From Geovibrio thiophilus (lineage in GTDB: Bacteria > Chrysiogenota > Deferribacteres > Deferribacterales > Geovibrionaceae), in the NCBI RefSeq assembly GCF_004087915.1, contig NZ_CP035108.1, positions 2,356,001 to 2,420,000 of the forward strand: 64,000 bases of DNA, in the 5' to 3' direction. Positions 1 to 64,000 of this stretch are shown here, piece after piece. A program made the position numbers and the translations under genes. The first letter of the stretch is position 1, and every line of letters begins with the position of its first letter. The notes under the pieces are model-generated. The model was not told where the DNA came from, made no database searches, and saw nothing but the letters and a program-made list of their open reading frames with translations.

Positions 1-1500
1 GGCGGGACGCAAAGAAGAAAGCTGGCATACTTCACCTCGGACAGCCGTACAAACATAGCGGTAATTGCCGAGGCTGATCATGCAGAAGCTGAAAAGCTTG
101 TCAAAAAAAAGGTTCTGGATGATCTCTCCAAGCTGTACATGCTTTACCCCGCCTACGGAAGAATAAATATATTTGAATCAGAAGCGGCTTCCGGCGGCAA
201 GCTGAAAACTCTTCTCAGTGAAGAGCTGGAAAACACCCCTGAGAATGATTCGGAAAAAAGCACTGAGTTTTCACCTCTGATAAACGGAAAAACAGACAGC
301 TTTCTCCATATAAGAAGAGATCCGGTCTTCGGCAAATATTTTGAAGTGATCACCCGCACAGCGAAGTATCCGGAGTGGAACTGGCACTTAACCAAGAGTC
401 ATTTTTTTGAATATGAAAACATCTACGGAAATGTGGTTTCTCAGGTACGCACCTATGCCGGACAGGACATTTTCGGCGGCTATTTCATGGCAGCCGTATA
501 TGCGGTTATGGTGTTTTTCACTGTTTTTATACTCACCAGAAACAGAGTGCTCGCCGTCTCGGCGCTGAGACCTGCCGAAGAAAAGCTCGGCAGACTCAGA
601 GAAATGAACTTCAGGCTGATAGAAAAGATAAAGGAGCACACCGAAAAAGAGAACAGACTCAATGATGTCAAACTGGAACTGGAAGAAAAGCTCGCCCTCA
701 AAACAAAAGAATATAAAAAAATGAACGAGATGCTCATAGCCGAAAACATGGAGAGAACTCAGCAGGATCAGATTCTCCGCGCTGAGAAGGAGAAGGCGGA
801 AGCGGCAAATATAATGAAGCGGGAGTTCCTGACCAATACATCGGAAAAGCTCAATACCATGGTCACAGATCTTAAAACATTCTCGGAAACTGGCAGTGAA
901 AGCTTTGAAAGCATGACAGCGGAAGAGATCAACGGACTCTTCGGAAAAATTCACGCCAAAGGCGGGGAGCTGATGAGCTTTCTCGGTCTCATTATAGATC
1001 TTTCCAAGCTTGAGGCAGGCAAAACAGAGGACAAAATATCACCTCTTGATTTCAGGGAACTTTTCGCAAGACTCAGCTATGAAACCATGCCACTTTTCTC
1101 CGCAACGGAAAGCAGTCTCAGTGCGGAGTTTTCCGCCGAAAATATACGTATTTTCACCCGATGCCGCCACGCCGAGCTGGCGTTTCTGCATCTTCTCACA
1201 CATGCCGCAAAAAACTGCGGAAAAAACAGTATGCTTTTCCTGCGCTGTTTCCCTACAAAATCGCTTCGTTCCGGTGTTCTGGTCAACTCGGCGACTGTGG
1301 AGATCGGTCATCTCACGGGCTTTAATGAGCTGAAAGAGCACAGCACATTCAGCCTGCCGTCAGGCTCTGACAGCGCATCGATAAACATCAGCATATTCAA
1401 CGAAGCCCTGAAACGCTGCGGCGGAACCTTTTTCACAACTGAAACAGATAAAGGAAGCCTTTTCTCGGTTGTTATACCGGACCTGAGTGAACAGCAATGA
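1..1500 (+). CDS. Cache-type sensor protein with degenerate histidine-kinase core (5' end outside window)
   Basis: The reading frame is open from the first base, so the true start lies upstream. The visible part has the end of a periplasmic sensor region containing a W-N-W-type Cache ending, one membrane segment near bases 480-535, a long charged coiled coil (about 570-830), and a region that aligns with the dimerisation/ATPase core of the next gene. The H-box of the neighbour (M-S-H-E-I-R-T-P) reads T-S-E-K-L-N-T-M here, so Glu at bases 844-846 replaces the phospho-accepting His. The N-box Asn is also replaced (L-L-T-H-A-A-K-N) and I see no clear G-boxes. I infer a pseudokinase that pairs with, or senses for, the downstream kinase. 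Its stop overlaps the next start (ATGA). Confidence 0.75.
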   Translation, partial: GGTQRRKLAYFTSDSRTNIAVIAEADHAEAEKLVKKKVLDDLSKLYMLYPAYGRINIFESEAASGGKLKTLLSEELENTPENDSEKSTEFSPLINGKTDSFLHIRRDPVFGKYFEVITRTAKYPEWNWHLTKSHFFEYENIYGNVVSQVRTYAGQDIFGGYFMAAVYAVMVFFTVFILTRNRVLAVSALRPAEEKLGRLREMNFRLIEKIKEHTEKENRLNDVKLELEEKLALKTKEYKKMNEMLIAENMERTQQDQILRAEKEKAEAANIMKREFLTNTSEKLNTMVTDLKTFSETGSESFESMTAEEINGLFGKIHAKGGELMSFLGLIIDLSKLEAGKTEDKISPLDFRELFARLSYETMPLFSATESSLSAEFSAENIRIFTRCRHAELAFLHLLTHAAKNCGKNSMLFLRCFPTKSLRSGVLVNSATVEIGHLTGFNELKEHSTFSLPSGSDSASINISIFNEALKRCGGTFFTTETDKGSLFSVVIPDLSEQQ

Positions 1501-3503
1501 GGAAACACGACATAATCTCCGCTATAGAGAAAAACTTCGCCATGCTCGCCGCAGTGCTTCTCACAGGGATACTTTTTGCCGAAGCGGCGCTCCTGTCGGT
1601 CTATTCAGGAACTTATACCGCCAAAAAGGAAGCGGCGGTAAGGCTGGCTGCCGAAAACAGGAGAATGGGGATAGAGCATCTTCTTGAACAGCTTGAGGCG
1701 GAGATCGATTTTGTAATCAGACAGGACAGTGAAGAATCGCTCCAAGCTGCGCGGCGCAGGGTCGAGTCCTTTGCGGACGCAGTCGCCGGAACAAGGAAAA
1801 CATCAGGCAGCGAGGATGATTCCGCTCTTTTTGAGTATTTGAAAACAGCGAATATATCTTCGGGCGGAGAATACATATATGTCCTTAACAGCGACAGAAA
1901 GCTGATCGAGCACCCGCTGAAACACAGACTGAAGAGGGTAATCCACAGTGACGGAGTAGAAAAGCTGAGAAAGACCATGACGGAAATGCCCCCGGAAAGC
2001 TCCGCTGCTGTCTCGTACAGAATTTTTACGGCGGACGGAGCGCTCAGGGAAAAGACAGCTTATATAAAAAAAACTGCTCCTGACGGAATGATAATTGGCT
2101 CCGGCTTCTGCAATGACAAAAGCAGGGAAAAAATACAGAATTACATAATTTCACAGCTTGCCGGTTTAAGGGAAAACGACAATACCATAGGCTACTTCGC
2201 AGTCATAGAAAAAAACGGAAATATACTGAAAGCACTTCACACGGAAGGAGATATACGTACCGACAGCGGCTATCTGCAAAAGCTTGCTTCCCGACTCGGA
2301 GACGCGAAAAACTCATTCTTTTATGAAATATCTGATGACGGAGGAATCAAAAAGCTGCGAATGACCGCATTGCGGAATATACCCGCATGGAATTGGGTAG
2401 TGGCCGCCGGACTGGACGAGCCGGCTGCGGAAGCCGCTGAAAAATCCGTTATCAGGGATTTGAGACTCAGATTCTGCGCGTATGCGGCGGTCTCCGCTCT
2501 GGCTGCGCTGCTCCTCATGTTCATTACATTATCGATAACAGGCAGAAGGAAAAGGCTCATGCTTGAGGCGGTGGAGAATGCCTGCAAAAAAGCGGAGGAA
2601 AGAACGGAGGAGCTCCGGCAGCTTGGCAGAAGGCTCACTTCGGAGCACATGTCCGTTATAGGCACGGAAAGAAGGCTTAAGGAAATTAAGGAGAACCTTG
2701 AAAAAACAGTTGAGGACAGAGTAAGGGATCTGAAGGATATAAGCGTCCACCTGCGCAAGGAAAACATGAAAATAATCAAGGTGAATGAGGAGCTTATCGC
2801 CGCAAGGAAAAAAGCAAACGAAGCGAGCATGGTAAAAACGGAGTTTCTGGCGAATATGTCCCACGAGATAAGGACGCCCATACACGCCATACTCAGCTAT
2901 TCCTCCTTCGGGCTGAAAAAATTTGAAAACATAAAAGATATAAGACAAAAGCACTACTTCGGCAAAATATCGGAAAGCGCTGACCGCCTTCTCTCCTTCA
3001 TCAACGATCTTATTGACCTTTCCGATCTGGAATCAGGGAGAATGAAATACAAAATATCCGGATGTCAGGTTACCGGACTGTTGAGAACGGCAGTCAAAGA
3101 GCTTGAGAGGATTCTGCTTGAAAAGAAAATAACCGTCATAGTCCCCGACAGCGAAGCGGTTATCTGCGGTGATGCGGCAAAACTGAGACAGGTTTTTCTG
3201 AATATATACTCAAACGCGGCAAAATTCAGCCCGCCGGACAGCCTGATCAAAACCGAAATAATACCGGAAAACTCGTTCCTGAAAATAGTCATCACCGACT
3301 TCGGACCCGGTGTTGACGAATCGGAGAAGCTCCTTATTTTCGAGAAGTTCACCCAGTCCTCAAAAACCAAGACAGGCGCCGGCGGCATAGGCTTAGGTCT
3401 TGCCATATGCAGGGAGATAGTGACCGACCACGGCGGCAGAATCTATGTTACGGACAATCCCGAAGGCGGAAGCCGCTTCACAGTGGAGCTCCCGCTGTTC
3501 TGA
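1497..3503 (+). CDS. Membrane sensor histidine kinase with periplasmic Cache domain
   Basis: 668 aa. An N-terminal membrane segment (about residues 15-35) is followed by a periplasmic double-Cache-like sensor (about 40-320, including Y-I-Y-V-L-N-S-D-R-K), a second membrane segment (about 325-350), a coiled coil, and a HisKA domain with F-L-A-N-M-S-H-E-I-R-T-P (His456). The HATPase domain has an N-box (N-I-Y-S-N-A-A-K-F), a D-F-G-P-G box and a G-G-I-G-L-G-L-A box. The kinase looks complete. It is translationally coupled to the preceding pseudokinase, and the two appear to be tandem paralogues. No response regulator is attached; the nearest are 2-4 kb downstream in a separate operon. The ligand is unknown. 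Confidence 0.9.
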   Translation: MRKHDIISAIEKNFAMLAAVLLTGILFAEAALLSVYSGTYTAKKEAAVRLAAENRRMGIEHLLEQLEAEIDFVIRQDSEESLQAARRRVESFADAVAGTRKTSGSEDDSALFEYLKTANISSGGEYIYVLNSDRKLIEHPLKHRLKRVIHSDGVEKLRKTMTEMPPESSAAVSYRIFTADGALREKTAYIKKTAPDGMIIGSGFCNDKSREKIQNYIISQLAGLRENDNTIGYFAVIEKNGNILKALHTEGDIRTDSGYLQKLASRLGDAKNSFFYEISDDGGIKKLRMTALRNIPAWNWVVAAGLDEPAAEAAEKSVIRDLRLRFCAYAAVSALAALLLMFITLSITGRRKRLMLEAVENACKKAEERTEELRQLGRRLTSEHMSVIGTERRLKEIKENLEKTVEDRVRDLKDISVHLRKENMKIIKVNEELIAARKKANEASMVKTEFLANMSHEIRTPIHAILSYSSFGLKKFENIKDIRQKHYFGKISESADRLLSFINDLIDLSDLESGRMKYKISGCQVTGLLRTAVKELERILLEKKITVIVPDSEAVICGDAAKLRQVFLNIYSNAAKFSPPDSLIKTEIIPENSFLKIVITDFGPGVDESEKLLIFEKFTQSSKTKTGAGGIGLGLAICREIVTDHGGRIYVTDNPEGGSRFTVELPLF

Positions 3504-3504
3504 T

Positions 3505-3930
3505 TTATCTGTAGTTGATAAGGATAAGACCGGCAATACAGAGGGCTATGCCCAGAGCGCTTTTGAGCGTAAGCGTATCACTGAAGAAGAGATAGCCCAC
3601 AGGAATCAGACACAGTCCCACCATAACGCTGACAACTATGCCCGCTATATTAATGTTCCACCCTGCCCTGTATACAAGAAGAAAACCCAGCTCAAGCCCC
3701 ACAATGGAGATCCCCAGAACGGCGCTCGGCAGGTTAAGCCTGCTTATCTCCTCCGTCAGCGTTCCTTTAAAGGGGAAGAAAGGAATGAGAAACAGTGAAG
3801 CCGCTGCCGCTGTGATATAAGTAAACACAAGAGATACCGCCGGATTTGCGTTGGCGGAGATCGTCTTTTGGCTGATGTGATAGAAAACGTTGGAAAAAAC
3901 GGCGAGAAAAATTCCGAACCAGTATATCAT
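3505..3930 (-). CDS. Small EamA/DMT-family membrane protein
   Basis: About 141 aa with four to five hydrophobic segments, resembling one half of an EamA transporter or an SMR-like protein; the C-terminal half has the pattern G-Y-L-F-F-S-D-T-L-T followed by a last helix ending in N-Y-R. I chose the ATG at 3930 because GAGGG lies seven bases upstream; an upstream ATG at 3969 has no ribosome-binding site. It converges on the upstream kinase gene with one base between the stops. Half-size DMT proteins usually work as homo- or hetero-dimers. The substrate cannot be read from the sequence. Confidence 0.75.
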   Translation of the reverse strand: MIYWFGIFLAVFSNVFYHISQKTISANANPAVSLVFTYITAAAASLFLIPFFPFKGTLTEEISRLNLPSAVLGISIVGLELGFLLVYRAGWNINIAGIVVSVMVGLCLIPVGYLFFSDTLTLKSALGIALCIAGLILINYR

Positions 3931-4203
3931 CCCTTGACCCTCATATTTCTGAATGCAGAAAACTATCATTCAAAAGGAACAAATCTTCAAGAAGAATTGT
4001 ATTCTCCCGAAAAAAATGACAACTTTTTCCTTGTTTAATGTTATCTTAGGATAATTGTAAAACAACGCCGCATTTAACAAAGACGCGCTCTGAAACGGAT
4101 TTCATGTTGTATATCAGAGGTTATTCGTGTTATTAATAAAATATATCCGATATACAGGCGGATTGATTAATCTTATGACTTTTATATAAATCGGGGACAC
4201 TCA
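3931..4203. other. Divergent intergenic region
   Basis: AT-rich spacer between the small EamA gene and the receiver-kinase operon, so promoters for both directions are expected here. No strong palindrome, riboswitch or small ORF was recognised. Confidence 0.4.
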
Positions 4204-5361
4204 ATGAACGGAAACAGCAGGATTCTGATTGTAGACGATTCTGAAACATCACTGAACATTCTTGAACGCATACTTAAATCATGCGGCTATGAAAACATAC
4301 AGAAAGCCTCCGGAGCGTGGGAAGGGATAGAACTCCTTGACGATGCCGAAACACAAAAGGAAAAGCTGCCGGATCTTATCCTCATGGACATAGTCATGCC
4401 TCAGATGAACGGCATAGAGGCGGTGCAGAGGCTGAAGACCCATCCCGTGTACGAGCATATTCCGATCATCATGATTTCCGTGAAAAACGATACCCAGACA
4501 CTTTCAGATGCTTTTGAGGCGGGCGCGGCGGACTTCATACTCAAGCCTGTGTCAAAGCCCGTGCTCAAGGCAAGGGTGGACGCCATAATCAAGCTTAAGC
4601 TGGAAACCGACAAACGAAAGCAGCAGGAGGAGGAGCTTAAAAACCTCAATCGCCGTCTGGAGGAGCTGAATCAGGTTAAAAACCGCTTCCTCGGCACTGC
4701 GGCGCACGATCTCAGAGGACCCCTCGCCTCCATACGCGGGTTCGCCGAAATGCTCACAGACGAGCTTAACGGAGCCCTCAGCGAAGATCAGGCGGAGATG
4801 CTCAGCATGATCCATGAAACCAGCCACGGAATGCTCTCACTGGTGAATGATCTTCTTGATTACGCGGTCATAGAAAGCGGCAGGCTCTCCCTGCTGAAGC
4901 AGGAGGGCGACCTGAAAAAAATAATAGACAGACGCCTCAACGTCAACGAGCCCACCGCCGCCAAAAAAAATATCAGAATAAGAAGGGAGCTTGAGGACGT
5001 AGGTATTGCATCGGTTGATAAAAACAGGATAGATCAGGTTCTGGACAACCTTTTGGGCAACGCCGTAAAATTTTCACCGCAAAATACCGAAGTTACGGTT
5101 AAACTATATAAAGACAGAACAGGCATCGCCTTAACTGTGGCGGATCAGGGTGTCGGCATAAGCGAGGAGGACATTCCGAAGCTTTTCGGCGAATACTGCA
5201 CTGTGAGCAGCAAACCGACCGACGGGGAAAAATCAACAGGACTGGGGCTTTTCATCATTAAAAGCATTGTGTACGCCCACCACGGAAGCTTCAGCGTAAA
5301 AAGCAAAAAAGGCGAAGGGACGGAAATAACCGTCAGGCTGCCCGCGGAGACAAACCTATGA
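4204..5361 (+). CDS. Soluble receiver-histidine kinase (REC-HisKA-HATPase)
   Basis: 385 aa without a membrane segment. Residues about 1-125 form a receiver domain with the acidic pocket (V-D-D-S), phospho-acceptor Asp62 (L-M-D-I-V-M-P) and the conserved Lys (L-K-P-V). A short coiled coil leads to a HisKA domain with A-A-H-D-L-R-G-P (His168) and a HATPase domain with an N-box (L-L-G-N-A-V-K-F), a G1 box (D-Q-G-V-G-I) and G-L-G-L-F. It is the first gene of an operon with a stand-alone response regulator (4-base overlap), a small protein, a GspE/PilB ATPase and a degenerate GGDEF protein. I infer that it controls assembly or use of a secretion or pilus machine. Confidence 0.9.
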   Translation: MNGNSRILIVDDSETSLNILERILKSCGYENIQKASGAWEGIELLDDAETQKEKLPDLILMDIVMPQMNGIEAVQRLKTHPVYEHIPIIMISVKNDTQTLSDAFEAGAADFILKPVSKPVLKARVDAIIKLKLETDKRKQQEEELKNLNRRLEELNQVKNRFLGTAAHDLRGPLASIRGFAEMLTDELNGALSEDQAEMLSMIHETSHGMLSLVNDLLDYAVIESGRLSLLKQEGDLKKIIDRRLNVNEPTAAKKNIRIRRELEDVGIASVDKNRIDQVLDNLLGNAVKFSPQNTEVTVKLYKDRTGIALTVADQGVGISEEDIPKLFGEYCTVSSKPTDGEKSTGLGLFIIKSIVYAHHGSFSVKSKKGEGTEITVRLPAETNL

Positions 5362-5801
5362 GTGTAGCACCGAGAGTGATTATTGCGGATGACGAAGCCC
5401 ATATTCGTCTTATAATGAAAAAGGTTATCCAGAGCATCAACTGCGAGCTGGTGGGCGAGGCGCAGAACGGATTTGAGGCTGTCGAGCTGTGCAGGCAGTT
5501 CAAGGTGGACATAGTGCTCCTTGACATCAATATGCCCAAGCAAACCGGAACCGAATCCATAAAATTCATAAAAGAGCTTCAGCCGAACTCCCTCATCATC
5601 ATGCTCACATCTGTAGCGGATGTGGAAACTGTTGACGAGTGCCTGAAATACGGCGCATACAATTACATAAGAAAAGACACTCCCATAAAGGAAATAAGGC
5701 AGATAATCGTTGAATCATGGAACTCTTTCCTGACAGCAAGGAGAAACAAAAATGAGGATAAGGTACAACCTGAGGGAAATCCTTCTGGAGATCAAAACTG
5801 A
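5358..5801 (+). CDS. Single-domain response regulator (CheY-like)
   Basis: 147 aa. A receiver domain fills residues 1-125: acidic pair A-D-D-E near residue 10, phospho-acceptor Asp56 (L-L-D-I-N-M-P), the conserved Thr (M-L-T-S) and Lys (R-K-D-T). The last 20 residues are polar, with no output domain, so it probably acts by protein contact. The start overlaps the stop of the receiver-kinase (ATGA). The 3' end overlaps the start of the 49-aa gene by 50 bases in another frame. It is the likely partner of the kinase immediately upstream. Confidence 0.9.
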   Translation: MSVAPRVIIADDEAHIRLIMKKVIQSINCELVGEAQNGFEAVELCRQFKVDIVLLDINMPKQTGTESIKFIKELQPNSLIIMLTSVADVETVDECLKYGAYNYIRKDTPIKEIRQIIVESWNSFLTARRNKNEDKVQPEGNPSGDQN

Positions 5802-5901
5802 CGAAGAGTTTGAAAAAATGACTCAGCGCAAGCTCACGCAGGACGGCATACAGAGGCTGATCACCAGCAAAGACAAAATTAAGCTGAAAAAAGGTGAATA
5901 G
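5752..5901 (+). CDS. Small conserved-looking protein of 49 aa in the secretion-ATPase operon
   Basis: A 49-aa charged protein beginning M-R-I-R-Y-N-L-R-E-I and ending K-L-K-K-G-E. It has a textbook ribosome-binding site (AAGGAG at 5738-5743, eight bases before the ATG) inside the end of the response-regulator gene, and its stop lies three bases before the ATG of the ATPase gene. The tight packing and good start support a real gene. The composition suggests a short amphipathic helix followed by a basic tail. I do not recognise a family; a small regulator or adaptor for the ATPase is only a guess. Confidence 0.6.
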   Translation: MRIRYNLREILLEIKTDEEFEKMTQRKLTQDGIQRLITSKDKIKLKKGE

Positions 5902-5903
5902 CC

Positions 5904-7628
5904 ATGAAAAAGATAAATGACGAATTTATGGAGCTTCTCGTTCAGGAACGGGTTCTGACCGAAGAGGATAAAAACAACCTGCTGAAAAAATTCAACCGCA
6001 GCGCCGCAGACATTCTCCATTACCTCATTGAAGGCGGAGCCGCCTCCAGAGACCTCATGGCGAAGCTCTGGGGCGATTCCATAAATAAAGCCTATGTGGA
6101 TCTCGGCAGAACGATGATCAACTTTGAGCTTTTCACCATGCTCCCCTCAGACATAGCCAAAAAATACAGAGTTGTACCGCTCTACAAATTCGGCGACACC
6201 GTGACCGTTGCGGTATCTGACCCTGAAAACATGGAGGCGATACGCGCCTGCGAAAAATACTTTGAAGCAAGTGTCAGCACTGTTTTCGCCATGCCGGAAG
6301 ACCTTGAGGACACCCTTGAGATAAGTTATCAGGACACCACAAAAATAGATGAATTTCTCGCCAAGATCTCAGTTGACTCACTCGTTAAGGGAACCAGCAA
6401 AATCACAGCCGGACAGCTTCAGAGGATGGCGGGGGATCAGTCGATAATAGAGCTTGTCCGTGCCATAATGCTCATCGGCATAAAGGAAGGCGCGTCGGAC
6501 ATACACATTGAGCCGCAGGAAAACTTTGTCCGTGTCCGCTACAGAATAGACGGCGTGCTTCAGGATCTCCTCAAGTTTGACGTTATTATCCTCACCGGAC
6601 TTATATCAAGGCTCAAGGTTATGTCAAACCTAGACATAACCGAACGCAGGCTCCCCTTGGACGGCAGATGCGTTCTCAAGCTGAAAAACCGCGCGATTGA
6701 CTTCCGTATCTCCACTGTACCAAGCATATACGGCGAGAAGGCGGTTCTCCGTATTCTCGGTCAGAAGGACTCAAAAACAGTTCCCTCGCTTACAGATCTC
6801 AACTTTTCAAAAAGCATATACACTAAGCTTAACCTTCTCATGGAAAACCCCAACGGAGTATTCTTCGTTACCGGTCCCACCGGTTCGGGCAAAACCACAA
6901 CCCTGTATGCCCTGCTGAAATACCTCAATGAACCCGGCGTAAACATAATGACCATCGAAGATCCGGTGGAATACCGCCTTCAGGGGCTTACACAGGTTCA
7001 GGTGAACAACGCCGTGGGGCTTGGCTTCGTAAACACGCTGCGCTCCTTCCTCCGTCAGGACCCTGACATAATCCTAATTGGCGAGATCAGGGATACGGAA
7101 ACGGCGAAGATCGCAGCGCAGGCGGCGCTTACTGGACACCTCGTTCTCGCCACCATGCACACCAACAGCGCAATGGAGGCTGTTACAAGACTTCTGGAAA
7201 TAGGCGTGGAACCCTTCCTTGTGGCTCCCTCCATGATAGGCGTCATGTCACAGAGGCTCATAAGAAGAATCTGCGATCACTGCAAGGAACCCTATGAACT
7301 CAAGCCGGAAGAGATAATGCGCTACTTCTACGAGTGGGACGGCAAGACAAAAGTCCAGTTTTACAAGGGCAAGGGCTGCCCTAAATGCCACGGCAGCGGC
7401 TACAAAGGCAGGATAGCGATCCACGAGCTCCTGATGATCGACCACGAAGTGAGAAAAATGATAGCCGAAGGCGCTAACATACTTCAGGTTCAGGAATACA
7501 CCATGGCAAAGGGCGGTTACAAAACCCTCCGCTATGACGGGCTCAAAAAGATACTCAGAGGGCTGACCAGCATAGAGGAGCTGAACCGTGTGACAGTGAG
7601 CGAAGATATAGCAGAGGCGAATTTATGA
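5904..7628 (+). CDS. GspE/PilB-type secretion or pilus assembly ATPase
   Basis: 574 aa. The N-terminal half carries the T2SE/MshEN-type region (about 1-150). The C-terminal half is the hexameric ATPase: Walker A G-P-T-G-S-G-K-T-T (Lys330), Asp box, Walker B I-I-L-I-G-E-I-R-D, His box (H-T-N-S-A), and a C-x-x-C...C-x-x-C zinc motif near residues 455-500 (C-D-H-C and C-P-K-C). Such ATPases power the pseudopilus of type II secretion or extension of type IV pili. No other secretion or pilus gene is nearby, so the machine must be encoded elsewhere. The placement between response-regulator and GGDEF-like genes suggests a regulated system. MshEN domains in this family can bind c-di-GMP, but I did not confirm the motif here. 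Confidence 0.9.
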   Translation: MKKINDEFMELLVQERVLTEEDKNNLLKKFNRSAADILHYLIEGGAASRDLMAKLWGDSINKAYVDLGRTMINFELFTMLPSDIAKKYRVVPLYKFGDTVTVAVSDPENMEAIRACEKYFEASVSTVFAMPEDLEDTLEISYQDTTKIDEFLAKISVDSLVKGTSKITAGQLQRMAGDQSIIELVRAIMLIGIKEGASDIHIEPQENFVRVRYRIDGVLQDLLKFDVIILTGLISRLKVMSNLDITERRLPLDGRCVLKLKNRAIDFRISTVPSIYGEKAVLRILGQKDSKTVPSLTDLNFSKSIYTKLNLLMENPNGVFFVTGPTGSGKTTTLYALLKYLNEPGVNIMTIEDPVEYRLQGLTQVQVNNAVGLGFVNTLRSFLRQDPDIILIGEIRDTETAKIAAQAALTGHLVLATMHTNSAMEAVTRLLEIGVEPFLVAPSMIGVMSQRLIRRICDHCKEPYELKPEEIMRYFYEWDGKTKVQFYKGKGCPKCHGSGYKGRIAIHELLMIDHEVRKMIAEGANILQVQEYTMAKGGYKTLRYDGLKKILRGLTSIEELNRVTVSEDIAEANL

Positions 7629-8587
7629 TCCTTGCCGTCATTGATGACGCGCGGACAGATCTGAAACCCCTTAAGGACGCGCTGTCCAGAATTGAGGAAA
7701 TATCATGGGTTGAGAACATGACCCTCCTTGAATCCTTCGACAAGCTGGCAATACTCAGTCCGGCGAAACCGCTGATTCAGCCGGATATTGTTCTTATAAG
7801 CTTTGAAAACAACACCGAAGCCTATGAAGTGACCCTCGCCGTTAAATCAGATGGGAAATACACCGACACTGTTGTAATCACCTTCAATAATTCCGATAAT
7901 GAAGACATCATTAAAGCGATGCTGGAAACGGGGTGCCTTGATTATATCAAGGATTTCTCTGATAAAACCGAGATTTACGCCCGCCTGAGAACCGCAGTCG
8001 CCCTCAGGCAGGAAGTAATAAGCAGAAGAACCCGTGAAAAGGAGATTGAGGAAAACAACAGGAAGCTTGAGGATATTTCCAATATCGACGGGCTCACAGG
8101 AGTTCTCTCCAAGCGGTATTTCGTTTATAAGGTTGAGGAAGAAATCAGCAGGGCAATACGAACCAAGGCTGCTATATCACTCCTGCGTATTGATATTACA
8201 GATTTCAGGGACTATAACGCTCAATACGGCTTCCTCGAAGGCGACAAGGTGCTGCGCCGCATATCCTCCGCGCTGAAAAAATCCGCCAAACGCCCGGGAG
8301 ATCTTCTGGCGAGAATAGGCGGAAACAGCTTCGCGCTTTTTCTCCCCTCAACCGACCTCAAAGGAGCTGAGTTCATAGCCAAGACTGTTGTAAAGCACAT
8401 AAACAACCTTGCCATAGAGCATGAAACGGATGACGGCAAATTTCTCACAGTTCATGTGGGCGGAATGAGTGTAACACCTCAGATAACCGATGACGCCGCG
8501 GGGCTGCTGGACATGATTTCCGATGTAACGGCGGAATGCAGCGTTGGGTTCGGCGCCGGACAGAGCTTTTTCTGCATAAAAAACTGA
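7625..8587 (+). CDS. Degenerate receiver-GGDEF protein
   Basis: 320 aa. Residues about 1-125 fold like a receiver (V-I-D-D-A-R, then D-I-V-L-I-S-F where the phospho-acceptor Asp would be), so phosphorylation is unlikely. Residues about 150-320 are a diguanylate cyclase fold (D-G-L-T-G-V-L-S-K-R-Y-F) whose signature reads G-G-N-S-F instead of G-G-D-E-F. Loss of both catalytic acids argues against cyclase activity. It overlaps the GspE/PilB gene by four bases. I infer a scaffold or nucleotide-binding regulator of the ATPase rather than an enzyme. Confidence 0.8.
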   Translation: MILAVIDDARTDLKPLKDALSRIEEISWVENMTLLESFDKLAILSPAKPLIQPDIVLISFENNTEAYEVTLAVKSDGKYTDTVVITFNNSDNEDIIKAMLETGCLDYIKDFSDKTEIYARLRTAVALRQEVISRRTREKEIEENNRKLEDISNIDGLTGVLSKRYFVYKVEEEISRAIRTKAAISLLRIDITDFRDYNAQYGFLEGDKVLRRISSALKKSAKRPGDLLARIGGNSFALFLPSTDLKGAEFIAKTVVKHINNLAIEHETDDGKFLTVHVGGMSVTPQITDDAAGLLDMISDVTAECSVGFGAGQSFFCIKN

Positions 8588-8704
8588 TCAGATTTCAAAT
8601 TTTGTGCAAATTAACTTGCCTCATGAAACCGTATGAATAAATTATCCGTTATACAAAACACACCCCTGAAACATAGCTCTCTTTGTTTCAGGTACGGGGG
8701 AAAA

Positions 8705-10963
8705 ATGCGTTTCAGGCTTTTTGCTTTATTCATTATTGCTTTATCAATATTCACCGTTTCAGTGACACAATCACACGCCGACACCAAGCCAAGAGCGTTG
8801 AACAGAGCCTCTCTCGCAATGAAAGCGGCGAAAGACGGTTATGTCCGTGTCATAGTCGGTTTCAGGTCGGACAGCTACTCTGAACTGATAAAAGCGTCCC
8901 GCAGCGCAAAACAAGACCTGAGAGGAACAGTGAAAAAACGCGCGGCTGAAAAAGCGGATGCCGCCGTAAAGGCGGAAACGGAACGCAGCAGACAAAACGC
9001 CCTTTCATCAATAGATTCCAAAGACTACATCATAAAAAGAGCATACGACTTCACACCGGAAGCGGCGATGGAAGTCAGCTCTGAGGGGCTTTCAGAGCTT
9101 TTGAACAACCCTCTGGTGGAATACATAATCGAAGATGTTCCGCAGAAGCTTCCCGATACACTTTCCTCTCCCTCAGCCGGAGTCGATTCCATAGGCAGAA
9201 TAGGCGCTGACGACGCATGGACTGCGGGTTACACAGGCGCGGGACAGTTTGTTGCGATTGTAGATACCGGAATAAGGCGCACTCATGAAATGTTTGCGGG
9301 TAAAAATATTGTGGAGGCGTGCTTCTCCGATAACGACTGTCCGGACGGCAGTGACGAGATGTACGGCACAGGAGCCGCGGCGCACTATGAATCATCGTAC
9401 ACAAGCTACGACCACGGGAGCCATGTGGCGGGAATCGCCGCGGGAAACAGCTCAAGCCAGAAGGGAGTTGCGAAGGATGCTGACATAATAGCAATTCAGG
9501 TTTTCTCCAGATTTGAAAATGAATCTGCATGTACAGGAGGAGAGCTCCCTTTTGAAGACTGCGTTCTTTCGTGGGATTCTGACCAAAAGGCAGCTCTTGA
9601 ACATATTTATGACAATTTGACAAACTCTTATAACATAGCGGCTGTAAATTTGAGCCTTGGCGGAGGTCAATACAGCGCTTACTGCGACAACAACGACATA
9701 ATATACAGAAACCACGTCAACAATCTCACCGGCGCGGGCATAGCGGTCGCCATAGCATCCGGTAACAGCGGATATTGCGGCTATGTCTCATCCCCGTCGT
9801 GCATTACAAACGCAATTACAGTGGGAGCCACAGACATCAGTGATGAAGAGGCAAGCTTCAGCAACTACCTGACCGGAGTATTGGACGTATTCGCACCCGG
9901 GGTAAATATAAACTCCGCAGTGGGCAGCGGCGACTCGAATTACGAGACATGGAACGGAACCTCAATGGCAACACCCCATGTTACGGGCGCCTTTGCCGTT
10001 TTTAAACAGAAAAACGACACTCTCTCCGTAAGCCAGCTTGAAACCGTAATGAAAGACACCCGTTCCGCAGTTTCTTACGGCTGCGCTTCCCACGGCAGCG
10101 AAGGACGCATAAACGTTGATTCGGTCATAAACTCAATCACAGATGGAAACGATGTCACTGCGCCCTACAATGTCACTGTTTCCATAAACAGCGGAAACGC
10201 ATACACCAACTCCCGAAGTGTAACTGTTAGTATAAACGGTGCGGACGGCTCGGGCATAAACGGCTATTATGTGTCAGAAAACAGCACAACACCGGATGTA
10301 TCAGCATTCAGCTCAACATACGCTACAACAAGCTTCATGACTAACGTAAGCTTTACACTCAGCAGCGGAGACGGAACCAAGACAGTGTACGCATGGCTAA
10401 AAGACGAGGCGGGAAACCTAAGCACCGTTGCCGCAGATACCATAGTTCTGGACACAACAGCGCCCTATGTAATGAGTATCTCCCCAGCAAATAACTCCAC
10501 AGGTGTGGCTGCCGGAACGGATATAAGCGTTCTGTTCAGCGAAAGCGTGCTCTCCTCTACACTGACCTTAACTAACCTCTCGCTTGTGAACCAGTCCACA
10601 ATGACCGCAGTAACAAACGGAGACATAGCAATTTCCGGCAATACCGTAACATTCGACCCTGCGGCTGACCTGAGCGCAGGAACAGCGTACATCCTCAGCA
10701 TCACAGCAGGAATCAGGGATCAGGCGGGCAATTCACTGAACCCTGCGACTCAGTCTTATTTTGTTACCCAAACCTCATCCATCGGAGGTGACGGCGATGA
10801 TGACAACGGCACAGATGATGGCGGAGACGATGATAATGACAGCACAGATAACGGCGGCAGTTCAGGCGGAGGCGGAGGATGCTCAGCAGGAACAGAAGCG
10901 GATTACGCTCTGATTGTGCTGATGCTGATTTCCGGGATAATATTAATAAGAAAAAAGATATAG
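8705..10963 (+). CDS. Secreted subtilisin-like serine protease (S8) with C-terminal sorting tail
   Basis: About 752 aa. I chose the ATG at 8705 because a G-run precedes it and a signal peptide follows directly (M-R-F-R-L-F-A-L-F, cleavage near A-D-T-K). An inhibitor-I9-type propeptide (about 40-145) leads to the S8 domain with triad Asp187 (V-D-T-G), His240 (H-G-S-H-V-A-G) and Ser420 (G-T-S-M-A-T-P-H). Next come a Ser/Thr-rich adhesin-like region and a Big_5-type Ig domain (S-P-A-N-N-S-T-G-V). The end is an Asp/Gly-rich linker, then G-G-G-G-G-C-S-A, a hydrophobic helix and R-K-K-I. The same tail type occurs on the trypsin-like protease just downstream, pointing to a shared surface-anchoring or processing route. 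Confidence 0.93.
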   Translation: MRFRLFALFIIALSIFTVSVTQSHADTKPRALNRASLAMKAAKDGYVRVIVGFRSDSYSELIKASRSAKQDLRGTVKKRAAEKADAAVKAETERSRQNALSSIDSKDYIIKRAYDFTPEAAMEVSSEGLSELLNNPLVEYIIEDVPQKLPDTLSSPSAGVDSIGRIGADDAWTAGYTGAGQFVAIVDTGIRRTHEMFAGKNIVEACFSDNDCPDGSDEMYGTGAAAHYESSYTSYDHGSHVAGIAAGNSSSQKGVAKDADIIAIQVFSRFENESACTGGELPFEDCVLSWDSDQKAALEHIYDNLTNSYNIAAVNLSLGGGQYSAYCDNNDIIYRNHVNNLTGAGIAVAIASGNSGYCGYVSSPSCITNAITVGATDISDEEASFSNYLTGVLDVFAPGVNINSAVGSGDSNYETWNGTSMATPHVTGAFAVFKQKNDTLSVSQLETVMKDTRSAVSYGCASHGSEGRINVDSVINSITDGNDVTAPYNVTVSINSGNAYTNSRSVTVSINGADGSGINGYYVSENSTTPDVSAFSSTYATTSFMTNVSFTLSSGDGTKTVYAWLKDEAGNLSTVAADTIVLDTTAPYVMSISPANNSTGVAAGTDISVLFSESVLSSTLTLTNLSLVNQSTMTAVTNGDIAISGNTVTFDPAADLSAGTAYILSITAGIRDQAGNSLNPATQSYFVTQTSSIGGDGDDDNGTDDGGDDDNDSTDNGGSSGGGGGCSAGTEADYALIVLMLISGIILIRKKI

Positions 10964-10970
10964 AAAAAAA

Positions 10971-10992
10971 AATCCCCGTGTTTGCGGGGATT
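10971..10992 (-). terminator. Hairpin terminator between convergent protease genes
   Basis: An inverted repeat (AATCCCCG / CGGGGATT) with an A-run on its left. Read on the minus strand this is a stem followed by a T-run, so it fits an intrinsic terminator for transcripts leaving the trypsin-like gene. It may also stop the S8 protease transcript. Confidence 0.6.
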
Positions 10993-11029
10993 ACAGACTG
11001 ATGACAAACTCAGAATTTGATATTGCGGG

Positions 11030-11107
11030 CAGATAAGATTGCTTCGCTAAAGTTAGCAATGACAGAAAGCTGCGTCACTGCGAGGAGCAAGGCGACGCGG
11101 CAGTCTC
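11030..11107. repeat. Dispersed GTCATTGCGA/GAAGCAATCT-type repeat, degraded copy
   Basis: Contains AGATTGCTTCGCTAAAG...AGCAATGAC and a second block GCGTCACTGCGAGGAGCAAG...GGCAGTCTC. Related blocks occur near 40130-40196, 52538-52582 and 63392-63452 and inside the tandem arrays. It is non-coding and lies between convergent genes. Confidence 0.55.
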
Positions 11108-11134
11108 TTTTATACCTTTATCAGCAAGCCGGAA

Positions 11135-11155
11135 ATCCCCGCAAAAGCGGGGGAT
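11135..11155. terminator. GC-rich hairpin after the trypsin-like gene
   Basis: The stem ATCCCCGC/GCGGGGGAT closes an AAAA loop (one bulged G) and starts nine bases beyond the stop of the minus-strand protease gene. No long T-run follows in that direction, so it may work together with the hairpin at 10971-10992. Confidence 0.5.
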
Positions 11156-11163
11156 ATTCTTAA

Positions 11164-12126
11164 CTAAGCTTTTCTTCTGCCTCTTTTTATAAACACGGCA
11201 AGTGCAGCAGACATAAGCAGCAATGACATATTGCCGTTTTCAGAAGCTGAACATCCGCCGCCTCCGGAACCGCCGGAAGAGGTATTGCCGTAATCGAGCT
11301 CGCCGGTGTAGCTTTCCACCCAAGCAAGGTTATCCGCAATGCGGGCATACACTCCGTATTTCCCGACCGCAGCGCATTCTGTCGCTCCCCAACTCACTAA
11401 GCCAGCCACAACCCAGCCGCCGTTTTTCCTCACAAGAAGAGGTCCGCCGCTGTCGCCGCCGCAGGAATCCTTGCCGCCGGAAGCGTAACCCGCGCACATT
11501 TCATAATCATAAATATCATAGGGAGCCATGGCACTTGCGCATGTGCTGTTTGACACGATAGGCATACTGACTTCCTGCAAAATATCGGGATAAACATCAA
11601 CACTTCCGCTTGTGCTTCCCCAGCCTATGACTGTCGATGTAATACCCGCATACGCATAGAAATTTTCATCCGCAGCTCTGAGCACCGATGCGTATTCAGC
11701 GCTCACTGCGGAGGAAAGCTCAAGCAGGGCAATATCCCTGTAGCCGTTGCCCAGTGTCGAATTGTCCAGATAAGTCTGATGAACATAGATATTTGAGACA
11801 GCTCTCTGTGTTCCGCTCGGGTCTGAGAGATCATATTCGCCTATATAAAGGGCGAGTGATGCGGGATTGTCAATGACCACAGTTCCGCCGGATTCGCCGG
11901 TTACGCAGTGCGCCGCAGTAAGCACCCATTCAGGAGCAACAAGCACTCCGCCGCAGAACTGCCTGCTTGTAAGCGGGGCAGCCCCCGCTGCCGCAACAGC
12001 GACTATAAACGGATACTCACCCTGTGACGCGGCATTGCCGCCGACTATGAACGGTGCGTCCAGAGCCTGCACATGCAGCGGAAAAATCACTGCGGCAAGA
12101 AAAATCATCAAAAGTTTTTTCATCAT
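11164..12126 (-). CDS. Secreted trypsin-like serine protease (S1) with the same C-terminal tail
   Basis: About 320 aa. Start taken at one of two adjacent ATGs (12126 or 12123) behind GTGAGGA. A signal peptide is followed almost directly by the activation sequence I-V-G-G. The triad is visible as L-T-A-A-H-C, D-I-A-L-L-E-L and G-D-S-G-G-P-L; paired Cys residues match S1A disulfides. The C-terminus has S-G-G-S-G-G-G-G-C-S-A, a hydrophobic stretch and R-G-R-R-K-A, matching the tail of the S8 protease. S1A proteases with such tails in bacteria are usually secreted and then anchored. The role could be nutrient or surface protein processing. Confidence 0.92.
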   Translation of the reverse strand: MMKKLLMIFLAAVIFPLHVQALDAPFIVGGNAASQGEYPFIVAVAAAGAAPLTSRQFCGGVLVAPEWVLTAAHCVTGESGGTVVIDNPASLALYIGEYDLSDPSGTQRAVSNIYVHQTYLDNSTLGNGYRDIALLELSSAVSAEYASVLRAADENFYAYAGITSTVIGWGSTSGSVDVYPDILQEVSMPIVSNSTCASAMAPYDIYDYEMCAGYASGGKDSCGGDSGGPLLVRKNGGWVVAGLVSWGATECAAVGKYGVYARIADNLAWVESYTGELDYGNTSSGGSGGGGCSASENGNMSLLLMSAALAVFIKRGRRKA

Positions 12127-12144
12127 ATTCCTCACTGTAAAAAT

Positions 12145-13293
12145 CTATTTTACCACATTTTCATCCGCAAGGCGCACAGCTTCACGGAAAACCGCTTTCC
12201 TGAGTGCCCTTAAATCAGGATAACGCCCCTGTTCATCCATTCCCTTCATCTGTCTGTTAGTGAGGATGATTACGGTCAGTCCCTTTTCAGGAACACAGAC
12301 GACGGATGTTCCCGTGAAACCAAGATGCCCGAACGTACCGCTCGTGATACTCTCCGCATTAAGAGACTTCGCGGTCATCACAAAGCCCATCCCCTGCCCT
12401 GATTCATCCTTTGTCATGAAGTGTCTCAGTGTGTCCCTCCTGATGTATCCTGCGCCGCCGTATCTGCCGCCGACTGTCAGCTCCGCAAGCGCCGCCAGAT
12501 CCTCCGCATTGCTGAAAAGCCCCGCATGCCCCGCTGCACCGCCGAAAACCTCACGGGCGTTGCCGTCATTAACCTGCCCTTTCAGCACTGTTTCAGGATA
12601 TTTCGTCCTGCATGCGGCATCTTTCATCATTTCCGCTTCAAACCCGCCGAACAGTGTCGGCATTATTGCTGAAACATCCTCCGGCATAAAGCCTGCGGTT
12701 TTCAGTCCCATCGGCTCGTAAAACTGTTCTCTTACAAACACACCAAGGGGCTTTCCGCTCACCTTTTCAACAATCAGACCCAGAATCATAAACCCCGGAT
12801 CACTGTAAATCCTTGCGCTGTCAGGCGTGTATTCAAGGGGAATGTTCAGCAGGTATTCCTTCGGCTTATCCTCACAGTAAAGCGGCTTCCACGCGGGCAG
12901 ACCGGATCTGTGGCGCAGGAGATCCTCCACTGTCACGATTGCTTTTTTCCCTTCCCTGTACTCGGGAAAAAACTTCCCGACCTTATCCGAAGGCTTAAGC
13001 AGACCCATATCAACAAGCCTCATCACGGCAAGTGTTGTCGTGTACACCTTAGTGAGAGACGCCAGATCAAACACGCTCCCCTTTTCCGCCGTGCCGTACG
13101 CGTCGAAATGAATATTACGCCCGTTCTGCCTGACGAGGATTACAGCGCCTTCCGTCAGCCCGTTTTTAACAGCCGCCTCAGCCAAATTGTCCATGCGGTT
13201 ATCGGCAAAGGCATTGAGAACAAAGGAGAAAAAAACTATAAAAAACACCGGCGGAAAGCTATTCCCGTTTCTGCCAAAACTATTGATATTCAT
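12145..13293 (-). CDS. Periplasmic beta-lactamase-family serine hydrolase (class C fold)
   Basis: About 382 aa. A start at the ATG at 13293 gives a signal peptide (hydrophobic F-F-I-V-F-F-S-F-V-L then N-A-F-A-D). The catalytic S-x-x-K is in D-L-A-S-L-T-K-V-Y. The second motif reads Y-S-D instead of the usual Y-x-N, and H-L-G-F-T-G-T takes the place of K-T-G. This family covers esterases, D-aminopeptidases and penicillin-binding-like enzymes; resistance function should not be assumed. It lies 18 bases upstream of the trypsin-like protease gene on the same strand and is probably co-transcribed with it. Its 5' side is divergent from htpG. Confidence 0.85.
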   Translation of the reverse strand: MNINSFGRNGNSFPPVFFIVFFSFVLNAFADNRMDNLAEAAVKNGLTEGAVILVRQNGRNIHFDAYGTAEKGSVFDLASLTKVYTTTLAVMRLVDMGLLKPSDKVGKFFPEYREGKKAIVTVEDLLRHRSGLPAWKPLYCEDKPKEYLLNIPLEYTPDSARIYSDPGFMILGLIVEKVSGKPLGVFVREQFYEPMGLKTAGFMPEDVSAIMPTLFGGFEAEMMKDAACRTKYPETVLKGQVNDGNAREVFGGAAGHAGLFSNAEDLAALAELTVGGRYGGAGYIRRDTLRHFMTKDESGQGMGFVMTAKSLNAESITSGTFGHLGFTGTSVVCVPEKGLTVIILTNRQMKGMDEQGRYPDLRALRKAVFREAVRLADENVVK

Positions 13294-13351
13294 GGCGCTT
13301 ATTGTATATTTGTAAGTTGCAATAATCAATCAACTTACGGAGGTAAATTAC

Positions 13352-15235
13352 ATGGCGCAGGAAACTGTTCAGTTCAGGGCGGAGGTAAGCCGTCTGCTTG
13401 ACCTTGTGGTAAACTCACTTTATTCGCACAAGGAAATTTTCTTAAGAGAACTTGTTTCAAACGCTTCCGATGCTATCGACAAACTTCGTTATCTTTCGCT
13501 TACTGACAGCGGGATCCTCGAAGGTGACGGAAACTTCAGAATCAAACTCGTCCCCGATGCCGGAAACAACACCCTCACAGTGTCGGATAACGGCATAGGC
13601 ATGACAAAAGAGGAGACTGTACAGGCTCTCGGAACCATTGCCCACTCAGGCACAAAGGAATTTCTCAACAGGCTTAAGTCGGAAGAAGTAAAAAACAACC
13701 CTGAACTCATAGGTCAGTTCGGCGTGGGTTTTTACGCTGCTTTCATGGTTGCGGACAAGGTAACCGTAATCACCCGCAAGGCAGGGGAAAAGGACGCCGT
13801 CAAATGGGAATCCTCCGCTGACGGCACATTCACAGTTGAGGCGGCGGAAAAGGAGTCCAGAGGCACGGACGTTATCCTTCACCTCAAGGATGAAGGCAAA
13901 GAATATCTGGATGAATACCAAATAAGAAACATCATCAAAAAATATTCAGACTACATAGAGTATCCGGTGGTGATGGACATTACCGATGAAGAAGAGAAGG
14001 ACGGCAAGACCGAGACAAGGGTAAAGGAGGAAACTCTCAACTCCATGAAGGCTATCTGGCTGAAGGATAAAGCCGATGTCACAGAAGAGGAGTATAAGGA
14101 GTTTTACAAACACATCTCCCACGACTTCACCGATCCTCTCAAAACAATACACTACCGCGCGGAAGGCACGGCGGAGTTCACTGTTCTGCTGTACATACCC
14201 TCCAAGGCTCCGTTTGACATTCTTTATAAAGACTTCAAATTCGGTCCTGCGCTCTATGTGAAAAAAGTGCAGATAATGGAGCACTGCGAACAGCTTATAC
14301 CCCTTTACCTGCGCTTTGTGAAAGGCATGGCGGATTCCAGCGATCTGCCCCTTAACGTTTCAAGAGAGATACTCCAGAATAACAGAATGATAGACGTGAT
14401 AAGAAAAAACATCACCAAAAAGGTTCTGGATACCCTCAGAGAGATGAAGACGAACGAGGCGGAGAGCTACGCCGTTTTCTATAAAGAGTTCGGCAAAATC
14501 CTCAAGGAAGGCTTACATTACGAATTCACGAAAAAAGAGGAAATAGCCGCGCTCCTGATGTTCCGCTCCAGCAACACCGAAGGGGAAGGCTTCACCGACC
14601 TTGAAAAGTACCTTGAGAGCATGAAACCGGATCAGGAGGAGATTTACTACATCACAGGCGGCAACATAGCCGAGCTTAAGAAATCGCCTTATCTTGAATC
14701 CTTCACCGAAAAAGGCATCGAGGTGCTTTTCATGACAGACGAGGTAGATGAAATAGTTATCCCCTCTCTCGGCGAATACAAAGGCAAAAAGCTCCGCTCC
14801 GTGGTCAAAGGCGACATAAGCCTTGATGACAAATCCAAAACAGAGGAACAGAAGAAGGAACTCGGCGGACTGCTTGACACTGTCAAAGACGCCCTTAAGG
14901 ACAAAGTCAAGGATGTGCGCCTCTCAGGAAGGCTGAAAAACACCGTCTGCTGCCTTGTGGGTGATGATAACGACATTGATCCGCACATGGCGCGTATGAT
15001 GGAGGCTATGGGGCAGTTTATACCGAAATCCAAGAAGATTCTGGAGATCAATCCTGAGCACCCTCTCTTCGCTGAGATGAAAAAGCTTCATGAAACGGAT
15101 GCCAAATCATCCGTGATTAAAGACTACGCGGATATTCTGTTCAACCTTGCCCTGATCGTGGAAGGTTCCGCGCCTGAAAATCCTTCGCTCTTTGCGGGGA
15201 AAACGGCGGAATTGATGATTAAAGGAATGAGATAA
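13352..15235 (+). CDS. htpG: Molecular chaperone HtpG (Hsp90)
   Basis: 627 aa, normal bacterial Hsp90 length. The GHKL ATPase domain shows F-L-R-E-L-V-S-N-A-S-D-A near residue 31, D-N-G-I-G-M near 80 and G-Q-F-G-V-G-F-Y near 120. The middle domain has the conserved P-L-N-V-S-R-E-I-L segment. The ATG is preceded by ACGGAGG at good spacing. It is divergent from the beta-lactamase-family gene across a short promoter region and is followed by a hairpin terminator, so it is a single-gene unit. Function: ATP-dependent folding and maturation of client proteins under stress in the cytoplasm. Confidence 0.98.
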   Translation: MAQETVQFRAEVSRLLDLVVNSLYSHKEIFLRELVSNASDAIDKLRYLSLTDSGILEGDGNFRIKLVPDAGNNTLTVSDNGIGMTKEETVQALGTIAHSGTKEFLNRLKSEEVKNNPELIGQFGVGFYAAFMVADKVTVITRKAGEKDAVKWESSADGTFTVEAAEKESRGTDVILHLKDEGKEYLDEYQIRNIIKKYSDYIEYPVVMDITDEEEKDGKTETRVKEETLNSMKAIWLKDKADVTEEEYKEFYKHISHDFTDPLKTIHYRAEGTAEFTVLLYIPSKAPFDILYKDFKFGPALYVKKVQIMEHCEQLIPLYLRFVKGMADSSDLPLNVSREILQNNRMIDVIRKNITKKVLDTLREMKTNEAESYAVFYKEFGKILKEGLHYEFTKKEEIAALLMFRSSNTEGEGFTDLEKYLESMKPDQEEIYYITGGNIAELKKSPYLESFTEKGIEVLFMTDEVDEIVIPSLGEYKGKKLRSVVKGDISLDDKSKTEEQKKELGGLLDTVKDALKDKVKDVRLSGRLKNTVCCLVGDDNDIDPHMARMMEAMGQFIPKSKKILEINPEHPLFAEMKKLHETDAKSSVIKDYADILFNLALIVEGSAPENPSLFAGKTAELMIKGMR

Positions 15236-15250
15236 CCAGAAACCTTACGG

Positions 15251-15272
15251 GGGAGCTCTGAAAGGGGCTCCC
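15251..15272 (+). terminator. Terminator of htpG
   Basis: GGGAGC...GCTCCC hairpin 16 bases past the htpG stop, followed by TCTCTGTTTTG. Confidence 0.65.
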
Positions 15273-15284
15273 TCTCTGTTTTGA

Positions 15285-15704
15285 TCAGGCTTCTTTCCTG
15301 AACTCCGCCCATTTCTCAGCAAGAACTGACGGAACAGTCACAGGGCGACCGCTTTTCAGATCCACAAAGGCGCCGGACTGAACAGCGGTAAAGACAGTTT
15401 TGCCGCCGTCCTTGGTGATTTCCGCCTCAACTTCCCAGCGCACCTTTTCAAGCATCGTGATCCTGATTCCCGCCTTGAGGCTGTCACCGAAGAGAGACGG
15501 ACGCTTGTAATGCGCATGAGTCTTGTTAACCACGGGGGCTATGCCGTCCTCAGCCATGAGTTCAATCGGGTAGTGCTCCTTCAGCAGAGCGGTACGCAGG
15601 TCATCCATCCAGCGGATGTAGACTATGTTGCTCACCACGCCGCCGTAGTCTATATCATACCCCTGAATCACTATCTCTTTTTCCAGAAAAAAAGGGTTAT
15701 TCAT
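15285..15704 (-). CDS. Acyl-CoA thioesterase (4HBT/hot-dog fold)
   Basis: About 139 aa. The ATG at 15704 overlaps the last codons of the upstream exonuclease gene (ATGAATAA). The sequence has the 4-hydroxybenzoyl-CoA thioesterase signature Y-D-I-D-Y-G-G-V-V-S-N-I-V-Y, with the catalytic Asp in the first turn. The family hydrolyses acyl-CoA or acyl-ACP thioesters; the exact substrate is not visible. It is co-transcribed with the exonuclease, and neither the pairing nor the position after htpG (convergent) suggests a pathway. Confidence 0.88.
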   Translation of the reverse strand: MNNPFFLEKEIVIQGYDIDYGGVVSNIVYIRWMDDLRTALLKEHYPIELMAEDGIAPVVNKTHAHYKRPSLFGDSLKAGIRITMLEKVRWEVEAEITKDGGKTVFTAVQSGAFVDLKSGRPVTVPSVLAEKWAEFRKEA

Positions 15705-16341
15705 TTTCCATTTCCGGCGCTTCGGCAGGGTATTCCCTGTAATCCCGGGCATCATTCAGAAGCAGAGGATAAATAAGAAGGCATACCCACGCATCTGTTG
15801 CGGCATAATTTTTCTGTTTATCCGTGAGATCCCTGCGCGCCCAGTTAGTCTTCTGGGCGGATTTGACAATCTTGCGCCCGAGATAACGGGCAGCGAGAGC
15901 CCTTGCCCCGAACTGAATTATGCCTTTTTCAGCGGCTATATCCCCGAGATCCACAAAACCGTTTTCCTCAAAAGACGTGAGTTCTTTCAGCTTCTTTATA
16001 TCGTCCCTTATTCCGACGCCGATCTTTTTGACCGTGGGATCAGTAAAAAGACCAACGAGACCCTCCGGAAGGTTTCCGCCGTTAAGCTGAAACAGATAGG
16101 CCTTGTCAAGGGTTGATACCTGAACAAGGGAAACGGGATAGCTCACCCCTCTTCTGAATGAGGGTCTGCTTTCCGTGTCAAATCCGAGCTCATTATATCC
16201 GCTGAGTTCCCTGCATGCCTCTTCGGCGTGTCCGGGTTCCGTAACCGTTACAATTTCCCCGTCAAATCTTATGGCTTCCAGAGAAGCCACATACTCTTTA
16301 CTGAGTCTGTTTTGTGTAGATATTATAAGTGCTTCGTCCAT
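15697..16341 (-). CDS. 3'-5' exonuclease of the DEDDy (RNase D/WRN-exo) family
   Basis: 214 aa. Exo I motif F-D-T-E (L-G-F-D-T-E-S-R-P), exo II region around G-V-G-I-R-D-D, and exo III Y-A-A-T-D-A-W carrying the Tyr that defines DEDDy enzymes. There is no HRDC domain, so it is a stand-alone exonuclease domain like those in many deltaproteobacterial-type genomes. Expected activity is metal-dependent 3'-5' trimming of RNA or DNA. Translationally coupled to the downstream thioesterase. Confidence 0.9.
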   Translation of the reverse strand: MDEALIISTQNRLSKEYVASLEAIRFDGEIVTVTEPGHAEEACRELSGYNELGFDTESRPSFRRGVSYPVSLVQVSTLDKAYLFQLNGGNLPEGLVGLFTDPTVKKIGVGIRDDIKKLKELTSFEENGFVDLGDIAAEKGIIQFGARALAARYLGRKIVKSAQKTNWARRDLTDKQKNYAATDAWVCLLIYPLLLNDARDYREYPAEAPEMENE

Positions 16342-16881
16342 TCTTACTTTATATCACCAAATATTCATCGCGTAAACCTGTCGGTTAAGTTTACTTAACA
16401 ACTATTTTTTATCACTCTGAAACCCTCTGTGGAAAGGGCATACAAAAACTGTTTCTGTGCACAGACGTCAGTGAAAGCCCGTTATACCGTTTAACATTCT
16501 TAGGCTTGCCGTAATTCACAAAAACTGTAACTGAGAGACAAAGCAAACCCCATGAAAAAAATAGTGCCGAAACAGGGTGTGTATTCACGCCAACCCTTAC
16601 ATGAAGGAGTTAAGGGCGGCTTAATCTGTAATTAAAAGTACCCTTGGTTATGCCAATAAGGATTATAATACTTATATAAAAGCATATTTGTGAATCTAAT
16701 AATCATTTTCCGCATGTTTTTTTTTGGCTGTATCGATTTTTTTTATTGTCATTTCATAAATTTCGTTAATATTATTTGAAATATAAGGTTCTGTAGGGAT
16801 TGTTCTTTCATTATCTTTGTGTTAACATAAAAGAGTACACATACTTAACTGTGAATTTTCTTTTGACAGGAGACTTCCACG
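16342..16881. other. 540-bp AT-rich gap upstream of cas6
   Basis: No protein-coding frame of convincing quality and no direct repeats of CRISPR type were found. There is a possible stem CCCTTA...TAAGGG near 16594-16616 and another between TTTGTGAATC and surrounding AT-rich sequence. A promoter for cas6 is expected close to 16800-16860, ending in a ribosome-binding site (ACAGGAGA) before the ATG at 16882. An undescribed small RNA or leader is possible but unsupported. Confidence 0.4.
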
Positions 16882-17712
16882 ATGCTTTTGAAACTTACTC
16901 TTACCGCAACTGAAGTACCGGTCATTTTCAGAAACAGAATAGCTGAGATTATAAAATCAGCAGCAGAAACAGGCTACGAGTCCCTTGGGATGGGACTTAC
17001 CGATAAGAGTTTTAAATTTTTTACTTTTAATCTCGCGTTTTCCAGAGACAGGTTTAAAAAAGAACCAATCGTTTTTGACAACAGTTTTGAAGTGTTCGAC
17101 ACTGTTTTCCACATTCCCGAAAACAAGTTTATCACGCTGTACATAAGCAGCCCGTATGAAAAGTTTCTTCAGGCTGTACAGCACGGATTTGAAAAAAAGA
17201 AGGATATAGACTTCTCCCGCGGCGGGCAGATCCTTGTCGGCGGGAAAAAGCTCACATATATGCTCGAAAACTCAAAACTTCTCAACAAGCCTTTCACCAT
17301 AGAAGGCTCATGCGTCACTCTCCATACCCACTCGCCGGTTCTCCTTGAATCTCTTAATTCAAAAAAGCCGATAATCCCGCCTGTGGAGGACGGCTACTGC
17401 GAGCTTGAGGTCTCTGAAAAGGAATATTCCGACAGGCTGGCGGAGATTTCATCCATGCGTATTTTCGGCATGACAGGAAAATATCCGCAGGAGCCGATAG
17501 TTTTCAAATCGGTCAGGCTGCGCAAAACAGTTATCAAGCATACACTGGACAAGTTCAGGGAGAAAACCGGTAAGTCACTGATGATGCTCACAGGGATAAC
17601 CGGCACATTTGAGCTTGCCGGACATCCGGACGATCTCTCTCTTCTGGTGGAATCAGGCATAGGCATCAGAACCACACAGGGCTTCGGAATGGCAGGACCA
17701 TCAAAGCCGTAA
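16882..17712 (+). CDS. cas6: Orphan CRISPR endoribonuclease Cas6
   Basis: 276 aa with ACAGGAGA before the ATG. The C-terminus carries the Cas6 glycine-rich signature (E-S-G-I-G-I-R-T-T-Q-G-F-G-M) after a G-T-F-E-L-A-G strand, and the body fits two RAMP/ferredoxin-like domains. Cas6 cuts CRISPR precursor RNA inside the repeat. The catalytic His is hard to assign; His near the N-terminal domain is not obvious, and activity should not be assumed. No other cas gene or repeat-spacer array lies within 16 kb upstream or 46 kb downstream, so it is either a trans-acting Cas6 serving arrays elsewhere or a remnant. Converges closely with the GGDEF-EAL gene. Confidence 0.85.
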   Translation: MLLKLTLTATEVPVIFRNRIAEIIKSAAETGYESLGMGLTDKSFKFFTFNLAFSRDRFKKEPIVFDNSFEVFDTVFHIPENKFITLYISSPYEKFLQAVQHGFEKKKDIDFSRGGQILVGGKKLTYMLENSKLLNKPFTIEGSCVTLHTHSPVLLESLNSKKPIIPPVEDGYCELEVSEKEYSDRLAEISSMRIFGMTGKYPQEPIVFKSVRLRKTVIKHTLDKFREKTGKSLMMLTGITGTFELAGHPDDLSLLVESGIGIRTTQGFGMAGPSKP

Positions 17713-17716
17713 AAGC

Positions 17717-20700
17717 CTACTTAGCTGATTTTATTTCCAGAGCGAAGCTGTCCTTCCATCCTGCAAGCAGCTTTTCAAACTCTGCGGCGGGCACGGGTTT
17801 GCTGAAATAGTACCCCTGCGCGAGATCGCATTCAAGCTCACGCAGAAGCCGGAGATGCGTTTCATTTTCCACGCCTTCCGCCACCACTTCAATACCTAAG
17901 TTCCTTGAAAGCTGTATGACCGAGCGCACTATTGAAAGCGAGTCCTCGCTGGTGTCGATGCCTTGGGTGAAAGATTTGTCTATCTTGATGGTATCTATAG
18001 GTATCCTTGTGAGATAGCCAATGGAGCTGAATCCTGTACCGAAGTCATCAATAGCGAAGGTTATCCCCAGTGAGCTGAGCTTGTCGAGAATATCCCGCGT
18101 ATTTTCAGTGTCCACCATGATCGTGCTTTCGGTTATTTCAAGCTCTAGGTGCTTAGGCTCCATACCTGTTTCTGAAAGCACATTTTTAACAGACATATAC
18201 AGGTCTTTCTGAATGAACTGCTTCAAGGAAAGATTCACCGCTACCTTAAGATCATATCCCATAGCCCGCCACCTCATAAGGTCTTCGCAGGATTTTTTCA
18301 GAACCCACTGACCTATGGAGACAATCAAGCCTGTTTCCTCAGTGATCGGGATGAACATATCAGGGAAAACCCTTCCCAGATCAGGGTTATTCCAGCGGAT
18401 CAGGGCTTCCATCCCCACAAGCTCAAGGGTCTGAAGATTTATTTTGGGCTGGTAGTAGACCTCAAACTCTCCGTTATCAAGAGCCCGGTTCAGCTTTGTT
18501 TCTATCAGAAGCCTGTCTTTGGCTGTGTCGTTAAAGTCGGTGGTATAGATCTGGAGCATGCCGCGCCCCTTTGATTTGGCACGGTACATAGCGGCGTCAG
18601 CGTTCTTTGCGACAGTAAAGACATCGTCTCCGTCGTCCGGATAAAAACTGAGACCCGCGCTGCATTTCAGAAAGAGCTCGTAGTCATCCACCTGAAAAGG
18701 TTTTTCAAGCTGCTTTATGACGTTGTAAGCGACTGTAACGGCTCTGTTCTTATCTGACAGGTCTTCAATTATCACAGTGTACTCGTCTCCTCCGAGGCGG
18801 CTCACCGTAATGCTTTCGCCTACTGTACCCACTATACGGTCAGCTATTTTCTGAAGCAGTATATCGCCCACATTGTGACCGAGGGTATCGTTCACGTTTT
18901 TGAACCTGTCTATGTCTATGGAGATAAGCCCAACGTAGTTATGATTTTTCTTCGCCCTTGATATAGCCATGCTCAGCCTGTCCTGAAAAAGGTAGCGGTT
19001 GGGCAGATTCGTCAGAGGATCATAGTGTGACTGATATTTTATCTGCTCTTCGTATTTCTTCCGCTCGGTAATATCGTGCATAACCCCTATGAAGTGCGAT
19101 ATGTTCCCGCCGGAATCACGAATGCTTGAAATATTCACAGTAGCCGGATAAAGCTCGCCGTTTTTGCGCCTGTTCCAGATTTCTCCCTGCCATGTGCCGG
19201 TCTCCTTAAGCGAGTTCCACAGACCCTTGTAAAAATGGTTGGCGTGCCTGCCGGAGCGGAGAATACTGGTTTTATTTCCGATAGCCTCCTCCTCGGTAAA
19301 ACCGGTTATACGGAGAAAAGCCTTGTTGACGCTGAGGATTACTCCTCTTGTGTTGGTTATGTAAATCGCCTCTATTGTGTTCTCAAACACCTTGGAGGCA
19401 AGCAGAAGCTTCTCCTCCGATGATTTTCTGTCGGTTATATCTATGCCCTGAAGAACCACGCCGAAGCTTTTCTCAGCTGTTCCCGCAATGGACATGTTCC
19501 AGAGAATATACTTCATCTCGCCGCTTTTAACGTTTTTCACCATGGATTCAAAGTTTGACAATGTGTCGGAACTTCCCGCCGCTTTCAGAAGGAGTTCTTT
19601 CAGCCTGTCCCCGGTAAGGCAGGCGAAGATTATTTCCAGATTCTCCCCCAGAGCCTGAGCTTCATCAATACCGGAAAGCTCTTCCATGGACTTGTTGAAG
19701 ATCACGATTCTGTTCTCTGTATCCCAAGCGATGAGAGGAACCTTGGCAAAGCCGAGAAAGTTGCTCAGGTACGCCTGAGTTTCCCTAAGCTCCCTGTTCA
19801 TGGAGGAAACCGCGTCGCCCAGCCTGTTGAACTCTTCAACGGGAGTGGGCACAAACTCGTCCGTTCCGCCGGAAGCGCTGATCCGGTGAGTATAGTCGAT
19901 GAGATAATGAAGAGAACGTGCCGTCAGTCTGCGGAAGCCGTAAACAGAGGCAGCTGTCATTATGATTATCAGCAGCACAGCAGCAGCAGCCCTGCCTGTT
20001 ATCTGTTTCTTCATGAGAGCCAGAGACTGATTGTCCGTGAGCTGATAAATCATCAGCGGCGTTTCGGCTCCTTTGATCTCAAGAGGCAGACAGTATGCGG
20101 AGTAACCGTCTTTTATATTGAAAATTCTGCCGGAAGACGCACAAGCTTCGGGAGCGAAGCTGCTCATCTCAAACCCGTCTGAGGAGGAAATCATTTTTCC
20201 GCCGGATACAAAGGCAATACCGGAACCGGTTTCCGCCGCTGCTTCTCTTATAATATCCGGCGCGCCGTTTATTATTCTGCCTATATAGGCTCTGCCGAGG
20301 ACCTCACCGGTCTGCGGGTGGTTGACAGGCGTATAACCCAGTATAAGGTTCAGCGGCACAGCCGAGCCCCCGTCTTTTATCGAATAAACGGAACCGGACG
20401 CCGTAACGGACTGACCGCTGTCTTTGAGAAAATTTATGATTGGCGATGTATCAAAAAACAGGGAACCCACATCCGTGACCCTTGTGCCGTCAAATGAGAT
20501 AAAAACCATCACATCAAGGTTTTCACCGGCACTCAGATCATAAATGGATGCAAAACCCGTTTTGAAATCTTCGGATGCTGTATCGGCGTTTTTTTCAAGA
20601 AGCTGTCTGATATTAACCCTGAGATCCCGGGTAACCCACCCGAGATGCTCCAGCTCCTTCTCAAAAACCATAGCGGCAGTGTCATGGTTTCTTTTAAGAA

Positions 20701-20839
20701 GCCTTTTCTGCTCACGTTTTATTATATCCTCAGCGTCCAGACTGCTCCACAGGAGAATAACAACGGAAAGCACCACCGAGAAGCAGGTCAGAAGCAGCGC
20801 CAGAAAGGAGGATATTTTAACGGACTTTACCCTATTCAT
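17717..20839 (-). CDS. LuxQ-type periplasmic sensor fused to PAS-PAS-GGDEF-EAL (c-di-GMP turnover)
   Basis: About 1040 aa; start ATG 20839 (a GTG two codons earlier is possible). A membrane helix (about 10-33) and a periplasmic region (about 35-285) resemble Vibrio LuxQ: V-F-I-S-F-D-G-T, F-F-D-T-S-P-I-I, T-G-E-V-L-G, then Q-L-T-D-N-Q-S just before the second helix (about 287-305). A HAMP-like linker (Y-T-H-R-I, V-E-E-F-N-R-L-G) leads to two PAS domains (about 360-470 and 480-600), a GGDEF domain (G-G-D-E-Y near 684) and an EAL domain (M-E-A-L-I-R-W near 810; D-D-F-G-T-G-F-S; A-E-G-V-E-N). Both enzymatic motifs look intact. Its start overlaps the end of the LuxP-like gene, so the pair are coupled as luxP-luxQ are in vibrios. 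Inferred role: AI-2-dependent control of c-di-GMP. Confidence 0.9.
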   Translation of the reverse strand: MNRVKSVKISSFLALLLTCFSVVLSVVILLWSSLDAEDIIKREQKRLLKRNHDTAAMVFEKELEHLGWVTRDLRVNIRQLLEKNADTASEDFKTGFASIYDLSAGENLDVMVFISFDGTRVTDVGSLFFDTSPIINFLKDSGQSVTASGSVYSIKDGGSAVPLNLILGYTPVNHPQTGEVLGRAYIGRIINGAPDIIREAAAETGSGIAFVSGGKMISSSDGFEMSSFAPEACASSGRIFNIKDGYSAYCLPLEIKGAETPLMIYQLTDNQSLALMKKQITGRAAAAVLLIIIMTAASVYGFRRLTARSLHYLIDYTHRISASGGTDEFVPTPVEEFNRLGDAVSSMNRELRETQAYLSNFLGFAKVPLIAWDTENRIVIFNKSMEELSGIDEAQALGENLEIIFACLTGDRLKELLLKAAGSSDTLSNFESMVKNVKSGEMKYILWNMSIAGTAEKSFGVVLQGIDITDRKSSEEKLLLASKVFENTIEAIYITNTRGVILSVNKAFLRITGFTEEEAIGNKTSILRSGRHANHFYKGLWNSLKETGTWQGEIWNRRKNGELYPATVNISSIRDSGGNISHFIGVMHDITERKKYEEQIKYQSHYDPLTNLPNRYLFQDRLSMAISRAKKNHNYVGLISIDIDRFKNVNDTLGHNVGDILLQKIADRIVGTVGESITVSRLGGDEYTVIIEDLSDKNRAVTVAYNVIKQLEKPFQVDDYELFLKCSAGLSFYPDDGDDVFTVAKNADAAMYRAKSKGRGMLQIYTTDFNDTAKDRLLIETKLNRALDNGEFEVYYQPKINLQTLELVGMEALIRWNNPDLGRVFPDMFIPITEETGLIVSIGQWVLKKSCEDLMRWRAMGYDLKVAVNLSLKQFIQKDLYMSVKNVLSETGMEPKHLELEITESTIMVDTENTRDILDKLSSLGITFAIDDFGTGFSSIGYLTRIPIDTIKIDKSFTQGIDTSEDSLSIVRSVIQLSRNLGIEVVAEGVENETHLRLLRELECDLAQGYYFSKPVPAAEFEKLLAGWKDSFALEIKSAK

Positions 20840-21929
20840 TTTCACCCGAATACCTGAACGCTTTCATTTTTAGTTCTTTTATCCTGTGTTCACTGTCCTG
20901 CGAAGTCACAAGGCTGAAACCGCCGGAAAACACTGCGGGCACATCCTTCTCCCTGCCTGCGATAACCAGCTTTACCGCCTCAGCCGCAGCTACGCTGCTG
21001 TCATCATTCATCCGCATAACCGTCAGGTCAAGCTCTTTTTCTGAGATGTGACTGAGTTCTGTGTTCCCGCCGCCCCATCCGTTGAGAATAATTTTCCCTG
21101 CGTGAAGCTCCCTCAGCGCATCTGCGGCTCCGAGAGCTACATCCGTGGAGCAGGCGAAAATAAAGCTGACCTCAGGATACCTTCTGATTATCTCTTTTGC
21201 TGCGCTGCGTGATTTTTCTTTATCAAAATCGGTGATATACTCAGCTTTTTTAACATATTGTCCATGAATGGCAAGCCTTTCCGTGAAGCCTTTGGTTCTC
21301 AGCCAGCCCACCTCACCGCCGGAGCAGTTGAGGACAGCATATGACGAATTGTTCTCAGTCACGGAAGCGATGGCATCCGCCAGAATCTCTGAACCGGTTA
21401 TATGGTCAAACCCAGTGTAAAGCAGAGGTCGGCGGACTTCCCACTCCTTAAGAGGGGTTGTCAGGTTCTGCACTATTATTTTATGCTTCCCCTCAAAAAG
21501 CAGCCTGCCCACAGCTTTACGCATCTGCGCGGAGTCAGCGGAAACTATTATAAAATCAGACTTTTCCGCCGCCTCAGCAAGCTGAGAGACTTGAAGCCGG
21601 GTATCTCCGGAAGGTCTGCTGTAATAAGTCTGAAGCGTGTAGCTCACATTAAGATCCGCAAGCCTCTTTTCCAGAGCCTTAACGCTGCGCCGCCAGTAGT
21701 CCGAAGACTGAAGCGCCGGATAAACTACGGCTATCTTCACAGGTTTTGAGTTCACAGTCTTGAGGGGTACAGGCGGATTACGCACAATGTCTGCAAAATG
21801 ATCAAACTTCCACGCCTGTTCAGGGTGTTTCAGCATATATTCTGAAACAGTGTAAAACGTCTGTTCAATGCCGCGGGCAGGTAAAGCGAAAAGAAGAAGG
21901 AAAAGAAAAAGAGCATATGCTCCCTTCAT
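20832..21929 (-). CDS. LuxP-like periplasmic autoinducer-2-binding protein
   Basis: 365 aa with a signal peptide (L-F-L-F-L-L-L-F-A-L-P-A-R-G). Its sequence follows Vibrio LuxP closely, for example V-V-Y-P-A-L-Q-S-S-D-Y-W, V-Q-N-L-T-T-P-L-K-E-W, F-A-C-S-T-D-V-A-L-G-A, N-G-W-G-G-G and V-M-R-M-N-D-D, and the end R-A/K-A-F-R-Y-S. From memory of the V. harveyi LuxP-AI-2 structure, the ligand contacts are Gln77, Ser79, Trp82, Asn159, Arg215, Ser265, Thr266, Trp289 and Arg310. The equivalents here are Gln74, Ser76, Trp79, Asn155, Arg211, Ser261, Thr262, Trp285 and Arg306, all identical. Both Arg residues that stabilise the borate diester are kept. No luxS lies in the window. Confidence 0.92.
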   Translation of the reverse strand: MKGAYALFLFLLLFALPARGIEQTFYTVSEYMLKHPEQAWKFDHFADIVRNPPVPLKTVNSKPVKIAVVYPALQSSDYWRRSVKALEKRLADLNVSYTLQTYYSRPSGDTRLQVSQLAEAAEKSDFIIVSADSAQMRKAVGRLLFEGKHKIIVQNLTTPLKEWEVRRPLLYTGFDHITGSEILADAIASVTENNSSYAVLNCSGGEVGWLRTKGFTERLAIHGQYVKKAEYITDFDKEKSRSAAKEIIRRYPEVSFIFACSTDVALGAADALRELHAGKIILNGWGGGNTELSHISEKELDLTVMRMNDDSSVAAAEAVKLVIAGREKDVPAVFSGGFSLVTSQDSEHRIKELKMKAFRYSGENE

Positions 21930-21930
21930 G

Positions 21931-22290
21931 CTACACCAGCTCCTGAATTTTGCTGATGAGTTCGTTAACCATCAAGGGTTTGGTGAAATAACCCTCCACC
22001 CCGAGCTCCTCAGCTCTTTTCCGGTCAAACCTGTCGCTGGACGCGGTGAGTATTATCACGTGAACATCGGGAAGGGTTTTTCGGATTTCAGCTATCATAT
22101 CAAGCCCTTCCATGTGAGGCATGCGCAGATCGGTAAGGATAACGTCCGGTTTTTCCGCAACCGCCGTTTCGAGCCCCTTTCTTCCGTCAGAGGCGCTGAA
22201 CACTCTGCTGAAAGTGCGTTTCATCCTGAGTTCCAGAGCTCCGGCAACAGCCGGATCATCTTCGACTATCAGTACGGATATATCCTTCAT
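21931..22290 (-). CDS. Single-domain response regulator ahead of the LuxP-like gene
   Basis: 119 aa receiver: E-D-D-P near residue 10, phospho-acceptor Asp in L-T-D-L-R-M-P, L-T-A-S and F-T-K-P. No output domain. Its stop is one base before the LuxP-like ATG, so it is the first gene of a three-gene operon. There is no kinase in the operon, which raises the question of what phosphorylates it. It could be the target or modulator of the downstream c-di-GMP enzyme. Confidence 0.88.
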   Translation of the reverse strand: MKDISVLIVEDDPAVAGALELRMKRTFSRVFSASDGRKGLETAVAEKPDVILTDLRMPHMEGLDMIAEIRKTLPDVHVIILTASSDRFDRKRAEELGVEGYFTKPLMVNELISKIQELV

Positions 22291-22423
22291 GCGATCCTTC
22301 CGGGTTTGTAAACGGCAAAATTTCCGTCCGTGTTTTAAATCGGTTTATTTAGTAATATTATACTACCTCAGAGGTATGTCGGCAACACATTAAAGGCAGC
22401 GGCTTTTACGGAGGGAGCGCGGC

Positions 22424-22717
22424 TCAGAGCTCGCGGACTTGGAATATCCTGCTGAGTTCGAGCTCTTCCAGAAGGGAGACAAGCTTTTTATCTCCGGCGG
22501 ATACTCTGAGATCGATTTTATCAACATTGATCAGCTTAAGCATAAAACCGATTATGGATGATGTAATGGAGACGGAATCCGTGAAGCATACCTCAATACT
22601 GCGGCAGCCGGAATCAGTGAGATCCTGAAGGGATTTTTTGACCGCGAGGTAGTCGTCTATGCTTTTGATATTCCCTTTTATATTAACACTGTTTTCTTCA
22701 ACAGATACTTCCACCAT
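22424..22717 (-). CDS. STAS-domain (anti-sigma-antagonist-like) protein
   Basis: 97 aa with the beta-alpha pattern of SpoIIAA-type STAS domains: an N-terminal strand pair (V-E-V-S-V, V-N-I-K-G-N-I), then S-I-E-V-C-F and a Ser-rich loop D-S-V-S-I-T-S-S at the position of the phosphorylated Ser. No kinase or phosphatase partner gene is adjacent. It lies 130 bases upstream of the response regulator in the same direction and may be part of the same signalling locus. Confidence 0.6.
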   Translation of the reverse strand: MVEVSVEENSVNIKGNIKSIDDYLAVKKSLQDLTDSGCRSIEVCFTDSVSITSSIIGFMLKLINVDKIDLRVSAGDKKLVSLLEELELSRIFQVREL

Positions 22718-22903
22718 GAGCTGTCTCCTTAATTATGCCTGAATATATTGTTTGAGCTGATATTTTTTATAATATAACATGGTTCATTTTAACATCAAAG
22801 AAAATTTATCATTAAAAATATTGGTTTTAAGCATAAGCTTTAAAAATTAAACACGTCAAATCTTCCTGTTGACCGTTTCAGCGGGAAGTTGTACTGAACA
22901 TCA

Positions 22904-23812
22904 ATGGATGAAAATTTTCAGCCCGCGGAGAAGGCGGGCATAATTTATATGCTTCTGGCTTCGGCTTTTTTTGCCTCCATGGGGTATTATGTCAAAGTAC
23001 TCGGACAGACACTCGGCACGGGTGAGATTGTTTTTTTTCGCAACCTTATAGGGCTGGTCATAATAGTTCCCATGATTATCGCCCGTCCGTCCGGAGCCAA
23101 GGGGGGCAAACCTGTAATGCTTGCCATGCGCGGGGTATTCGGCTTCCTCGCGCTGTTCTTCTATTTTTACTCCATAAGCGTGCTCCCTCTTGGAACGGCG
23201 GCTACACTCACTAAAATCGATCCGATATTCACAGCTCTTCTCGCCTTTTTCATCCTGAAGGAGAAGCAGGGAATTATGATATGGGTCGGGCTCCTAACTG
23301 GCTTCGTCGGGGTTGTGATGCTCATGCACCCTGAATCCGGCGGGGTGAACGCAGGGAGTCTCAGCGCACTCCTCAGCGGGCTTTTCGCTGCGGCTGCCTA
23401 CACCACCGTGCGCAATCTTCGGGAGTATTATTCACCCCGAGCGATCGTTGCCTCATTTGCCACGGCGGGGGTCATAGGTCCGCCGATGGTCTATGCCGCT
23501 GTATATTATACCCCGCTGGGGAACGATGCTCTCAGGGGACTTTTCCACAGAATGCCTTCCGGCGCTTATGAATGGTACTGCATTGTAATGGTGGGAATAC
23601 TCGCTACCGTCTCACAGTATTTTCTCACCAAGGCGTATTCCCTAGCCAGAGCCTCCGTCGCCGCGTCAGTGAGTTATTCGGGTCTTCTTTTCGCCTCCGT
23701 TGCGGGGGTGATGGCAGGCGATAAATTACCTGATTTTATGGGAATATGTGGTATACTGTTCATAGTATTAAGCGGCATGACAGTGCACTTCAGTCAGAAA
23801 CGGAGGAATTGA
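22904..23812 (+). CDS. EamA-family (DMT) transporter
   Basis: 302 aa with ten hydrophobic segments in two EamA repeats; the first repeat has F-F-R-N-L-I-G and L-P-L-G-T-A-A-T-L-T-K-I-D-P-I-F, and the second mirrors it. These inner-membrane carriers export or import metabolites such as amino acids or nucleosides; the substrate is not predictable. Its stop (TGA) shares bases with the tpx start (TGATGG), so the two are co-transcribed. Confidence 0.88.
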   Translation: MDENFQPAEKAGIIYMLLASAFFASMGYYVKVLGQTLGTGEIVFFRNLIGLVIIVPMIIARPSGAKGGKPVMLAMRGVFGFLALFFYFYSISVLPLGTAATLTKIDPIFTALLAFFILKEKQGIMIWVGLLTGFVGVVMLMHPESGGVNAGSLSALLSGLFAAAAYTTVRNLREYYSPRAIVASFATAGVIGPPMVYAAVYYTPLGNDALRGLFHRMPSGAYEWYCIVMVGILATVSQYFLTKAYSLARASVAASVSYSGLLFASVAGVMAGDKLPDFMGICGILFIVLSGMTVHFSQKRRN

Positions 23813-24318
23813 TGGACAAAACAAGAACCGTAACTATGAAAGGAAACCCTGTAACACTCATCGGAAGCGAAATCAAGATCGGCGACAAGGCGCCGATGTT
23901 CACTGTGCTGGACGGCGGCATGCAGCCTGTGGGTCTTGACACTTATAAAGGAAAAATAAAAGTCATAAGTGTCACTCCCTCGCTGGACACAGCAGTGTGC
24001 GATCTTCAGCTCCGCAGGTTTAACAGCGAAATAGCCTCAATGGGCGACGAATACGCCGTCATCAACGTCAGCATGGATCTCCCCTTTGCCATAAAGCGGT
24101 TCTGCACCACCGCAGGCATAGAGAACGCAGTCGCCGCCAGCGACCACAGGGAGGCAGCATTCGGAACAGCTTACGGAGTGCTTATAAAAGAACTCAGACT
24201 CCTTGCCAGAGCGGTTTTCGTCGTGGATGAGAATAATGTCGTGACCTATGCGGAATACGTGCCGGAAGTTACTTCCAGCCCGGACTTTGACAAACTGATC
24301 GCATTTCTGAAAAAATAA
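23812..24318 (+). CDS. tpx: Thiol peroxidase Tpx
   Basis: 168 aa. The start at 23812 follows CGGAGGAATTG and is coupled to the upstream transporter stop. The peroxiredoxin signature P-S-L-D-T-A-V-C-D holds the peroxidatic Cys and R-F-C the resolving Cys, the pattern of atypical two-Cys Tpx. It reduces lipid and hydrogen peroxides using thioredoxin. Length is typical. Followed by a strong bidirectional terminator. Confidence 0.96.
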   Translation: MDKTRTVTMKGNPVTLIGSEIKIGDKAPMFTVLDGGMQPVGLDTYKGKIKVISVTPSLDTAVCDLQLRRFNSEIASMGDEYAVINVSMDLPFAIKRFCTTAGIENAVAASDHREAAFGTAYGVLIKELRLLARAVFVVDENNVVTYAEYVPEVTSSPDFDKLIAFLKK

Positions 24319-24411
24319 AAAAGTACATCTTCTGAAAAATTTGGTTTCTTTGGAAAGAGTTTGAGAAAACCTTAACAGTTTAAGCTGTAAAACTTTAATG
24401 CGAAGTCCCTT

Positions 24412-24513
24412 CCATGAACTGTATCCTTTAATTTAGTTTATCAAAAAAAAGCCCGTTAGCTACTCGCTAATGGGCTTTTTTATCTGTCTAAATTATAGGA
24501 TACAGTTCAACCA
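24412..24513. terminator. Bidirectional terminator nested in a 21-bp inverted repeat
   Basis: The core GCCCGTTAGC / GCTAATGGGC hairpin (24451-24475) has A-runs on the left and T-runs on the right and so can end tpx (plus) and rarD (minus). Around it lie GAACTGTATCCTTTAATTTAG (24417-24436 region) and its near-perfect reverse complement (24488-24508), with one mismatch. The whole could form one long interrupted hairpin. Confidence 0.75.
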
Positions 24514-24521
24514 TGGGGCTT

Positions 24522-25400
24522 TTAAGATTTTTTTGCGTTTTTAACCGCATCCGAGATGAACAGTCCGACACACAGCCAAATCAGACCGAAGGTTGCGGCG
24601 TGCACTGGCGTAAACGGTTCGGAATATGTAAATACCCCTAGCAGAAAATGGAGCGTCGGCACAGTAAACTGGAGTATTCCGACAGTTATCAGCTTCAGCC
24701 TTTTCACTGCGAAGGCGAACCCCAGAAGCGGAGCAGATGTCACAAGCCCCGAAAGGATAAACAGAAAATCATACGTGTATGAATAATGACCGAAATTGCC
24801 TGAGCCGGAGTATTCGACATACGCCAAATAGCCTAGGGCGAACGGAAGCATGATAACGGTTTCAGCCAGCAGCCCGGGAACGGGCAGAACCCGCACATGC
24901 TTTCTGAGCGCTCCGTAAGCGGCGAAGCTGATGGCAAGACTGATGGAAGCCCACGGAAAGCCCTTAAGACCCGAGGCGTAAATAAGCACACCCGCCGCTG
25001 CGAGTATCACAGCGAATATCTGGAGCCTGCTGAGCCTTTCCTTAAAGATGAGTATGCCGAAAACCATGCTCACAAAGGGGTTCATGTAGTAGCCAAGGCT
25101 TGCCTGAAGTATGTGCCCCGTATTCACGGAGATTATGAAAACACCCCAGTTTATGCTGATAGCGACGGATGAAAAAAACAAAAGAACAGCGGTTTTTTTA
25201 TCTCTGAATGCGTTGATTACTTCGCCGCCGCGTCCCTGAACAAGGATTACCGCAAGAAGGAAGAAAAAAGACCATACAAGGCGGTGCGCAAGCACTTCAA
25301 GACCGGATGCCTGATCAAGAAGCTTCCAGTAAACGGGGCTCAGCCCCCAGAAAATATATGATGCCAGCCCCGCATAAAGACCGGCGGTTCTACTGCTCAT
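24522..25400 (-). CDS. rarD: RarD-type EamA transporter
   Basis: 292 aa with ten membrane segments and the RarD pattern near the start (Y-I-F-W-G-L-S-P-V-Y-W-K-L-L) and E-V-L-A-H-R-L-V-W-S. RarD proteins are chloramphenicol-sensitivity-type DMT carriers whose natural substrate is unknown. The start overlaps the end of the carbonic anhydrase gene by 11 bases. Confidence 0.9.
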   Translation of the reverse strand: MSSRTAGLYAGLASYIFWGLSPVYWKLLDQASGLEVLAHRLVWSFFFLLAVILVQGRGGEVINAFRDKKTAVLLFFSSVAISINWGVFIISVNTGHILQASLGYYMNPFVSMVFGILIFKERLSRLQIFAVILAAAGVLIYASGLKGFPWASISLAISFAAYGALRKHVRVLPVPGLLAETVIMLPFALGYLAYVEYSGSGNFGHYSYTYDFLFILSGLVTSAPLLGFAFAVKRLKLITVGILQFTVPTLHFLLGVFTYSEPFTPVHAATFGLIWLCVGLFISDAVKNAKKS

Positions 25401-26019
25401 TCCCTATCAAATCAAAATAACCCGTATCAAAGTTATAGTTGTAAACTTCGCCTGTGGCGATAATGTAATACCAGCCGTAAAGAATCAGCTCACTCTTGTT
25501 CACCCTCTCTTTGATATAAGGATAAGTGAGCAGGTTGCGCACCTGCTGGATGATATTCACCTGTTCGGTCACCCACTCTCTTTTGCCGGCATCGTCTCCG
25601 CAGATTTCCATAGCCTTTTTCTTAACGGGCGATGCCAGTTCCAGCCATTTTTTAACCTTCGGCACATTTGCCAGAGATTCCTCAGACTGATAAAGGGCGG
25701 AACACCCGCCGCAATTGGAGTGACCGCAGATAATAATATTCTTAACATTCAGTATGTTAACGGCATACTCAACGGCGCTTGTGGTAGCGACGTAGTCCGA
25801 TGTTTCCCTGTAGGGCGGAACCATGTTGGCTATATTGCGCACAACAAAAAGCTCTCCGGGCATTGTGCGGGTGATGAGATTGGGCACCACCCGTGAATCC
25901 GAACAGCCTACAAAAAGTGTATGCGGGTCCTGCTTGTCACCGAGGTTTTCAAAAAGCTCCCTGTGATCTGCGTAATCTTCGTCACGAAAGCGTACTACAC
26001 CGTCAAACAGTTCTTTCAC
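25390..26019 (-). CDS. Beta-class carbonic anhydrase
   Basis: 209 aa. Zinc ligands and catalytic Asp/Arg are visible as G-C-S-D-S-R-V and C-G-H-S-N-C-G-G. It interconverts CO2 and bicarbonate in the cytoplasm, feeding carboxylation reactions. It sits between yajQ (upstream, five bases) and rarD (overlapping) in one apparent operon of unrelated functions. Confidence 0.95.
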   Translation of the reverse strand: MKELFDGVVRFRDEDYADHRELFENLGDKQDPHTLFVGCSDSRVVPNLITRTMPGELFVVRNIANMVPPYRETSDYVATTSAVEYAVNILNVKNIIICGHSNCGGCSALYQSEESLANVPKVKKWLELASPVKKKAMEICGDDAGKREWVTEQVNIIQQVRNLLTYPYIKERVNKSELILYGWYYIIATGEVYNYNFDTGYFDLIGNEQ

Positions 26020-26024
26020 AGGTG

Positions 26025-26516
26025 TTAGCTCTTCATATTGACATACTGAAGAGGTATGCCCGCATCGGCGGTTTTGAGGAACTGTATGACCTCCTGAAGG
26101 TCGTCTATCTTCTTGCCCTGAACCCTTACCTTGTCGTCCATGATGGAAGCCTGAACCTTCAGCTTGGAATCCTTGATCATTTTCACGATCTTCTTGCTCA
26201 CTTCCTTGTCCAGTCCTTCCTTCACAATAACATCTCTTTTGAACTGCCTGTTTCCGGTGGGCTCGGGTTCCTTGAAGTCAAGGCAGTCGGGGTCTATGGA
26301 GCGTTTGATAAGCGCCCCGATCAGCATCTCCCGAAGAGATCTGATCTTCATGTCGTCATTGGTGATCATGTGGATTTTTTTGTCTTTTTTATTAAGCTCA
26401 ACAGTTGTGTTGGAACCCTTGAAATCGTATCTGTTCTCGATCTCTTTCTTAAGAATATTTACAGCATTGTCCAGTTCCTGACCGTCAACCTCGCTGACCA
26501 CGTCGAAAGATGGCAT
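26025..26516 (-). CDS. yajQ: YajQ-family nucleotide-binding protein
   Basis: 163 aa, full length. Starts M-P-S-F-D-V-V-S-E-V-D and contains N-R-Y-D-F-K-G-S, R-Q-F-K-R-D-V and K-L-K-V-Q-A-S-I-M-D-D-K-V-R-V characteristic of YajQ. Some members bind c-di-GMP and act as co-regulators; others bind nucleotides or RNA. It may be a c-di-GMP effector, relevant given the GGDEF-EAL protein nearby, but that link is inference. Confidence 0.93.
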   Translation of the reverse strand: MPSFDVVSEVDGQELDNAVNILKKEIENRYDFKGSNTTVELNKKDKKIHMITNDDMKIRSLREMLIGALIKRSIDPDCLDFKEPEPTGNRQFKRDVIVKEGLDKEVSKKIVKMIKDSKLKVQASIMDDKVRVQGKKIDDLQEVIQFLKTADAGIPLQYVNMKS

Positions 26517-26600
26517 ATTGTCCTCCGTAATGTATTAACCCTTCATTATAACGGCGTACGCGGAGTTTTTCAAACATATAATTAATTAACGGGATAAAGG

Positions 26601-26727
26601 AGATTGAAGGGTGTACCCTAAATGGCGTAAACAACTCCAAGGACGGAGTTGCGCCGTGCGAAGCGAAGGCGGGTTCATCCCGCCGCAAGCGTGTACATCA
26701 AACTGACAGGATGTGCGGTTTGAGACC
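26601..26727 (-). repeat. Single copy of the modular palindromic repeat
   Basis: In minus-strand orientation it has stem I (CAAACCG / CAGTTTG, imperfect) with loop CACATCCTGT, the linker TACACGCT, stem II GGCGGG/CCCGCC, the conserved CGCACGGCGCA, and stem III CAACTCC/GGAGTTG. The last part is decayed. It lies between yajQ and the degP terminator. Confidence 0.75.
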
Positions 26728-26728
26728 A

Positions 26729-26759
26729 TAAAAAAAGGCGGAGCACTCTGCCCCGCCTT
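26729..26759 (-). terminator. Terminator of the sigma-E/degP operon
   Basis: On the minus strand AAGGCGG...CCGCCTT is followed by a T-run, 28 bases past the degP stop. Confidence 0.8.
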
Positions 26760-26786
26760 GTATAGTTCAGTGAGTATGTCCGTGCC

Positions 26787-28157
26787 TTATTTATCGAAGG
26801 CGATAAATCTTCCGCTGCCTCTGCTGACAACCTTTAGGAAGACCACGTCTCCGGCTTTTATTTTGTCATACTTGGCGTAGAAATCCTCGGCGGATTTAAC
26901 GGATTGCCTGTTTATCCAGAGGATTATATCGCCGCTTCTCAGTCCTGCGTTAAAGGCGTTTGTGGTTTCATCGATCGATGTCACAATCACTCCGCCCTCC
27001 ACACCGAATTTCTTCGCTGTCGCCGCGTCCAGCTCTTTAACCGCTATGGGTTTTGAAATGTCGGGCTCAGCAGGTGAAACACTGGTGCTGTTGTCATCTT
27101 TTCTCAGTCCCAGCTTAACAGGGATCTCACGTTTCTTGCCATCCCTCACCACAGTGAGCTTCACAACCATGTTGGGCTCATAGCCGCCGACAATGTTAAT
27201 AAGCTCTCGGCTGTCCTTAACCGGCTTGCCGTTTATCGCCACAACCACATCACCGGCTTTGATGCCTGCCTTATCAGCGGGGTCTCCCTTAACAACATCA
27301 GCGATAAGAGCGCCTTCTTCGTTTTCAAGTCCGAGCCCCTGAGCTATTTTATCGTCAAGAGACTGAACAGTTACACCAAGCCAGCCTCTGTCCACTTTGC
27401 CTTTTTTCAGCTTGGGCAGAATGTCCTTAAGCATATTCACCGGAACAGCGAAGCCCAAACCCTGACCGGAGGGGATGATGGCGGTGTTGATACCCACCAC
27501 CTCACCCTCAAGATTGAGGAGGGGACCGCCGGAGTTGCCGGGGTTGATCGATGCGTCTGTCTGCATGAAGTTATCATAAGGACCGCTGCCGAGAGCTCTT
27601 GCCTTGCCGCTGATTATACCGGCAGTGACTGTCCACTCAAGTCCCAAGGGGTTTCCTATGGCAACAACCCAGTCGCCGACCTCTGCGGAGTTGGAATCAC
27701 CCAGTTTAATGGGTGAAAGCTTCACGCCTTTAGGATCTATTTTGATGAGAGCAAGGTCAGTCATCGGGTCTTTGCCCACAACTGTCGCCTTGAACTCGTG
27801 CTTATCGTTGAGCTTTATTACTATCTCATCAGCGTCGTCAATGACGTGATTGTTGGTGACGATAAGCCCCGCGGCATCGATAACGAAGCCCGAACCGAGG
27901 GAGTTTGTTTTATATTCCTGCGGTTTTCCGCCGTTGTTCGGCGCATTGAACTGATCGCCGAAAAATTTCCTGAAGAATTCATCATGGAAAATATCAGGCA
28001 TTTTTCTCGTGACAGTTTTGGTTGTCGATATATTCACCACGCCGTCGCGTGTTTTCTTAACAACATCGGAAAAGCTGACAGGAGCAACAGCCGCCTGAGC
28101 CGCAGCGGCGGCAAAAATGATCAGCATTGTTAAAAGAGCGGTAATTCTTCTTACCAT
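26787..28157 (-). CDS. degP: Periplasmic serine protease/chaperone DegP (HtrA, Do-like)
   Basis: 456 aa. Signal peptide, then a trypsin-like domain with the triad in T-N-N-H-V-I, D-L-A-L-I-K-I and G-N-S-G-G-P-L, followed by two PDZ domains (about 270-360 and 375-455). It degrades or refolds misfolded envelope proteins. It is the last gene of the operon sigma factor, anti-sigma, RseB/MucB-like, DegP, with one base between it and the RseB-like stop; this mirrors algU-mucA-mucB-mucD of pseudomonads. Confidence 0.96.
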   Translation of the reverse strand: MVRRITALLTMLIIFAAAAAQAAVAPVSFSDVVKKTRDGVVNISTTKTVTRKMPDIFHDEFFRKFFGDQFNAPNNGGKPQEYKTNSLGSGFVIDAAGLIVTNNHVIDDADEIVIKLNDKHEFKATVVGKDPMTDLALIKIDPKGVKLSPIKLGDSNSAEVGDWVVAIGNPLGLEWTVTAGIISGKARALGSGPYDNFMQTDASINPGNSGGPLLNLEGEVVGINTAIIPSGQGLGFAVPVNMLKDILPKLKKGKVDRGWLGVTVQSLDDKIAQGLGLENEEGALIADVVKGDPADKAGIKAGDVVVAINGKPVKDSRELINIVGGYEPNMVVKLTVVRDGKKREIPVKLGLRKDDNSTSVSPAEPDISKPIAVKELDAATAKKFGVEGGVIVTSIDETTNAFNAGLRSGDIILWINRQSVKSAEDFYAKYDKIKAGDVVFLKVVSRGSGRFIAFDK

Positions 28158-28874
28158 TTATTTTTCCTCCTTGAAGGCAAGTCTGGCTACAACCTTTTCC
28201 ATTTGCGGAAAAGGTATGGTTCCCACAACAGTGTAGAGGGTTTCGCCCACTTTTTTTCTGTAAACGTAATTGCCGTATAAAATGCGGGCGGAATCCTTTA
28301 CCTCACCCTCCGCTTTGCTTATAAAAACGGAGAACTTGTTAAGACCGTCCGAATACAGCGTCTGGATAGTTCCGTCTTTAAGCTCTTTTTTAAATACAGG
28401 CTTAAAGCCGGGGAACTCGTCCCTTCCGGCTGACACGGCAGGCTTAGGCATCTCGACAGCAGGCTTAAGCTCTCCGTCTCTGTCTTCAAAGCTGTAGGCA
28501 TAGATCAATTTGCCGTCAGGGTCGTAAACCTCCCTGCGGAGAATCTGGTCCCACTTCTCGTCAACAAGGAGAACATGTCTGAACCTGTCCGGCAGAATGG
28601 GCACAATGTCATACTGGGCGACATCATGACCGTTGTACTTCATGCCGTAATCGATTTTAATGTTGTAAAAGTCCTTCTGAACCTTATCCAGTTCCAGATG
28701 TTTTTCCTTGAGTCTGGACGCGAGATCATGCAGAGCGGAGTGCCCCGCACCCAGATTTTCAAGAAGAAAGGTTGAATAAGCCCTTTCGTCAACGGCGATT
28801 TTGAAGAAGACCTTCACCTCGCCGCCATAGCTGACAAAAGGAATGAGAAGGAGCAAAAAAATAAGTTTTGTCAT
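28158..28874 (-). CDS. RseB/MucB-like periplasmic sigma-E regulator
   Basis: 238 aa with a signal peptide (L-I-F-L-L-L-L-I-P-F-V-S-Y-G). Its position after an anti-sigma factor and before DegP, the lipoprotein-carrier-like beta-rich body, and a C-terminal domain resembling MucB/RseB (L-Y-S-D-G-L-N-K-F-S-V-F-I, then Y-R-K-K-V-G-E-T-L-Y-T-V-V-G) support the call. RseB binds the periplasmic part of the anti-sigma factor and shields it from proteolysis until lipopolysaccharide or lipid signals arrive. Overlaps the upstream stop by four bases. Confidence 0.75.
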   Translation of the reverse strand: MTKLIFLLLLIPFVSYGGEVKVFFKIAVDERAYSTFLLENLGAGHSALHDLASRLKEKHLELDKVQKDFYNIKIDYGMKYNGHDVAQYDIVPILPDRFRHVLLVDEKWDQILRREVYDPDGKLIYAYSFEDRDGELKPAVEMPKPAVSAGRDEFPGFKPVFKKELKDGTIQTLYSDGLNKFSVFISKAEGEVKDSARILYGNYVYRKKVGETLYTVVGTIPFPQMEKVVARLAFKEEK

Positions 28875-29320
28875 TGTCCGAAGTTGACTACTCCGATTTC
28901 ATCATTAGAGCCGTCATATGTGCTTGCGACGTGCTCAAATACGTAGCGTTCCAGTTTTTCGTTGCCTGATGCCACATTCTCGGCTTCCAGCGGATTCATT
29001 ACGGCAAAAGCCATAAGCCCTGCCACCAGAGCGGCGGCAACCGAGCTGAAGCCGATCACTTTTTTTCTGCTCTTTCTGACTTCCACGACTGCTTCGCCCG
29101 AATCAGCCATAATCGAAGCCATTATTGAGGAAGAGAAATCCACCTCTTCTGTCTTTGAGTAAGCTTCCGTGACCATGGAACCCAATGTGTACAGTTCCGA
29201 AAGTTCGTTTCTGCACGGAGCGCATTTTTTAAGGTGCGCTTCCACTGCCGCGGACTCAAACTGCGAACATTCACCGTCGACGTATGCCGACAAAAATTTA
29301 CGATGTTTTGTACAGTCCAT
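28871..29320 (-). CDS. Membrane anti-sigma factor with zinc-finger (RseA/MucA role)
   Basis: 149 aa; ATG at 29320 has AGGGG seven bases upstream. The N-terminal zf-HC2-type motif reads C-T-K-H-R-K-F-L (Cys, His), then H-L-K-K-C-A-P-C, giving the HxxxCxxC core that binds the sigma factor. A single membrane helix (about 88-108: V-A-A-A-L-V-A-G-L-M) and a short periplasmic tail follow. The 5' end overlaps the sigma factor gene by 23 bases, the usual arrangement for a sigma/anti-sigma pair. Confidence 0.88.
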   Translation of the reverse strand: MDCTKHRKFLSAYVDGECSQFESAAVEAHLKKCAPCRNELSELYTLGSMVTEAYSKTEEVDFSSSIMASIMADSGEAVVEVRKSRKKVIGFSSVAAALVAGLMAFAVMNPLEAENVASGNEKLERYVFEHVASTYDGSNDEIGVVNFGQ

Positions 29321-29873
29321 CTGCAAGCCCCTGTTTTATGAGTCTTTCTTTTATAATATTTCTTGCGTTGAACAGCCTGCTTCTGACTGTTCCCAACGGG
29401 ATGTTAAGCATCTCCGCTATTTCTTCGTAGCTCATGTCGTCAACCTCGCGGAGGATGATCACCACCCTGAGTCTGTCGGGCAGGGAGTCAACGAACATGC
29501 GCACATATCTTTTCATTTCCTCTTTCAGCGTAAGCTCTTCGGGGCTTTCGCCTGAGGCTATGTTTTCAAAGAAGCTGGATTCGTCATCATCCGACTCCAC
29601 ATCAAGAACACGCTTTTCTTTTTCAAAGTGGTTCAGCGCCATGTTAAGGGCGATGCGTTTTATCCACGGATAAAACTGGGAGCGGTTGTTAAGGGTGTCC
29701 AGCTTCCTGAAAGCCCTTAAAAAGCTTTCCTGCACAATGTCTTCAGCAAGTTCTCTATTTTTAACCATGTGAAGCACGGTGCTGAAAAGCTTTGACTGGT
29801 ACTTGCGTATGAGCAGCTCGTACGACGCCGCGTCACCGCCTATTACCTTTTCTACTACGAGAGCATCTCCCAT
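29298..29873 (-). CDS. rpoE: ECF RNA polymerase sigma factor, RpoE/AlgU-like
   Basis: 191 aa. Sigma-2 region (Y-Q-S-K-L-F, E-D-I-V-Q-E-S-F-L-R-A-F) and sigma-4 region (R-V-V-I-I-L-R-E-V-D-D-M-S-Y-E-E-I-A-E-M-L-N-I-P-L-G-T-V-R-S-R-L) are clear. AGGAGG precedes the ATG. A promoter of the sigma-E type lies directly upstream, supporting autoregulation. The operon context (anti-sigma, RseB-like, DegP) marks it as the envelope-stress sigma factor. Confidence 0.95.
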   Translation of the reverse strand: MGDALVVEKVIGGDAASYELLIRKYQSKLFSTVLHMVKNRELAEDIVQESFLRAFRKLDTLNNRSQFYPWIKRIALNMALNHFEKEKRVLDVESDDDESSFFENIASGESPEELTLKEEMKRYVRMFVDSLPDRLRVVIILREVDDMSYEEIAEMLNIPLGTVRSRLFNARNIIKERLIKQGLADGLYKTS

Positions 29874-29890
29874 TTGGTCCTCCTGCTTAC

Positions 29891-29917
29891 TTTGATAAGC
29901 ATCGGCTTTAAAAGTTC
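29891..29917 (-). promoter_or_regulatory. Sigma-E-type promoter of the envelope-stress operon
   Basis: On the minus strand GAACTT (29917-29912), a 16-base spacer and TCAAA (29895-29891) fit the E. coli sigma-E consensus (GAACTT-N16-TCAAA). The leader would be very short, starting close to the AGGAGG. Confidence 0.65.
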
Positions 29918-30042
29918 AGTGCCGTAAAAAAAAATTATCCCCGCGTTTTCAAACCCGCAAGGGCGATCTTGTACATTTACAAAAAAAAGACCTGTCAGGT
30001 GTTTATTCTACTTGATATTAGCGCGTGAATCAATAGACTATA

Positions 30043-30069
30043 ATCAGCCTCTAAACAGAAGGCTGATTA
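30043..30069 (+). promoter_or_regulatory. Inverted repeat upstream of the 332-aa protein
   Basis: AATCAGCCT ... AGGCTGATT around a nine-base loop, 20-25 bases upstream of the start. It could be an operator or a leader hairpin. Confidence 0.4.
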
Positions 30070-30091
30070 ATATCCGGAGCTAGTGATCACT

Positions 30092-31090
30092 ATGAATAAA
30101 AAACGTCTTATACCCGCCGCAGCCGTAGTCCTGCTGATTATCCTTTATATAGGAGCGTCAGTGTTCCTTAAACAGAAAGTTGTTGAGGAGATAAATGAAT
30201 TTGCGTCCTCGGCAGGCTTCAGTGAAAAAATCAGGTATGAGGCGCTCAGCGTCAACCCTGTGACCATGAGCGGAACCCTGAAGCAGGTTTCCCTTGAGGA
30301 CGCAGGTCTTGATTTCAAAGCGGATCAGCTTAATTTCAATGTCCTTACCCGCAAATCGAAAATAAAGGATCTTATAATTGCCAACGGCGAACAGATTATA
30401 AAAGTTGATGAGATAGACATAAAAAAATACAAACTCGAAGACGGTATACCTAAAACAACCGTTATTGATGTGACGGCGCTGCGTTTCCCTGTTGATTCAC
30501 CGGAGATAAAAAGCAGAATCGGCGCAGATGAGCTTGTGATCGACATTCAGCTCGCCACTGACGCAGATTTTAAAAACAAAATATACCAGTACAGCAAGCT
30601 GAATTTTATGTTCAGAGACCTTGTTGACGTAAAGATGAACCTCACCTTCAGCGGTGTGGATATAAAAAGCTATGCCAAATTTGATACAGGCAGCCCCGAT
30701 ACCCTCCAGAACGATCCTGAGTTCGCTCAGAAAGTGCAGGAGGATCTCGCCAACCTGAAGCTGAACAGCATGACCATCAATCTTAGGGACAGAGGCGCAA
30801 CCGACAAACTGATTCTCAGCGCGGAGGAAGGCGACAACTCCACCCTTGAGGAACGCAGACAGAAATACGCCGCAGAGCTTGACCGGGATATAGCCGAAAC
30901 CGAATCACCTTTTGAAAGGCAGCTCGCCGAAGAAATGAAGAAGTTTATACTCGAAGGCAAAAAGGAAGCGGTGATAACCATGATGCCGAAGGAACCGGTG
31001 AGCGTTCAGCAGATAATGCTCAGCAGCATGATGGGCGCCGGCATGGACGAACTCGCCGAAGCGACCGGACTTAAATACGAATTCAAATAA
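30092..31090 (+). CDS. Membrane-anchored protein of unknown function
   Basis: About 332 aa. An N-terminal helix (L-I-P-A-A-A-V-V-L-L-I-I-L-Y-I-G) anchors a periplasmic domain rich in beta-strand patterns of the type F-K-A-D-Q-L-N-F-N-V-L, I-K-D-L-I-I-A-N-G, then a charged helical part. The layered hydrophobic/hydrophilic repeats hint at an AsmA/DUF748-like lipid-contacting fold, but I cannot name a family. GGAGC lies upstream at awkward spacing; a GTG at 30083 is an alternative start. Divergent from the sigma-E operon, so it could share stress control. Confidence 0.7.
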   Translation: MNKKRLIPAAAVVLLIILYIGASVFLKQKVVEEINEFASSAGFSEKIRYEALSVNPVTMSGTLKQVSLEDAGLDFKADQLNFNVLTRKSKIKDLIIANGEQIIKVDEIDIKKYKLEDGIPKTTVIDVTALRFPVDSPEIKSRIGADELVIDIQLATDADFKNKIYQYSKLNFMFRDLVDVKMNLTFSGVDIKSYAKFDTGSPDTLQNDPEFAQKVQEDLANLKLNSMTINLRDRGATDKLILSAEEGDNSTLEERRQKYAAELDRDIAETESPFERQLAEEMKKFILEGKKEAVITMMPKEPVSVQQIMLSSMMGAGMDELAEATGLKYEFK

Positions 31091-31100
31091 TGACACAGGC

Positions 31101-31130
31101 ACGGGCGGTCAGACAAACCGCCCGTACTTT
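31101..31130 (+). terminator. Terminator after the 332-aa gene
   Basis: ACGGGCGGT ... ACCGCCCGT hairpin with a seven-base loop, then ACTTTCTTC. Confidence 0.7.
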
Positions 31131-31245
31131 CTTCAGATTCGCCTCTTCGGCTCACTCAGATTACGTTTTTGAACCTGTTCTCTTTTAAAAACAAATAATA
31201 GCAGTTTTCGTTTTATTTTATTTGAAAAATCAATTATCCCTGCGG

Positions 31246-31288
31246 TTCATTTTGCATCAGTTGTATTCATCCTGAATTGCATTATGAA
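31246..31288 (+). promoter_or_regulatory. Possible activator site upstream of the sigma-54 promoter
   Basis: TTCATTTTGCA (31246-31256) and TGCATTATGAA (31278-31288) form an inverted repeat matching at 9 of 11 positions, about 75-110 bp upstream of the expected transcription start, the usual distance for NtrC-type activators. Confidence 0.4.
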
Positions 31289-31340
31289 TAAACAATCTGT
31301 ACCAATATTATAAATAGCTAATAATAAACATCTTATACCT

Positions 31341-31356
31341 AGGCACACCTTTTGCT
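31341..31356 (+). promoter_or_regulatory. Sigma-54 (-24/-12) promoter
   Basis: AGGCAC-ACCTT-TTGCT matches TGGCAC-N5-TTGCW with one change; GG (31342-31343) and GC (31354-31355) are ten bases apart as required. It lies 35 bases before the flavoprotein start, and a sigma-54 activator is encoded four genes downstream. Confidence 0.7.
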
Positions 31357-31390
31357 TCCTATTAATTAGTTTATTTACAGGAGGACATGT

Positions 31391-33106
31391 ATGTCTATCT
31401 CAAGAAGAAACTTCATTAAAAAAGCCACAGTAGTTGCCGGTGCAGCGACTATCGGAGCAATGCTGCCGGATGCAGTAAACGCAGCTCCCGTTCAGGTTCC
31501 CAAAAAATGGGATTATGAAACTGAAATAGTTGTGGTGGGATTCGGAGGCGCAGGCGCCTGCGCAGCTATCGAAGCGGCAAACGCAGGAACCTCATCAATT
31601 ATTCTCGAAAAACAGGTCGAAAAAACACACTATCCTAACAGCCGCATGTCAGGAGGGATATTCCATTCCACTGTAAAAGAATACAAACGTGAGGCATTGA
31701 AGCAGTATGCTCTTGCGCTGTTTTCCGGTCAGAATCTGCCATGGAAACTGGAAAGTGAAGAAGATCCGATTGTTGCCGAAGGTCTGGCAGATCTCTGGGC
31801 AGACTATATTCCAAACATCATTCCGTGGCTTCAGTCCATTGACCCCGCATTCAAGCCGACAATGGGTTCTTTCGTGAGCAAGGGCGCGTCCTTCCCTGAC
31901 TTTCCCGGAGCCAAAGATAGCGGTTATTCCGTGCATACCAGTTCCTTTTCAGGCTATACTCGCTCAATGACAGGAACAAAAGATCTGCCCTATATGCAGA
32001 AAGAATACGGTGAAGCCTTCTTTGCTCTGCTCAAAAAAGGCGTTGATGATCGTAAAAACAAAATCAGGGTTTTTTACGAATCTCCGGCAGTCGATCTTGT
32101 TCAGAATAATAAAGGAGAAATAATAGGTGTTTTGGCAGACCAGAAAGGCAAAACCATATCTGTCAAAGCAAAAAAAGCAGTAATTCTTACCTGCGGCGGC
32201 TATGAGTATAACTTTGAAATGCGCAGAGCTTTCCTTGAAGGTCAGGGAACAGAAGGATGGGCTTTTTACGGTACTACAGCAAATACAGGTGACGGCATAT
32301 CAATGGCAATGAAAGTCGGCGCCGGTCTTGCCAAAGTCGGCAAAGCAGCCTCCCGCCTGATTGCCGCCCCTCCTGTCCGCCACAACGGTCTGAAAATAGG
32401 GATCATTACTCCCGCTGTCGGGCGCCCTCACTCCATAATGGTTAATGCTTTCGGCGACAGATACCTCGCTGAAACAAAAATAACAGACGATCCCAGCCGT
32501 TATTTTTCTTACAAAGAAGCCGTTCGTTTCAATATTGATACTCTCCGTTATCCGAACAGCCCCTCATGGCTGATCATGGATCAGCAGATAATAGACGCAG
32601 GTCCTCTGACTAATATGGCTATATCAACATCCGCTTACGATTTTCTGCCGTGGACAGCAGATAATCAGGACGCAATCAAACGCGGATGGATCATGAAGGC
32701 AGATACTCTTCAGCAGCTTGCCCAAATGATTAAAAACCATCCTGAAAATAAAGAGCAGATGGTGCCTGAAAACCTCGAAGCAGCAGTTAAGAAATTTAAT
32801 GAAGCCTGCGCCGCCGGAGAGGACAAGGAATTCGGACGCCGCAAAGTTACACTGAAACCGGTTGAAAAAGCTCCTTACTATGCAATGCCTCTTTATGCGG
32901 GCGGTCCCAACACAAAAGGCGGAATCAAATGCAATGAGAAACGTCAGGTGCTTGAATGGACAGGTAAGGTCATACCTCACCTTTATACAGCAGGAGAAAT
33001 ATCATCCGCACTCAAATTTGTTTACCAAGGCGGCGGTAATATTACTGAATGCGTGGTAATGGGACGAGCTGCCGGCAGAAATGCAGCCGATGAAAAACCT
33101 CTGTAA
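31391..33106 (+). CDS. Tat-exported FAD-dependent reductase of the fumarate reductase/flavocytochrome c family
   Basis: 571 aa. The Tat signal S-R-R-N-F-I-K-K opens the protein; processing would fall near V-N-A-A. The FAD-binding fold is V-V-V-G-F-G-G-A-G-A-C-A-A-I-E-A-A. The C-terminal FAD region reads H-L-Y-T-A-G-E and G-G-G-N-I-T-E-C. In place of the H-H-T-M-G-G found in Shewanella fumarate reductase there is G-G-P-N-T-K-G-G, so a residue that binds fumarate is missing and another substrate is likely. GGAGG precedes the ATG. With the tetrahaem cytochrome downstream it forms a split flavocytochrome c, taking electrons from the quinone pool via cytochromes to an unknown terminal acceptor in the periplasm. 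Confidence 0.9.
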   Translation: MSISRRNFIKKATVVAGAATIGAMLPDAVNAAPVQVPKKWDYETEIVVVGFGGAGACAAIEAANAGTSSIILEKQVEKTHYPNSRMSGGIFHSTVKEYKREALKQYALALFSGQNLPWKLESEEDPIVAEGLADLWADYIPNIIPWLQSIDPAFKPTMGSFVSKGASFPDFPGAKDSGYSVHTSSFSGYTRSMTGTKDLPYMQKEYGEAFFALLKKGVDDRKNKIRVFYESPAVDLVQNNKGEIIGVLADQKGKTISVKAKKAVILTCGGYEYNFEMRRAFLEGQGTEGWAFYGTTANTGDGISMAMKVGAGLAKVGKAASRLIAAPPVRHNGLKIGIITPAVGRPHSIMVNAFGDRYLAETKITDDPSRYFSYKEAVRFNIDTLRYPNSPSWLIMDQQIIDAGPLTNMAISTSAYDFLPWTADNQDAIKRGWIMKADTLQQLAQMIKNHPENKEQMVPENLEAAVKKFNEACAAGEDKEFGRRKVTLKPVEKAPYYAMPLYAGGPNTKGGIKCNEKRQVLEWTGKVIPHLYTAGEISSALKFVYQGGGNITECVVMGRAAGRNAADEKPL

Positions 33107-33125
33107 CAACAAATCATTACATAAC

Positions 33126-33154
33126 CAGTCCCTTCCTGCCTCAGGAAGGGACTG
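33126..33154 (+). promoter_or_regulatory. Perfect 13-bp hairpin between flavoprotein and cytochrome genes
   Basis: CAGTCCCTTCCTG / CAGGAAGGGACTG with a three-base loop and no T-run after it. Probably an attenuator or mRNA-stabilising element that sets the ratio of the two subunits. Confidence 0.6.
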
Positions 33155-33178
33155 AACGCTATTTATTACAGGTGGATA

Positions 33179-33541
33179 ATGAAAATCTCAGCCTTATTTA
33201 TATTGACACTAATATTGGCGTTTTCGGTTTTTGCATCAGCACAGCAATCACCGTCCGAAGGAGGAAACAGGCTGGCGGATCGCCATCTCTCTGAATACGG
33301 AAATTCATGTTCGGACTGTCACTCAACGGACGCTCCGGCAAAAGCTCCTGAAGAAGAAAAATGCCTTGACTGCCACGGAAGCTATGAAGCTCTCGCGGAG
33401 CAAACCGCAAATCCGGAGGAAGAAATAAATCCTCACGGAAGCCACTATGGTCCAGTCCCCTGTAATGACTGCCATAAGTCACACGGACAATCAGTTTTGT
33501 TCTGTGATCAGTGTCACAACTTCGGAGTAAAGGTTCCTTAA
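33179..33541 (+). CDS. Periplasmic tetrahaem cytochrome c
   Basis: 120 aa with a signal peptide (L-F-I-L-T-L-I-L-A-F-S-V-F-A-S-A) and four C-x-x-C-H haem sites: C-S-D-C-H, C-L-D-C-H, C-N-D-C-H and C-D-Q-C-H, with extra His residues for bis-His ligation. It matches the small tetrahaem domain that is fused to the flavin domain in Shewanella flavocytochrome c3. Here it is a separate gene behind the flavoprotein. GGTGG lies before the ATG. Confidence 0.93.
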   Translation: MKISALFILTLILAFSVFASAQQSPSEGGNRLADRHLSEYGNSCSDCHSTDAPAKAPEEEKCLDCHGSYEALAEQTANPEEEINPHGSHYGPVPCNDCHKSHGQSVLFCDQCHNFGVKVP

Positions 33542-33548
33542 TTTTTAT

Positions 33549-33566
33549 CCCTCCCTTCAGGGAGGG
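33549..33566 (+). terminator. Hairpin after the cytochrome gene
   Basis: CCCTCCC-TTCA-GGGAGGG, eight bases beyond the stop. No strong T-run follows, so it may be a partial terminator before the sensor kinase gene. Confidence 0.5.
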
Positions 33567-33607
33567 GGTTCCTTTCCCTTATAAGCTATTTATGCTATAA
33601 TTGTACT

Positions 33608-35548
33608 ATGAGAAAACTTATTTTATTAATTTCGCTTTTATTTATTTTCGCCCTTAACGCGTATCCATCAGATAAGTGTCATATCAGATATGGAATGTGG
33701 TCAATATATAAGCCTTATGAGTGGCTGAATGACCATCGACAGCCGGTGGGAATGAACGTTGACCTGCTGAAAGCTCTGACAAAAGCAGCAGGGTGCAGCT
33801 ACGAGATTGTCTCCGGCAATTACAAAGATAATCTGCGGAAGCTTGAAAGCGGGGAAATAGATATGATGTCTATCTCACCGGTTCGTTCTGCTAACAGATT
33901 CGCCGCTCCCATACCCACATCAATAGTGCTTTACAGATACATTTTCACCAGAACGGATATGCCTTATCTGACAAATATGGACCAACTAAAAGGCAAAACA
34001 GTTCTGGTAGTAAAAAACACATATAGCCATTCATATCTCGTTGAACACGGAGATGAGTATAATATTCACATAGTAACCTACGATACTTCACCTGAGGCTA
34101 TGCGAGCTTTATCAGACGGGGTAGGAGACGCTCTTTTATCAACAATGGAACTCGCCTTAAACTCAGCTTACCAAATCGGCGTCAAAAACATACGCAGCAG
34201 CTTCATACCGAATGTACCCGCAATATATGGCTTTTGTGTTAACAAAAATAATAAAGAGCTTTTTGAAAAAATGCTCAAGGCAATGGAAGAGATAAAACGT
34301 AACGGCGTATATTTTGAAATTATAAAAAAATGGCACATAAGAGATATTTCAACTCCCTCATGGTACTATTACACGCTTATAGCTCTGGCAGCGGTTATTA
34401 TTGCCGCATTTATTATACTTATCTGGAATAAAATGCTCAAAAAACAGGTTCAGAGAAAGACCGCAAGCCTGAGCAGCCTCTCGTCACTCTTTCAGATGGT
34501 TCTGGACGCCATGCCGGAGTGCATATACCTGATTGGTAAAGACGGGCAGGTGTCATGGACAAATGTGAATAACGCTCAAAAAATGAGGTACCCCATCACA
34601 AATATACAAAAGGAAATCAAGTCCGCTATACACGAAAACAAATGTTTTGATTTGACCCGCCTTTCCAATGATGCCTGTTCATGGCGGATAGTAGCGGTTA
34701 CTCTTGACAATCAGCAGGACAGGCTGTTGGTAATCATGTCTGAAATAACAGAAAACGTTAAACTCAGGGATGAAGCTCTTATGGCTGTGCGTTTGGCGGC
34801 TATAGGAGAAATGGCGGCAACAATGGCTCACGAAATAAATAACCCGACTGCGCTGATATGCCTGAATATGGATTTAATCAAACGCATCCATAACGGAATC
34901 AACAGTTATGTTAATGATCATCCGAATAGTTTCAGCGATCTTGATAAATACGTTGAAGGCTGGGTATCGGCAAGAAAAACAGTTGAGGAGGCAGAAATCA
35001 ACATCAGCGAAAGCCTCAGACGTATAACAACAGTAATCCATGAGTTAAAGGCTTACAGCGTCAGCAAGCCGAATACTTTTGAAATAATTGATATAAAAAA
35101 AACCGTTAATGACGCTCTGAAATTTATCGGTTTTTTTACCAAGAAGTATACAAACTGCTTTGTGTTCAATGCAGACGATAATCTCAGTAAAATATATGCC
35201 AACCCTTTTCAGATGGAACAGGTTGTGATCAATTTAATTCAAAATGCTTGTTACGCCCTGACTGAAAAAAAACAGAAAATAGTTTGCTCACTTGAAAACA
35301 CGGAAGATAATAAATATGTTAAGCTCAGTGTCACAGACGAAGGACGGGGAATAAATAATGAAATAATTAATGATATATGGAACCCGTTTTTCACAACACG
35401 CCGCAATCAGGGAGGCACAGGACTGGGATTGGCGATAATATCCAGAATTGTCAAAGAGCATAAAGGTTACCATGAACTTTCAAGCATACAGGGCAAGGGA
35501 ACTGTTGTCTCATTATATTTTCCTTCATTTGAAAAAAACGAGGTTTAA
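33608..35548 (+). CDS. Sensor histidine kinase with periplasmic solute-binding (SBP_bac_3) sensor domain
   Basis: 646 aa. Signal/anchor sequence, then an SBP_bac_3 fold (about 22-245: W-S-I-Y-K-P-Y-E-W, G-M-N-V-D-L-L-K-A-L, G-E-I-D-M-M-S-I-S) as in BvgS-type sensors, a membrane helix (about 257-275), a short PAS-like region, HisKA with M-A-H-E-I-N-N-P (His408) and HATPase with L-I-Q-N-A-C-Y-A-L, D-E-G-R-G-I and G-G-T-G-L-G-L-A. A -10-like TATAAT ends seven bases before the ATG and there is no ribosome-binding site, so the mRNA may be leaderless. It is coupled (next base) to the NtrC-type regulator. The ligand is probably the substrate of the adjacent flavoprotein. Confidence 0.92.
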   Translation: MRKLILLISLLFIFALNAYPSDKCHIRYGMWSIYKPYEWLNDHRQPVGMNVDLLKALTKAAGCSYEIVSGNYKDNLRKLESGEIDMMSISPVRSANRFAAPIPTSIVLYRYIFTRTDMPYLTNMDQLKGKTVLVVKNTYSHSYLVEHGDEYNIHIVTYDTSPEAMRALSDGVGDALLSTMELALNSAYQIGVKNIRSSFIPNVPAIYGFCVNKNNKELFEKMLKAMEEIKRNGVYFEIIKKWHIRDISTPSWYYYTLIALAAVIIAAFIILIWNKMLKKQVQRKTASLSSLSSLFQMVLDAMPECIYLIGKDGQVSWTNVNNAQKMRYPITNIQKEIKSAIHENKCFDLTRLSNDACSWRIVAVTLDNQQDRLLVIMSEITENVKLRDEALMAVRLAAIGEMAATMAHEINNPTALICLNMDLIKRIHNGINSYVNDHPNSFSDLDKYVEGWVSARKTVEEAEINISESLRRITTVIHELKAYSVSKPNTFEIIDIKKTVNDALKFIGFFTKKYTNCFVFNADDNLSKIYANPFQMEQVVINLIQNACYALTEKKQKIVCSLENTEDNKYVKLSVTDEGRGINNEIINDIWNPFFTTRRNQGGTGLGLAIISRIVKEHKGYHELSSIQGKGTVVSLYFPSFEKNEV

Positions 35549-36898
35549 ATGCTGTCCGTGCTTTTAATTGACGATGAAATAAGATGGATGGAATCTTTCA
35601 AAAAAGTGCTTTCCAATTACAAAATAACATCGGAAGATAATATCTTCACTGCTCAGAACGGTTCCTCAGCAATGGAGATTCTATCCGGTCGCAGCATAAA
35701 CATAATATTCCTTGATCTTATACTGGAAAATGAACACGGAGAGGATGTCCTCAAGCAAATACGCAGTGAGTTTCCCGAAGTGACAGTTGTTATAATGACA
35801 GGGATGAACGATATTTTCACGGCAGTAAACTGTATGAGGGAGGGTGCTGCCGATTATCTTGTAAAAACGGCTACAGTGGATGAGCATATTGCCAGTGTGA
35901 AAAGAATAAGCGCAATGTGCGATCTTATTGCTGAAAATAAAGCTCTGAAAAAAAGTATTTTTTCCGATCACGCCGGAGAGTTTGACAGGTTTGTTACATG
36001 CAGCCCGAAAATGTTTACCATCTTTAAATACCTTTCCGCAATAGTTGCCAGCAAGGAACCTGTTCTGATATGCGGGGAAAGCGGTGTCGGCAAAGGTGTT
36101 CTGGCAAAAGCATTCGCAAACGTCGCCAGACAGGACAAGCCTTTTGTTTCCGTCAATATAGCAGGGCTTGATGAGCAGATTTTTTCTGATACCCTTTTCG
36201 GACATATCAAAGGAGCCTACACCGGCGCGGAGCATAACAGAACAGGTCTTATACAGCAGGCTGAAAACGGTGTAATCTTTCTGGATGAAATAGGTGAACT
36301 CCCCATGTCTTTACAGATTAAGCTGCTTTATCTGCTTCAGGAAAGGGTTTATCAACAGCTCGGCTCAGATAACATAAAACATTCTGAAGCGCGCTTTATA
36401 CTGGCAACAAACGATGATCTCAGGAAAAAGCAGGAAACCGGACAATTCCGTAAAGATCTTTTTTACAGAATCAGCACTCACAGTGTAACTATACCGCCGT
36501 TAAGAGAACGCAAAAATGATATTCCTCTTCTTTTTGAATATTTTTTAAAAGAAATATCTTTTGAAACGGAAATGCAAATCCCACACTATGATGACTCACT
36601 AATATACTTTCTCATGAAGTGCGATTTCCCGGGGAATGTGCGGGAATTGAGGTCTGCTGTTTATAATGCTGTGCTTAAAGGAGGCAGCACTCTGACTATT
36701 GATGATTTTCATCATTTGGATAATGGATCTAATATGCCTGCGAACACATTCACAGAAGAGGACATTCTCCCGACGGTCAATGAAATTGTGAATCAGCTTA
36801 TTTATGAAGCGATGAGGCGCTCGGGGAATAACCAGAGAAAAGCCGCCTCACTCATTGGGCTATCACAATCCACCCTGTCACGCAAGCTGCGAATGTAA
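35549..36898 (+). CDS. NtrC-family sigma-54-dependent response regulator
   Basis: 449 aa. Receiver domain with Asp56 (F-L-D-L-I-L-E), central AAA+ domain with Walker A G-E-S-G-V-G-K-G, the sigma-54 contact loop G-A-Y-T-G-A (GAFTGA variant), Walker B V-I-F-L-D-E-I-G and R-E-L-R-S-A, and a C-terminal Fis-type helix-turn-helix (Q-R-K-A-A-S-L-I-G-L-S-Q-S-T-L-S-R-K-L). It starts directly after the kinase stop. It probably activates the sigma-54 promoter at 31341 and so the flavoprotein and cytochrome genes. Confidence 0.95.
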   Translation: MLSVLLIDDEIRWMESFKKVLSNYKITSEDNIFTAQNGSSAMEILSGRSINIIFLDLILENEHGEDVLKQIRSEFPEVTVVIMTGMNDIFTAVNCMREGAADYLVKTATVDEHIASVKRISAMCDLIAENKALKKSIFSDHAGEFDRFVTCSPKMFTIFKYLSAIVASKEPVLICGESGVGKGVLAKAFANVARQDKPFVSVNIAGLDEQIFSDTLFGHIKGAYTGAEHNRTGLIQQAENGVIFLDEIGELPMSLQIKLLYLLQERVYQQLGSDNIKHSEARFILATNDDLRKKQETGQFRKDLFYRISTHSVTIPPLRERKNDIPLLFEYFLKEISFETEMQIPHYDDSLIYFLMKCDFPGNVRELRSAVYNAVLKGGSTLTIDDFHHLDNGSNMPANTFTEEDILPTVNEIVNQLIYEAMRRSGNNQRKAASLIGLSQSTLSRKLRM

Positions 36899-37067
36899 CT
36901 GTGGTTATCAAGCATATCAGCAAATGAAATCCTCGTTGTTAATTCGGGTTTCACCGATATAAACATATAATAAAAGCTATTTAGGTTTTTGCAAGCGGTT
37001 ACATCCGCATTCAAAACAGTGCTTAAACTTTACCGCTTTAAGACGGAAAAAGACTTGTCTTTAATTG

Positions 37068-37096
37068 TTGACAGATGCAAACGTGACTGATATATC
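37068..37096 (+). promoter_or_regulatory. Sigma-70-type promoter of tRNA-Ser/ffs
   Basis: TTGACA, a 17-base spacer, then TATATC, 15 bases upstream of the tRNA gene. Confidence 0.6.
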
Positions 37097-37110
37097 TGTT
37101 TTTCTCTTAA

Positions 37111-37199
37111 GGAGAGGTGGCCGAGCTAGGTTGAAGGCGTACGACTGGAACTCGTATGTGCGTGAAAACGTACCGAGGGTTCGAATCCCTCCTTCTCCG
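37111..37199 (+). tRNA. tRNA-Ser (anticodon GGA)
   Basis: 89 nt. The acceptor stem GGAGAGG pairs with CTTCTCC, discriminator G. The anticodon loop CTGGAAC puts GGA at 37147-37149. A long variable arm (class II) and the T-loop GGTTCGAATCC identify tRNA-Ser. The CCA end is not encoded. Confidence 0.95.
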
Positions 37200-37218
37200 T
37201 TTTAAGAATCAAGAGAGT

Positions 37219-37322
37219 GGCTCGATGGGGCCTCTGCAATGGTTGCTGTGTGAACCCCGCCAGGCCCGGAAGGGAGCAACGGTAACATTTGCGATTATGT
37301 GCCGGAGTCACCCTGTCGAGCC
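37219..37322 (+). ncRNA. ffs: Signal recognition particle RNA (4.5S type)
   Basis: About 104 nt. The ends GGCTCGA / TCGAGCC pair, and the apical motif AGGCCCGGAAGGGAGCAAC is the Ffh-binding loop of the small bacterial SRP RNA. TTTTT follows as part of the terminator. It lies 19 bases downstream of tRNA-Ser, probably on the same transcript. Confidence 0.95.
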
Positions 37323-37357
37323 TTTTTAAGTTTAATTAAAAACTTCGGAGTCACCAA

Positions 37358-39256
37358 ATGCTTACCAGCTTCAGAAAACAAAAAGCCATCCTTAAGTTTG
37401 CTCTTTGGTTTGTTATCATCGCATTTGTCGTTACCATCTTCCTTGTATGGGGTGTGGGCGATAAGGTCGCAAACGCGAACTTCCTCATGAAAATCAACGG
37501 ACAGACCGTCTCCTACGAAGAATACTCAAATGCGCTTGAAAATACCCGCAATTACATGAGAAGCATATTCGGGGACAACTTCGACTCTCTCGCTCAGGAC
37601 GGAGAGCTGGAGAAAAAGGTCATTGAAGACCTCACAAACAAGCACCTTCTCATTCAGAAGGCTAAGGAAAACGGCATAACCGTTTCTGATGACGAAGTGC
37701 TGGCGCTTATAACCTCCATCCCCTCCTTTCAGGTGGACGGGCAGTTCAACAAGGAAGCCTACCAGACAATACTTGCCAGAAGCCGGATGACTCCCCAGCA
37801 GTTTGAGGAATCAGTAAGAGCCGACAGACTCTCCGAAAAAATGCGCGAACTCATCACCGCCTCAGTATCAGTAAGCGATGAAGAAGTGGCGAAGGAATAC
37901 TCCTACAGAAACAAAAAAGCGTCTGTCTCATATATCACCTTTAACGCTGAAAACTTCGCTCACGAAGTTAAGGCGGAAGAGGCTGTCCTCAAGGAATACT
38001 TCTCCGCAAACGCTGAAAACTACCGCATTCCCAAACGCATAAAAGTTCTTTATACATATTTTGACCCCGCGGTCTTCACACCTTCGGCTGTTATTTCCGA
38101 TCAGGACGCTGAAAGCTACTATGTGCGCAATCAGGATCAGTTCAACACTCCCGAAACAGTGCACGCAAGACACATTCTTATCCGTGTTGAAGACTGGCAC
38201 AACGAAGACGCCGTCAAGGCCGCTCTCGCAAAAACTGAGAGTATCCTCAATGAGATAAAAGGCGGGCTCGACTTCGCCGAAGCAGCTGAAAAATACTCCG
38301 CAGATTCCTCCGCCGCTAACGGCGGCGACCTCGGCTTCTTTACAAAAGGACAGATGGTTCCCGAGTTTGAACAGGCGGCATTCGCCCTCAATTCAGGCGA
38401 GATCAGCGGCGTTGTGAAAACAATGTACGGCTACCACCTGATTAAAGCCGAAGAGAAAAAAGAAGCCAGCAAACCCACGCTTGACGAGGTTAAGGAAGAT
38501 ATTAAAAAACTCCTCACCGCTCAGTCCGGCGAGGCTGAATTCAGGGAATATGTTTTCGGCAGATACACCGCGATAGTAAAAGCCGCCAATATAACCGCAT
38601 ACAACAGCACTGCTGAAAAACAGCTTCCCGTGAGGGAGACAGGCTTCTTCTCCGCGGAGGACATAATAGAGCCTGTTTCCGCCAATCCTGATGTCATGAC
38701 TAAGCTTTTCAAACTTTCCAAGTCGGAAGTCAGTCAGGTTGAAACAATAAACGGCGTGAGCTACATCTTTGAAATAGAAGATGTTCAGGAATCCAGAATA
38801 CCCGAGTTTGATGAAGTACGCTCCGCTGTCGCGGCAGATTACGTAAACGCCGAAGCGGTGAAGTTTGCCGCTGCCAAGTCTGAAGAAGCGATGAAGGAAG
38901 CTGACATTAAAGCCGCAGCCGATAAACTCGGCACAACCTTCACCACGACTCCCCAGTTCATAAGAGTCCAGCAGATTCCCGGAATCGGGATGAACCTTGA
39001 GCTTAACGACATGATATTCGCGGCGGGAACAGGCAAATTCATCGCCAGACCCTTCATCAACGGCAGTTCCGTTTACGCTGTTTATGTAAATGAAATAGTT
39101 GAGCCCTCAATGGACGAGCTTAAGGACTACGCGGATATGATCAAAAACGAGCTTCTCATGACCAAGTCTGACGAAGCGCTCAGATCATACCTTGAGGAAG
39201 CAAAAGCAAAGGCTAAAATTGAGATAAGCCCGTTCTACGAAAACCTGTTTAAATAA
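37358..39256 (+). CDS. ppiD: PpiD-like periplasmic peptidyl-prolyl isomerase/chaperone
   Basis: 632 aa. A short cytoplasmic N-terminus and one membrane helix (about 10-33: K-F-A-L-W-F-V-I-I-A-F) are followed by a SurA_N-like chaperone domain (I-N-G-Q-T-V-S-Y-E-E-Y), a parvulin domain (about 265-370: H-A-R-H-I-L, G-D-L-G-F-F-T-K-G-Q-M, F-A-L-N-S-G-E-I-S-G-V-V) and a C-terminal region. It assists folding of proteins leaving the Sec translocon. GGAG precedes the ATG. Placement after the SRP RNA is thematically fitting, since both act in protein export. Confidence 0.93.
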   Translation: MLTSFRKQKAILKFALWFVIIAFVVTIFLVWGVGDKVANANFLMKINGQTVSYEEYSNALENTRNYMRSIFGDNFDSLAQDGELEKKVIEDLTNKHLLIQKAKENGITVSDDEVLALITSIPSFQVDGQFNKEAYQTILARSRMTPQQFEESVRADRLSEKMRELITASVSVSDEEVAKEYSYRNKKASVSYITFNAENFAHEVKAEEAVLKEYFSANAENYRIPKRIKVLYTYFDPAVFTPSAVISDQDAESYYVRNQDQFNTPETVHARHILIRVEDWHNEDAVKAALAKTESILNEIKGGLDFAEAAEKYSADSSAANGGDLGFFTKGQMVPEFEQAAFALNSGEISGVVKTMYGYHLIKAEEKKEASKPTLDEVKEDIKKLLTAQSGEAEFREYVFGRYTAIVKAANITAYNSTAEKQLPVRETGFFSAEDIIEPVSANPDVMTKLFKLSKSEVSQVETINGVSYIFEIEDVQESRIPEFDEVRSAVAADYVNAEAVKFAAAKSEEAMKEADIKAAADKLGTTFTTTPQFIRVQQIPGIGMNLELNDMIFAAGTGKFIARPFINGSSVYAVYVNEIVEPSMDELKDYADMIKNELLMTKSDEALRSYLEEAKAKAKIEISPFYENLFK

Positions 39257-39288
39257 TAACGCTGCGCACGCAGTTCTATATGAAACCC

Positions 39289-39323
39289 AAAGCCCTTTCC
39301 GAATTTTCCGGAAGGGGCTTTTT
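39289..39323 (+). terminator. Terminator of ppiD
   Basis: AAGCCCTTTCCG / CGGAAGGGGCTT stem with one G-T pair, followed by a T-run. Confidence 0.8.
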
Positions 39324-39498
39324 GCATATTACCGCATTGAACTGAACACCCGTGCCGATTCAATGAACACGTTTGCGGGCGGGTGAACTGCCCTTCACCT
39401 CTCACGGCGAAACTGTGTCAGTGCAGTTTTAATCCCTTTTTCCTTGACACTCCTACCCTTTTACCCCACTATCCTCAAAAAGTTAAAAAGGTGCACCC

Positions 39499-40128
39499 AT
39501 GCCCGATATTCAGCAGATTTTTCTTTTCGCAGCAGCATCAGCGGTTCTCGCAATAACTCCGGGACCGGATATTTTATACGTTGTGACCCGCGGAATGACT
39601 CAGGGGCGCAAGGCGGCTCTCTCCGCAGCGGCAGGCTTCTCTCTCGGCAACATAGCGCATACAACGTTCGCTGTTCTCGGGCTTTCGGCAATTGTTATGT
39701 CTTCCGTAGCCATATTCACAGTCATCAAACTTCTGGGAGCAGCCTATCTCATCTACATAGGCTGGAAGACTTTCACCGCAAAAGGAGCCGCACTGAACGG
39801 AAGCGACACCAAAGTTCTCTCGCCTAAATCAATTTTTATTCAGAGCATAACCGCAAACATGCTCAACCCAAAGGTCGCTCTGTTTTTCATCGCCTTTCTG
39901 CCGCAGTTCGTAAGGGCTGAGAACGGTTCTGCGGCAGCGCAAATGGCTGTCTTCGGACTTATTTTCATACTCTGCACGTTTGCGGTTTTCTCTTTCTGCG
40001 GATTACTTGCTGGCTTCATAGGGGATTACCTGAAAAGGCACGAAAGCGCCGGAACTCTCATGAACAGAATTGCAGGGGTTATACTGATGACGCTGGGGCT
40101 TAGTCTGGCATTGTATAAGAAAGCTTGA
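39499..40128 (+). CDS. LysE/RhtB-family amino-acid exporter
   Basis: 209 aa, six membrane segments. The family signature I-T-P-G-P-D-I-L-Y-V near the first helix and G-F-S-L-G-N in the second are clear, with N-M-L-N-P-K-V-A-L-F-F in the middle. Members export amino acids or homoserine lactones; the substrate is not predictable. An AAAGGTG sequence precedes the ATG. Stands alone between a ppiD terminator and a repeat. Confidence 0.92.
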   Translation: MPDIQQIFLFAAASAVLAITPGPDILYVVTRGMTQGRKAALSAAAGFSLGNIAHTTFAVLGLSAIVMSSVAIFTVIKLLGAAYLIYIGWKTFTAKGAALNGSDTKVLSPKSIFIQSITANMLNPKVALFFIAFLPQFVRAENGSAAAQMAVFGLIFILCTFAVFSFCGLLAGFIGDYLKRHESAGTLMNRIAGVILMTLGLSLALYKKA

Positions 40129-40129
40129 A

Positions 40130-40196
40130 AGACTTCCGCGTCGCTGCGCTCCCCGAAGTGATTCAAATATCCGTCATTGCCAGCGAAGTGAAGAAA
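40130..40196. repeat. Decayed dispersed repeat
   Basis: Contains GACTTCCGCGTCGCTGCGCTCC and CCGTCATTGCCAGCGAAGTG, relatives of the GTCATTGCGA blocks near 11.0, 52.5 and 63.4 kb. Lies between convergent genes. Confidence 0.5.
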
Positions 40197-40222
40197 TCTC
40201 AAAAAATATATTAAAAAAAATA

Positions 40223-40251
40223 GCAATGCCCCCTCAGTGAGAGGGCATTGC
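40223..40251 (-). terminator. Terminator of the pur operon
   Basis: GCAATGCCCCCTC-AGT-GAGAGGGCATTGC hairpin; on the minus strand it is followed by TATTTTTTTT. Confidence 0.85.
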
Positions 40252-40257
40252 TTAATA

Positions 40258-41658
40258 TCAGCAGCCCGATTTAGGGTTGTCCCCGCCGCCGTCCAGAGAC
40301 ATCATAGGGTAGTCACCGTTGAAACAGGCTTTACAGAACTCTCCGCCGCCTGCGCACTCCTCAAGACAGTTTATGTCCAGATAGCCGAGTGTGTCCGCGG
40401 TGATGAACTTGCGTATCTCCTCCACATTATGGCTGGAGGCAATGAGTTCCTTTCTCGTCGGGGTATCTATACCGTAAAAGCAGGGAAACTTAGTCGGAGG
40501 AGAGCACACCCTGAAGTGTATCTCTCTTGCGCCCGCCTCACGGAGCATCTTAACTATCTTACGGCTGGTTGTGCCGCGGACAATGGAATCATCCACAACT
40601 ATAACCTTTTTGCCTTTGATCACGCTTTTTACAGGGTTCAGTTTGATCTTAACGCCGAAATGCCTTATCGACTGCGAGGGCTCGATGAATGTTCTGCCCA
40701 CATAGTGGTTTCTGATAAGCCCCATCTCAAGAGGTATGCCGCTCTGCTCGGAATATCCCATTGTGGCGATAATGCCCGAGTCCGGCACGGGAACGACTAT
40801 GTCCGCCTCAGCGGGCTGCTGGATGGCAAGCATCCTGCCCATTCTCTTGCGGACATCGTAAACATTCTCGCCGAAGATCATAGAGTCCGGTCTGGCGAAG
40901 TATATGTGCTCGAAAATACAGGGCTTAGGAGTCTTCTTATCGAAAGGATGGAGGGATTCTATCCCTTTATCGCTGATGATAACCATCTCGCCGGGCTCTA
41001 TTTCCCTGATGAACTCAGCGCCTATGAGGTCAAGAGCCACAGTTTCAGAAACAAGTATGTAGCCGTTTACCAGTTTGCCGAGGATCAGCGGGCGAACACC
41101 CAGAGGGTCGCGCACGCCGATCAGCATGTCCTTTGTCATCAGCAGGAGCGAGTAAGCGCCCTGAAGCTTCCTGAGGGATGCGATAATAGATTCAATAAGA
41201 TTATCTATGCCGCTTTTGGCTATGAGGTGCACTATTACCTCAGAGTCGGAGCTGGAGTTGAAAATAGCTCCGTTTTTAACAAGCTGACGCTTCACCTCAT
41301 CGGCATTTACAATATTTCCGTTGTGGGCTATTGCCACGGGTCCGGCGTTTATCTCGACGCAGAAGGGCTGAATGTTGCGGATATGGCTCTCGCCCGCTGT
41401 TGAATAGCGGTTATGCCCTATTGCCATATCCCCTTCAAGGGCATCTATCTTGTCAGCGCTGAAAATATCCGCCACAAGCCCCTGCCCTTTTTCATATCTT
41501 ATCTTATCACGGTCGGAGACGGCTATGCCTGCTCCTTCCTGCCCTCTGTGCTGGAGGGAGTACAGCGAAAGATACACAAGGTTTGCAGCCTCTTTGCAGC
41601 CGAAAACGCCCGCTACGCCGCATTCCTCGTGAAATTTATCCAATATCATTTCATCCAC
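40258..41658 (-). CDS. purF: Amidophosphoribosyltransferase PurF
   Basis: 466 aa. A short propeptide precedes the N-terminal nucleophile Cys (E-E-C-G-V-A-G), typical of Bacillus-type PurF. The glutaminase domain has H-R-G-Q-E-G-A-G and the phosphoribosyl-transfer domain has [13 protein letters not shown]-terminal C-K-A-C and other Cys residues fit an iron-sulfur cluster. It makes phosphoribosylamine, the first step of purine synthesis. Start at 41658 (GGAG five bases upstream; 13-base overlap with purL); an ATG at 41649 giving an ATGA overlap is equally possible. Confidence 0.97.
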
Positions 41659-43868
41659 TCTCCGATTGAGTTCAGAAACTTGTCTGCCGCTTCCTGAACT
41701 TCAGCCTTGATTACTGTTCTGCCCTGATGCTTTATAACTATGTGAGCGCCTTCCACAGAGCCTATCTGCGTGTATTTCACGCCGTTCTTCTCAGCGAGTT
41801 TCTCAAATGCGGGGGAGTTGTGTCCGCTGACTTCAGCTATAACTCTTCCCTGAGATTCAGCAAAGAGAAGGTGATCCGTGCGCATGTTGTCCTCAAGGTT
41901 TATTCTTACGCCTAACTGATTCTCTCCGAAGCACATTTCGGTAAGAGCAACCGCCAGACCGCCCTCTGCCGTATCGTGGGCGGAAAGCATAAGTCCTTTA
42001 TCAGCCGCTTCCACAAGAAGATTGATAAGCTTCTTCTCTTTCGCAAGGTCTATTTTGGGCGGCAGTCCTTTTTCGATGCCGTGAACAGTGCTGAGATATT
42101 CGCTTCCGCCAATCTCATCAGTGTTTTCACCGAGAAGATAAATACTGCTCCCCTCAAGTTTAAAGGTGCTTGTCACAGCTTTTTCAACATCATCTATAAC
42201 GCCGACCATAACTATGGTGGGGGTGGGGTAAACACCCTTGCCCTCGGTTTCGTTATAAAGACTCACGTTTCCGCTGACCACTGGTGTTTCAAGGGCTTTG
42301 CCCGCTTCCGCCATCCCCTCAACCGCTTCCACGAACTGCCACATTATGTCGGGCTTTTCCGGGTTGCCGAAGTTAAGGCAGTTGGTGAACGCTCTGGGGC
42401 GCGCGCCGCTGACGGCGACGTTTCTGGCTGACTCGGCCACGGCTGCCATCCCCCCTGTTCTAGGGTCAAGGCGGCAGAAGCGGCTGTTGCAGTCCGCTGA
42501 AAGGGCTATGCCTTTCTTTGAGTCCGGCACCCGGATAACTGATGCGTCAGAACCGGGAAGCACTGTGGTTCCGATCCTCACCATATGGTCATACTGCGAG
42601 AAAACCCACTTTTTGGACGCTATGTTCGGCGCGGCGAGAAGCTTAAGGAGAACACCCTTCAGGTGATCAGGCTCTTTCACTTCCGCAGGACTGTTCAGCT
42701 CGTCCATATATTCGCCTCTGGCGTATGGTCTGTTGTACTTGGGAGCCTCTTTGGAGAGCGGAGCAGCGGGCAGTGCCGCAACCTCCTCACCCTGCCAGCG
42801 GAGGCGGACATAACCGTCTGTCGCCACGTGTCCTATGACCTCGGCATCCAGATCCCATTTATCAAAAATAGCTTTAACTTTTTCTTCGCATCCTTTGCGG
42901 ACAACCATGAGCATCCTTTCCTGTGATTCGGAAAGCATTATCTCATATGGGGTCATCCCCTTCTCCCGCACGGGAACCATGTCCAGATCAAGCACAACGC
43001 CTGACTGCGCGCCCATCTCAAATGATGAGCTTGTGAGTCCGGCGGCGCCCATATCCTGAATCCCCACTACCCAGTCTTCCTTCATGAGTTCAAGGCACGC
43101 CTCAAGGAGCAGCTTCTCCTTAAAAGGATCGCCTATCTGCACGTTGGGGCGCTTGGATTCGCTCTCGGCGGAAAATTCCTCACTCGCCATGGTAGCGCCG
43201 TGGATTCCGTCTCTGCCGGTTTTTGCGCCAACGTATATTACAGGGTTACCTTCCCCTTCCGCTTTGGCGAGAAATATTTTATCTTTATTCACAAGACCTA
43301 AGCTGAAAGCGTTAACCAGCGGGTTTCCGGCGTAGCAGTCATTGAAAAAGACCTCCCCGCCGACAGTAGGCACGCCGAAGCAGTTGCCGTAAAAAGAGAT
43401 TCCGGCGACGACTCCTTCAAATACCGATCTTGTTTTTTCATTGTCTATTTTACCGAAGCGCAGCGAGTTCATAGCGGCGACGGGTCTTGCGCCCATGGTA
43501 AAAACATCACGCATGATACCGCCCACGCCTGTGGCAGCGCCCTGAAAAGGCTCAATGTATGAAGGGTGATTGTGGCTCTCCACCTTGAAGCAGGCGCATA
43601 TATCGCCGTCCACTTCGATGATCCCCGCGTTCTCGCCGGGTCCCTGAACAACCCAAGGAGCTTCCGTTGGGAGTTTTGCGAGATGCACACGGCTGCTTTT
43701 GTAGCTGCAGTGCTCGCTCCACATGGCGGAAAAAATGCCGAGTTCTATATAATTCGGGGTTCTGCCTATGATTTTCTCGGCGTGTTTGAACTCCTCCGGT
43801 TTGAGTCCCATTCCTCTGGCGGCCTCGGCAGTCACCTCTGGGTATTTGAATGTATCGTACATGCTCAT
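41646..43868 (-). CDS. purL: Phosphoribosylformylglycinamidine synthase subunit PurL (small type)
   Basis: 740 aa, length of the PurS-dependent small PurL. Motifs [22 protein letters not shown] and D-M-G-A-A-G-L-T are visible. It uses ATP and ammonia delivered by PurQ to convert FGAR to FGAM. Start overlaps the purQ stop (ATGA). Confidence 0.98.
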
Positions 43869-44563
43869 AGAACACCTTTTAAAACTTTACGGAGAGATTC
43901 AAAAATATGAAAGCCGTCCTTGGTCTGCATGATCTCCTCGGCGCATCTTTCGGGGTGGGGCATCATGCCGAGAACGTTTCCGCCCTTGTTAACTATTCCG
44001 GCTATGCCGTTTATGCTGCCGTTGGGGTTTGAGCCTTCGGAGGTTTCGCCGTATTCATCGCAGTAGCGGAAAACAACCCGGTTGTTCTCCTCAAGCTCTT
44101 TTATAACATCCTCGGAAGCAAAATAGTTTCCTTCCGCGTGGGCTATGGGGATGCGGACTATCTCGCCGTCGGCGTATCTGCTGGTGAAGGCTGTGCCTGC
44201 GTTGTCTACACGGAGGTTAACATACCTGCATATGAACTTAAGATCCTTGTTGCGGAGCAGCGCGCCGGGGAGAAGACCGGCTTCCGTAAGCACCTGAAAA
44301 CCGTTGCAGATACCCAGAACATGACCGCCCTTGTCGGCAAACTCACTCACTTCCTGCATAATCGGGGAATGCTTGGCTATGGCGCCGCAGCGAAGGTAAT
44401 CGCCGTATGAGAACCCTCCGGGGAGAACAACGAGATCAACGCCCTTCAGGTCGGCATCCTTATGCCAGAGAAAAACAGTGTCCATTCCGAGAACATGCTT
44501 TAAAACGTGATAGCAGTCGTGATCGCAGTTGGAGCCCGGAAAAACAACAACTCCCGCTTTCAT
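43865..44563 (-). CDS. purQ: Phosphoribosylformylglycinamidine synthase glutaminase subunit PurQ
   Basis: 232 aa, class I glutaminase: nucleophile in G-I-C-N-G-F-Q-V-L, and P-H-P-E-R for the His/Glu pair near the C-terminus. It supplies ammonia to PurL. Overlaps purS (TAATG) and purL. Confidence 0.98.
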
Positions 44564-44805
44564 TAATTCTCTCCGGCTATTTCTATTCTGAATTCTTCAA
44601 TAATCGGGTTTGCGAGAACCTTATCGGCTATTTCCTTGAGCTTTTCATCGGGATTTTCGCATTTTTCAATTTCGATTTCAAAAAATTTACCGACTTTAAC
44701 ATCCTTCACAAAGCTGTGCCCCATGCGGTTTACAGCCCCGAGGATAGTCTGCCCCTGAGGGTCGAGAACCCCGTTCTTAAACTTTACAAATACTTGTGCT
44801 TTCAT
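44563..44805 (-). CDS. purS: Phosphoribosylformylglycinamidine synthase subunit PurS
   Basis: 80 aa, full length. [14 protein letters not shown] and the later G-K-F-F-E-I-E-I match PurS. It bridges PurQ and PurL. First gene of purSQLF. No purine riboswitch (tandem xpt-like stems) was seen in the 170 bases upstream. Confidence 0.96.
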
Positions 44806-44978
44806 AAAACAACCCCGCTCATTTATGAATATAGTGATATTTTCTGAGGCGAAAACAGCATCCCCGCAGAGAATAAGCGGGACGCCTGAATTTTAAGCCG
44901 TTATAGCAAACTTGCAACGTATTGTCATTGGAAAACTTGAGGATGTTCAGGATTATAAATACGCGGTCGGCGCCCTTG

Positions 44979-45601
44979 TCAGGAAAGAGTTTCAGAGACT
45001 AAAGAGTCTGAGGGCAAAAGCCCGTCACGTCTGGCTTTAAACAGGAACCTGTTGTACTTTTTGCTGATTCTGACCCTGCCGAAACTGTTTATTCTGTTTG
45101 TCGCCCACGCAAAGAAATTTCTGTTGCCGAGACCGTCCACTATGACAAGCCTGCAACTGCTATTCATCTCAGGATTAAAGAGAATGTTGTCCAGCCTGAG
45201 GTCAGCAGGCAGAATATTGAATTTAAGAAGATAGCTGTAAAGCTGATCAAGCTCGTCTAGAAATACTGAAAGAGGCGTTCCTTCGGAAATCAACGCGTCC
45301 AGAGACTTACAGGGAGTTCCGTCTCGCCTTGTAACCAGATCAAAAACAAGTCCGGCGCCCAGATTTGTTTCTGCCCAACCGTAGCATTTGGCAATATGCT
45401 CCCAGCTTATATTTCTCTTTTTCAGGAAGCTGTAATATGCGTAATCAGCCTCGTTCTGCGGCTGTTTGTTCTGTCCACATACCTGACCTTAACACACAGA
45501 CGCGGGTCAAGCGGATGAACGTAGCAGGCACGTTCCGCCCCTGCGCCGATTTTCAGGGAATCATCAAGCTTCAATACTCCGGCAGTCTCCGAATATGACA
45601 T
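44979..45601 (-). pseudogene. YrbL-like kinase-fold protein, frameshifted
   Basis: The N-terminal part from the ATG at 45601 (M-S-Y-S-E-T-A-G-V-L-K-L, then C-Y-V-H-P-L-D-P-R-L-C-V-K-V) runs into a stop near 45437. The rest (N-E-A-D-Y-A-Y-Y-S-F-L, then L-P-A-D-L-R-L-D-N-I-L-F) continues in another frame to 44979. Together they resemble the PhoP-network protein YrbL, with the kinase-like D-x-x-x-x-N-I-L motif. Because the second frame has a stop at 45489-45491, the shift must lie between about 45437 and 45489. It may be a true pseudogene or a single sequencing error. Confidence 0.7.
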
Positions 45602-45769
45602 TTGCGGCTGCTCCTGACTGATGCGTTTGTATAAAATGCAACTTTATATTTAACATTTTATTGACAAAAAAGGCAGTAATCAAGAAAAAAAATGTAACGG
45701 ACTGCAACAGATTTATATGAACGATAGATAATAAAGGAAGCGGACGGACTCCGCCTCCCGTGAAATTTG

Positions 45770-46420
45770 TCAGAGTCTGGACTTTATGAACTCCCATCCG
45801 TTGCGGATGTGAGTTTCCACAAGCCTTTCCACTCTGTCTTTGTCTCTCAGCTCAATAGCCTCGATTATGCTCTGGTGTTCTCTGGCGACCTCCTGAGTTC
45901 TGCCGGTTTCGGAAAATGAGAAGACCGTAGCGCGCTTGAACTGCTGCTGAAGCCCCGCCAGAATCTTGATCAGACGATCGTTGCCGCAGTTTTTTATGAA
46001 AATATCATGGAACTCGGAATTCCAGTTAACCATGTGACCGACTTTAGAGGAACCCTCACGGACTTTTGCGGCGAGCTCCTTCATCTTCTCTATGTCTTCC
46101 TTGGTGAGCCTTTCTGCGGAAAGCCTTGCGGCGAGAGCCTCAAGCCGGATTTTGATCACGAAGATCTCATCCACGTCCTTATCGGTTATCTCTGTGACCA
46201 CAGCGCCCCTTCGGGGAATGATTTCGATAAATCCTTCGGTTTCCAGATGACGCAGAGCTTCCCTTATGGGTGTGCGGCTGATGCCCAGCTGTTCTGAAAG
46301 CTTAGGTTCCACAAGCCTTTCTCCGGCTTTAATAACACCCTTGAGAATATTAGTTCTGATTGTTTCGGCTATTCTTTCGCTTAATGGGGTATTGTCGATG
46401 TTTATATCCCTGACTCCCAT
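45770..46420 (-). CDS. GntR-family transcriptional regulator, FCD type (copy 1)
   Basis: 216 aa. The winged helix-turn-helix (S-E-Q-L-G-I-S-R-T-P-I-R-E-A-L, then R-R-G-A-V-V) is followed by an FCD ligand domain with the metal-binding pattern (E-F-H-D, H-x-x-I, H-I-R-N). FCD proteins sense small carboxylates. It is a close paralogue of the next gene upstream and lies 55 bases after it in the same direction. Confidence 0.93.
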   Translation of the reverse strand: MGVRDINIDNTPLSERIAETIRTNILKGVIKAGERLVEPKLSEQLGISRTPIREALRHLETEGFIEIIPRRGAVVTEITDKDVDEIFVIKIRLEALAARLSAERLTKEDIEKMKELAAKVREGSSKVGHMVNWNSEFHDIFIKNCGNDRLIKILAGLQQQFKRATVFSFSETGRTQEVAREHQSIIEAIELRDKDRVERLVETHIRNGWEFIKSRL

Positions 46421-46475
46421 CCCTGAACCTCTGCATCCGCCGCCCGAAAGCTTTTATTCAGGCGTTCTCTGTTTT

Positions 46476-47141
46476 TTATTTTCTGATATTGTGCTTCAGA
46501 TATTCCCAAGCGTTCTGGATATGCCAGCGCACTTTTTTCTCAACAAGATCAGGATCACCAGAGGCGAAGGCTTCTATGATCTCCTGATGCTCTGCCACTG
46601 CGTGTTTCGCACGCTCGCGGTTGGAGACGAGAACTGTTTTCAGTCTCTGGAAATTTTTCGCCAGACTGTCGAGAATTTCGAGAATTTTTTTATTGTCCGA
46701 GGCAGTTATAAAGATATTATGGAAGTCCACATTATATTTGAGGTATTCGTCCATAACATTTGGGTTCTCATATGCTATATCGCGGAATTTTTCGTTGATT
46801 TTACGCAGGCGATCTATGTCCTTTTCATTCAGGTTAGCCGCAGCCTGCCTTGCCGCCAGCCCCTCAAGGCTTGCCTTCACTGCGTAAAGGTCGTCTATAT
46901 CTTTAATAGTAAGGGCTTTAACCACCGCGCCCTTGCGGGGTACAATCTCTATGAAGCCTTCGGTTTCAAGCTGCCTCAGCGCCTCACGTATCGGTGTGCG
47001 GCTGATCCCGAGGCTTTTTGCCAGCTTGGGCTCCACAAGCCTTTCACCGTCTGCGTGAACGCCTTTTATTATATCCGCCCGTATCTTGTCGGCGATTTTT
47101 TCTCTCAGGGGTTTGCTTTCCAATACGTTTTCCTGCTTCAA
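46476..47141 (-). CDS. GntR-family transcriptional regulator, FCD type (copy 2)
   Basis: 221 aa. A TTG start at 47141 is chosen because AGGGAG lies seven to eight bases upstream; no ATG is in frame nearby. HTH A-K-S-L-G-I-S-R-T-P-I-R-E-A-L and FCD domain with D-F-H-N, H-Q-E-I and H-I-Q-N metal ligands. It is the tandem paralogue of the downstream regulator and shares most of the DNA-recognition helix with it, so the two may bind the same operator, perhaps as competing sensors of different ligands. Confidence 0.92.
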   Translation of the reverse strand: MKQENVLESKPLREKIADKIRADIIKGVHADGERLVEPKLAKSLGISRTPIREALRQLETEGFIEIVPRKGAVVKALTIKDIDDLYAVKASLEGLAARQAAANLNEKDIDRLRKINEKFRDIAYENPNVMDEYLKYNVDFHNIFITASDNKKILEILDSLAKNFQRLKTVLVSNRERAKHAVAEHQEIIEAFASGDPDLVEKKVRWHIQNAWEYLKHNIRK

Positions 47142-47315
47142 AAACCGGCTCCCTAACCATCTTTTGCCGTTTAATTAAAGAAATTAACAAAGGTTTATTT
47201 GAGTAAAGCAGAACACTATTAACATTTTAAACAATTTATTTACTTGTGTTAATATTCTGTATTCTGTATACTGTATTCAATCTAAACTATTTTTTCATTT
47301 TCGTCAAACAGAACG

Positions 47316-47325
47316 TTGTATACAA
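47316..47325. promoter_or_regulatory. Predicted GntR/FCD operator TTGTATACAA upstream of the regulator pair
   Basis: A perfect 10-bp palindrome in the divergent promoter region of the GntR pair and the HAD gene, with related GTATAC/GTATTC half-sites at 47255-47278. The same 10 bases recur upstream of the citrate synthase gene. Confidence 0.5.
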
Positions 47326-47425
47326 AAAACAATCCATGTCAGAATCGTGTTAAATCTTTGATCCCATGGACTTACCGAAATGATTACTCTTTATTCGGGT
47401 TTAACTTTGTGTAATAATATATTTT

Positions 47426-48115
47426 ATGAAAAGAATGCTTTTTGTATTTGATATTGACGGCACTATATGCAGGGCGGGCAGAGCTGTTCCGCCTGCGCTT
47501 GCGTCGGAGCTTAAAAGACTTTCCGGCGTACACAAAGTCGCCATAGCCTCAGGTAAGCCCTTTACCTATATTACCGGACTTTGCAGACAGCTTGAGATAA
47601 CATCCGCTTCTGTTATCGGCGAAAACGGCGGAGCGCTGAGCCTTGACGCATGCTTTCCGCCCGCGGGCTTCCGTCTGGCGGAGATACCTGCGGAGCACGG
47701 AAACAGTATTGAACTGATAAAAGCCGCCTACAGAAAGAAATTCGGAGAGCGGATATGGGTTCAGCTCAACCACCTGAATGTAACCTTTTACCCCGTCTGC
47801 CCCGGGGATATAGGGCTTCTCCACGCCTTTGCCCCGCAGTTTGAATCTGATTTCATCAGCGCATACTACCACGATGACTGCATGGATTTCACCCCTTCAA
47901 ATATTAACAAGGGAGCAGGACTCAGCACACTGCTTGAAATGACAGGCATCTCACAGGACAACACATGGGTTTTCGGCGACGGAGAGAATGATTTTGAGAT
48001 GTTCCGCACGGCAGGCAACTCGGTATGTGTCGGCAGCAATGCCAAGCTTAAGGAGATAGCCGATCACTGCGTAAGGAACATAGATTCTCTTTCTGTTTTT
48101 CTGGAAAGATTCTGA
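47426..48115 (+). CDS. HAD-superfamily phosphatase (Cof/phosphoglycolate phosphatase-like)
   Basis: 229 aa. Motif I D-I-D-G-T, motif III/IV G-D-G-E-N-D-F-E-M-F, and a type C2 cap between them mark a Cof-like sugar-phosphate phosphatase. K in N-K-G-A-G-L is the motif III Lys. The substrate is unknown. It is divergent from the GntR regulators and followed by a repeat copy and rnpB on the other strand. Confidence 0.88.
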   Translation: MKRMLFVFDIDGTICRAGRAVPPALASELKRLSGVHKVAIASGKPFTYITGLCRQLEITSASVIGENGGALSLDACFPPAGFRLAEIPAEHGNSIELIKAAYRKKFGERIWVQLNHLNVTFYPVCPGDIGLLHAFAPQFESDFISAYYHDDCMDFTPSNINKGAGLSTLLEMTGISQDNTWVFGDGENDFEMFRTAGNSVCVGSNAKLKEIADHCVRNIDSLSVFLERF

Positions 48116-48143
48116 GATTCTTCACCAACATTCTGAGCAACGC

Positions 48144-48232
48144 TGCGCATAACAGCAACTCCAAGGACGGAACCACGCCGTGCAAACCGCGGGTGTGTAC
48201 ACCAAACTGACAGGATGTACAGTCCGGTGTTA
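48144..48232 (-). repeat. Partial copy of the modular palindromic repeat
   Basis: On the minus strand the stem ACACCGGACTG / CAGTTTGGTGT includes two G-T wobble pairs around the conserved loop TACATCCTGT. The conserved TACAC and GCACGGCG linkers and a decayed third stem follow. It abuts the 3' end of rnpB. Confidence 0.65.
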
Positions 48233-48239
48233 TAAAAAT

Positions 48240-48602
48240 AAGAAGACCTATAAGCCGGATCCTGTCTGAGCCCTTCTTAAGGGGCTGAGGCAGTCATTAA
48301 TCTAGACCGGAGATTGCTCTCAGGCTCAAGCGGTTTACCCGTGAGCTCGGGCGGGCAGCCCTAAAATGCTCACCTATTTAACCTTGCACCGGACGGGGTT
48401 TACCGTGCCTCCGCCGGTCACCCGGCAGAGCGGTGGTCTCTTACACCACCGTTTCACCCTTACCTGTCTTTTCAGACTGGCGGTCTGTTTTCTGCGGCAC
48501 TTTCCCTGCATCACTGCACGTCGGCGTTACCGACCGTCCTGCCCTGCGGTGTCCGGACTTTCCTCCCGCACGCGAACGCACCGGCGACTGCCCGGTCTTC
48601 TT
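48240..48602 (-). ncRNA. rnpB: RNase P RNA (class A)
   Basis: About 363 nt on the minus strand. The 5' part has GGAGGAAAGTCCGGACACC, the centre has GAAACGGTGG...AGAGACCACC, and the 3' part has ACAGGATCCGGCTTATAGGTC; the ends AAGAAGACC and GGTCTTCTT pair. These are the P4 and J-region signatures of bacterial RNase P RNA. It forms the catalytic part of the tRNA 5' maturation enzyme. Confidence 0.95.
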
Positions 48603-48687
48603 ACCGAGTTGGAAAACTAATACCTTATGCGGCAAAACGCAATATATTTCGCTTTTATTTAGTATATGCAGGATGTATAGTTCCGCC

Positions 48688-49050
48688 ATGAGCCAAATGG
48701 ATTGTTTTGAACACGACATCGCCGAAATGAAGTCAGACACCCTTTGCAGATTGGGCAGAAAGGTGGAGATAGCCTGCGGGATGCTTGGCGGCGAAGAACA
48801 GTTTCACACCCGCCTGTCACATATGATTGAGCGTGTGGAGCACGACCTCACCATGAATCTGAAAAGGAAAAAACGCAGACAGCTCATGTGCGTCCTTGAG
48901 CGGCTGAAAAAAAAATCCGCTGAATCCGCCGAAAAAATCCGGCTTATCAAGCAGGCGAAAACAAAAGCCATAAATGATTACAAAGCTCAGAGAGAAATCC
49001 TCGGGCTCACCGATCACACCTTCATAAACGGATTCTTAAAAAATCTCTGA
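48688..49050 (+). CDS. Small helical protein of unknown function
   Basis: 120 aa, starting M-S-Q-M-D-C-F-E-H-D, strongly charged and helical, with a Lys/Arg-rich middle (N-L-K-R-K-K-R-R-Q) and a long Lys/Glu coiled-coil-like stretch. No ribosome-binding site of note before the ATG; a second ATG three codons later is possible. I do not recognise the family. Divergent from rnpB. Confidence 0.6.
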   Translation: MSQMDCFEHDIAEMKSDTLCRLGRKVEIACGMLGGEEQFHTRLSHMIERVEHDLTMNLKRKKRRQLMCVLERLKKKSAESAEKIRLIKQAKTKAINDYKAQREILGLTDHTFINGFLKNL

Positions 49051-49218
49051 ACAGGTATAAAATTCCGATCGGAAATGATCGCACTGATCAGAAAAATTTT
49101 CCCGATCAGCAGTTTGCCGTTTTCTCGTCTCTTAAGAAAAATTATACGCGGCACAGGAAACACAGGCTTATTGAAAACCGCTGTCAGAGCAGTTCGATGA
49201 CACAATGATCCCATGATC

Positions 49219-49242
49219 AAAGAAGCCGGCTGTTACGCCGGC
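49219..49242 (-). terminator. Probable terminator of the EamA gene
   Basis: GCCGGC-TGTTAC-GCCGGC; on the minus strand it is followed by TTCTTTG. It lies about 60 bases beyond the stop. Confidence 0.5.
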
Positions 49243-49302
49243 CCTTGCGAGATCCTTCTCAGTGAGCGTGGTTGTTCCACTACCTGCCTCTTTAATAACA
49301 AA

Positions 49303-50139
49303 TTACATGCCAAACCTGATCAGCACAATTCCGATCACAATAATCAGTGTTCCGGTGAGCTTGCTCAGGGAAAAAGCCTCTTTGAACACAAACACACCGA
49401 TTATCAGCGCAAAAACAGCATTCACCTGCCTCAGTGCGGCGGCGTACGAAACCTCCATGAAAGTCAGCCCGTATCTGTACGATGTAAAAGAGAGAAAGAC
49501 TATCACACCCGCTATGATGAAATATTTTTTCTCTGCCATGATAAACTCTTTGCGGAACGGTCTGTGCCTGAGTGAATATACGGCAAGGTACGATGTCATG
49601 AAAAAACAGAGACAGTAGGTGTAGAAAATCATATTACCACCGCCCACTCCGCCCTTGTCAGCCAACGCTCCGAAGGAGTAGGAAAAGGCTGCCAGCAGGG
49701 CAAACACTGTTCCTTTTGCGGGCTTAATACGGGAACCCTTCTCTCCGTTGAGGACAATTCCTCCTAAAACAGTGAAAATAATTCCCGATACTCCAAAAAA
49801 AGTGAGCCTCTCGCCGAGAAAAAGAGTAGCCCAAATAAGTATAAAAAACGGCGACGAAGTGGTTATGGGATAGATTGAGGACACGTCACTGTAGCGGTAA
49901 GCTGTTGATATAAAAAGGTGATACAGGGCAAAGAACGTTCCGCCTATCAGTCCGTAGATCACGGCGCCTTTATCAAAATACATGTATTCCCTGAAAAAGA
50001 CCGGAAAAAGCGCTGTGAAGAAAATAAGATTAACAAGGTGCATAAAAAAATTAAAAGCATACTTGTCGGAGGAACGTTTGAGCAGAACATTCCACAGGGA
50101 GTGGCATAAGGCGCTGAACACTATGAAAATAAAACCTGT
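49303..50139 (-). CDS. EamA-family (DMT) transporter
   Basis: About 278 aa with ten membrane helices in two EamA repeats. No ATG fits the start; I chose the TTG at 50139 behind AGGGGGGAG, which gives an N-terminus running straight into helix 1 (F-I-F-I-V-F-S-A-L). It is the fourth EamA-type protein in the window, and it is not close in sequence to the others. Substrate unknown. Confidence 0.85.
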   Translation of the reverse strand, partial: TGFIFIVFSALCHSLWNVLLKRSSDKYAFNFFMHLVNLIFFTALFPVFFREYMYFDKGAVIYGLIGGTFFALYHLFISTAYRYSDVSSIYPITTSSPFFILIWATLFLGERLTFFGVSGIIFTVLGGIVLNGEKGSRIKPAKGTVFALLAAFSYSFGALADKGGVGGGNMIFYTYCLCFFMTSYLAVYSLRHRPFRKEFIMAEKKYFIIAGVIVFLSFTSYRYGLTFMEVSYAAALRQVNAVFALIIGVFVFKEAFSLSKLTGTLIIVIGIVLIRFGM

Positions 50140-50193
50140 CAAAAACTCCCCCCTGTCATAGCCGACGAAATCTACTTTTATCAGCACTTTCAA

Positions 50194-50577
50194 AAATATT
50201 CAAGAGTGTGAAATAGAAATCACCTTTAAAACCCGATCTCGAAAGACCGCGCCGCCGGCTTCTCCGACTCATCTATAAGCTATACCGATAATCCTCTTTT
50301 ATACACCCTGATCAAATCTCTGTTTATTTCTGACTATTGAACTAAAGATAATTTAGTCCTGACAGGGGCATGCGGGCTCGGTACGGCATTTTAACCTCTC
50401 TAAACACTGATACAAAAGGCTTTAAGTACTTAAAACAACTATTTTATTATCGCTGTTTACAGAAATTTTTTATGTACATTGTATACAATTTCCCTATTGA
50501 CATTGAAAGGTCTTAGTGATAGAAAATAAACAGCGGTATAAAATTGAAGATTATTATAATAACAAGGAGGCATACTA
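50194..50577. other. Promoter region of citrate synthase
   Basis: About 380 bp without a gene. It holds the TTGTATACAA palindrome, a TTGACA-N17-TAGAAA promoter (50497-50525) and a ribosome-binding site (AAGGAGG) at 50564-50571. Nothing recognisable lies between 50200 and 50450. Confidence 0.5.
50479..50488 (+). promoter_or_regulatory. Predicted GntR/FCD operator upstream of citrate synthase
   Basis: TTGTATACAA within the 12-bp perfect palindrome ATTGTATACAAT (50478-50489), eight bases upstream of the -35 element. Identical to the palindrome in front of the GntR pair 3.2 kb away. Confidence 0.5.
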
Positions 50578-51882
50578 ATGGGACTTAAGGACGTTCTTAA
50601 GAAGAAAATTGATGAGCATCGCCCCAGAATCGCCAAACTCACTAAAGAGTTCGGTGACGTAAAACTTGGCGAAGTAACAATCGGACAGGCTATCGGCGGT
50701 GCAAGAAGCGTTAAGTGCCTTGTTACCGACATTTCATATCTTGACCCGGTGGAAGGAATCCGCTTCCGCGGTCTTACAATACCTGAAGTAATGGAAAAAC
50801 TCCCCAAACCAAAAGGAAAAGACTATCCTTACGTTGAGGGCTTCTGGTACTTCCTTCTTACAGGTGATGTCCCCACTATGGCTCAGGCCGAAGAAGTGGT
50901 TGAAGATTTCAAAAAGAGAGCTCAGGTTCCTCAGTATGTTATAGATGTTCTCAGAGCTATGCCCAGAGACACTCACCCCATGACTATGCTCTCTGCTGCC
51001 GTGGTTGCCATGCAGCGCGAATCAAAATTCGCTAAATTCTACGCTGAAGGCTTCAACAAAATGACTGCGTGGGAGTCCATGTATGAAGATTCATGCGACC
51101 TCCTCGCCAAGCTTCCCGAAATCGCAGCCTACATCTACAGAATGAAATATAAAGGCGACACACCCATCGCTTCCGACATGAGCCTTGACTTCGGCGGCAA
51201 CTTCGCTCACATGATGGGCATTCCCGCTCCTTATGACGATGTTGCGAGAATGTACTTCGTTCTTCACTCAGACCATGAGTCAGGAAACGTTTCCGCTCAT
51301 ACGACGCACCTTGTGGCTTCCGCTCTCAGCGATGCTTACTACTCTCTTTCAGCAGGTCTCAACGGTCTTGCGGGTCCCCTTCACGGTCTCGCAAATCAGG
51401 AAGTTCTCGGCTGGATTCAGGACGTGTATGCTAAACTCGGCGGAAAAGTTCCCACTAAGGAAGATCTTAAAAAATTCCTCTGGGATACTCTCAACAGCGG
51501 TCAGGTTATTCCCGGATACGGTCACGCCGTTCTCAGAAAAACAGACCCGAGATACACTTCTCAGCGTGAATACTGCCAGAAATACCTTCCCGAAGATGAA
51601 CTCTTCAAGGTTGTGGCAATGATTTACGATGTTGCTCCCGACATCCTCATGGAGCACGGAAAAGCCAAAAACCCATGGCCCAACGTGGATGCTCAGTCCG
51701 GCGTTATCCAGTGGTTCTACGGTCTCAGAGAGTACGATTTCTACACAGTTCTTTTCGGTGTGGGCAGAGCGATCGGCGTTCTTGCGAACATCACTTGGGA
51801 CAGAGCTCTCGGCTACCCGATCGAGCGTCCGAAGTCTGTTACTACAGACATGCTGGAAGCCGCTGCGGGAATCAAAAAATAA
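50578..51882 (+). CDS. gltA: Citrate synthase, eukaryote-like
   Basis: 434 aa. The block H-S-D-H-E-S-G-N-V-S-A-H-T and G-L-A-G-P-L-H-G-L-A-N-Q-E-V-L is nearly that of mitochondrial citrate synthase, unlike the usual bacterial enzyme. Catalytic His residues (in S-D-H-E... / P-L-H-G and P-G-Y-G-H-A-V-L) and Asp (Y-D-F-Y-T-V-L-F-G-V-G-R) are present. Similar enzymes are known from Geobacteraceae. It condenses acetyl-CoA with oxaloacetate; in some relatives citrate synthase can also run backwards in CO2 fixation, but nothing here shows that. AAGGAGG precedes the ATG and a hairpin terminator follows. Confidence 0.96.
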   Translation: MGLKDVLKKKIDEHRPRIAKLTKEFGDVKLGEVTIGQAIGGARSVKCLVTDISYLDPVEGIRFRGLTIPEVMEKLPKPKGKDYPYVEGFWYFLLTGDVPTMAQAEEVVEDFKKRAQVPQYVIDVLRAMPRDTHPMTMLSAAVVAMQRESKFAKFYAEGFNKMTAWESMYEDSCDLLAKLPEIAAYIYRMKYKGDTPIASDMSLDFGGNFAHMMGIPAPYDDVARMYFVLHSDHESGNVSAHTTHLVASALSDAYYSLSAGLNGLAGPLHGLANQEVLGWIQDVYAKLGGKVPTKEDLKKFLWDTLNSGQVIPGYGHAVLRKTDPRYTSQREYCQKYLPEDELFKVVAMIYDVAPDILMEHGKAKNPWPNVDAQSGVIQWFYGLREYDFYTVLFGVGRAIGVLANITWDRALGYPIERPKSVTTDMLEAAAGIKK

Positions 51883-51915
51883 CTACAATCCTTCACGCGA
51901 AACCTATAATTACGG

Positions 51916-51939
51916 ACGGGAAGCCTTCGGGCTTCCCGT
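51916..51939 (+). terminator. Terminator of citrate synthase
   Basis: ACGGGAAGC-CTTCGG-GCTTCCCGT followed by TTGTGTTT. Confidence 0.85.
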
Positions 51940-51956
51940 TTGTGTTTCTCTATTTA

Positions 51957-52534
51957 ACAACATCAAACTGCACATCCTGTCAGTTTGATGTACACGCTCG
52001 CGCCGAACTCGGTTCGGCTTCACTCCGCACGGCGCAGCCCCATCCTTGGGGCTGTTTTGCGTCATTGCGAACCCTGAAAGGGTGAAGCAATCTCTCATTT
52101 AATAACATCAAACTGCACATCCTGTCAGTTTGATGTACACGCTCGCGCCGAACTCGGTTCGGCTTCACTCCGCACGGCGCAGCCCCATCCTTGGGGCTGT
52201 TTTGCGTCATTGCGAACCCTGAAAGGGTGAAGCAATCTCTCATTTAACAACATCAAACTGCACATCCTGTCAGTTTGATGTACACGCTCGCGCCGAACTC
52301 GGTTCGGCTTCACTCCGCACGGCGCAGCCCCATCCTTGGGGCTGTTTTGCGTCATTGCGAACCCTGAAAGGGTGAAGCAATCTCTCATTTAATAACATCA
52401 AACTGCACTGTCCTGTCAGTTTGATGTACACGCTCGCGCCGAACTCGGTTCGGCTTCACTCCGCACGGCGCAGCCCCATCCTTGGGGCTGTTTTGCGTCA
52501 TTGCGAACCCTGAAAGGGTGAAGCAATCTCTCTG
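51957..52534 (+). repeat. Tandem array of four 145-bp modular palindromic repeats
   Basis: Units begin at 51961, 52106, 52251 and 52396 and are almost identical; the fourth has one inserted base in the first loop. Each unit has stem I CATCAAACTG/CAGTTTGATG (loop CACATCCTGT), stem II GCCGAAC/GTTCGGC, the linker CGCACGGCG, stem III CAGCCCCA/TGGGGCTG (loop TCCT), and GTCATTGCGAACCCTGAAAG with a short ACCCT/AGGGT stem, then GAAGCAATCTCT. Open frames through it merely follow the period. A related repeat block continues to 52582. Confidence 0.92.
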
Positions 52535-52537
52535 GAT

Positions 52538-52582
52538 ATTTCAGAGACTGCCACGTCGCTTCGCTCCTCGCAGTGACATTGT
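52538..52582 (+). repeat. Dispersed repeat block next to the array
   Basis: AGACTGCCACGTCGCTTCGC followed by TCCTCGCAGTGACATTG; the same block, slightly changed, lies at 63392-63425 and, inverted, near 11080-11107. Confidence 0.6.
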
Positions 52583-52654
52583 AATACGTCATCCTGTCAG
52601 TCTGAGGTTATTGAAGAACAGAGGACCACCTTCCTTACGCTCCTATTCCGTAAA

Positions 52655-52668
52655 TTGATATTGATCAA
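52655..52668 (+). promoter_or_regulatory. FNR/CRP-type box
   Basis: TTGATATTGATCAA equals the TTGAT-N4-ATCAA consensus exactly. It lies 60 bases upstream of the NIT-domain chemoreceptor start. Confidence 0.65.
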
Positions 52669-52682
52669 TTATTTTTCGTTAA

Positions 52683-52700
52683 TTGTAATATATATTACAA
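52683..52700 (+). promoter_or_regulatory. Perfect 18-bp palindrome
   Basis: TTGTAATATATATTACAA, 28 bases before the chemoreceptor start. Probably a second operator or overlapping the promoter -10 region. Confidence 0.45.
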
Positions 52701-52727
52701 ACACTTATTTCTGATAAAGGTGACGCC

Positions 52728-54698
52728 GTGAAAAATATGTCTATCAAAACAAAAGTACTCTCGGCACTGTTAATCCCGTTTATTATGCTTACTTTTTACA
52801 CTGCTTCCGGTCTGTTTCAGGATGCGGATGTACTGACGAAAACCAAATCTCTCAGACATTTTGTGGAGTTCTCAGTCTCATCAAGCGCTCTGGTGCACGA
52901 ACTCCAGAAGGAGAGAGGGCTTTCCGCAGGCTATCTCGCAGGCGGAGAACAGTCTTTTCTCAACAGACTGAACACACAGTACGAGTCCACGGATGACGCT
53001 CTGAAAAAAGTGCGCAGCGCCCTGAGCGGCGGATCGTTCACCTCCGGAAACATCCGTCAGGCAATGAGCGGGCTTGAAAACCTCTCCAAAATGCGCAGAG
53101 AGACAGCAGATAAACTCACGGATTCCGCGCAGGTCATAAATTACTACACCGAAATCAACAAACTGTTCCTCGACGCTGTTTCGGAGGCTGCTGCAGGCGT
53201 AAATGATCCTCAGCTCGCCAAGGACACTATAGCTTATACAAACTACATGAGCGCTAAAGAACAGACAGGGCTGCTGCGTGCAGTACTTGCTTCCGCCTTT
53301 GCGGACGACCGCTTCGGTGACGGCATGTACGAAAAATATCTCCGTCTGACAAGCGAAAGAAGCGCCTACCTCACCTCGTTCGGGTGGACTGCCCGCACAG
53401 AGTTCAGGCAGAGCTCTGATGCCGCCGAAAGCTCCGACTTCAGCCGAAAAGCCTCAGAAATGGAGAAAACAGCCGCAGTCAAAGGACTTGAAGGCGGATT
53501 CGGTGTCGATGCGGAAGAGTGGTTCAGCCTGATTACGCAGAAAATAAACGCAATGAAGGAAACGGAAGATCTCATAGCCCTTTCCATGAATACATACATG
53601 AACTCCGAAATCAGCTCAGCCAAACGTCAGCTCACTCTCACAGGCGCAGCGGCGCTGGTCGGTCTTACAGCCTTTGTGTCCCTTGTGTATATTCTCCTTC
53701 TTTCGGTTATAGGCAATATCCGCATGCTGATCAGTCTGACTGCTCAGCTTAACGAAGGTGACGGCGATCTGACAAGGCGGATAAATGTCACAAACAAAGA
53801 TGAAATAGGCGAACTGGCGGCGAATGTGAACTGCTTCATAGAAAATATCCAGTTTCTGGTGAGCGGTACGGCAAAGTCAGTATCGGTGGTGGCTTCGGGA
53901 ACAACGCAGCTCGCAGCGGCAGTGGAGGAGCTTTCCGTAACCTTCAGCGACCAGTCAGAGGAAGTCAGCGGAATAGCCGCCGCCATGAGCGAAATGAGCA
54001 CAACGGCTGTTTCCATAGAGGAGAATATCAAAGATGTTGAAAAAGCAGCGGAATCCGCCACGAAAAGCATCTCTGACGGACGCGCCGAACTGGACAGTAT
54101 TGTGCATCTGATAACAGCAGTAAAAAATGACAGCGACAGTCTGGCGAAAACAATAAAAAGGCTGGGCGAAACCTCCCACGAAATTGGAGATATTGTAAAA
54201 GTCATAAATGAGATAGCCGATCAGACCAACCTTCTGGCACTCAACGCCGCAATCGAAGCCGCCAGAGCCGGTGACGCAGGAAGAGGCTTCGCTGTGGTTG
54301 CGGACGAGGTCCGAAAGCTCGCCGAAAAAACACAGTCTTCCACAGGAGAGATAATCAGTATAGTGACACTGTTCAAAACGGAAACGGAAAACGCCATCAA
54401 AGGGGCGGAAGCGGCATCAGGAAACATTGAGAAATGCGTTGCTCAGTCGGAAAGCACTAAAAACGCATTCGACAGAATAAATGAGGCGGTGTCGGATGTC
54501 ACAGGAAAAAACAGTATAATAACTCTCTCCGTCAATGAGCAGTCCGAAGCGATTCAGCACACAGGGCACAGCACAACAGGAATCTCCGCCGGAATAGAGC
54601 AGAGTGCCGCCGCTGTTAATGAAATAGCCGAAACCCTCAGTGAACTTGAATCCACAGCGGAGTCACTAAGACAGTCCATCGAACAGTTCAGATACTGA
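52728..54698 (+). CDS. Methyl-accepting chemotaxis protein with NIT (nitrate/nitrite-sensing) domain
   Basis: 656 aa; GTG start with AAGG at good spacing. A membrane helix (about 8-25), a periplasmic NIT domain (about 45-290, [14 protein letters not shown]), a second helix (about 305-330), a HAMP domain, and a signalling domain with the hairpin tip [23 protein letters not shown] domains bind nitrate or nitrite in known receptors. The FNR-type box upstream fits anaerobic expression. Confidence 0.93.
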
Positions 54699-54702
54699 CC
54701 CA

Positions 54703-54746
54703 AGGGGGCTTTGTCTTTCTTTACAGCTTGCTGACAGAGCCCTTTT
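54703..54746 (+). terminator. Terminator of the chemoreceptor gene
   Basis: GGGCTTTGTC ... GACAGAGCCC stem, ending in TTTT. Confidence 0.7.
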
Positions 54747-54890
54747 AAAAGTAAGAAAGTATATACTTTTGAACAATCCTGTTCCTGTCTCAGTCACCAG
54801 TCCTGCAAAGAGGCATTGCCCTCCATCAAAGTTTAAGGCTTCAAATAAACTTATATTGCATTATCCGGCTTATGTTTTTATAGTGAGGAT

Positions 54891-55250
54891 ATGAAAATAA
54901 TCCTTATTATTCTTGGTTTTATGTCACTCTTTCTCGGCATAATAGGCGTTTTCCTTCCTGTTATGCCCACTACCCCGTTCATACTTCTGGCGGCGGCGTG
55001 CTTCGCCCGCAGCTCTGAAAAATTCCATAAGATGCTTTTAAACAACAGATATTTCGGAAATATTGTCAGAAATTATGAAAACGGTCTCGGCATAAGCCGC
55101 AGAATAAAGATCCGCGCTCTCACCCTGCTGTGGTTTTCGCTTATTTTTTCATCCGCGATCTCAGGCAGCCTGATTGTGTTTCTTGTCCTCACTGCCGCAG
55201 GTACGGGCGTAAGCTGGTATATACTCAGCCTGCCCACATTTACGGATTAA
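54891..55250 (+). CDS. YbaN-like (DUF454) inner-membrane protein
   Basis: 119 aa with three to four hydrophobic segments; the DUF454 signature P-V-M-P-T-T-P-F-I-L-L-A-A-A-C-F-A-R-S-S is clear near residue 25. Function of the family is unknown. Convergent with the sirohaem-synthase-like gene, with the two stops adjacent. Confidence 0.9.
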   Translation: MKIILIILGFMSLFLGIIGVFLPVMPTTPFILLAAACFARSSEKFHKMLLNNRYFGNIVRNYENGLGISRRIKIRALTLLWFSLIFSSAISGSLIVFLVLTAAGTGVSWYILSLPTFTD

Positions 55251-55658
55251 TCAGCCTCGCCTTGTCTTAAGCAGCTCTTTTATTTTATCAAAATCGCTGG
55301 TTTCTCCCTCTTCGCCTCTTTCAAGAACGAAGTCCGAGAGCAGAGAGTTATTCTGCACGAATACAGGCACATGAGCCTTACGCGCCCATGCCGCCGTTTC
55401 GGCGTCAACCTCTGAGTCACCCGTCACGGCGAAAACGAAGTAATATGACGAATCCACATCGCTTTCCTCTGCCCACCTCTGCTCAAACTCAATCCGCCCG
55501 AACCTGTGAAAAAGCTTTATATTTTCGGTACATGCGGGTGAAATCACCTTAATTTTCGGGTCATGTCCGAGAAAAGAGACAAGCAGCGATTCGGCTTCCG
55601 CACCTCCCCCTGCCACAAGAATTTTTTTATCAGTAAGATTGAAAATAAACGGAACCAT
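55251..55658 (-). CDS. Precorrin-2 dehydrogenase/sirohaem synthase N-terminal-like domain protein
   Basis: 135 aa. The Rossmann fold with V-A-G-G-G-A-E-A-E (G-G-G in place of G-G-G-x-V-A) and the following V-I-S-P-A-C-T-E resemble the NAD-binding domain of CysG/Met8. It is shorter than Met8 and lacks the C-terminal ferrochelatase-type part, so it may do only the oxidation step or have drifted in function. It follows a protein that weakly resembles cobyric acid synthases, which keeps a tetrapyrrole theme possible. Confidence 0.7.
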   Translation of the reverse strand: MVPFIFNLTDKKILVAGGGAEAESLLVSFLGHDPKIKVISPACTENIKLFHRFGRIEFEQRWAEESDVDSSYYFVFAVTGDSEVDAETAAWARKAHVPVFVQNNSLLSDFVLERGEEGETSDFDKIKELLKTRRG

Positions 55659-55677
55659 ACAAGGAGCCTCCCTTTTG

Positions 55678-56865
55678 TCAGAAAATATTATTTCTCACTA
55701 TGCACTTCTCGCTCAAAACACTGAGCGCGCGATCCGCTATGATATATTCGGAAAAATCAGGCTTAAGCTTTAGCGGCATCTGAAGCAGATTACGCACGGG
55801 TTCACTCGCTGTCTCTCCATGGAAGGGGATTCCGGCGAAGAGATATTCCCCGCTGATGCTGATCGGGTGGAAAAGCCACTTTTCTCCGCTGAAGCGGAAC
55901 TTGGAGCAGGCAAGCCTCTTACCGCCGCGCACCACTGACTCGTAATCGCCCAGACCGAGACCGGAGAAGATCCCCGCCTCAGAACCGCTTTCAAAGCTGA
56001 ATCTGGTTCCCAGCATGGAAAACCCCGTGCCGAAAGCCACAACGGATTTCTTTCCGAACAGCTCTTTCAGCTTAATGTCAAACCCTCTCTTTTCAAGAAA
56101 AAGCAGGTCTCCTCTGGGGTTCTCGCTGGAGGGAACAATGATTATATTGCATTCGTCAGCCTCATGGGGCTCGTTTATCAGGGATACGCTGAAATCCATG
56201 GACATGAGAAAAGGCGCTGTGTCATTGCAGTCCGTCATGAACGGGAGATTTATCACTCCAGTCTTCACTCCGTCCGTATTGCCGAAGATGCACAGATCAG
56301 GCAGAATCTCAGCTTCCGGCAGGTTTTCAGGCACTGCGGCTATCACAGCCAGAGGGGGTTTGGAGAGAAAGCTCCAGCTTTTTTCCGAAAGAAGAGCGCC
56401 CTTCATAAGTGCCCGGAGATCATCGGAAGCCTTATCCCACACAGCCTTGACAGACACGCTGCTTCCGCAGAGAAAAACTCCTCCGCATATAAGCCCCGCC
56501 AGTTCCTCGCCCCACTCGCCGCAGTCAGAGTCCAGAACAAGAGCTATGCGGTCGTAATCCGCACTTTTTGAGATTTCCTCAAGGCGTGCCGCCGCCTTTT
56601 CATAATCTTCCGAATCGGGAACCTTCCCCGCCTTCAGGCGGAGCGACATCAGATAAGCCGCATTTATGCCGCATGCGAGAGACAGCATAAACGCATCCGC
56701 CGGAACCCCTGCTCCGCACAATGTGTGAGACATACGGGGAGAGAACGGGACGGGGATGAACGGAAAAACACTCTCGCCGCCGGAGGTCAGCCTGCGCAGA
56801 ACAGCAGCAAGGGGTACAAGTCCGCCCTCATCACATATGAGAAAAGTAAAACCCTTATAAACCAA
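55678..56865 (-). CDS. Unrecognised protein, weakly like cobyric-acid-synthase-type amidotransferases
   Basis: About 395 aa. A TTG start at 56865 is preferred because AGGAG lies seven bases upstream; an ATG at 56886 has no ribosome-binding site. The N-terminal part resembles a nucleotide-binding domain (F-L-I-C-D-E-G-G). In the C-terminal part G-T-G-F-S-M-L-G resembles the C-G-G-Y-Q-M-L-G nucleophile elbow of CobQ/CobB proteins with the Cys replaced, so a glutaminase activity is unlikely. I cannot name the family. It lies 19 bases upstream of the sirohaem-synthase-like gene in one operon. Confidence 0.6.
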   Translation of the reverse strand: MVYKGFTFLICDEGGLVPLAAVLRRLTSGGESVFPFIPVPFSPRMSHTLCGAGVPADAFMLSLACGINAAYLMSLRLKAGKVPDSEDYEKAAARLEEISKSADYDRIALVLDSDCGEWGEELAGLICGGVFLCGSSVSVKAVWDKASDDLRALMKGALLSEKSWSFLSKPPLAVIAAVPENLPEAEILPDLCIFGNTDGVKTGVINLPFMTDCNDTAPFLMSMDFSVSLINEPHEADECNIIIVPSSENPRGDLLFLEKRGFDIKLKELFGKKSVVAFGTGFSMLGTRFSFESGSEAGIFSGLGLGDYESVVRGGKRLACSKFRFSGEKWLFHPISISGEYLFAGIPFHGETASEPVRNLLQMPLKLKPDFSEYIIADRALSVLSEKCIVRNNIF

Positions 56866-56960
56866 TGGAACACTCCTGTTTAACATATATAATTTAAAAC
56901 AGAATCGGTAAAAGAACAAACCATATTGCCCGATTATTCTCTTTCTGGTAAATTCTGATC

Positions 56961-58115
56961 ATGGAAAATTCATCAATAATTATATTTCTTCTCGGATTCG
57001 CGGCAGGTGCCGGAGTCTGCGCGGTTTTCTTCAACCTTCTGTCCGGAAAGCAGGAAGCCCTCAAGCTTGATGCTGAAAAAACAGTGACCGCAATGGCGGA
57101 GCAGCTTAAGCTGAGCTTTTCGGGACTTTCCCTTGAGGCGCTTTCCCGAACCACCGCAGAGCTTATGAAGCACATGGAAAGTGAACGAAAGGCAGGGGCT
57201 GCTCAGCTTGACGGAAAAAAAGCGCTTATAGACGCGCAGCTCGAAAAAATGACCAAGGAGCTCACTGAGGTTGAAAAGCTTGTAAAAGAGTTTGAGAAGG
57301 ACAGGGAATCCAAATTCTCAGCCCTTTCCGAGCAGATACGCCACACATCCAGAAACGCAGAGGAACTCTTTCGGGTTACATCATCCCTCAAGGAAGCGCT
57401 CTCCTCCACAGGCAAACGGGGGCGCTGGGGCGAACGCATGGCTGAGGACATACTGAAATCAGCCGGATTCATGGAGAATGTCAACTACTACAGACAGAAA
57501 ACCCTGAAAACCTCCGGCAGCAGACCGGACTACACCTTCATAATGCCGAACGGCGCTATTCTCAACATGGACGTGAAGTTCCCGCTGGAGAACTACCTCA
57601 AATATCTTGACGAAACGGAGGAAGCGGCGGCAAAAGCACGAACCACCGCCTTTTCAAAGGACGTTAAGGAGCGCATAAAAGAGGTGTCAGGCAGAGATTA
57701 CATAGATCCTGCGGAAAATACTCTGGATTTTGCGATGCTGTTCATCCCCAATGAGCAGATATTCGGGTTCATGATGGAGAAATGTCCGGATGTTCTGGAC
57801 TTCGCCTTTGAAAAAAAGGTCGCCCTTACCTCGCCTGTTTCGCTGTTCTCCGTGCTTGCGGTGATAAGGCAGGCGGCAGAGAACTTCCGCCTTGAGCAGA
57901 CCTCGTCCGAAATACTCGCCATTATGGGCACATTCCGCAAGCAGTGGGATCTCTTCACCGGAAAGATGGAAGGTCTCGGCAAAAGGATAGAGGATGCCGC
58001 AAAGGAATATGAGCTTTTAAGCGGAACCCGCCGGAGAATGCTTGATAAGTCCCTTGAAAAGCTGGATTCGCTGGGCTTGGAAAAAATAAGCGCGGACAGT
58101 CCGGAAGAGGACTAG
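56961..58115 (+). CDS. rmuC: RmuC-family DNA recombination protein
   Basis: 384 aa. An N-terminal membrane helix (I-I-I-F-L-L-G-F-A-A-G-A-G-V) and a coiled coil (about 45-140) precede the nuclease-like domain with G-K-R-G-R-W-G-E, R-P-D-Y-T-F-I-M-P and D-V-K-F-P-L-E-N-Y, the family signature. RmuC limits inversions at short repeats. Its stop lies 15 bases before a repeat array. Confidence 0.95.
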   Translation: MENSSIIIFLLGFAAGAGVCAVFFNLLSGKQEALKLDAEKTVTAMAEQLKLSFSGLSLEALSRTTAELMKHMESERKAGAAQLDGKKALIDAQLEKMTKELTEVEKLVKEFEKDRESKFSALSEQIRHTSRNAEELFRVTSSLKEALSSTGKRGRWGERMAEDILKSAGFMENVNYYRQKTLKTSGSRPDYTFIMPNGAILNMDVKFPLENYLKYLDETEEAAAKARTTAFSKDVKERIKEVSGRDYIDPAENTLDFAMLFIPNEQIFGFMMEKCPDVLDFAFEKKVALTSPVSLFSVLAVIRQAAENFRLEQTSSEILAIMGTFRKQWDLFTGKMEGLGKRIEDAAKEYELLSGTRRRMLDKSLEKLDSLGLEKISADSPEED

Positions 58116-58130
58116 ACAAGCAATGGGACT

Positions 58131-58406
58131 GTTTTGAATTATTGCGAACCCTGAAAGGGTGAAGCAATCTCTGTCTTGCCACAGAAAAGGGCACGTCCTG
58201 TCCCTTTTCTGTACACGCTCACGCCTTGCAAAGCAAGGCTTCGCTTCGCACGGCGCAACTCCGTCCATGGAGTTGAATACGTCATTGCGAACCCTGAAAG
58301 GGTGAAGCAATCTCTGTCTTGCCGCAGAAAAGGGCACGTCCTGTCCCTTTTCTGTACACGCTCACGCCTTGCAAAGCAAGGCTTCGCTTCGCACGGCGCA
58401 ACTCCG
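58131..58406 (+). repeat. Second tandem array of the modular repeat (about two units, 143-bp period)
   Basis: Units start at 58182 and 58325. Stem I is now CAGAAAAGGG/CCCTTTTCTG around CACGTCCTGT, stem II GCCTTGC/GCAAGGC around AAA, and stem III CAACTCC/GGAGTTG. The linkers TACACGCTC, CGCACGGCGCA and GTCATTGCGAACCCTGAAAG are the same as in the 52-kb array. The last unit is cut off at the end of the cytochrome b5/DUF2231 gene. Confidence 0.9.
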
Positions 58407-58410
58407 ATAC

Positions 58411-59103
58411 TCAGCCCCAAGTTATTTTGCCGCCGTTAAAGCCGATAATAGCCATGACAGGGAGATTCAGGAACAGAAGCCCGTTGTAAAGGTTGGAGAC
58501 TCCGGTTCCTGCGGCAGAGATAGCCGGATCGCTGAATCTCAGCCACATTTCAGCCGTGCACATCAGAAGCAGCAGGGCAGAGAAAGCTATCTTCGTTATA
58601 AACACATTCGATGTGGCGTAGTGATAATTAACCCACCAGCTGAAAAAGCCCGAAGCTATTGTAGGAATGAGGGCAGCACCGCCGGCAGCCATGCAATGGA
58701 ACGCTGTTGTTTCAAAGCTCGGCTGTCCCGTGAACAGAAACATTGCCTGCATAAACACCGCAAAGCTCAGAAGCCCCATGGGGAAATGTATAAACATCGG
58801 GTGCGGATGAAGTTTTCTGTAAACATCCCTCAGCATTGCCTTAAATTCATCGGAAGATACGCTCTGCACCTGCGCCACCGATTCCGTGAGCGCCTCAACT
58901 GGCTGTATCCTTGAAAAAACCTCGTCGGTGTGGGGAGCTTTCTCCAGATCCTCGGTGAGATCCCTCCCCGCGAAATGTCTCTTAACGTGCTGACCGCTTT
59001 TCCACAGTCTGCTGTCAGTCACATCGTAAACATGACCCTTGTAGCCGATATATGCCCTGCGCCCTTCTTTTCCGTCAAACTTGCTGAGTTCTTCCCTGTC
59101 CAA
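58411..59103 (-). CDS. Cytochrome b5-like/DUF2231 membrane protein
   Basis: 230 aa. Residues about 1-65 form a cytochrome b5-like haem domain (Y-K-G-H-V-Y-D-V-T, then two His in G-Q-H-V and K-A-P-H as likely ligands, H-P-G-G motif lost). Residues about 90-230 are a four-helix DUF2231 membrane domain (L-H-P-H-P-M-F-I-H-F-P-M-G-L-L). Such fusions are probably membrane electron-transfer proteins. No redox partner is nearby. Confidence 0.85.
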   Translation of the reverse strand: MDREELSKFDGKEGRRAYIGYKGHVYDVTDSRLWKSGQHVKRHFAGRDLTEDLEKAPHTDEVFSRIQPVEALTESVAQVQSVSSDEFKAMLRDVYRKLHPHPMFIHFPMGLLSFAVFMQAMFLFTGQPSFETTAFHCMAAGGAALIPTIASGFFSWWVNYHYATSNVFITKIAFSALLLLMCTAEMWLRFSDPAISAAGTGVSNLYNGLLFLNLPVMAIIGFNGGKITWG

Positions 59104-59280
59104 ATCCGTACCTCCAAAAAGGCATGCTCCGAGCCTTTACCTCAGATTTACCTTTTGGCAATTATCATTTAAACTATAAGAAAATATACCAGAATGCAGA
59201 ATCAAGTTCCACCGCAATCGGTCTGCTTGACAAAAACATTCAAGGCATCTACATTTTATTGAACACACAGCGGAGTCGCA

Positions 59281-60306
59281 ATGAAAAAAATCAGCATTGA
59301 CAATGCGGAAGGTCAGGTTCTCGCATATGACATCACAGAAGTAAGCTTAGAGAAAAAAATAAAGAACCGTGCCTTCAAACGGGGGCATGTCATCCGCGCG
59401 GGTGACATAGAGTACATGAAAAACCTCGGGCGGAGAAATATCTTCGTAATGGACGGAAACGACACGGATGTTCATGAGGACGACGCGGCACGCATAGCAG
59501 CTCCTCTCGCCGCGGGGGAGAATATCACCTACGATAAGGAAACCAGCGAAGGCAAGGTATCTTTCTATGCCGAAACTGACGGCATATTCCATGTGGACAG
59601 GGAGAAGCTGCTGGCGGTGAACAGCCTTGAAATTCCCTCAATGCCTACCCTCCATGACGGATTTCCGGTTAAAAAAGGCGCTCAGGTAGCCGCTTTCAGG
59701 ATAATCCCCCTCGTATGCAGCGAAGAGCTTATGAACTCCGTTCGGGGCATCCTCGAAAAACCGATTTTAAGCGTTAATCCTTATAAAATAACTAAAGCCT
59801 GTATACTCGTCACCGGAAATGAAGTTTACGAAGGGCGCATCAAGGAGGGCTTCATACCGAAGCTTTCAGCCAAGCTCAATGCGCTGGGCGTGGAAGTGGT
59901 CGCCACTGCAATCGCTCCCGATGAGAAAGAACATATAACCGGTGAGCTCAGGAAAATGCTTGAAGTCACTGACCTTGTGCTGACCACAGGCGGAACCAGC
60001 GTTGACCCTGATGACGTCACCACAGACGCCATAAAGGACGCAGGGGTGAGAATAGTCTGCAAAGGCAACCCTATCCAGCCGGGCAACAACTGCTCCATAG
60101 GCTACATAGGTGAAAAAACCGTTGTCTGCGTGCCTGCGGCGGCTCTGTTCTTCCATGCGACAGCTCTGGATATTTATCTGCCCAAAATACTTGCAAAAGA
60201 AACGATAACGAAAGAATATATTGCAAATTCCGGTCACGGCGGTCTGTGTCACTTCTGCGAGAAGTGCCATTACCCCGTCTGTCCGTTCGGGAGGGGCGGC
60301 TTATGA
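59281..60306 (+). CDS. Molybdopterin-binding protein with C-terminal Cys cluster (MoeA-like)
   Basis: 341 aa. The MoCF-binding domain (about 170-310) has L-V-T-G-N-E-V, L-T-T-G-G-T-S-V-D-P-D-D and the substrate loops of MogA/MoeA proteins. The N-terminal domain differs from MoeA. The last 30 residues add C-H-F-C-E-K-C-H and V-C-P-F, a likely metal or iron-sulfur site unusual for this family. Overlaps moeA (ATGA). Probably assists molybdenum or tungsten cofactor assembly. Confidence 0.88.
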   Translation: MKKISIDNAEGQVLAYDITEVSLEKKIKNRAFKRGHVIRAGDIEYMKNLGRRNIFVMDGNDTDVHEDDAARIAAPLAAGENITYDKETSEGKVSFYAETDGIFHVDREKLLAVNSLEIPSMPTLHDGFPVKKGAQVAAFRIIPLVCSEELMNSVRGILEKPILSVNPYKITKACILVTGNEVYEGRIKEGFIPKLSAKLNALGVEVVATAIAPDEKEHITGELRKMLEVTDLVLTTGGTSVDPDDVTTDAIKDAGVRIVCKGNPIQPGNNCSIGYIGEKTVVCVPAAALFFHATALDIYLPKILAKETITKEYIANSGHGGLCHFCEKCHYPVCPFGRGGL

Positions 60307-61484
60307 TAAGCTGGCAGGAAGCCAAGGCTATTCTCAACAGCCTTACAACAACTTACGGCACTGAAAAAATTTCGGTCAGGGAAAGCTGGGGCAGGACTCT
60401 GGCGGAAGACATCACGGTGCCGAGGAACTATCCCGATGTGCATAAATCCGCAGTGGACGGCTACGCCTTCAAACACGGACGCAAAACCTACAGACTCACC
60501 GGAGAGGTCGCTGCCGGAGCGAAAAGCGGTCCTTCCGTGAAAGAGGATGAGACAATCTTCGTCATGACCGGCGGCACAGTCCCCTTCGGCGCGGACACCG
60601 TGGCAAGGGTTGAGGACTGCGAGGATCAAGACGGAGTTATCACTATCCCCGGAACAATTCCCGCCGGCGATTCTGTGAACCTTGCCGGAGAAGAAGCGAA
60701 AAAAGGGGACGCTGTAATAAAAAAAGGCGTGGTGATAGACAAGGGGCTCTACCCTGCCCTGTTTTATCTGGGCAAAGCAGAGATTGAGGTATACAAAAAA
60801 CCCCGTGTCGCAGCCTTTGTCACCGGAGATGAAATACTTGAGGTTGAAGAAAAATTCGCCGAAGGGATGGTTTTCGACACCAACAGGCGCATCCTTGAAA
60901 GCTGCCTGAATTCAGTTGGAATAACGCCCGACTTCTTCGGTCCCATTGGCGACACAGAGGCGGAGGTGGCAAACGCCTTCAAGGAAATGTGCAAAGACCA
61001 CGATATAATAATCTCCTCCGGCGGCGTTTCCATGGGGAAATACGATTTTGTCAAAAAAGTGTTTAAAGAGCACGACTTTGAACTTTTCATAGAGAGAACG
61101 CGGATTAAACCCGGCAGCCCGCTTATGGTCGCGAAGAGAGACAATAAGCTTTTCCTCGGTATGCCCGGCTATCCGGCGGCGTTTCTCACCAACTTTGTTT
61201 TCTATGCTGTGCCGCTTTTCAGAAAAGCGCTCGGCGTAACCGATTTTGAAAACAAAATCCACAAGGCAATCCTCAAAACTGAGATGAAGGCAAGAAAAGG
61301 GCGCATGGATATAGACAGAGCGACGGCAACAGTGGAAAACGGACGCTACCACGCCGCAGATCCGGGCTCGCAGCTCACATCGCACTTCATAAACTTTGCT
61401 TCCGTAAACGCTCTCGTGCTCATTGATGAGGATTCAAACTCTCTCCCTGCCGGTTCGGAAGCGGATATGATACTTATTCCGTAA
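60303..61484 (+). CDS. moeA: Molybdopterin molybdenumtransferase MoeA
   Basis: 393 aa, starting at the ATG inside the previous stop with GGGAGGGG upstream. Domains: MoeA_N (R-E-S-W-G-R-T-L-A-E-D-I, S-A-V-D-G-Y-A-F), the MoCF domain (F-V-T-G-D-E-I-L, S-S-G-G-V-S-M-G-K-Y-D) and MoeA_C (G-M-P-G-Y-P-A-A). It inserts metal into molybdopterin. Together with the preceding gene it forms a two-gene unit; no other moa/mob gene is near. Confidence 0.96.
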   Translation: MISWQEAKAILNSLTTTYGTEKISVRESWGRTLAEDITVPRNYPDVHKSAVDGYAFKHGRKTYRLTGEVAAGAKSGPSVKEDETIFVMTGGTVPFGADTVARVEDCEDQDGVITIPGTIPAGDSVNLAGEEAKKGDAVIKKGVVIDKGLYPALFYLGKAEIEVYKKPRVAAFVTGDEILEVEEKFAEGMVFDTNRRILESCLNSVGITPDFFGPIGDTEAEVANAFKEMCKDHDIIISSGGVSMGKYDFVKKVFKEHDFELFIERTRIKPGSPLMVAKRDNKLFLGMPGYPAAFLTNFVFYAVPLFRKALGVTDFENKIHKAILKTEMKARKGRMDIDRATATVENGRYHAADPGSQLTSHFINFASVNALVLIDEDSNSLPAGSEADMILIP

Positions 61485-61490
61485 TAAATC

Positions 61491-61520
61491 AAACCGTCTT
61501 CGGCAAAGACGGTTTTTTTT
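61491..61520 (+). terminator. Terminator of the moeA operon
   Basis: AAACCGTCTT-CGGCA-AAGACGGTTT then eight T. Confidence 0.9.
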
Positions 61521-61616
61521 TATTTTGATTGTCATAGAACAACAGCGACTTATTGATTTTTTTGCTGTAAAATCAGGTAAGACCATTTATCCGAAAAGGG
61601 GCGGGGCGGCAATACT

Positions 61617-63365
61617 ATGGCAGAGTACGATTTTGTTCTGGACATGGACTTCAGTATACTGAGAATTTCAGCCGAGGCTGAAAACAAACTGGGCTACACT
61701 CCTTCTGAAATATCAGGAAAGCCTTTCATAGAGATGATCAAAACCGAATACCGAGACAGGACAGTCTCAGCCCTTAAAACCAAAGAAAAAGATTTTTGCT
61801 TCATTCTGGGCTCAGATGATGTGCAGCATTTCATTGAGCTTGAACCCTGCACGCTCCCCGACGGCACAACCGGAGTAAAAACCGTCAGCCTCAACCCCCT
61901 GACCAAAGAAAAAAGCGGAGCTTTCAGCTGCTTTGCCGAATTTATTGAAAATATTTACGACATATACTATTCGGCAGATATTTACGGAAATATAACCGCC
62001 ATCTCCCCTTCTGTTTTCATCTATTCAGGCTTCACGCCGGAGGAGCTGATCGGCAAAAATCTCGGCTCCGAACTCTATGTATATCCCGCTCTGAGGGAAA
62101 CTTTCAAGGAACTCATAGGCAAACACGGCAAGGTCACTGCTTTTGACGCACCGTTATTCAGGAAGGACGGCAGCATCTGGTGGGTGTCCACATCCGCTCA
62201 TTTCATTAAAAACATAAACGGAGAGATAATCGGTGTTGAAGGCATAGCCAGAGACATAACCGACCACAAGGAAGGACAGGAAAAGCTGTTGAGAGGAATC
62301 GAGACGAGATACAAAACCCTCTTTGAGTCGGCTACTGACGCAATTTTCATATTTGATCTCAGAACAAAGCGCATAGCGGACGCCAACGCCGCCGCACGGA
62401 AAATGACCGGATATTCCCTTGAGGAACTGCGGAAACTCATGCCGGAACAGCTTCATCCTAAGTACGAGTTTGAAAAGATTCACAGCTACATAGTACGCAA
62501 GCGTGAGGAGTTCGGACTGAAGGAGACGGTAAGGCTGGATTTCCTGAGTAAGCACGGAGATATTGTACCAGCGGAGCTCACGGCGTCCGTAATAACCGAA
62601 GACGGTCGGAAATTCTCCATAGATGTCGCCAGAGATATTTCCCAGCGGCTCGCCACCGAGAAAAAACAGCGGGAGCAGGAACAGATGATTGTTCATCAGT
62701 CTAAGCTCGCCGCCATGGGGGAAATGATCTCAAACATCGCCCATCAATGGCGCCAGCCGCTGAGCAAGATGACGGGCATACTCACAAACCTTGAGATGGG
62801 CATCAAACAGGGAAATCTTGCCAGAGATGAGGCGGAAACACTCATAAAAGAGGCTTTTTCAACACTCAAGTTTATGTCTCACACCATCGACGATTTTAAA
62901 AACTTCTTCAGCCCGTCTAAGCCTGTTGAAGAGTTCTGCATAAACACCGCGCTGGACGAAGTGCTTTCCATAATTGAACCGAACCTGAGGTTTCACGGCA
63001 TAAGAGTCATGATAAAAGCACAGGAAAATGTCTTCCTCAGAACCTACAGAAGCGAGTTTTGTCAGGTTCTGCTCAACATTATTCAGAATGCGAAGGATAT
63101 TTTATACCTGCGCCGGATAGCGGAGCCTAAGATAGATATACGCATAACCTCAGGGAGGGGGAAAACAGTAATCCGTGTTGCTGACAACGGCGGCGGCATA
63201 GAGCATGCGGCTATGGGGCGGATTTTTGAGCCTTACTTCACCACCAGACCGGACGGACAGGGCATCGGGCTGTATATGTCGAAGATAATCATAGAGAAAA
63301 ACATAAAGGGAACAATAACCGCCAGAAACACTTTTGAAGGAGCGGAGTTTACTATAGTTTTATAG
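61617..63365 (+). CDS. Cytoplasmic PAS-domain sensor histidine kinase
   Basis: 582 aa with no membrane segment. Three PAS domains (about 5-105, 110-225 and 230-350; each has the S-x-F-x-x-x-T-G-Y/F pattern) precede a HisKA_3-like dimer domain with I-A-H-Q-W-R-Q-P-L-S-K (His376) and a HATPase domain (I-I-Q-N-A-K-D, D-N-G-G-G-I, G-Q-G-I-G-L-Y-M). PAS sensors of this type detect redox or small ligands; the domain sequence does not show which. No response regulator is adjacent. Confidence 0.92.
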   Translation: MAEYDFVLDMDFSILRISAEAENKLGYTPSEISGKPFIEMIKTEYRDRTVSALKTKEKDFCFILGSDDVQHFIELEPCTLPDGTTGVKTVSLNPLTKEKSGAFSCFAEFIENIYDIYYSADIYGNITAISPSVFIYSGFTPEELIGKNLGSELYVYPALRETFKELIGKHGKVTAFDAPLFRKDGSIWWVSTSAHFIKNINGEIIGVEGIARDITDHKEGQEKLLRGIETRYKTLFESATDAIFIFDLRTKRIADANAAARKMTGYSLEELRKLMPEQLHPKYEFEKIHSYIVRKREEFGLKETVRLDFLSKHGDIVPAELTASVITEDGRKFSIDVARDISQRLATEKKQREQEQMIVHQSKLAAMGEMISNIAHQWRQPLSKMTGILTNLEMGIKQGNLARDEAETLIKEAFSTLKFMSHTIDDFKNFFSPSKPVEEFCINTALDEVLSIIEPNLRFHGIRVMIKAQENVFLRTYRSEFCQVLLNIIQNAKDILYLRRIAEPKIDIRITSGRGKTVIRVADNGGGIEHAAMGRIFEPYFTTRPDGQGIGLYMSKIIIEKNIKGTITARNTFEGAEFTIVL

Positions 63366-63391
63366 GTCATTCACAAAGGCATAAAGACTGA

Positions 63392-63452
63392 GACTGCCAC
63401 GTCGCCTTGCTCCTCGCACGCAGTTCACTGTCATTATTCGGTAAACAATCTC
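63392..63452. repeat. Dispersed repeat block
   Basis: GAGACTGCCACGTCGCCTTG followed by CTCCTCGCA and later CACTGTCATTATTCGG and CAATCTC, a decayed relative of the block at 52538-52582. Confidence 0.5.
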
Positions 63453-63518
63453 ATTTATCTGGAATATCAAATTCGTACAGCCACAAACATGGGGCTGTAC
63501 GAATGTTGTACCTCAAAA

Positions 63519-64000
63519 TTACAAATCGGCTATCCTGAGAACTATCTTCCCGAAATGCCTGTCCTCTTCCATGGTTTTGTGGGCTTCGGCGATTTCGTCG
63601 ATGGGGAAGACCTTGTAGATTATAGGCACTATGCTTCCATCGGCGAATTTAGGGAGCGCTCTTCCTGTAAATTCCTTAACTATCTCTCCTTTTTCTGAAA
63701 CAGGTCTGGAGCGGAGAACAGAGCCGATGATCTGCTGGCGCTTCACCATCATCAGAGCAAGGTTCAGCTCCGCCTTGATGCCGCTTGTAACGCCTATAAT
63801 CACCAGTCTGCCGGCATAAGCCAGAGAGTTCATATTGGGAGAAAGGTATTTTGCGCCAACGTGATCGAGTATCAGGTTTACGCCCTTCTTATTGGTAAAC
63901 TCTTTTACCATATCGGAAAAATCGGACACTTCACGGAAGTTCACCGTGAGGGACGCGCCAAGTTCCTTAACTTTCGCTTCCTTATCGGGAGCAACGGTGA
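63519..64000 (-). CDS. Zinc-binding dehydrogenase/quinone oxidoreductase-like protein (5' end outside window)
   Basis: The frame is open to the window edge. The visible 160 residues are the C-terminal half of an MDR-family NADPH-dependent quinone oxidoreductase, similar to QOR/PIG3: K-V-K-E-L-G-A-S near the edge, V-N-L-I-L-D-H-V-G, L-V-I-I-G-V-T-S-G and the end H-F-G-K-I-V-L. The catalytic N-terminal half is missing only because of the window. Confidence 0.9.
   Translation of the reverse strand, partial: TVAPDKEAKVKELGASLTVNFREVSDFSDMVKEFTNKKGVNLILDHVGAKYLSPNMNSLAYAGRLVIIGVTSGIKAELNLALMMVKRQQIIGSVLRSRPVSEKGEIVKEFTGRALPKFADGSIVPIIYKVFPIDEIAEAHKTMEEDRHFGKIVLRIADL

Follow-up and report, generated by a model that had tools for sequence, protein, structure and literature searches.

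The window that we analysed is a stretch of 64,000 nucleotides from the Geovibrio thiophilus genome, in which three contiguous genes on the minus strand follow one another in the order receiver, luxP-like gene and sensor. A single base separates the receiver stop codon from the luxP-like start, and the luxP-like gene overlaps the sensor gene, which is the arrangement expected of one transcript. The same luxP/sensor overlap was seen in two other genomes of the genus and in a genome of a sister genus (G020). The features of the locus are as follows.

22357-22385, minus strand: candidate sigma-70-like promoter TTGCCG-17-TATAAT upstream of the receiver gene (10/12 in a consensus scan, weak when taken alone)
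21931-22290, minus strand: single-domain response regulator of 119 aa that opens the unit (PF00072, E 6e-27)
20832-21929, minus strand: predicted LuxP-like periplasmic AI-2-binding protein of 365 aa with a signal peptide-like N-terminus (phmmer, fold, contacts)
17717-20845, minus strand: membrane sensor of 1042 aa, LuxQ-type periplasmic domain followed by PAS-PAS-GGDEF-EAL (Pfam); start codon GTG, with an ATG two codons further in
19976-20740, minus strand: sensor periplasmic domain, residues 36-290 (PF09308, clade profile, fold, hydropathy)
19406-19768, minus strand: first cytoplasmic PAS domain, about residues 360-480, limits approximate (Pfam PAS, two stretches)
19070-19390, minus strand: second cytoplasmic PAS domain, residues 486-592 (PF00989)
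18563-19030, minus strand: GGDEF domain with the motif GGDEY and without an RxxD inhibition site (PF00990, E 3e-43)
17795-18496, minus strand: EAL domain with complete phosphodiesterase motifs (PF00563, E 1e-76; motif table)

Directly upstream of the receiver gene lies an ORF of 97 aa (22424-22717, minus strand) that is kept in the genus at 76-81% identity; it appeared STAS-like by eye and had no Pfam match. On the other side, a gene for a Cas6-type CRISPR endoribonuclease (PF01881; 16882-17712, plus strand) runs towards the sensor gene and ends five bases short of it, and no CRISPR repeat array was found beside it within 15700-17800.

The LuxP-like protein shares 40-42% identity with Vibrio harveyi LuxP. 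A phmmer search of the PDB returned Vibrio LuxP with an E-value of 1e-83 (285 bits), and the next family, the ribose-binding (RbsB-type) proteins, reached only 43 bits. The AlphaFold model (pLDDT 92) superimposed on the AI-2 complex 1jx6 with a Z-score of 45.1 and 2.1 Å over 337 residues, compared with a Z-score of 31.5 for the best non-LuxP structure. The contact positions that we compared comprise N159, R215 and R310 of V. harveyi LuxP and six others, which we take to be AI-2 contacts in the 1JX6 structure. AI-2 contacts at the three named residues are documented (PMC6452917; PMC3794749). The original prediction that all nine contacts, including both arginines, are kept was confirmed by the alignment, in which Q74, S76, W79, N155, R211, S261, T262, W285 and R306 are identical to their V. 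harveyi counterparts (9/9; P = 2e-4 by chance at 40% overall identity). The expected pocket held up in the overall fold and in the identity of its residues, which is as fine as this comparison goes. Across 42 LuxP homologues, eight of the nine contact positions were invariant, against 41 of all 365 columns, and the RbsB-like protein of the same genome keeps one of the nine. These comparisons of sequence and model support a LuxP orthologue whose AI-2 pocket is intact and for which ligand binding is predicted, and the alignment suggests one ligand chemistry throughout the clade.

The sensor carries two membrane segments by hydropathy (about residues 10-34 and 281-303), which enclose the periplasmic domain. 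A LuxQ-like domain had been proposed here, with the lack of a PF09308 match named beforehand as grounds for giving the proposal up; residues 40-276 matched PF09308 above the cut-off, narrowly (29.6 versus 25.7 bits). A phmmer search of the PDB with the single sequence found LuxQ at an E-value of only 0.12, but a profile built from six Deferribacterota domains only had V. cholerae LuxQ (3c30) as its best match, with an E-value of 3e-7. In a search with the predicted fold (pLDDT 89), the top five entries were all LuxQ (Z 16.6-17.4, rmsd 2.7-3.3 Å, the best over 214 residues), with dCACHE sensors ranking behind at Z 15 and below and an rmsd of about 5 Å. With LuxQ ranked at the top by this clade profile as well as by the predicted fold, the assignment is firm, and a true LuxQ-type periplasmic domain is supported by sequence and model. 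The NCBIfam LuxQ model NF041947 matched residues 10-481 with 102 bits, versus an equivalog cut-off of 1200, and this match ends where the kinase would start. A PDB match to LuxQ obtained with a profile that contained Vibrio LuxQ was circular and was discounted. Two cysteines of the domain, C200 and C217, are shared by all six Deferribacterota domains, whereas the aligned Vibrio LuxQ lacks them; a disulphide between the two is possible.

Behind the periplasmic domain, Pfam identified two PAS stretches, GGDEF and EAL, and no HisKA, HATPase or receiver domain in the sensor, as the original prediction had held. The EAL motifs read EALIRW, N, ELEITES, DDFGTG, IKID (the lysine read from the sequence), EGVE and Q, and the catalytic motifs are present in nearly all relatives, one sequence from the same genus having ESLIRW. 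Because GGDEY departs from GGDEF, and because some relatives have SGDEF at this site, cyclase activity is uncertain. Within the genus, identity is 97% for GGDEF and 93-94% for EAL; the periplasmic domain reaches 67-71% and LuxP 73-76%. The GGDEF and EAL domains showed a dN of 0.02-0.05 with dS at or near saturation, and this high identity at saturated synonymous sites indicates that both are under strong purifying selection and that GGDEY is no sign of decay. The complete EAL motifs suggest that phosphodiesterase is most likely the main activity. The genome encodes eight PilZ domains.

The receiver gene adjoins luxP in the two other genomes of the genus and in the sister-genus genome G020, where the gene order is PAS-kinase, receiver, luxP and sensor. 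The PAS-kinase gene directly upstream in G020 indicates that the receiver has a natural kinase. In the G. thiophilus genome, which contains dozens of histidine kinase-like matches, an orthologue of this PAS-kinase was not found; the best match, at 39%, reflected general kinase similarity only. The original description of a kinase-less response regulator heading the operon thus held for the single-domain architecture and the first position, and the upstream kinase gene of G020 qualifies its kinase-less part.

We searched the genome, a single contig of 2,997,552 bases, for a source of the signal. luxS (PF02664) was absent from it, with positive controls, and the same search found luxS in none of the 48 genomes of the class, again with positive controls. 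Because SahH is encoded in the genome, the methyl cycle needs no LuxS. The missing luxS makes listening to other species likelier than quorum sensing with the organism's own AI-2, an idea that the negative search speaks against. By type of partner, luxS was found in 8/8 Vibrionaceae, in 4/11 genomes with GGDEF-EAL partners and in 3/10 non-Vibrio genomes with kinases, counts that refer to genomes reached via LuxP loci and include several incomplete assemblies, so that absences are soft. Outside Vibrio, owners of LuxP are thus often luxS-negative whatever the output, and a listener role for such organisms was proposed in 2008 (PMC2561040). A search of the G. thiophilus genome for a second receptor of the LsrB type gave nothing over the cut-off, but the 14 control genomes gave nothing over it either, so the result carries no weight.

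The reading that we consider probable is that of a LuxP-type receptor whose output has been swapped to a membrane GGDEF-EAL enzyme, that is, a listener-type counterpart of LuxPQ that resembles NspS-MbaA, with AI-2 binding as a prediction. In Vibrio, LuxP contacts LuxQ and the ligand drives a rearrangement. In G. thiophilus, AI-2 in its borate form, released by luxS-positive neighbours, would be bound by LuxP in the periplasm, with LuxP seated on the periplasmic domain of the sensor as in LuxPQ. Closure of LuxP on the ligand would rearrange the dimer by way of the membrane helices and the PAS domains, which may shift the balance between the EAL phosphodiesterase and the GGDEF domain, the latter acting as a cyclase or as a GTP-regulated module. 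The altered c-di-GMP level would then reach PilZ-type effectors, with no direction of change predicted. The receiver probably joins the same response via a kinase that is encoded elsewhere in the genome or has been lost.

The locus shares with the LuxPQ systems of V. harveyi and V. cholerae the LuxP pocket, the LuxQ-type periplasmic domain, the gene order and the PAS domain after the membrane. In contrast, LuxQ has a histidine kinase and a receiver where the G. thiophilus sensor has GGDEF-EAL, so that the sensor could give LuxU/LuxO no phosphate, and G. thiophilus lacks luxS. V. cholerae NspS is a PotD-type protein, not a LuxP. The NspS-MbaA pair had been named as the closest parallel, and this comparison stands as one of how the systems work: in both, the gene for a periplasmic binding protein adjoins and overlaps that for a membrane GGDEF-EAL enzyme, whereas the ligands of NspS-MbaA are norspermidine and spermidine. 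Matches of the LuxP-like protein were of the LuxP/RbsB type, with no polyamine-binding (PotD-type) proteins among them. In NspS-MbaA, a binding protein steers an enzyme of the GGDEF-EAL type: which way c-di-GMP is turned over depends on ligand occupancy (PMC8967002).

Because LuxP has also been crystallised with other borated furanoses (4yr7, 4yp9), a related borate sugar is a possible ligand, and the pair could be a nutrient sensor acting on c-di-GMP in response to a borated or free furanose, ribose-like or formose-derived. The ribose-binding fold of LuxP and a genome devoid of luxS agree with this, but we regard it as unlikely: the near-complete invariance of the AI-2 contacts among the 42 homologues stands against the single contact kept by the RbsB-like protein, and luxS-negative owners of LuxP are common outside Vibrio regardless of output. 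Moreover, in a published MM32 assay three LuxPs bound AI-2, one of them a Deferribacterota protein that the accessible text does not name (PMC12268683).

LapD and FimX are GGDEF-EAL receptors that work without catalysis, and the GGDEF-EAL part of the sensor, with its GGDEY and no inhibition site, could likewise bind c-di-GMP or GTP and pass the signal on by contact. This is rather improbable given that the EAL catalytic motifs are complete here and in nearly all relatives and that the sequence is closest to the catalytic MorA- and MucR-like proteins. A decaying system, in which the pair drifts in a lineage that never had luxS, would fit the patchy distribution of LuxP (8/48 genomes), the transposase gene that parts luxP from its partner in a Denitrovibrio-like genome and the split partner of another; in the genus of the window, however, none of the three genes is broken and purifying selection acts on each of them, which leaves vestigial status very improbable.

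Under the favoured reading of a LuxP receptor with a GGDEF-EAL output, G. thiophilus probably hears the AI-2 of its neighbours and changes its own c-di-GMP directly. Most papers describe LuxP as belonging to Vibrio and feeding a kinase relay; in these anaerobes of another phylum, the receptor has no synthase to go with it and would stand one step from c-di-GMP. The pair would offer a simple two-gene test of AI-2 as a true between-species cue. Control of c-di-GMP by AI-2 in one step is known from dCACHE receptors (CahR, for example the diguanylate cyclase rpHK1S-Z16; PMC7584622) and from YeaJ (GAPES1), as told in PMC12268683. Unlike the LuxP-like system, these receptors bind AI-2 with the membrane protein's own periplasmic domain and involve neither LuxP nor PF09308. 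The V. furnissii kinase AsrK is another case of AI-2 control of c-di-GMP enzymes. According to the accessible part of PMC12268683, LuxP proteins hold a sensor domain only and function in import, and that part does not describe the partner of the AI-2-binding Deferribacterota LuxP; a GGDEF-EAL partner would explain its likely connection. In the open literature, which was the scope of our search, we found no description of LuxP with a GGDEF-EAL partner, and as far as that literature shows this would be the first non-kinase LuxP output. The earlier view that no characterised example exists holds in this sense, but the design itself recurs in seven Deferribacterota species with Geovibrionaceae-like genomes, in Oceanospirillaceae and in Stappia.

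In our survey of the class, 48 genomes were searched for LuxP, PF09308 and luxS, and LuxP and PF09308 occurred in an identical set of eight, with adjacent genes in the carriers except where a transposase gene intervenes. Seven of the eight, all from the family of the window (Geovibrionaceae-like), have a GGDEF-EAL partner, and the eighth, from another family, has a hybrid kinase. At the locus of this eighth genome (L100, 7666-11099), LuxP goes with a kinase-receiver partner, so that both outputs occur within one order. Outside the class, our genome collection contained GGDEF-EAL partners in Marinobacterium, Neptuniibacter and Pontibacterium (Oceanospirillaceae) and in Stappia, and kinase partners in Vibrionaceae, Desulfobacterota, Arcobacter and Kiloniella. 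The Neptuniibacter and Marinobacterium loci likewise encode LuxP followed by PF09308-PAS-GGDEF-EAL; they differ in that no receiver gene lies in front, the GGDEF motif is canonical, often with an inhibition site, and some of the genomes have luxS. A luxP beside a PAS-domain regulator in a luxS-negative Neptuniibacter was noted in 2008 (PMC2561040).

Three changes are needed to place the GGDEF-EAL label on the LuxP tree. Forcing all GGDEF-EAL-linked LuxPs into one clade gave p = 0.053 (p = 0.050 without Stappia), which does not clearly reject a single clade, and the GGDEF-EAL domain tree grouped each lineage, with too few outside sequences to resolve independent fusions. These results showed that outputs have been exchanged on the LuxP/PF09308 front end, in a number that the trees do not fix. 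With somewhat more doubt than confidence, we propose that LuxP is a listening module whose output was swapped repeatedly, so that AI-2 was connected to c-di-GMP in a luxS-free family of Deferribacterota and separately in Oceanospirillaceae and Stappia, either directly or, in Motiliproteus, via a receiver-GGDEF-EAL protein. The Motiliproteus locus (L047, 8001-13215) encodes LuxP, a LuxQ-type kinase, a receiver and a receiver-GGDEF-EAL protein, which by its gene content is a route from AI-2 to c-di-GMP via a two-component relay.

Two loci depart from the intact arrangement. Between luxP and its GGDEF-EAL partner, one Denitrovibrio-like genome carries a DDE transposase gene (L097, 6058-7458, plus strand), which possibly breaks the operon. 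In Denitrovibrio BM704, which was found through LuxP and belongs to Geovibrionaceae, the reading frame of the partner is split in two (L024, 9131-12142; L098, 8483-11494), reflecting either an assembly error or a pseudogene.

Follow-up and report, generated by a model that had tools for sequence, protein, structure and literature searches.

Three-hairpin intergenic repeats of Geovibrio thiophilus with conserved A(N)GGAN loops: candidate mRNA-borne docking modules for CsrA

Are the palindromic repeats scattered between the genes of Geovibrio thiophilus mere sequence repetition, DNA palindromes of the REP type, or a structure that acts as RNA? The question arises from a window of 64,000 nucleotides (NZ_CP035108.1, positions 2,356,001 to 2,420,000), in which a preliminary description had noticed repeats whose stems differ and yet stay paired. 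Our main finding is that the repeats are copies of a three-hairpin element of about 95 nt, in which the stems change freely while two of the three loops are conserved. The sequences themselves show the structure, its covariation, the conserved loops and the retention of orthologous sites in one orientation. We consider it reasonably probable that the repeats are mRNA-borne CsrA docking modules; their transcription, their binding by CsrA and an effect as a reservoir are the parts of this reading that we infer.

The genome (2,997,552 bp) holds at least 150 copies according to matches of a covariance model (R2), and BLAST placed the element at 138 sites; the two sister species, G001 and G002, have 136 and 149 copies. 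Copies are single or in tandem, in arrays of one to six units spread over some 70 spacers. None of 153 arrays overlaps a called gene, the calls around arrays being those of a codon-score script and not annotation, so that the element is intergenic. When three 95-nt units were folded on both strands, the six folds had z values of -2.6 to -6.5, and 0 to 2 of 200 shuffles folded as well as the real sequence. Some of the repeats are located at contig ends.

In the window, the repeat family first described over 51957-58406 is confirmed as a family; its span is not, since it covers two arrays, 51960-52540 and 58141-58406, that several genes separate (Table 1). Read on its RNA strand, the first unit of array 1 presents hairpin III (AAGGAU loop), hairpin II and hairpin I (AGGAU loop, closed AC/GU). 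The degenerate copy adjoins the RNase P RNA gene (48235-48603, - strand) at the gene's 3' end. Because the 3' end of the Cyt-b5/DUF2231 gene abuts array 2, this array would be the 3' UTR of that gene in the GGA-loop sense. At two of the four window loci, array 1 and the 26.6-kb copy, the element runs antisense to the genes on either side, and a search around array 1 returned no sigma-70-like promoter; both observations count against an action through CsrA. Units are accompanied by a separate GTCATTGCGA...GCAATCTC module, for which, as for related motifs, a literature search returned no relevant match.

Table 1. Repeat units, accompanying modules and neighbouring genes in the window
Feature	Position	Strand	Basis or remark
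Array 1, unit 1, three-hairpin core	51960..52054	-	sequence, model match, fold
Array 1, unit 2	52105..52199	-	sequence, model match
Array 1, unit 3	52250..52344	-	sequence, model match
Array 1, unit 4	52395..52490	-	loop I with one additional base
Separate palindromic module around TCATTGCGAACCCTGAAAGGGTGAAGCAATCTC	52071..52103	not assigned (.)	between units
Further TCATTGCGAACCCTGAAAGGGTGAAGCAATCTC modules	about 52216-52248, 52361-52393, 52507-52539, 58141-58173, 58284-58316		
Array 2, complete unit	58181..58275	-	loops AUGGAC (hairpin III), AGGAC (hairpin I)
Array 2, second unit	58324..58406	-	hairpin III truncated near end of neighbouring (-) gene
Single copy (26.6 kb)	26632..26726	+	RNA strand +; hairpin III loop AAGGAC, hairpin I partly mispaired
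Degenerate copy (48.2 kb)	48157..48230	+	RNA strand +
Citrate synthase gene	50578..51882	+	upstream of array 1
NIT/HAMP/MCP chemoreceptor gene	52728..54698	+	downstream of array 1
rmuC gene	56961..58115	+	before array 2, convergent
Cyt-b5/DUF2231 gene	58411..59103	-	3' end abutting array 2

The stem variants from which a conserved structure, perhaps an RNA, had been proposed were all recovered: ACATCAAACTG/CAGTTTGATGT (51960-51991, shared with three other units) versus ACAGAAAAGGG/CCCTTTTCTGT (58181-58212) for stem I; GCCGAAC/GTTCGGC, GCCTTGC/GCAAGGC and, in the 26.6-kb copy, GGCGGG/CCCGCC (within GGCGGGA/ACCCGCC) for stem II; and CAGCCCC/GGGGCTG versus CAACTCC/GGAGTTG for stem III. The two G.T pairs noted in stem I of the 48.2-kb copy are also present (ACACCGGACTG/CAGTTTGGTGT). 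A set of 78 distinct units yielded 61 references with stem III, of which 57 entered a first alignment; the second consists of 35 of these 57 and one sister copy shortened at its left arm, the second loop I class (pairing shifted by one) and near-duplicates being omitted. In these 36 aligned units, 90.6% of cells are paired, compared to 69.9% after shuffling and 29.5-41.6% with slid partners, and 22 of the 27 pairs of stems I-III have double changes; no shuffle among 500 reached the real value on any covariation measure. Covariation above both controls supports a conserved structure beyond mere repetition. Nor are the variants exact copies of a single ancestor: 282 parsed units from three species contain 126 distinct well-paired stems I, 49 stems II and 71 stems III, and compensatory changes distinguish the copies at orthologous sites.

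Conservation resides in the loops of hairpins III and I. Where hairpins are well paired, GGA lies within the loop in 182 of 187 cases for hairpin I and 170 of 191 for hairpin III, but in only 2 of 235 hairpin II loops (246 distinct units, parsed by anchoring on the linkers and not on GGA, from a collection seeded by matches, from BLAST and the model, to a single type of unit). Hairpin III has an A-N-GGA-N hexaloop (exactly A.GGA. in 144 of 191), and hairpin I an AGGAN pentaloop or, in a second class, ANGGAN; only N and the last loop base vary. On the RNA strand of 163 hexaloops III, A is first in 159, N is C in 26, U in 92, A in 40 and G in 5, the following G, G and A occur in 152, 159 and 163, and the last base is C in 32, U in 83, A in 44 and G in 4. 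A C-G pair closes 159 of these 163 hexaloops and 130 of 133 AGGAN pentaloops I. PMC4005645 describes RsmZ stem-loops whose A(N)GGAX loops are closed by a C-G pair, as well as 5-nt loops without N, which are reported to bind more weakly; in PMC7652899, CsrB repeats are CAGGA(U/A/C)G and the SELEX consensus is RUACARGGAUGU. The loops of hairpins III and I thus match the published CsrA/RsmE site, and would be predicted to bind CsrA. Moreover, the window has 11 AGGA-loop hairpins versus 0 for five permuted loops, which counts for this reading, and genome G003 has 9 versus 0. Three observations count against it: GGA is missing from one or both loops in 45 of 164 units of the genome itself, the commonest hairpin I loop is the reportedly weaker form without N, and in the 48.2-kb copy both G.T pairs become A.C on the GGA strand. 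Since SELEX hairpins mostly have four or fewer contiguous pairs, 11-bp stems may also be unfavourable for CsrA.

The relevant strand is probably not the one first read but its complement, on which the loops carry A(N)GGAN. Among the 90 arrays between co-directional neighbours, the GGA strand has sense orientation in 74 and antisense orientation in 16 (p 4e-10, a value that assumes independent arrays or stems, whose independence is incomplete), including 45 sense and 5 antisense arrays in the two sisters. Wobbles also favour this strand, with 42 G.U pairs versus 18 on the opposite strand; together with the sense bias, they make the complement the likely functional strand. Of the 148 arrays for which the gene on the stem-III side was called, 121 have this gene directed into the element, and 42 of the 121 lie no more than 10 nt from its end. 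The sense assignment is supported, with a confounder: in the genome itself the bias is partly confounded with replication, as gene pairs on the leading strand have 21 sense and 4 antisense arrays and those on the lagging strand 8 and 7, with the terminus taken to lie opposite dnaA.

A sister species retains the element at 22 orthologous sites. For both sisters, 40 stretches each were taken at model matches only, so that the counts cover present sites. Orientation is the same in 24 of 24 orthologous pairs, stems differ by 48 compensatory versus 14 one-sided changes, and all 21 comparable hairpins I have GGA in both loops. More distant relatives of the same family (genera g4 and g2) keep the GGA loops while linkers and stems differ, and this retention counts for the CsrA reading. 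A related element of family f6, in the same order (genera g9 and g13), likewise keeps the loops on other linkers and stems, with AUACAAGGAUGUAU-type hairpins in g13.

The genome encodes CsrA (PF02599 at 452962-453120, E 5e-25) and csrA adjoins fliW, an arrangement that counts for the CsrA reading together with the C-G-closed GGA loops, covariation, strand bias and orthologous constraint. The antagonist accompanying CsrA here, FliW, is different from a sponge RNA, which counts against it. Across the genomes compared, no clean correlation between csrA and the element was obtained: model R2 matches none of six csrA-less genomes, most csrA-bearing genomes outside the two families are also without R2 matches, and the csrA-less G020 and G018 have respectively one AGGAU hairpin and one strong single-hairpin match. 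The link is weak and the correlation underpowered, which again counts against CsrA.

If the CsrA reading holds, the elements would act as RNA in 3' UTRs and intercistronic spacers, on the complement of the first-read strand. Each unit would offer two CsrA-type hairpins (III and I) separated by the GGA-less spacer hairpin II, and CsrA dimers may dock on both GGA hairpins of one unit. Locally, arrays would influence the upstream message at its end or the downstream one at its start; together, the arrays may form a distributed, mRNA-borne CsrA reservoir with an effect comparable to that of CsrB/RsmZ.

It is unlikely that the repeats are REP/BIME-like mobile DNA palindromes, having at most general roles in mRNA-end protection, translation damping or the nucleoid, with a loop sequence that is a founder relic or transposase mark. 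Like REP/BIME sequences and REPINs, the subjects of PMC2817692 and PMC3116915, the element is a short intergenic palindrome of high copy number (above 100), tandem or composite; in its favour are also the concerted units of tandem arrays, the mosaic combinations of stems among units, the repeats at contig ends, and the site after rmuC, which is empty in a sister (L066). A REP-associated transposase, which the preliminary description had suggested looking for, is however absent: Y1_Tnp has no match in the genome or its two congeners, three element-rich genomes, while the same search was positive in 5 of 14 control genomes. A relic also leaves unexplained why two positions of the 6-nt loop are free and A, GG and A fixed, and orientation is kept at orthologous sites although stems turn over. 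Fixed loops of an RNA-binding-site type, free stems and retention at these sites further set the element apart from REP/RAYT systems.

AGGA is also a Shine-Dalgarno core. The hairpins could be ribosome standby sites or decoy Shine-Dalgarno sequences for the downstream gene, or be read by another RNA-binding protein; 27 of 87 co-oriented downstream genes start within 30 nt of the element, and in the G007 and G023 relatives it abuts a ribosome-binding site. We regard this as improbable, as 5- or 6-nt loops on 7-11-bp stems would leave little room for 16S rRNA pairing, and the loops conform to the Csr/Rsm rule both in their free positions, N and X, and in the C-G pair that closes them. Finally, a DNA-level structure for which transcription is irrelevant, whether its arms are matched by arm-templated repair or template switching or it is a single-stranded DNA recognition site, would account for stem changes that are almost always complete pairs and for a strand bias that tracks replication in the genome itself, but it predicts neither the sense bias (74:16, including 45:5 in the sisters) nor the G.U excess on one strand nor free N and X in a fixed loop, and is very improbable.

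Dedicated sponge RNAs or FliW are the usual means of CsrA control. CsrB/CsrC and RsmX/Y/Z resemble the element in having several C-G-closed A(N)GGAX-loop hairpins per RNA, with CAGGA(U/A/C)G repeats, but they come from one or few sRNA genes, whereas the element is dispersed in many spacers and has longer stems. In Campylobacter jejuni, a bacterium with FliW, the flaA mRNA is said to titrate CsrA; there too an mRNA and not an sRNA would take up the protein, although flaA is one abundant mRNA leader and the element a repeat family in many messages. PMC4894983 names the flaA mRNA as a CsrA target. No Rfam family matches the element in the window and six loci, CsrB/RsmZ-type sponges included; the TwoAYGGAY motif, possibly outside Rfam 15, has no match at E up to 5 in the six loci. 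That motif has two hairpins with AYGGAY loops and so resembles the element in its GGA-containing loops. It is recorded from human gut, gamma-Proteobacteria and Clostridiales in PMC2864571. The TAACTGA repeats of Beggiatoaceae are genome-wide and intergenic, with an RNA-binding protein proposed as reader; CsrA was deemed unlikely there because GGA, the conserved part of our element, is absent (PMC4679880). We found no description of CsrA with dispersed repeats in the open-licence literature covered and no paper on the repeats of G. thiophilus; nor did we find a mention of repeats or UTRs in PMC5338858.

Tentatively, the family may be a genome-wide mRNA-borne CsrA reservoir of about 250-300 candidate docking hairpins per genome, with selected sites and orientation and a counterpart of like architecture in a second family of the order. 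If so, it is the transcriptome that would determine how much CsrA is free in FliW bacteria without a matched Csr sRNA, the placing of CsrA-type hairpins after scores of genes would amount to a regulatory architecture of another kind, and palindromic repeats would have a functional reason to persist, in selected loops on freely changing stems. The three species share sites, orientation and loops but differ in stems, and so offer natural variants for direct testing.

The element is a unit of three hairpins, and on the strand read in the preliminary description, whose quoted stems are all present in the window, its first hairpin has an 11-bp stem I/I' around loop CACATCCTGT, linker ACACGCTCGC joins it to stem II, and linker TTCGCTTCGCACGGCG joins stem II to stem III, which has loop NTCCNT; all three stems are variable. 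We parsed 282 units from fetched loci (164 from G. thiophilus, 62 and 56 from the two sister genomes of the genus) and found 126 distinct stem I sequences, each paired at 9 or more of its 11 positions, together with 49 stems II and 71 stems III; linker 1 was ACACGCTCGC in 251 units. Individual stem I variants combine repeatedly with numerous stems II and III, and the parts of the unit are therefore modular. One unit matches 138 places in the G. thiophilus genome by BLAST. The covariance model R2, built on the 95-nt core, has at least 150 matches there and 136 and 149 in the sisters; outside the genus it matches 8 of the other 23 genomes searched at E <=0.01. The units of G. thiophilus lie in 72 arrays, of one (25 arrays), two (19), three (15), four (10), five (2) or six (1) units. 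At locus L049 a tandem array has duplicated an adjoining non-repeat stretch along with the unit, so growth of arrays can copy flanks. In the arrays at four other loci (L043, L044, L052 and L037) hairpin III is complete in the last unit only and partly missing from inner units, with duplication breakpoints in stem III or close to it. L058 and L031 hold chimeric hairpins I, in which an arm of one stem type faces an arm of another and full pairing is lost.

The preliminary description had proposed a conserved structure with compensatory stem changes, and covariation bears this out: in 36 aligned units 90.6% of cells are paired, versus 29.5-41.6% for slid partners, both sides have changed in 22 of 27 pairs, and none of 500 shuffles reached the real alignment on any of five measures. 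As relatedness can inflate such counts, orthologous sites weigh more. For 22 G. thiophilus arrays, flanks matched to fetched sister loci show that a sister also carries an element there (24 pairs; median flank identity 83%), in identical orientation in every pair. Among the 21 comparable pairs, 48 base-pair positions of stem I have changed on both sides and are paired in both species, and 14 have changed on one side. At the array 1 site, stem I is ATCTCAATCCG/CGGATTGAGAT in the sister and ACATCAAACTG/CAGTTTGATGT in G. thiophilus; the array 2 site is empty in the sister.

On the complement strand, hairpin III carries a hexaloop A-N-GGA-X. Hairpin I comes in two classes: one has the pentaloop A-GGA-X, with AC/GU, GC/GC or UC/GA as closing pairs, the other the loop ANGGAX with CC/GG; only N and X are free. 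Both loops have GGA in 119 of the 164 G. thiophilus units and retain it in all 21 comparable orthologous pairs; in the spacer hairpin II, 2 of 235 loops contain GGA. Structure, loops, site and orientation of the element are all constrained. According to an NMR study of RsmE (PMC4005645), the site is A(N)GGAX, with N and X free, on a stem closed by C-G, and 5-nt loops without N bind more weakly; a review (PMC7652899) gives CAGGA(U/A/C)G for CsrB repeats and RUACARGGAUGU as SELEX consensus. In G. thiophilus, csrA lies directly beside fliW. We infer that the element is transcribed, bound by CsrA and has an effect: CsrA would dock on two hairpins per unit, with loops about 69 nt apart, the units together would form a distributed CsrA reservoir, and docked CsrA may also act locally on neighbouring messages.

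No array among 153 overlaps a called gene. Between co-directional genes the complement strand is sense in 74 arrays and antisense in 16 (29:11 in G. thiophilus, 21:2 and 24:3 in the sisters). Of the 148 arrays with a called gene on the side of stem III, 121 have this gene directed into the element, and in 42 its end is 10 nt or less away. The interior pairs of distinct stems include 42 that are G.U on the complement (A.C on the strand first read) and 18 of the opposite kind (p 0.003, not fully independent). These features support the complement as sense strand, with replication direction as a confounder in G. thiophilus, where the complement also favours the leading strand and the ratio for gene pairs on the lagging strand is 8:7 (sense:antisense). 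Replication alone could hardly produce the sisters' 45:5 unless nearly all their gene pairs were leading-strand. Array 2 fits a 3' UTR picture, abutting the end of a Cyt-b5/DUF2231 gene. Both genes next to array 1, and both next to the 26.6-kb copy, run antisense to the element, and these two loci would need promoters of their own; two of the four window loci thus lie outside the simple 3' UTR picture. A search around array 1 revealed no promoter.

Related hairpins occur in other genera. Genus g4 (G007) keeps the order of parts, its loops being ACGGAG and AUGGAU; genus g2 (G003) has hairpins GGCUUCC-AUGGAU-GGAAGCC and GGGAAAUUCUC-AGGAU-GAUGAAUUUCCC with different linkers; and family f6 (G016, G023 and congeners) has GGA hairpins such as AAAAAAUAC-AAGGAU-GUAUUUUUU, which in the loci read often follow a short hairpin (AGGAN or AGGGAU). 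Searched with a generic ANGGAN hairpin model of 9 bp, the five genomes of genus g13 had 59, 14, 5, 10 and 4 matches at E <=1, and each of the others (39 genomes in all) had 0-3; the model misses most copies in the window's own genus because it requires a hexaloop closed by 9 bp. We found csrA in 31 of the 39 genomes. None of the six csrA-less genomes searched with R2 had a match, a comparison of little power, and a stray GGA hairpin occurs in two csrA-less genomes. When AGGA loops were set against composition-matched permuted loops, the window had 11 hairpins versus 0; random stretches gave 9 versus 0 in G003, 1 versus 0 in G023, 1 versus 1 in the csrA-less G020, and neither kind in G025 or in G017, which has csrA. 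In L127 and L151 (G007), the ribosome-binding or start region of the downstream gene is present in two copies, one on each side of the elements, as if these had been inserted or duplicated with it.

The element would work like the hairpins of CsrB and RsmZ, but does not fit their full definition, no dedicated sRNA gene being seen; it looks like REP/BIME repeats, but departs from their full definition too, no transposase being found. Neither Rfam nor the open-licence papers searched yielded a match or a description. A separate palindromic module, TCATTGCGAACCCTGAAAGGGTGAAGCAATCTC, accompanies the units (table); in other genera of the family it also occurs by itself.

Positions of the features discussed; the window is 2356001-2420000 of a single-contig genome of 2,997,552 bp
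Feature	Frame	Position	Remark
Array 1	window	51960-52540	
Array 2	window	58141-58406	
Degenerate copy	window	48157-48235	its end lies within a few bases of the RNase P RNA gene's 3' end (other strand)
Module TCATTGCGAACCCTGAAAGGGTGAAGCAATCTC	window	52071-52103 and repeats; 58141-58176; 58284-58319	beside units
Motif GAGACTGCCACGTCGC...TCGCAGTGAC	window	40129-40157; 52544-52572; 63390-63418	related; variant of the outer palindrome of module TCATTGCGAACCCTGAAAGGGTGAAGCAATCTC, other core
ATACGTCATCCTGTCAGTCTGAGG...	window	52580-52640	like one half of hairpin I joined to another repeat; similar fusion in L054
Array with duplicated flank (L049)	G. thiophilus genome	1566669-1567141	
csrA and fliW (L065)	G. 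thiophilus genome	about 452890-453600	
Chimeric hairpin I (L058)		2466159	
Chimeric hairpin I (L031)		1516	
Elements in L127 and L151 (G007)		near 1480-1620
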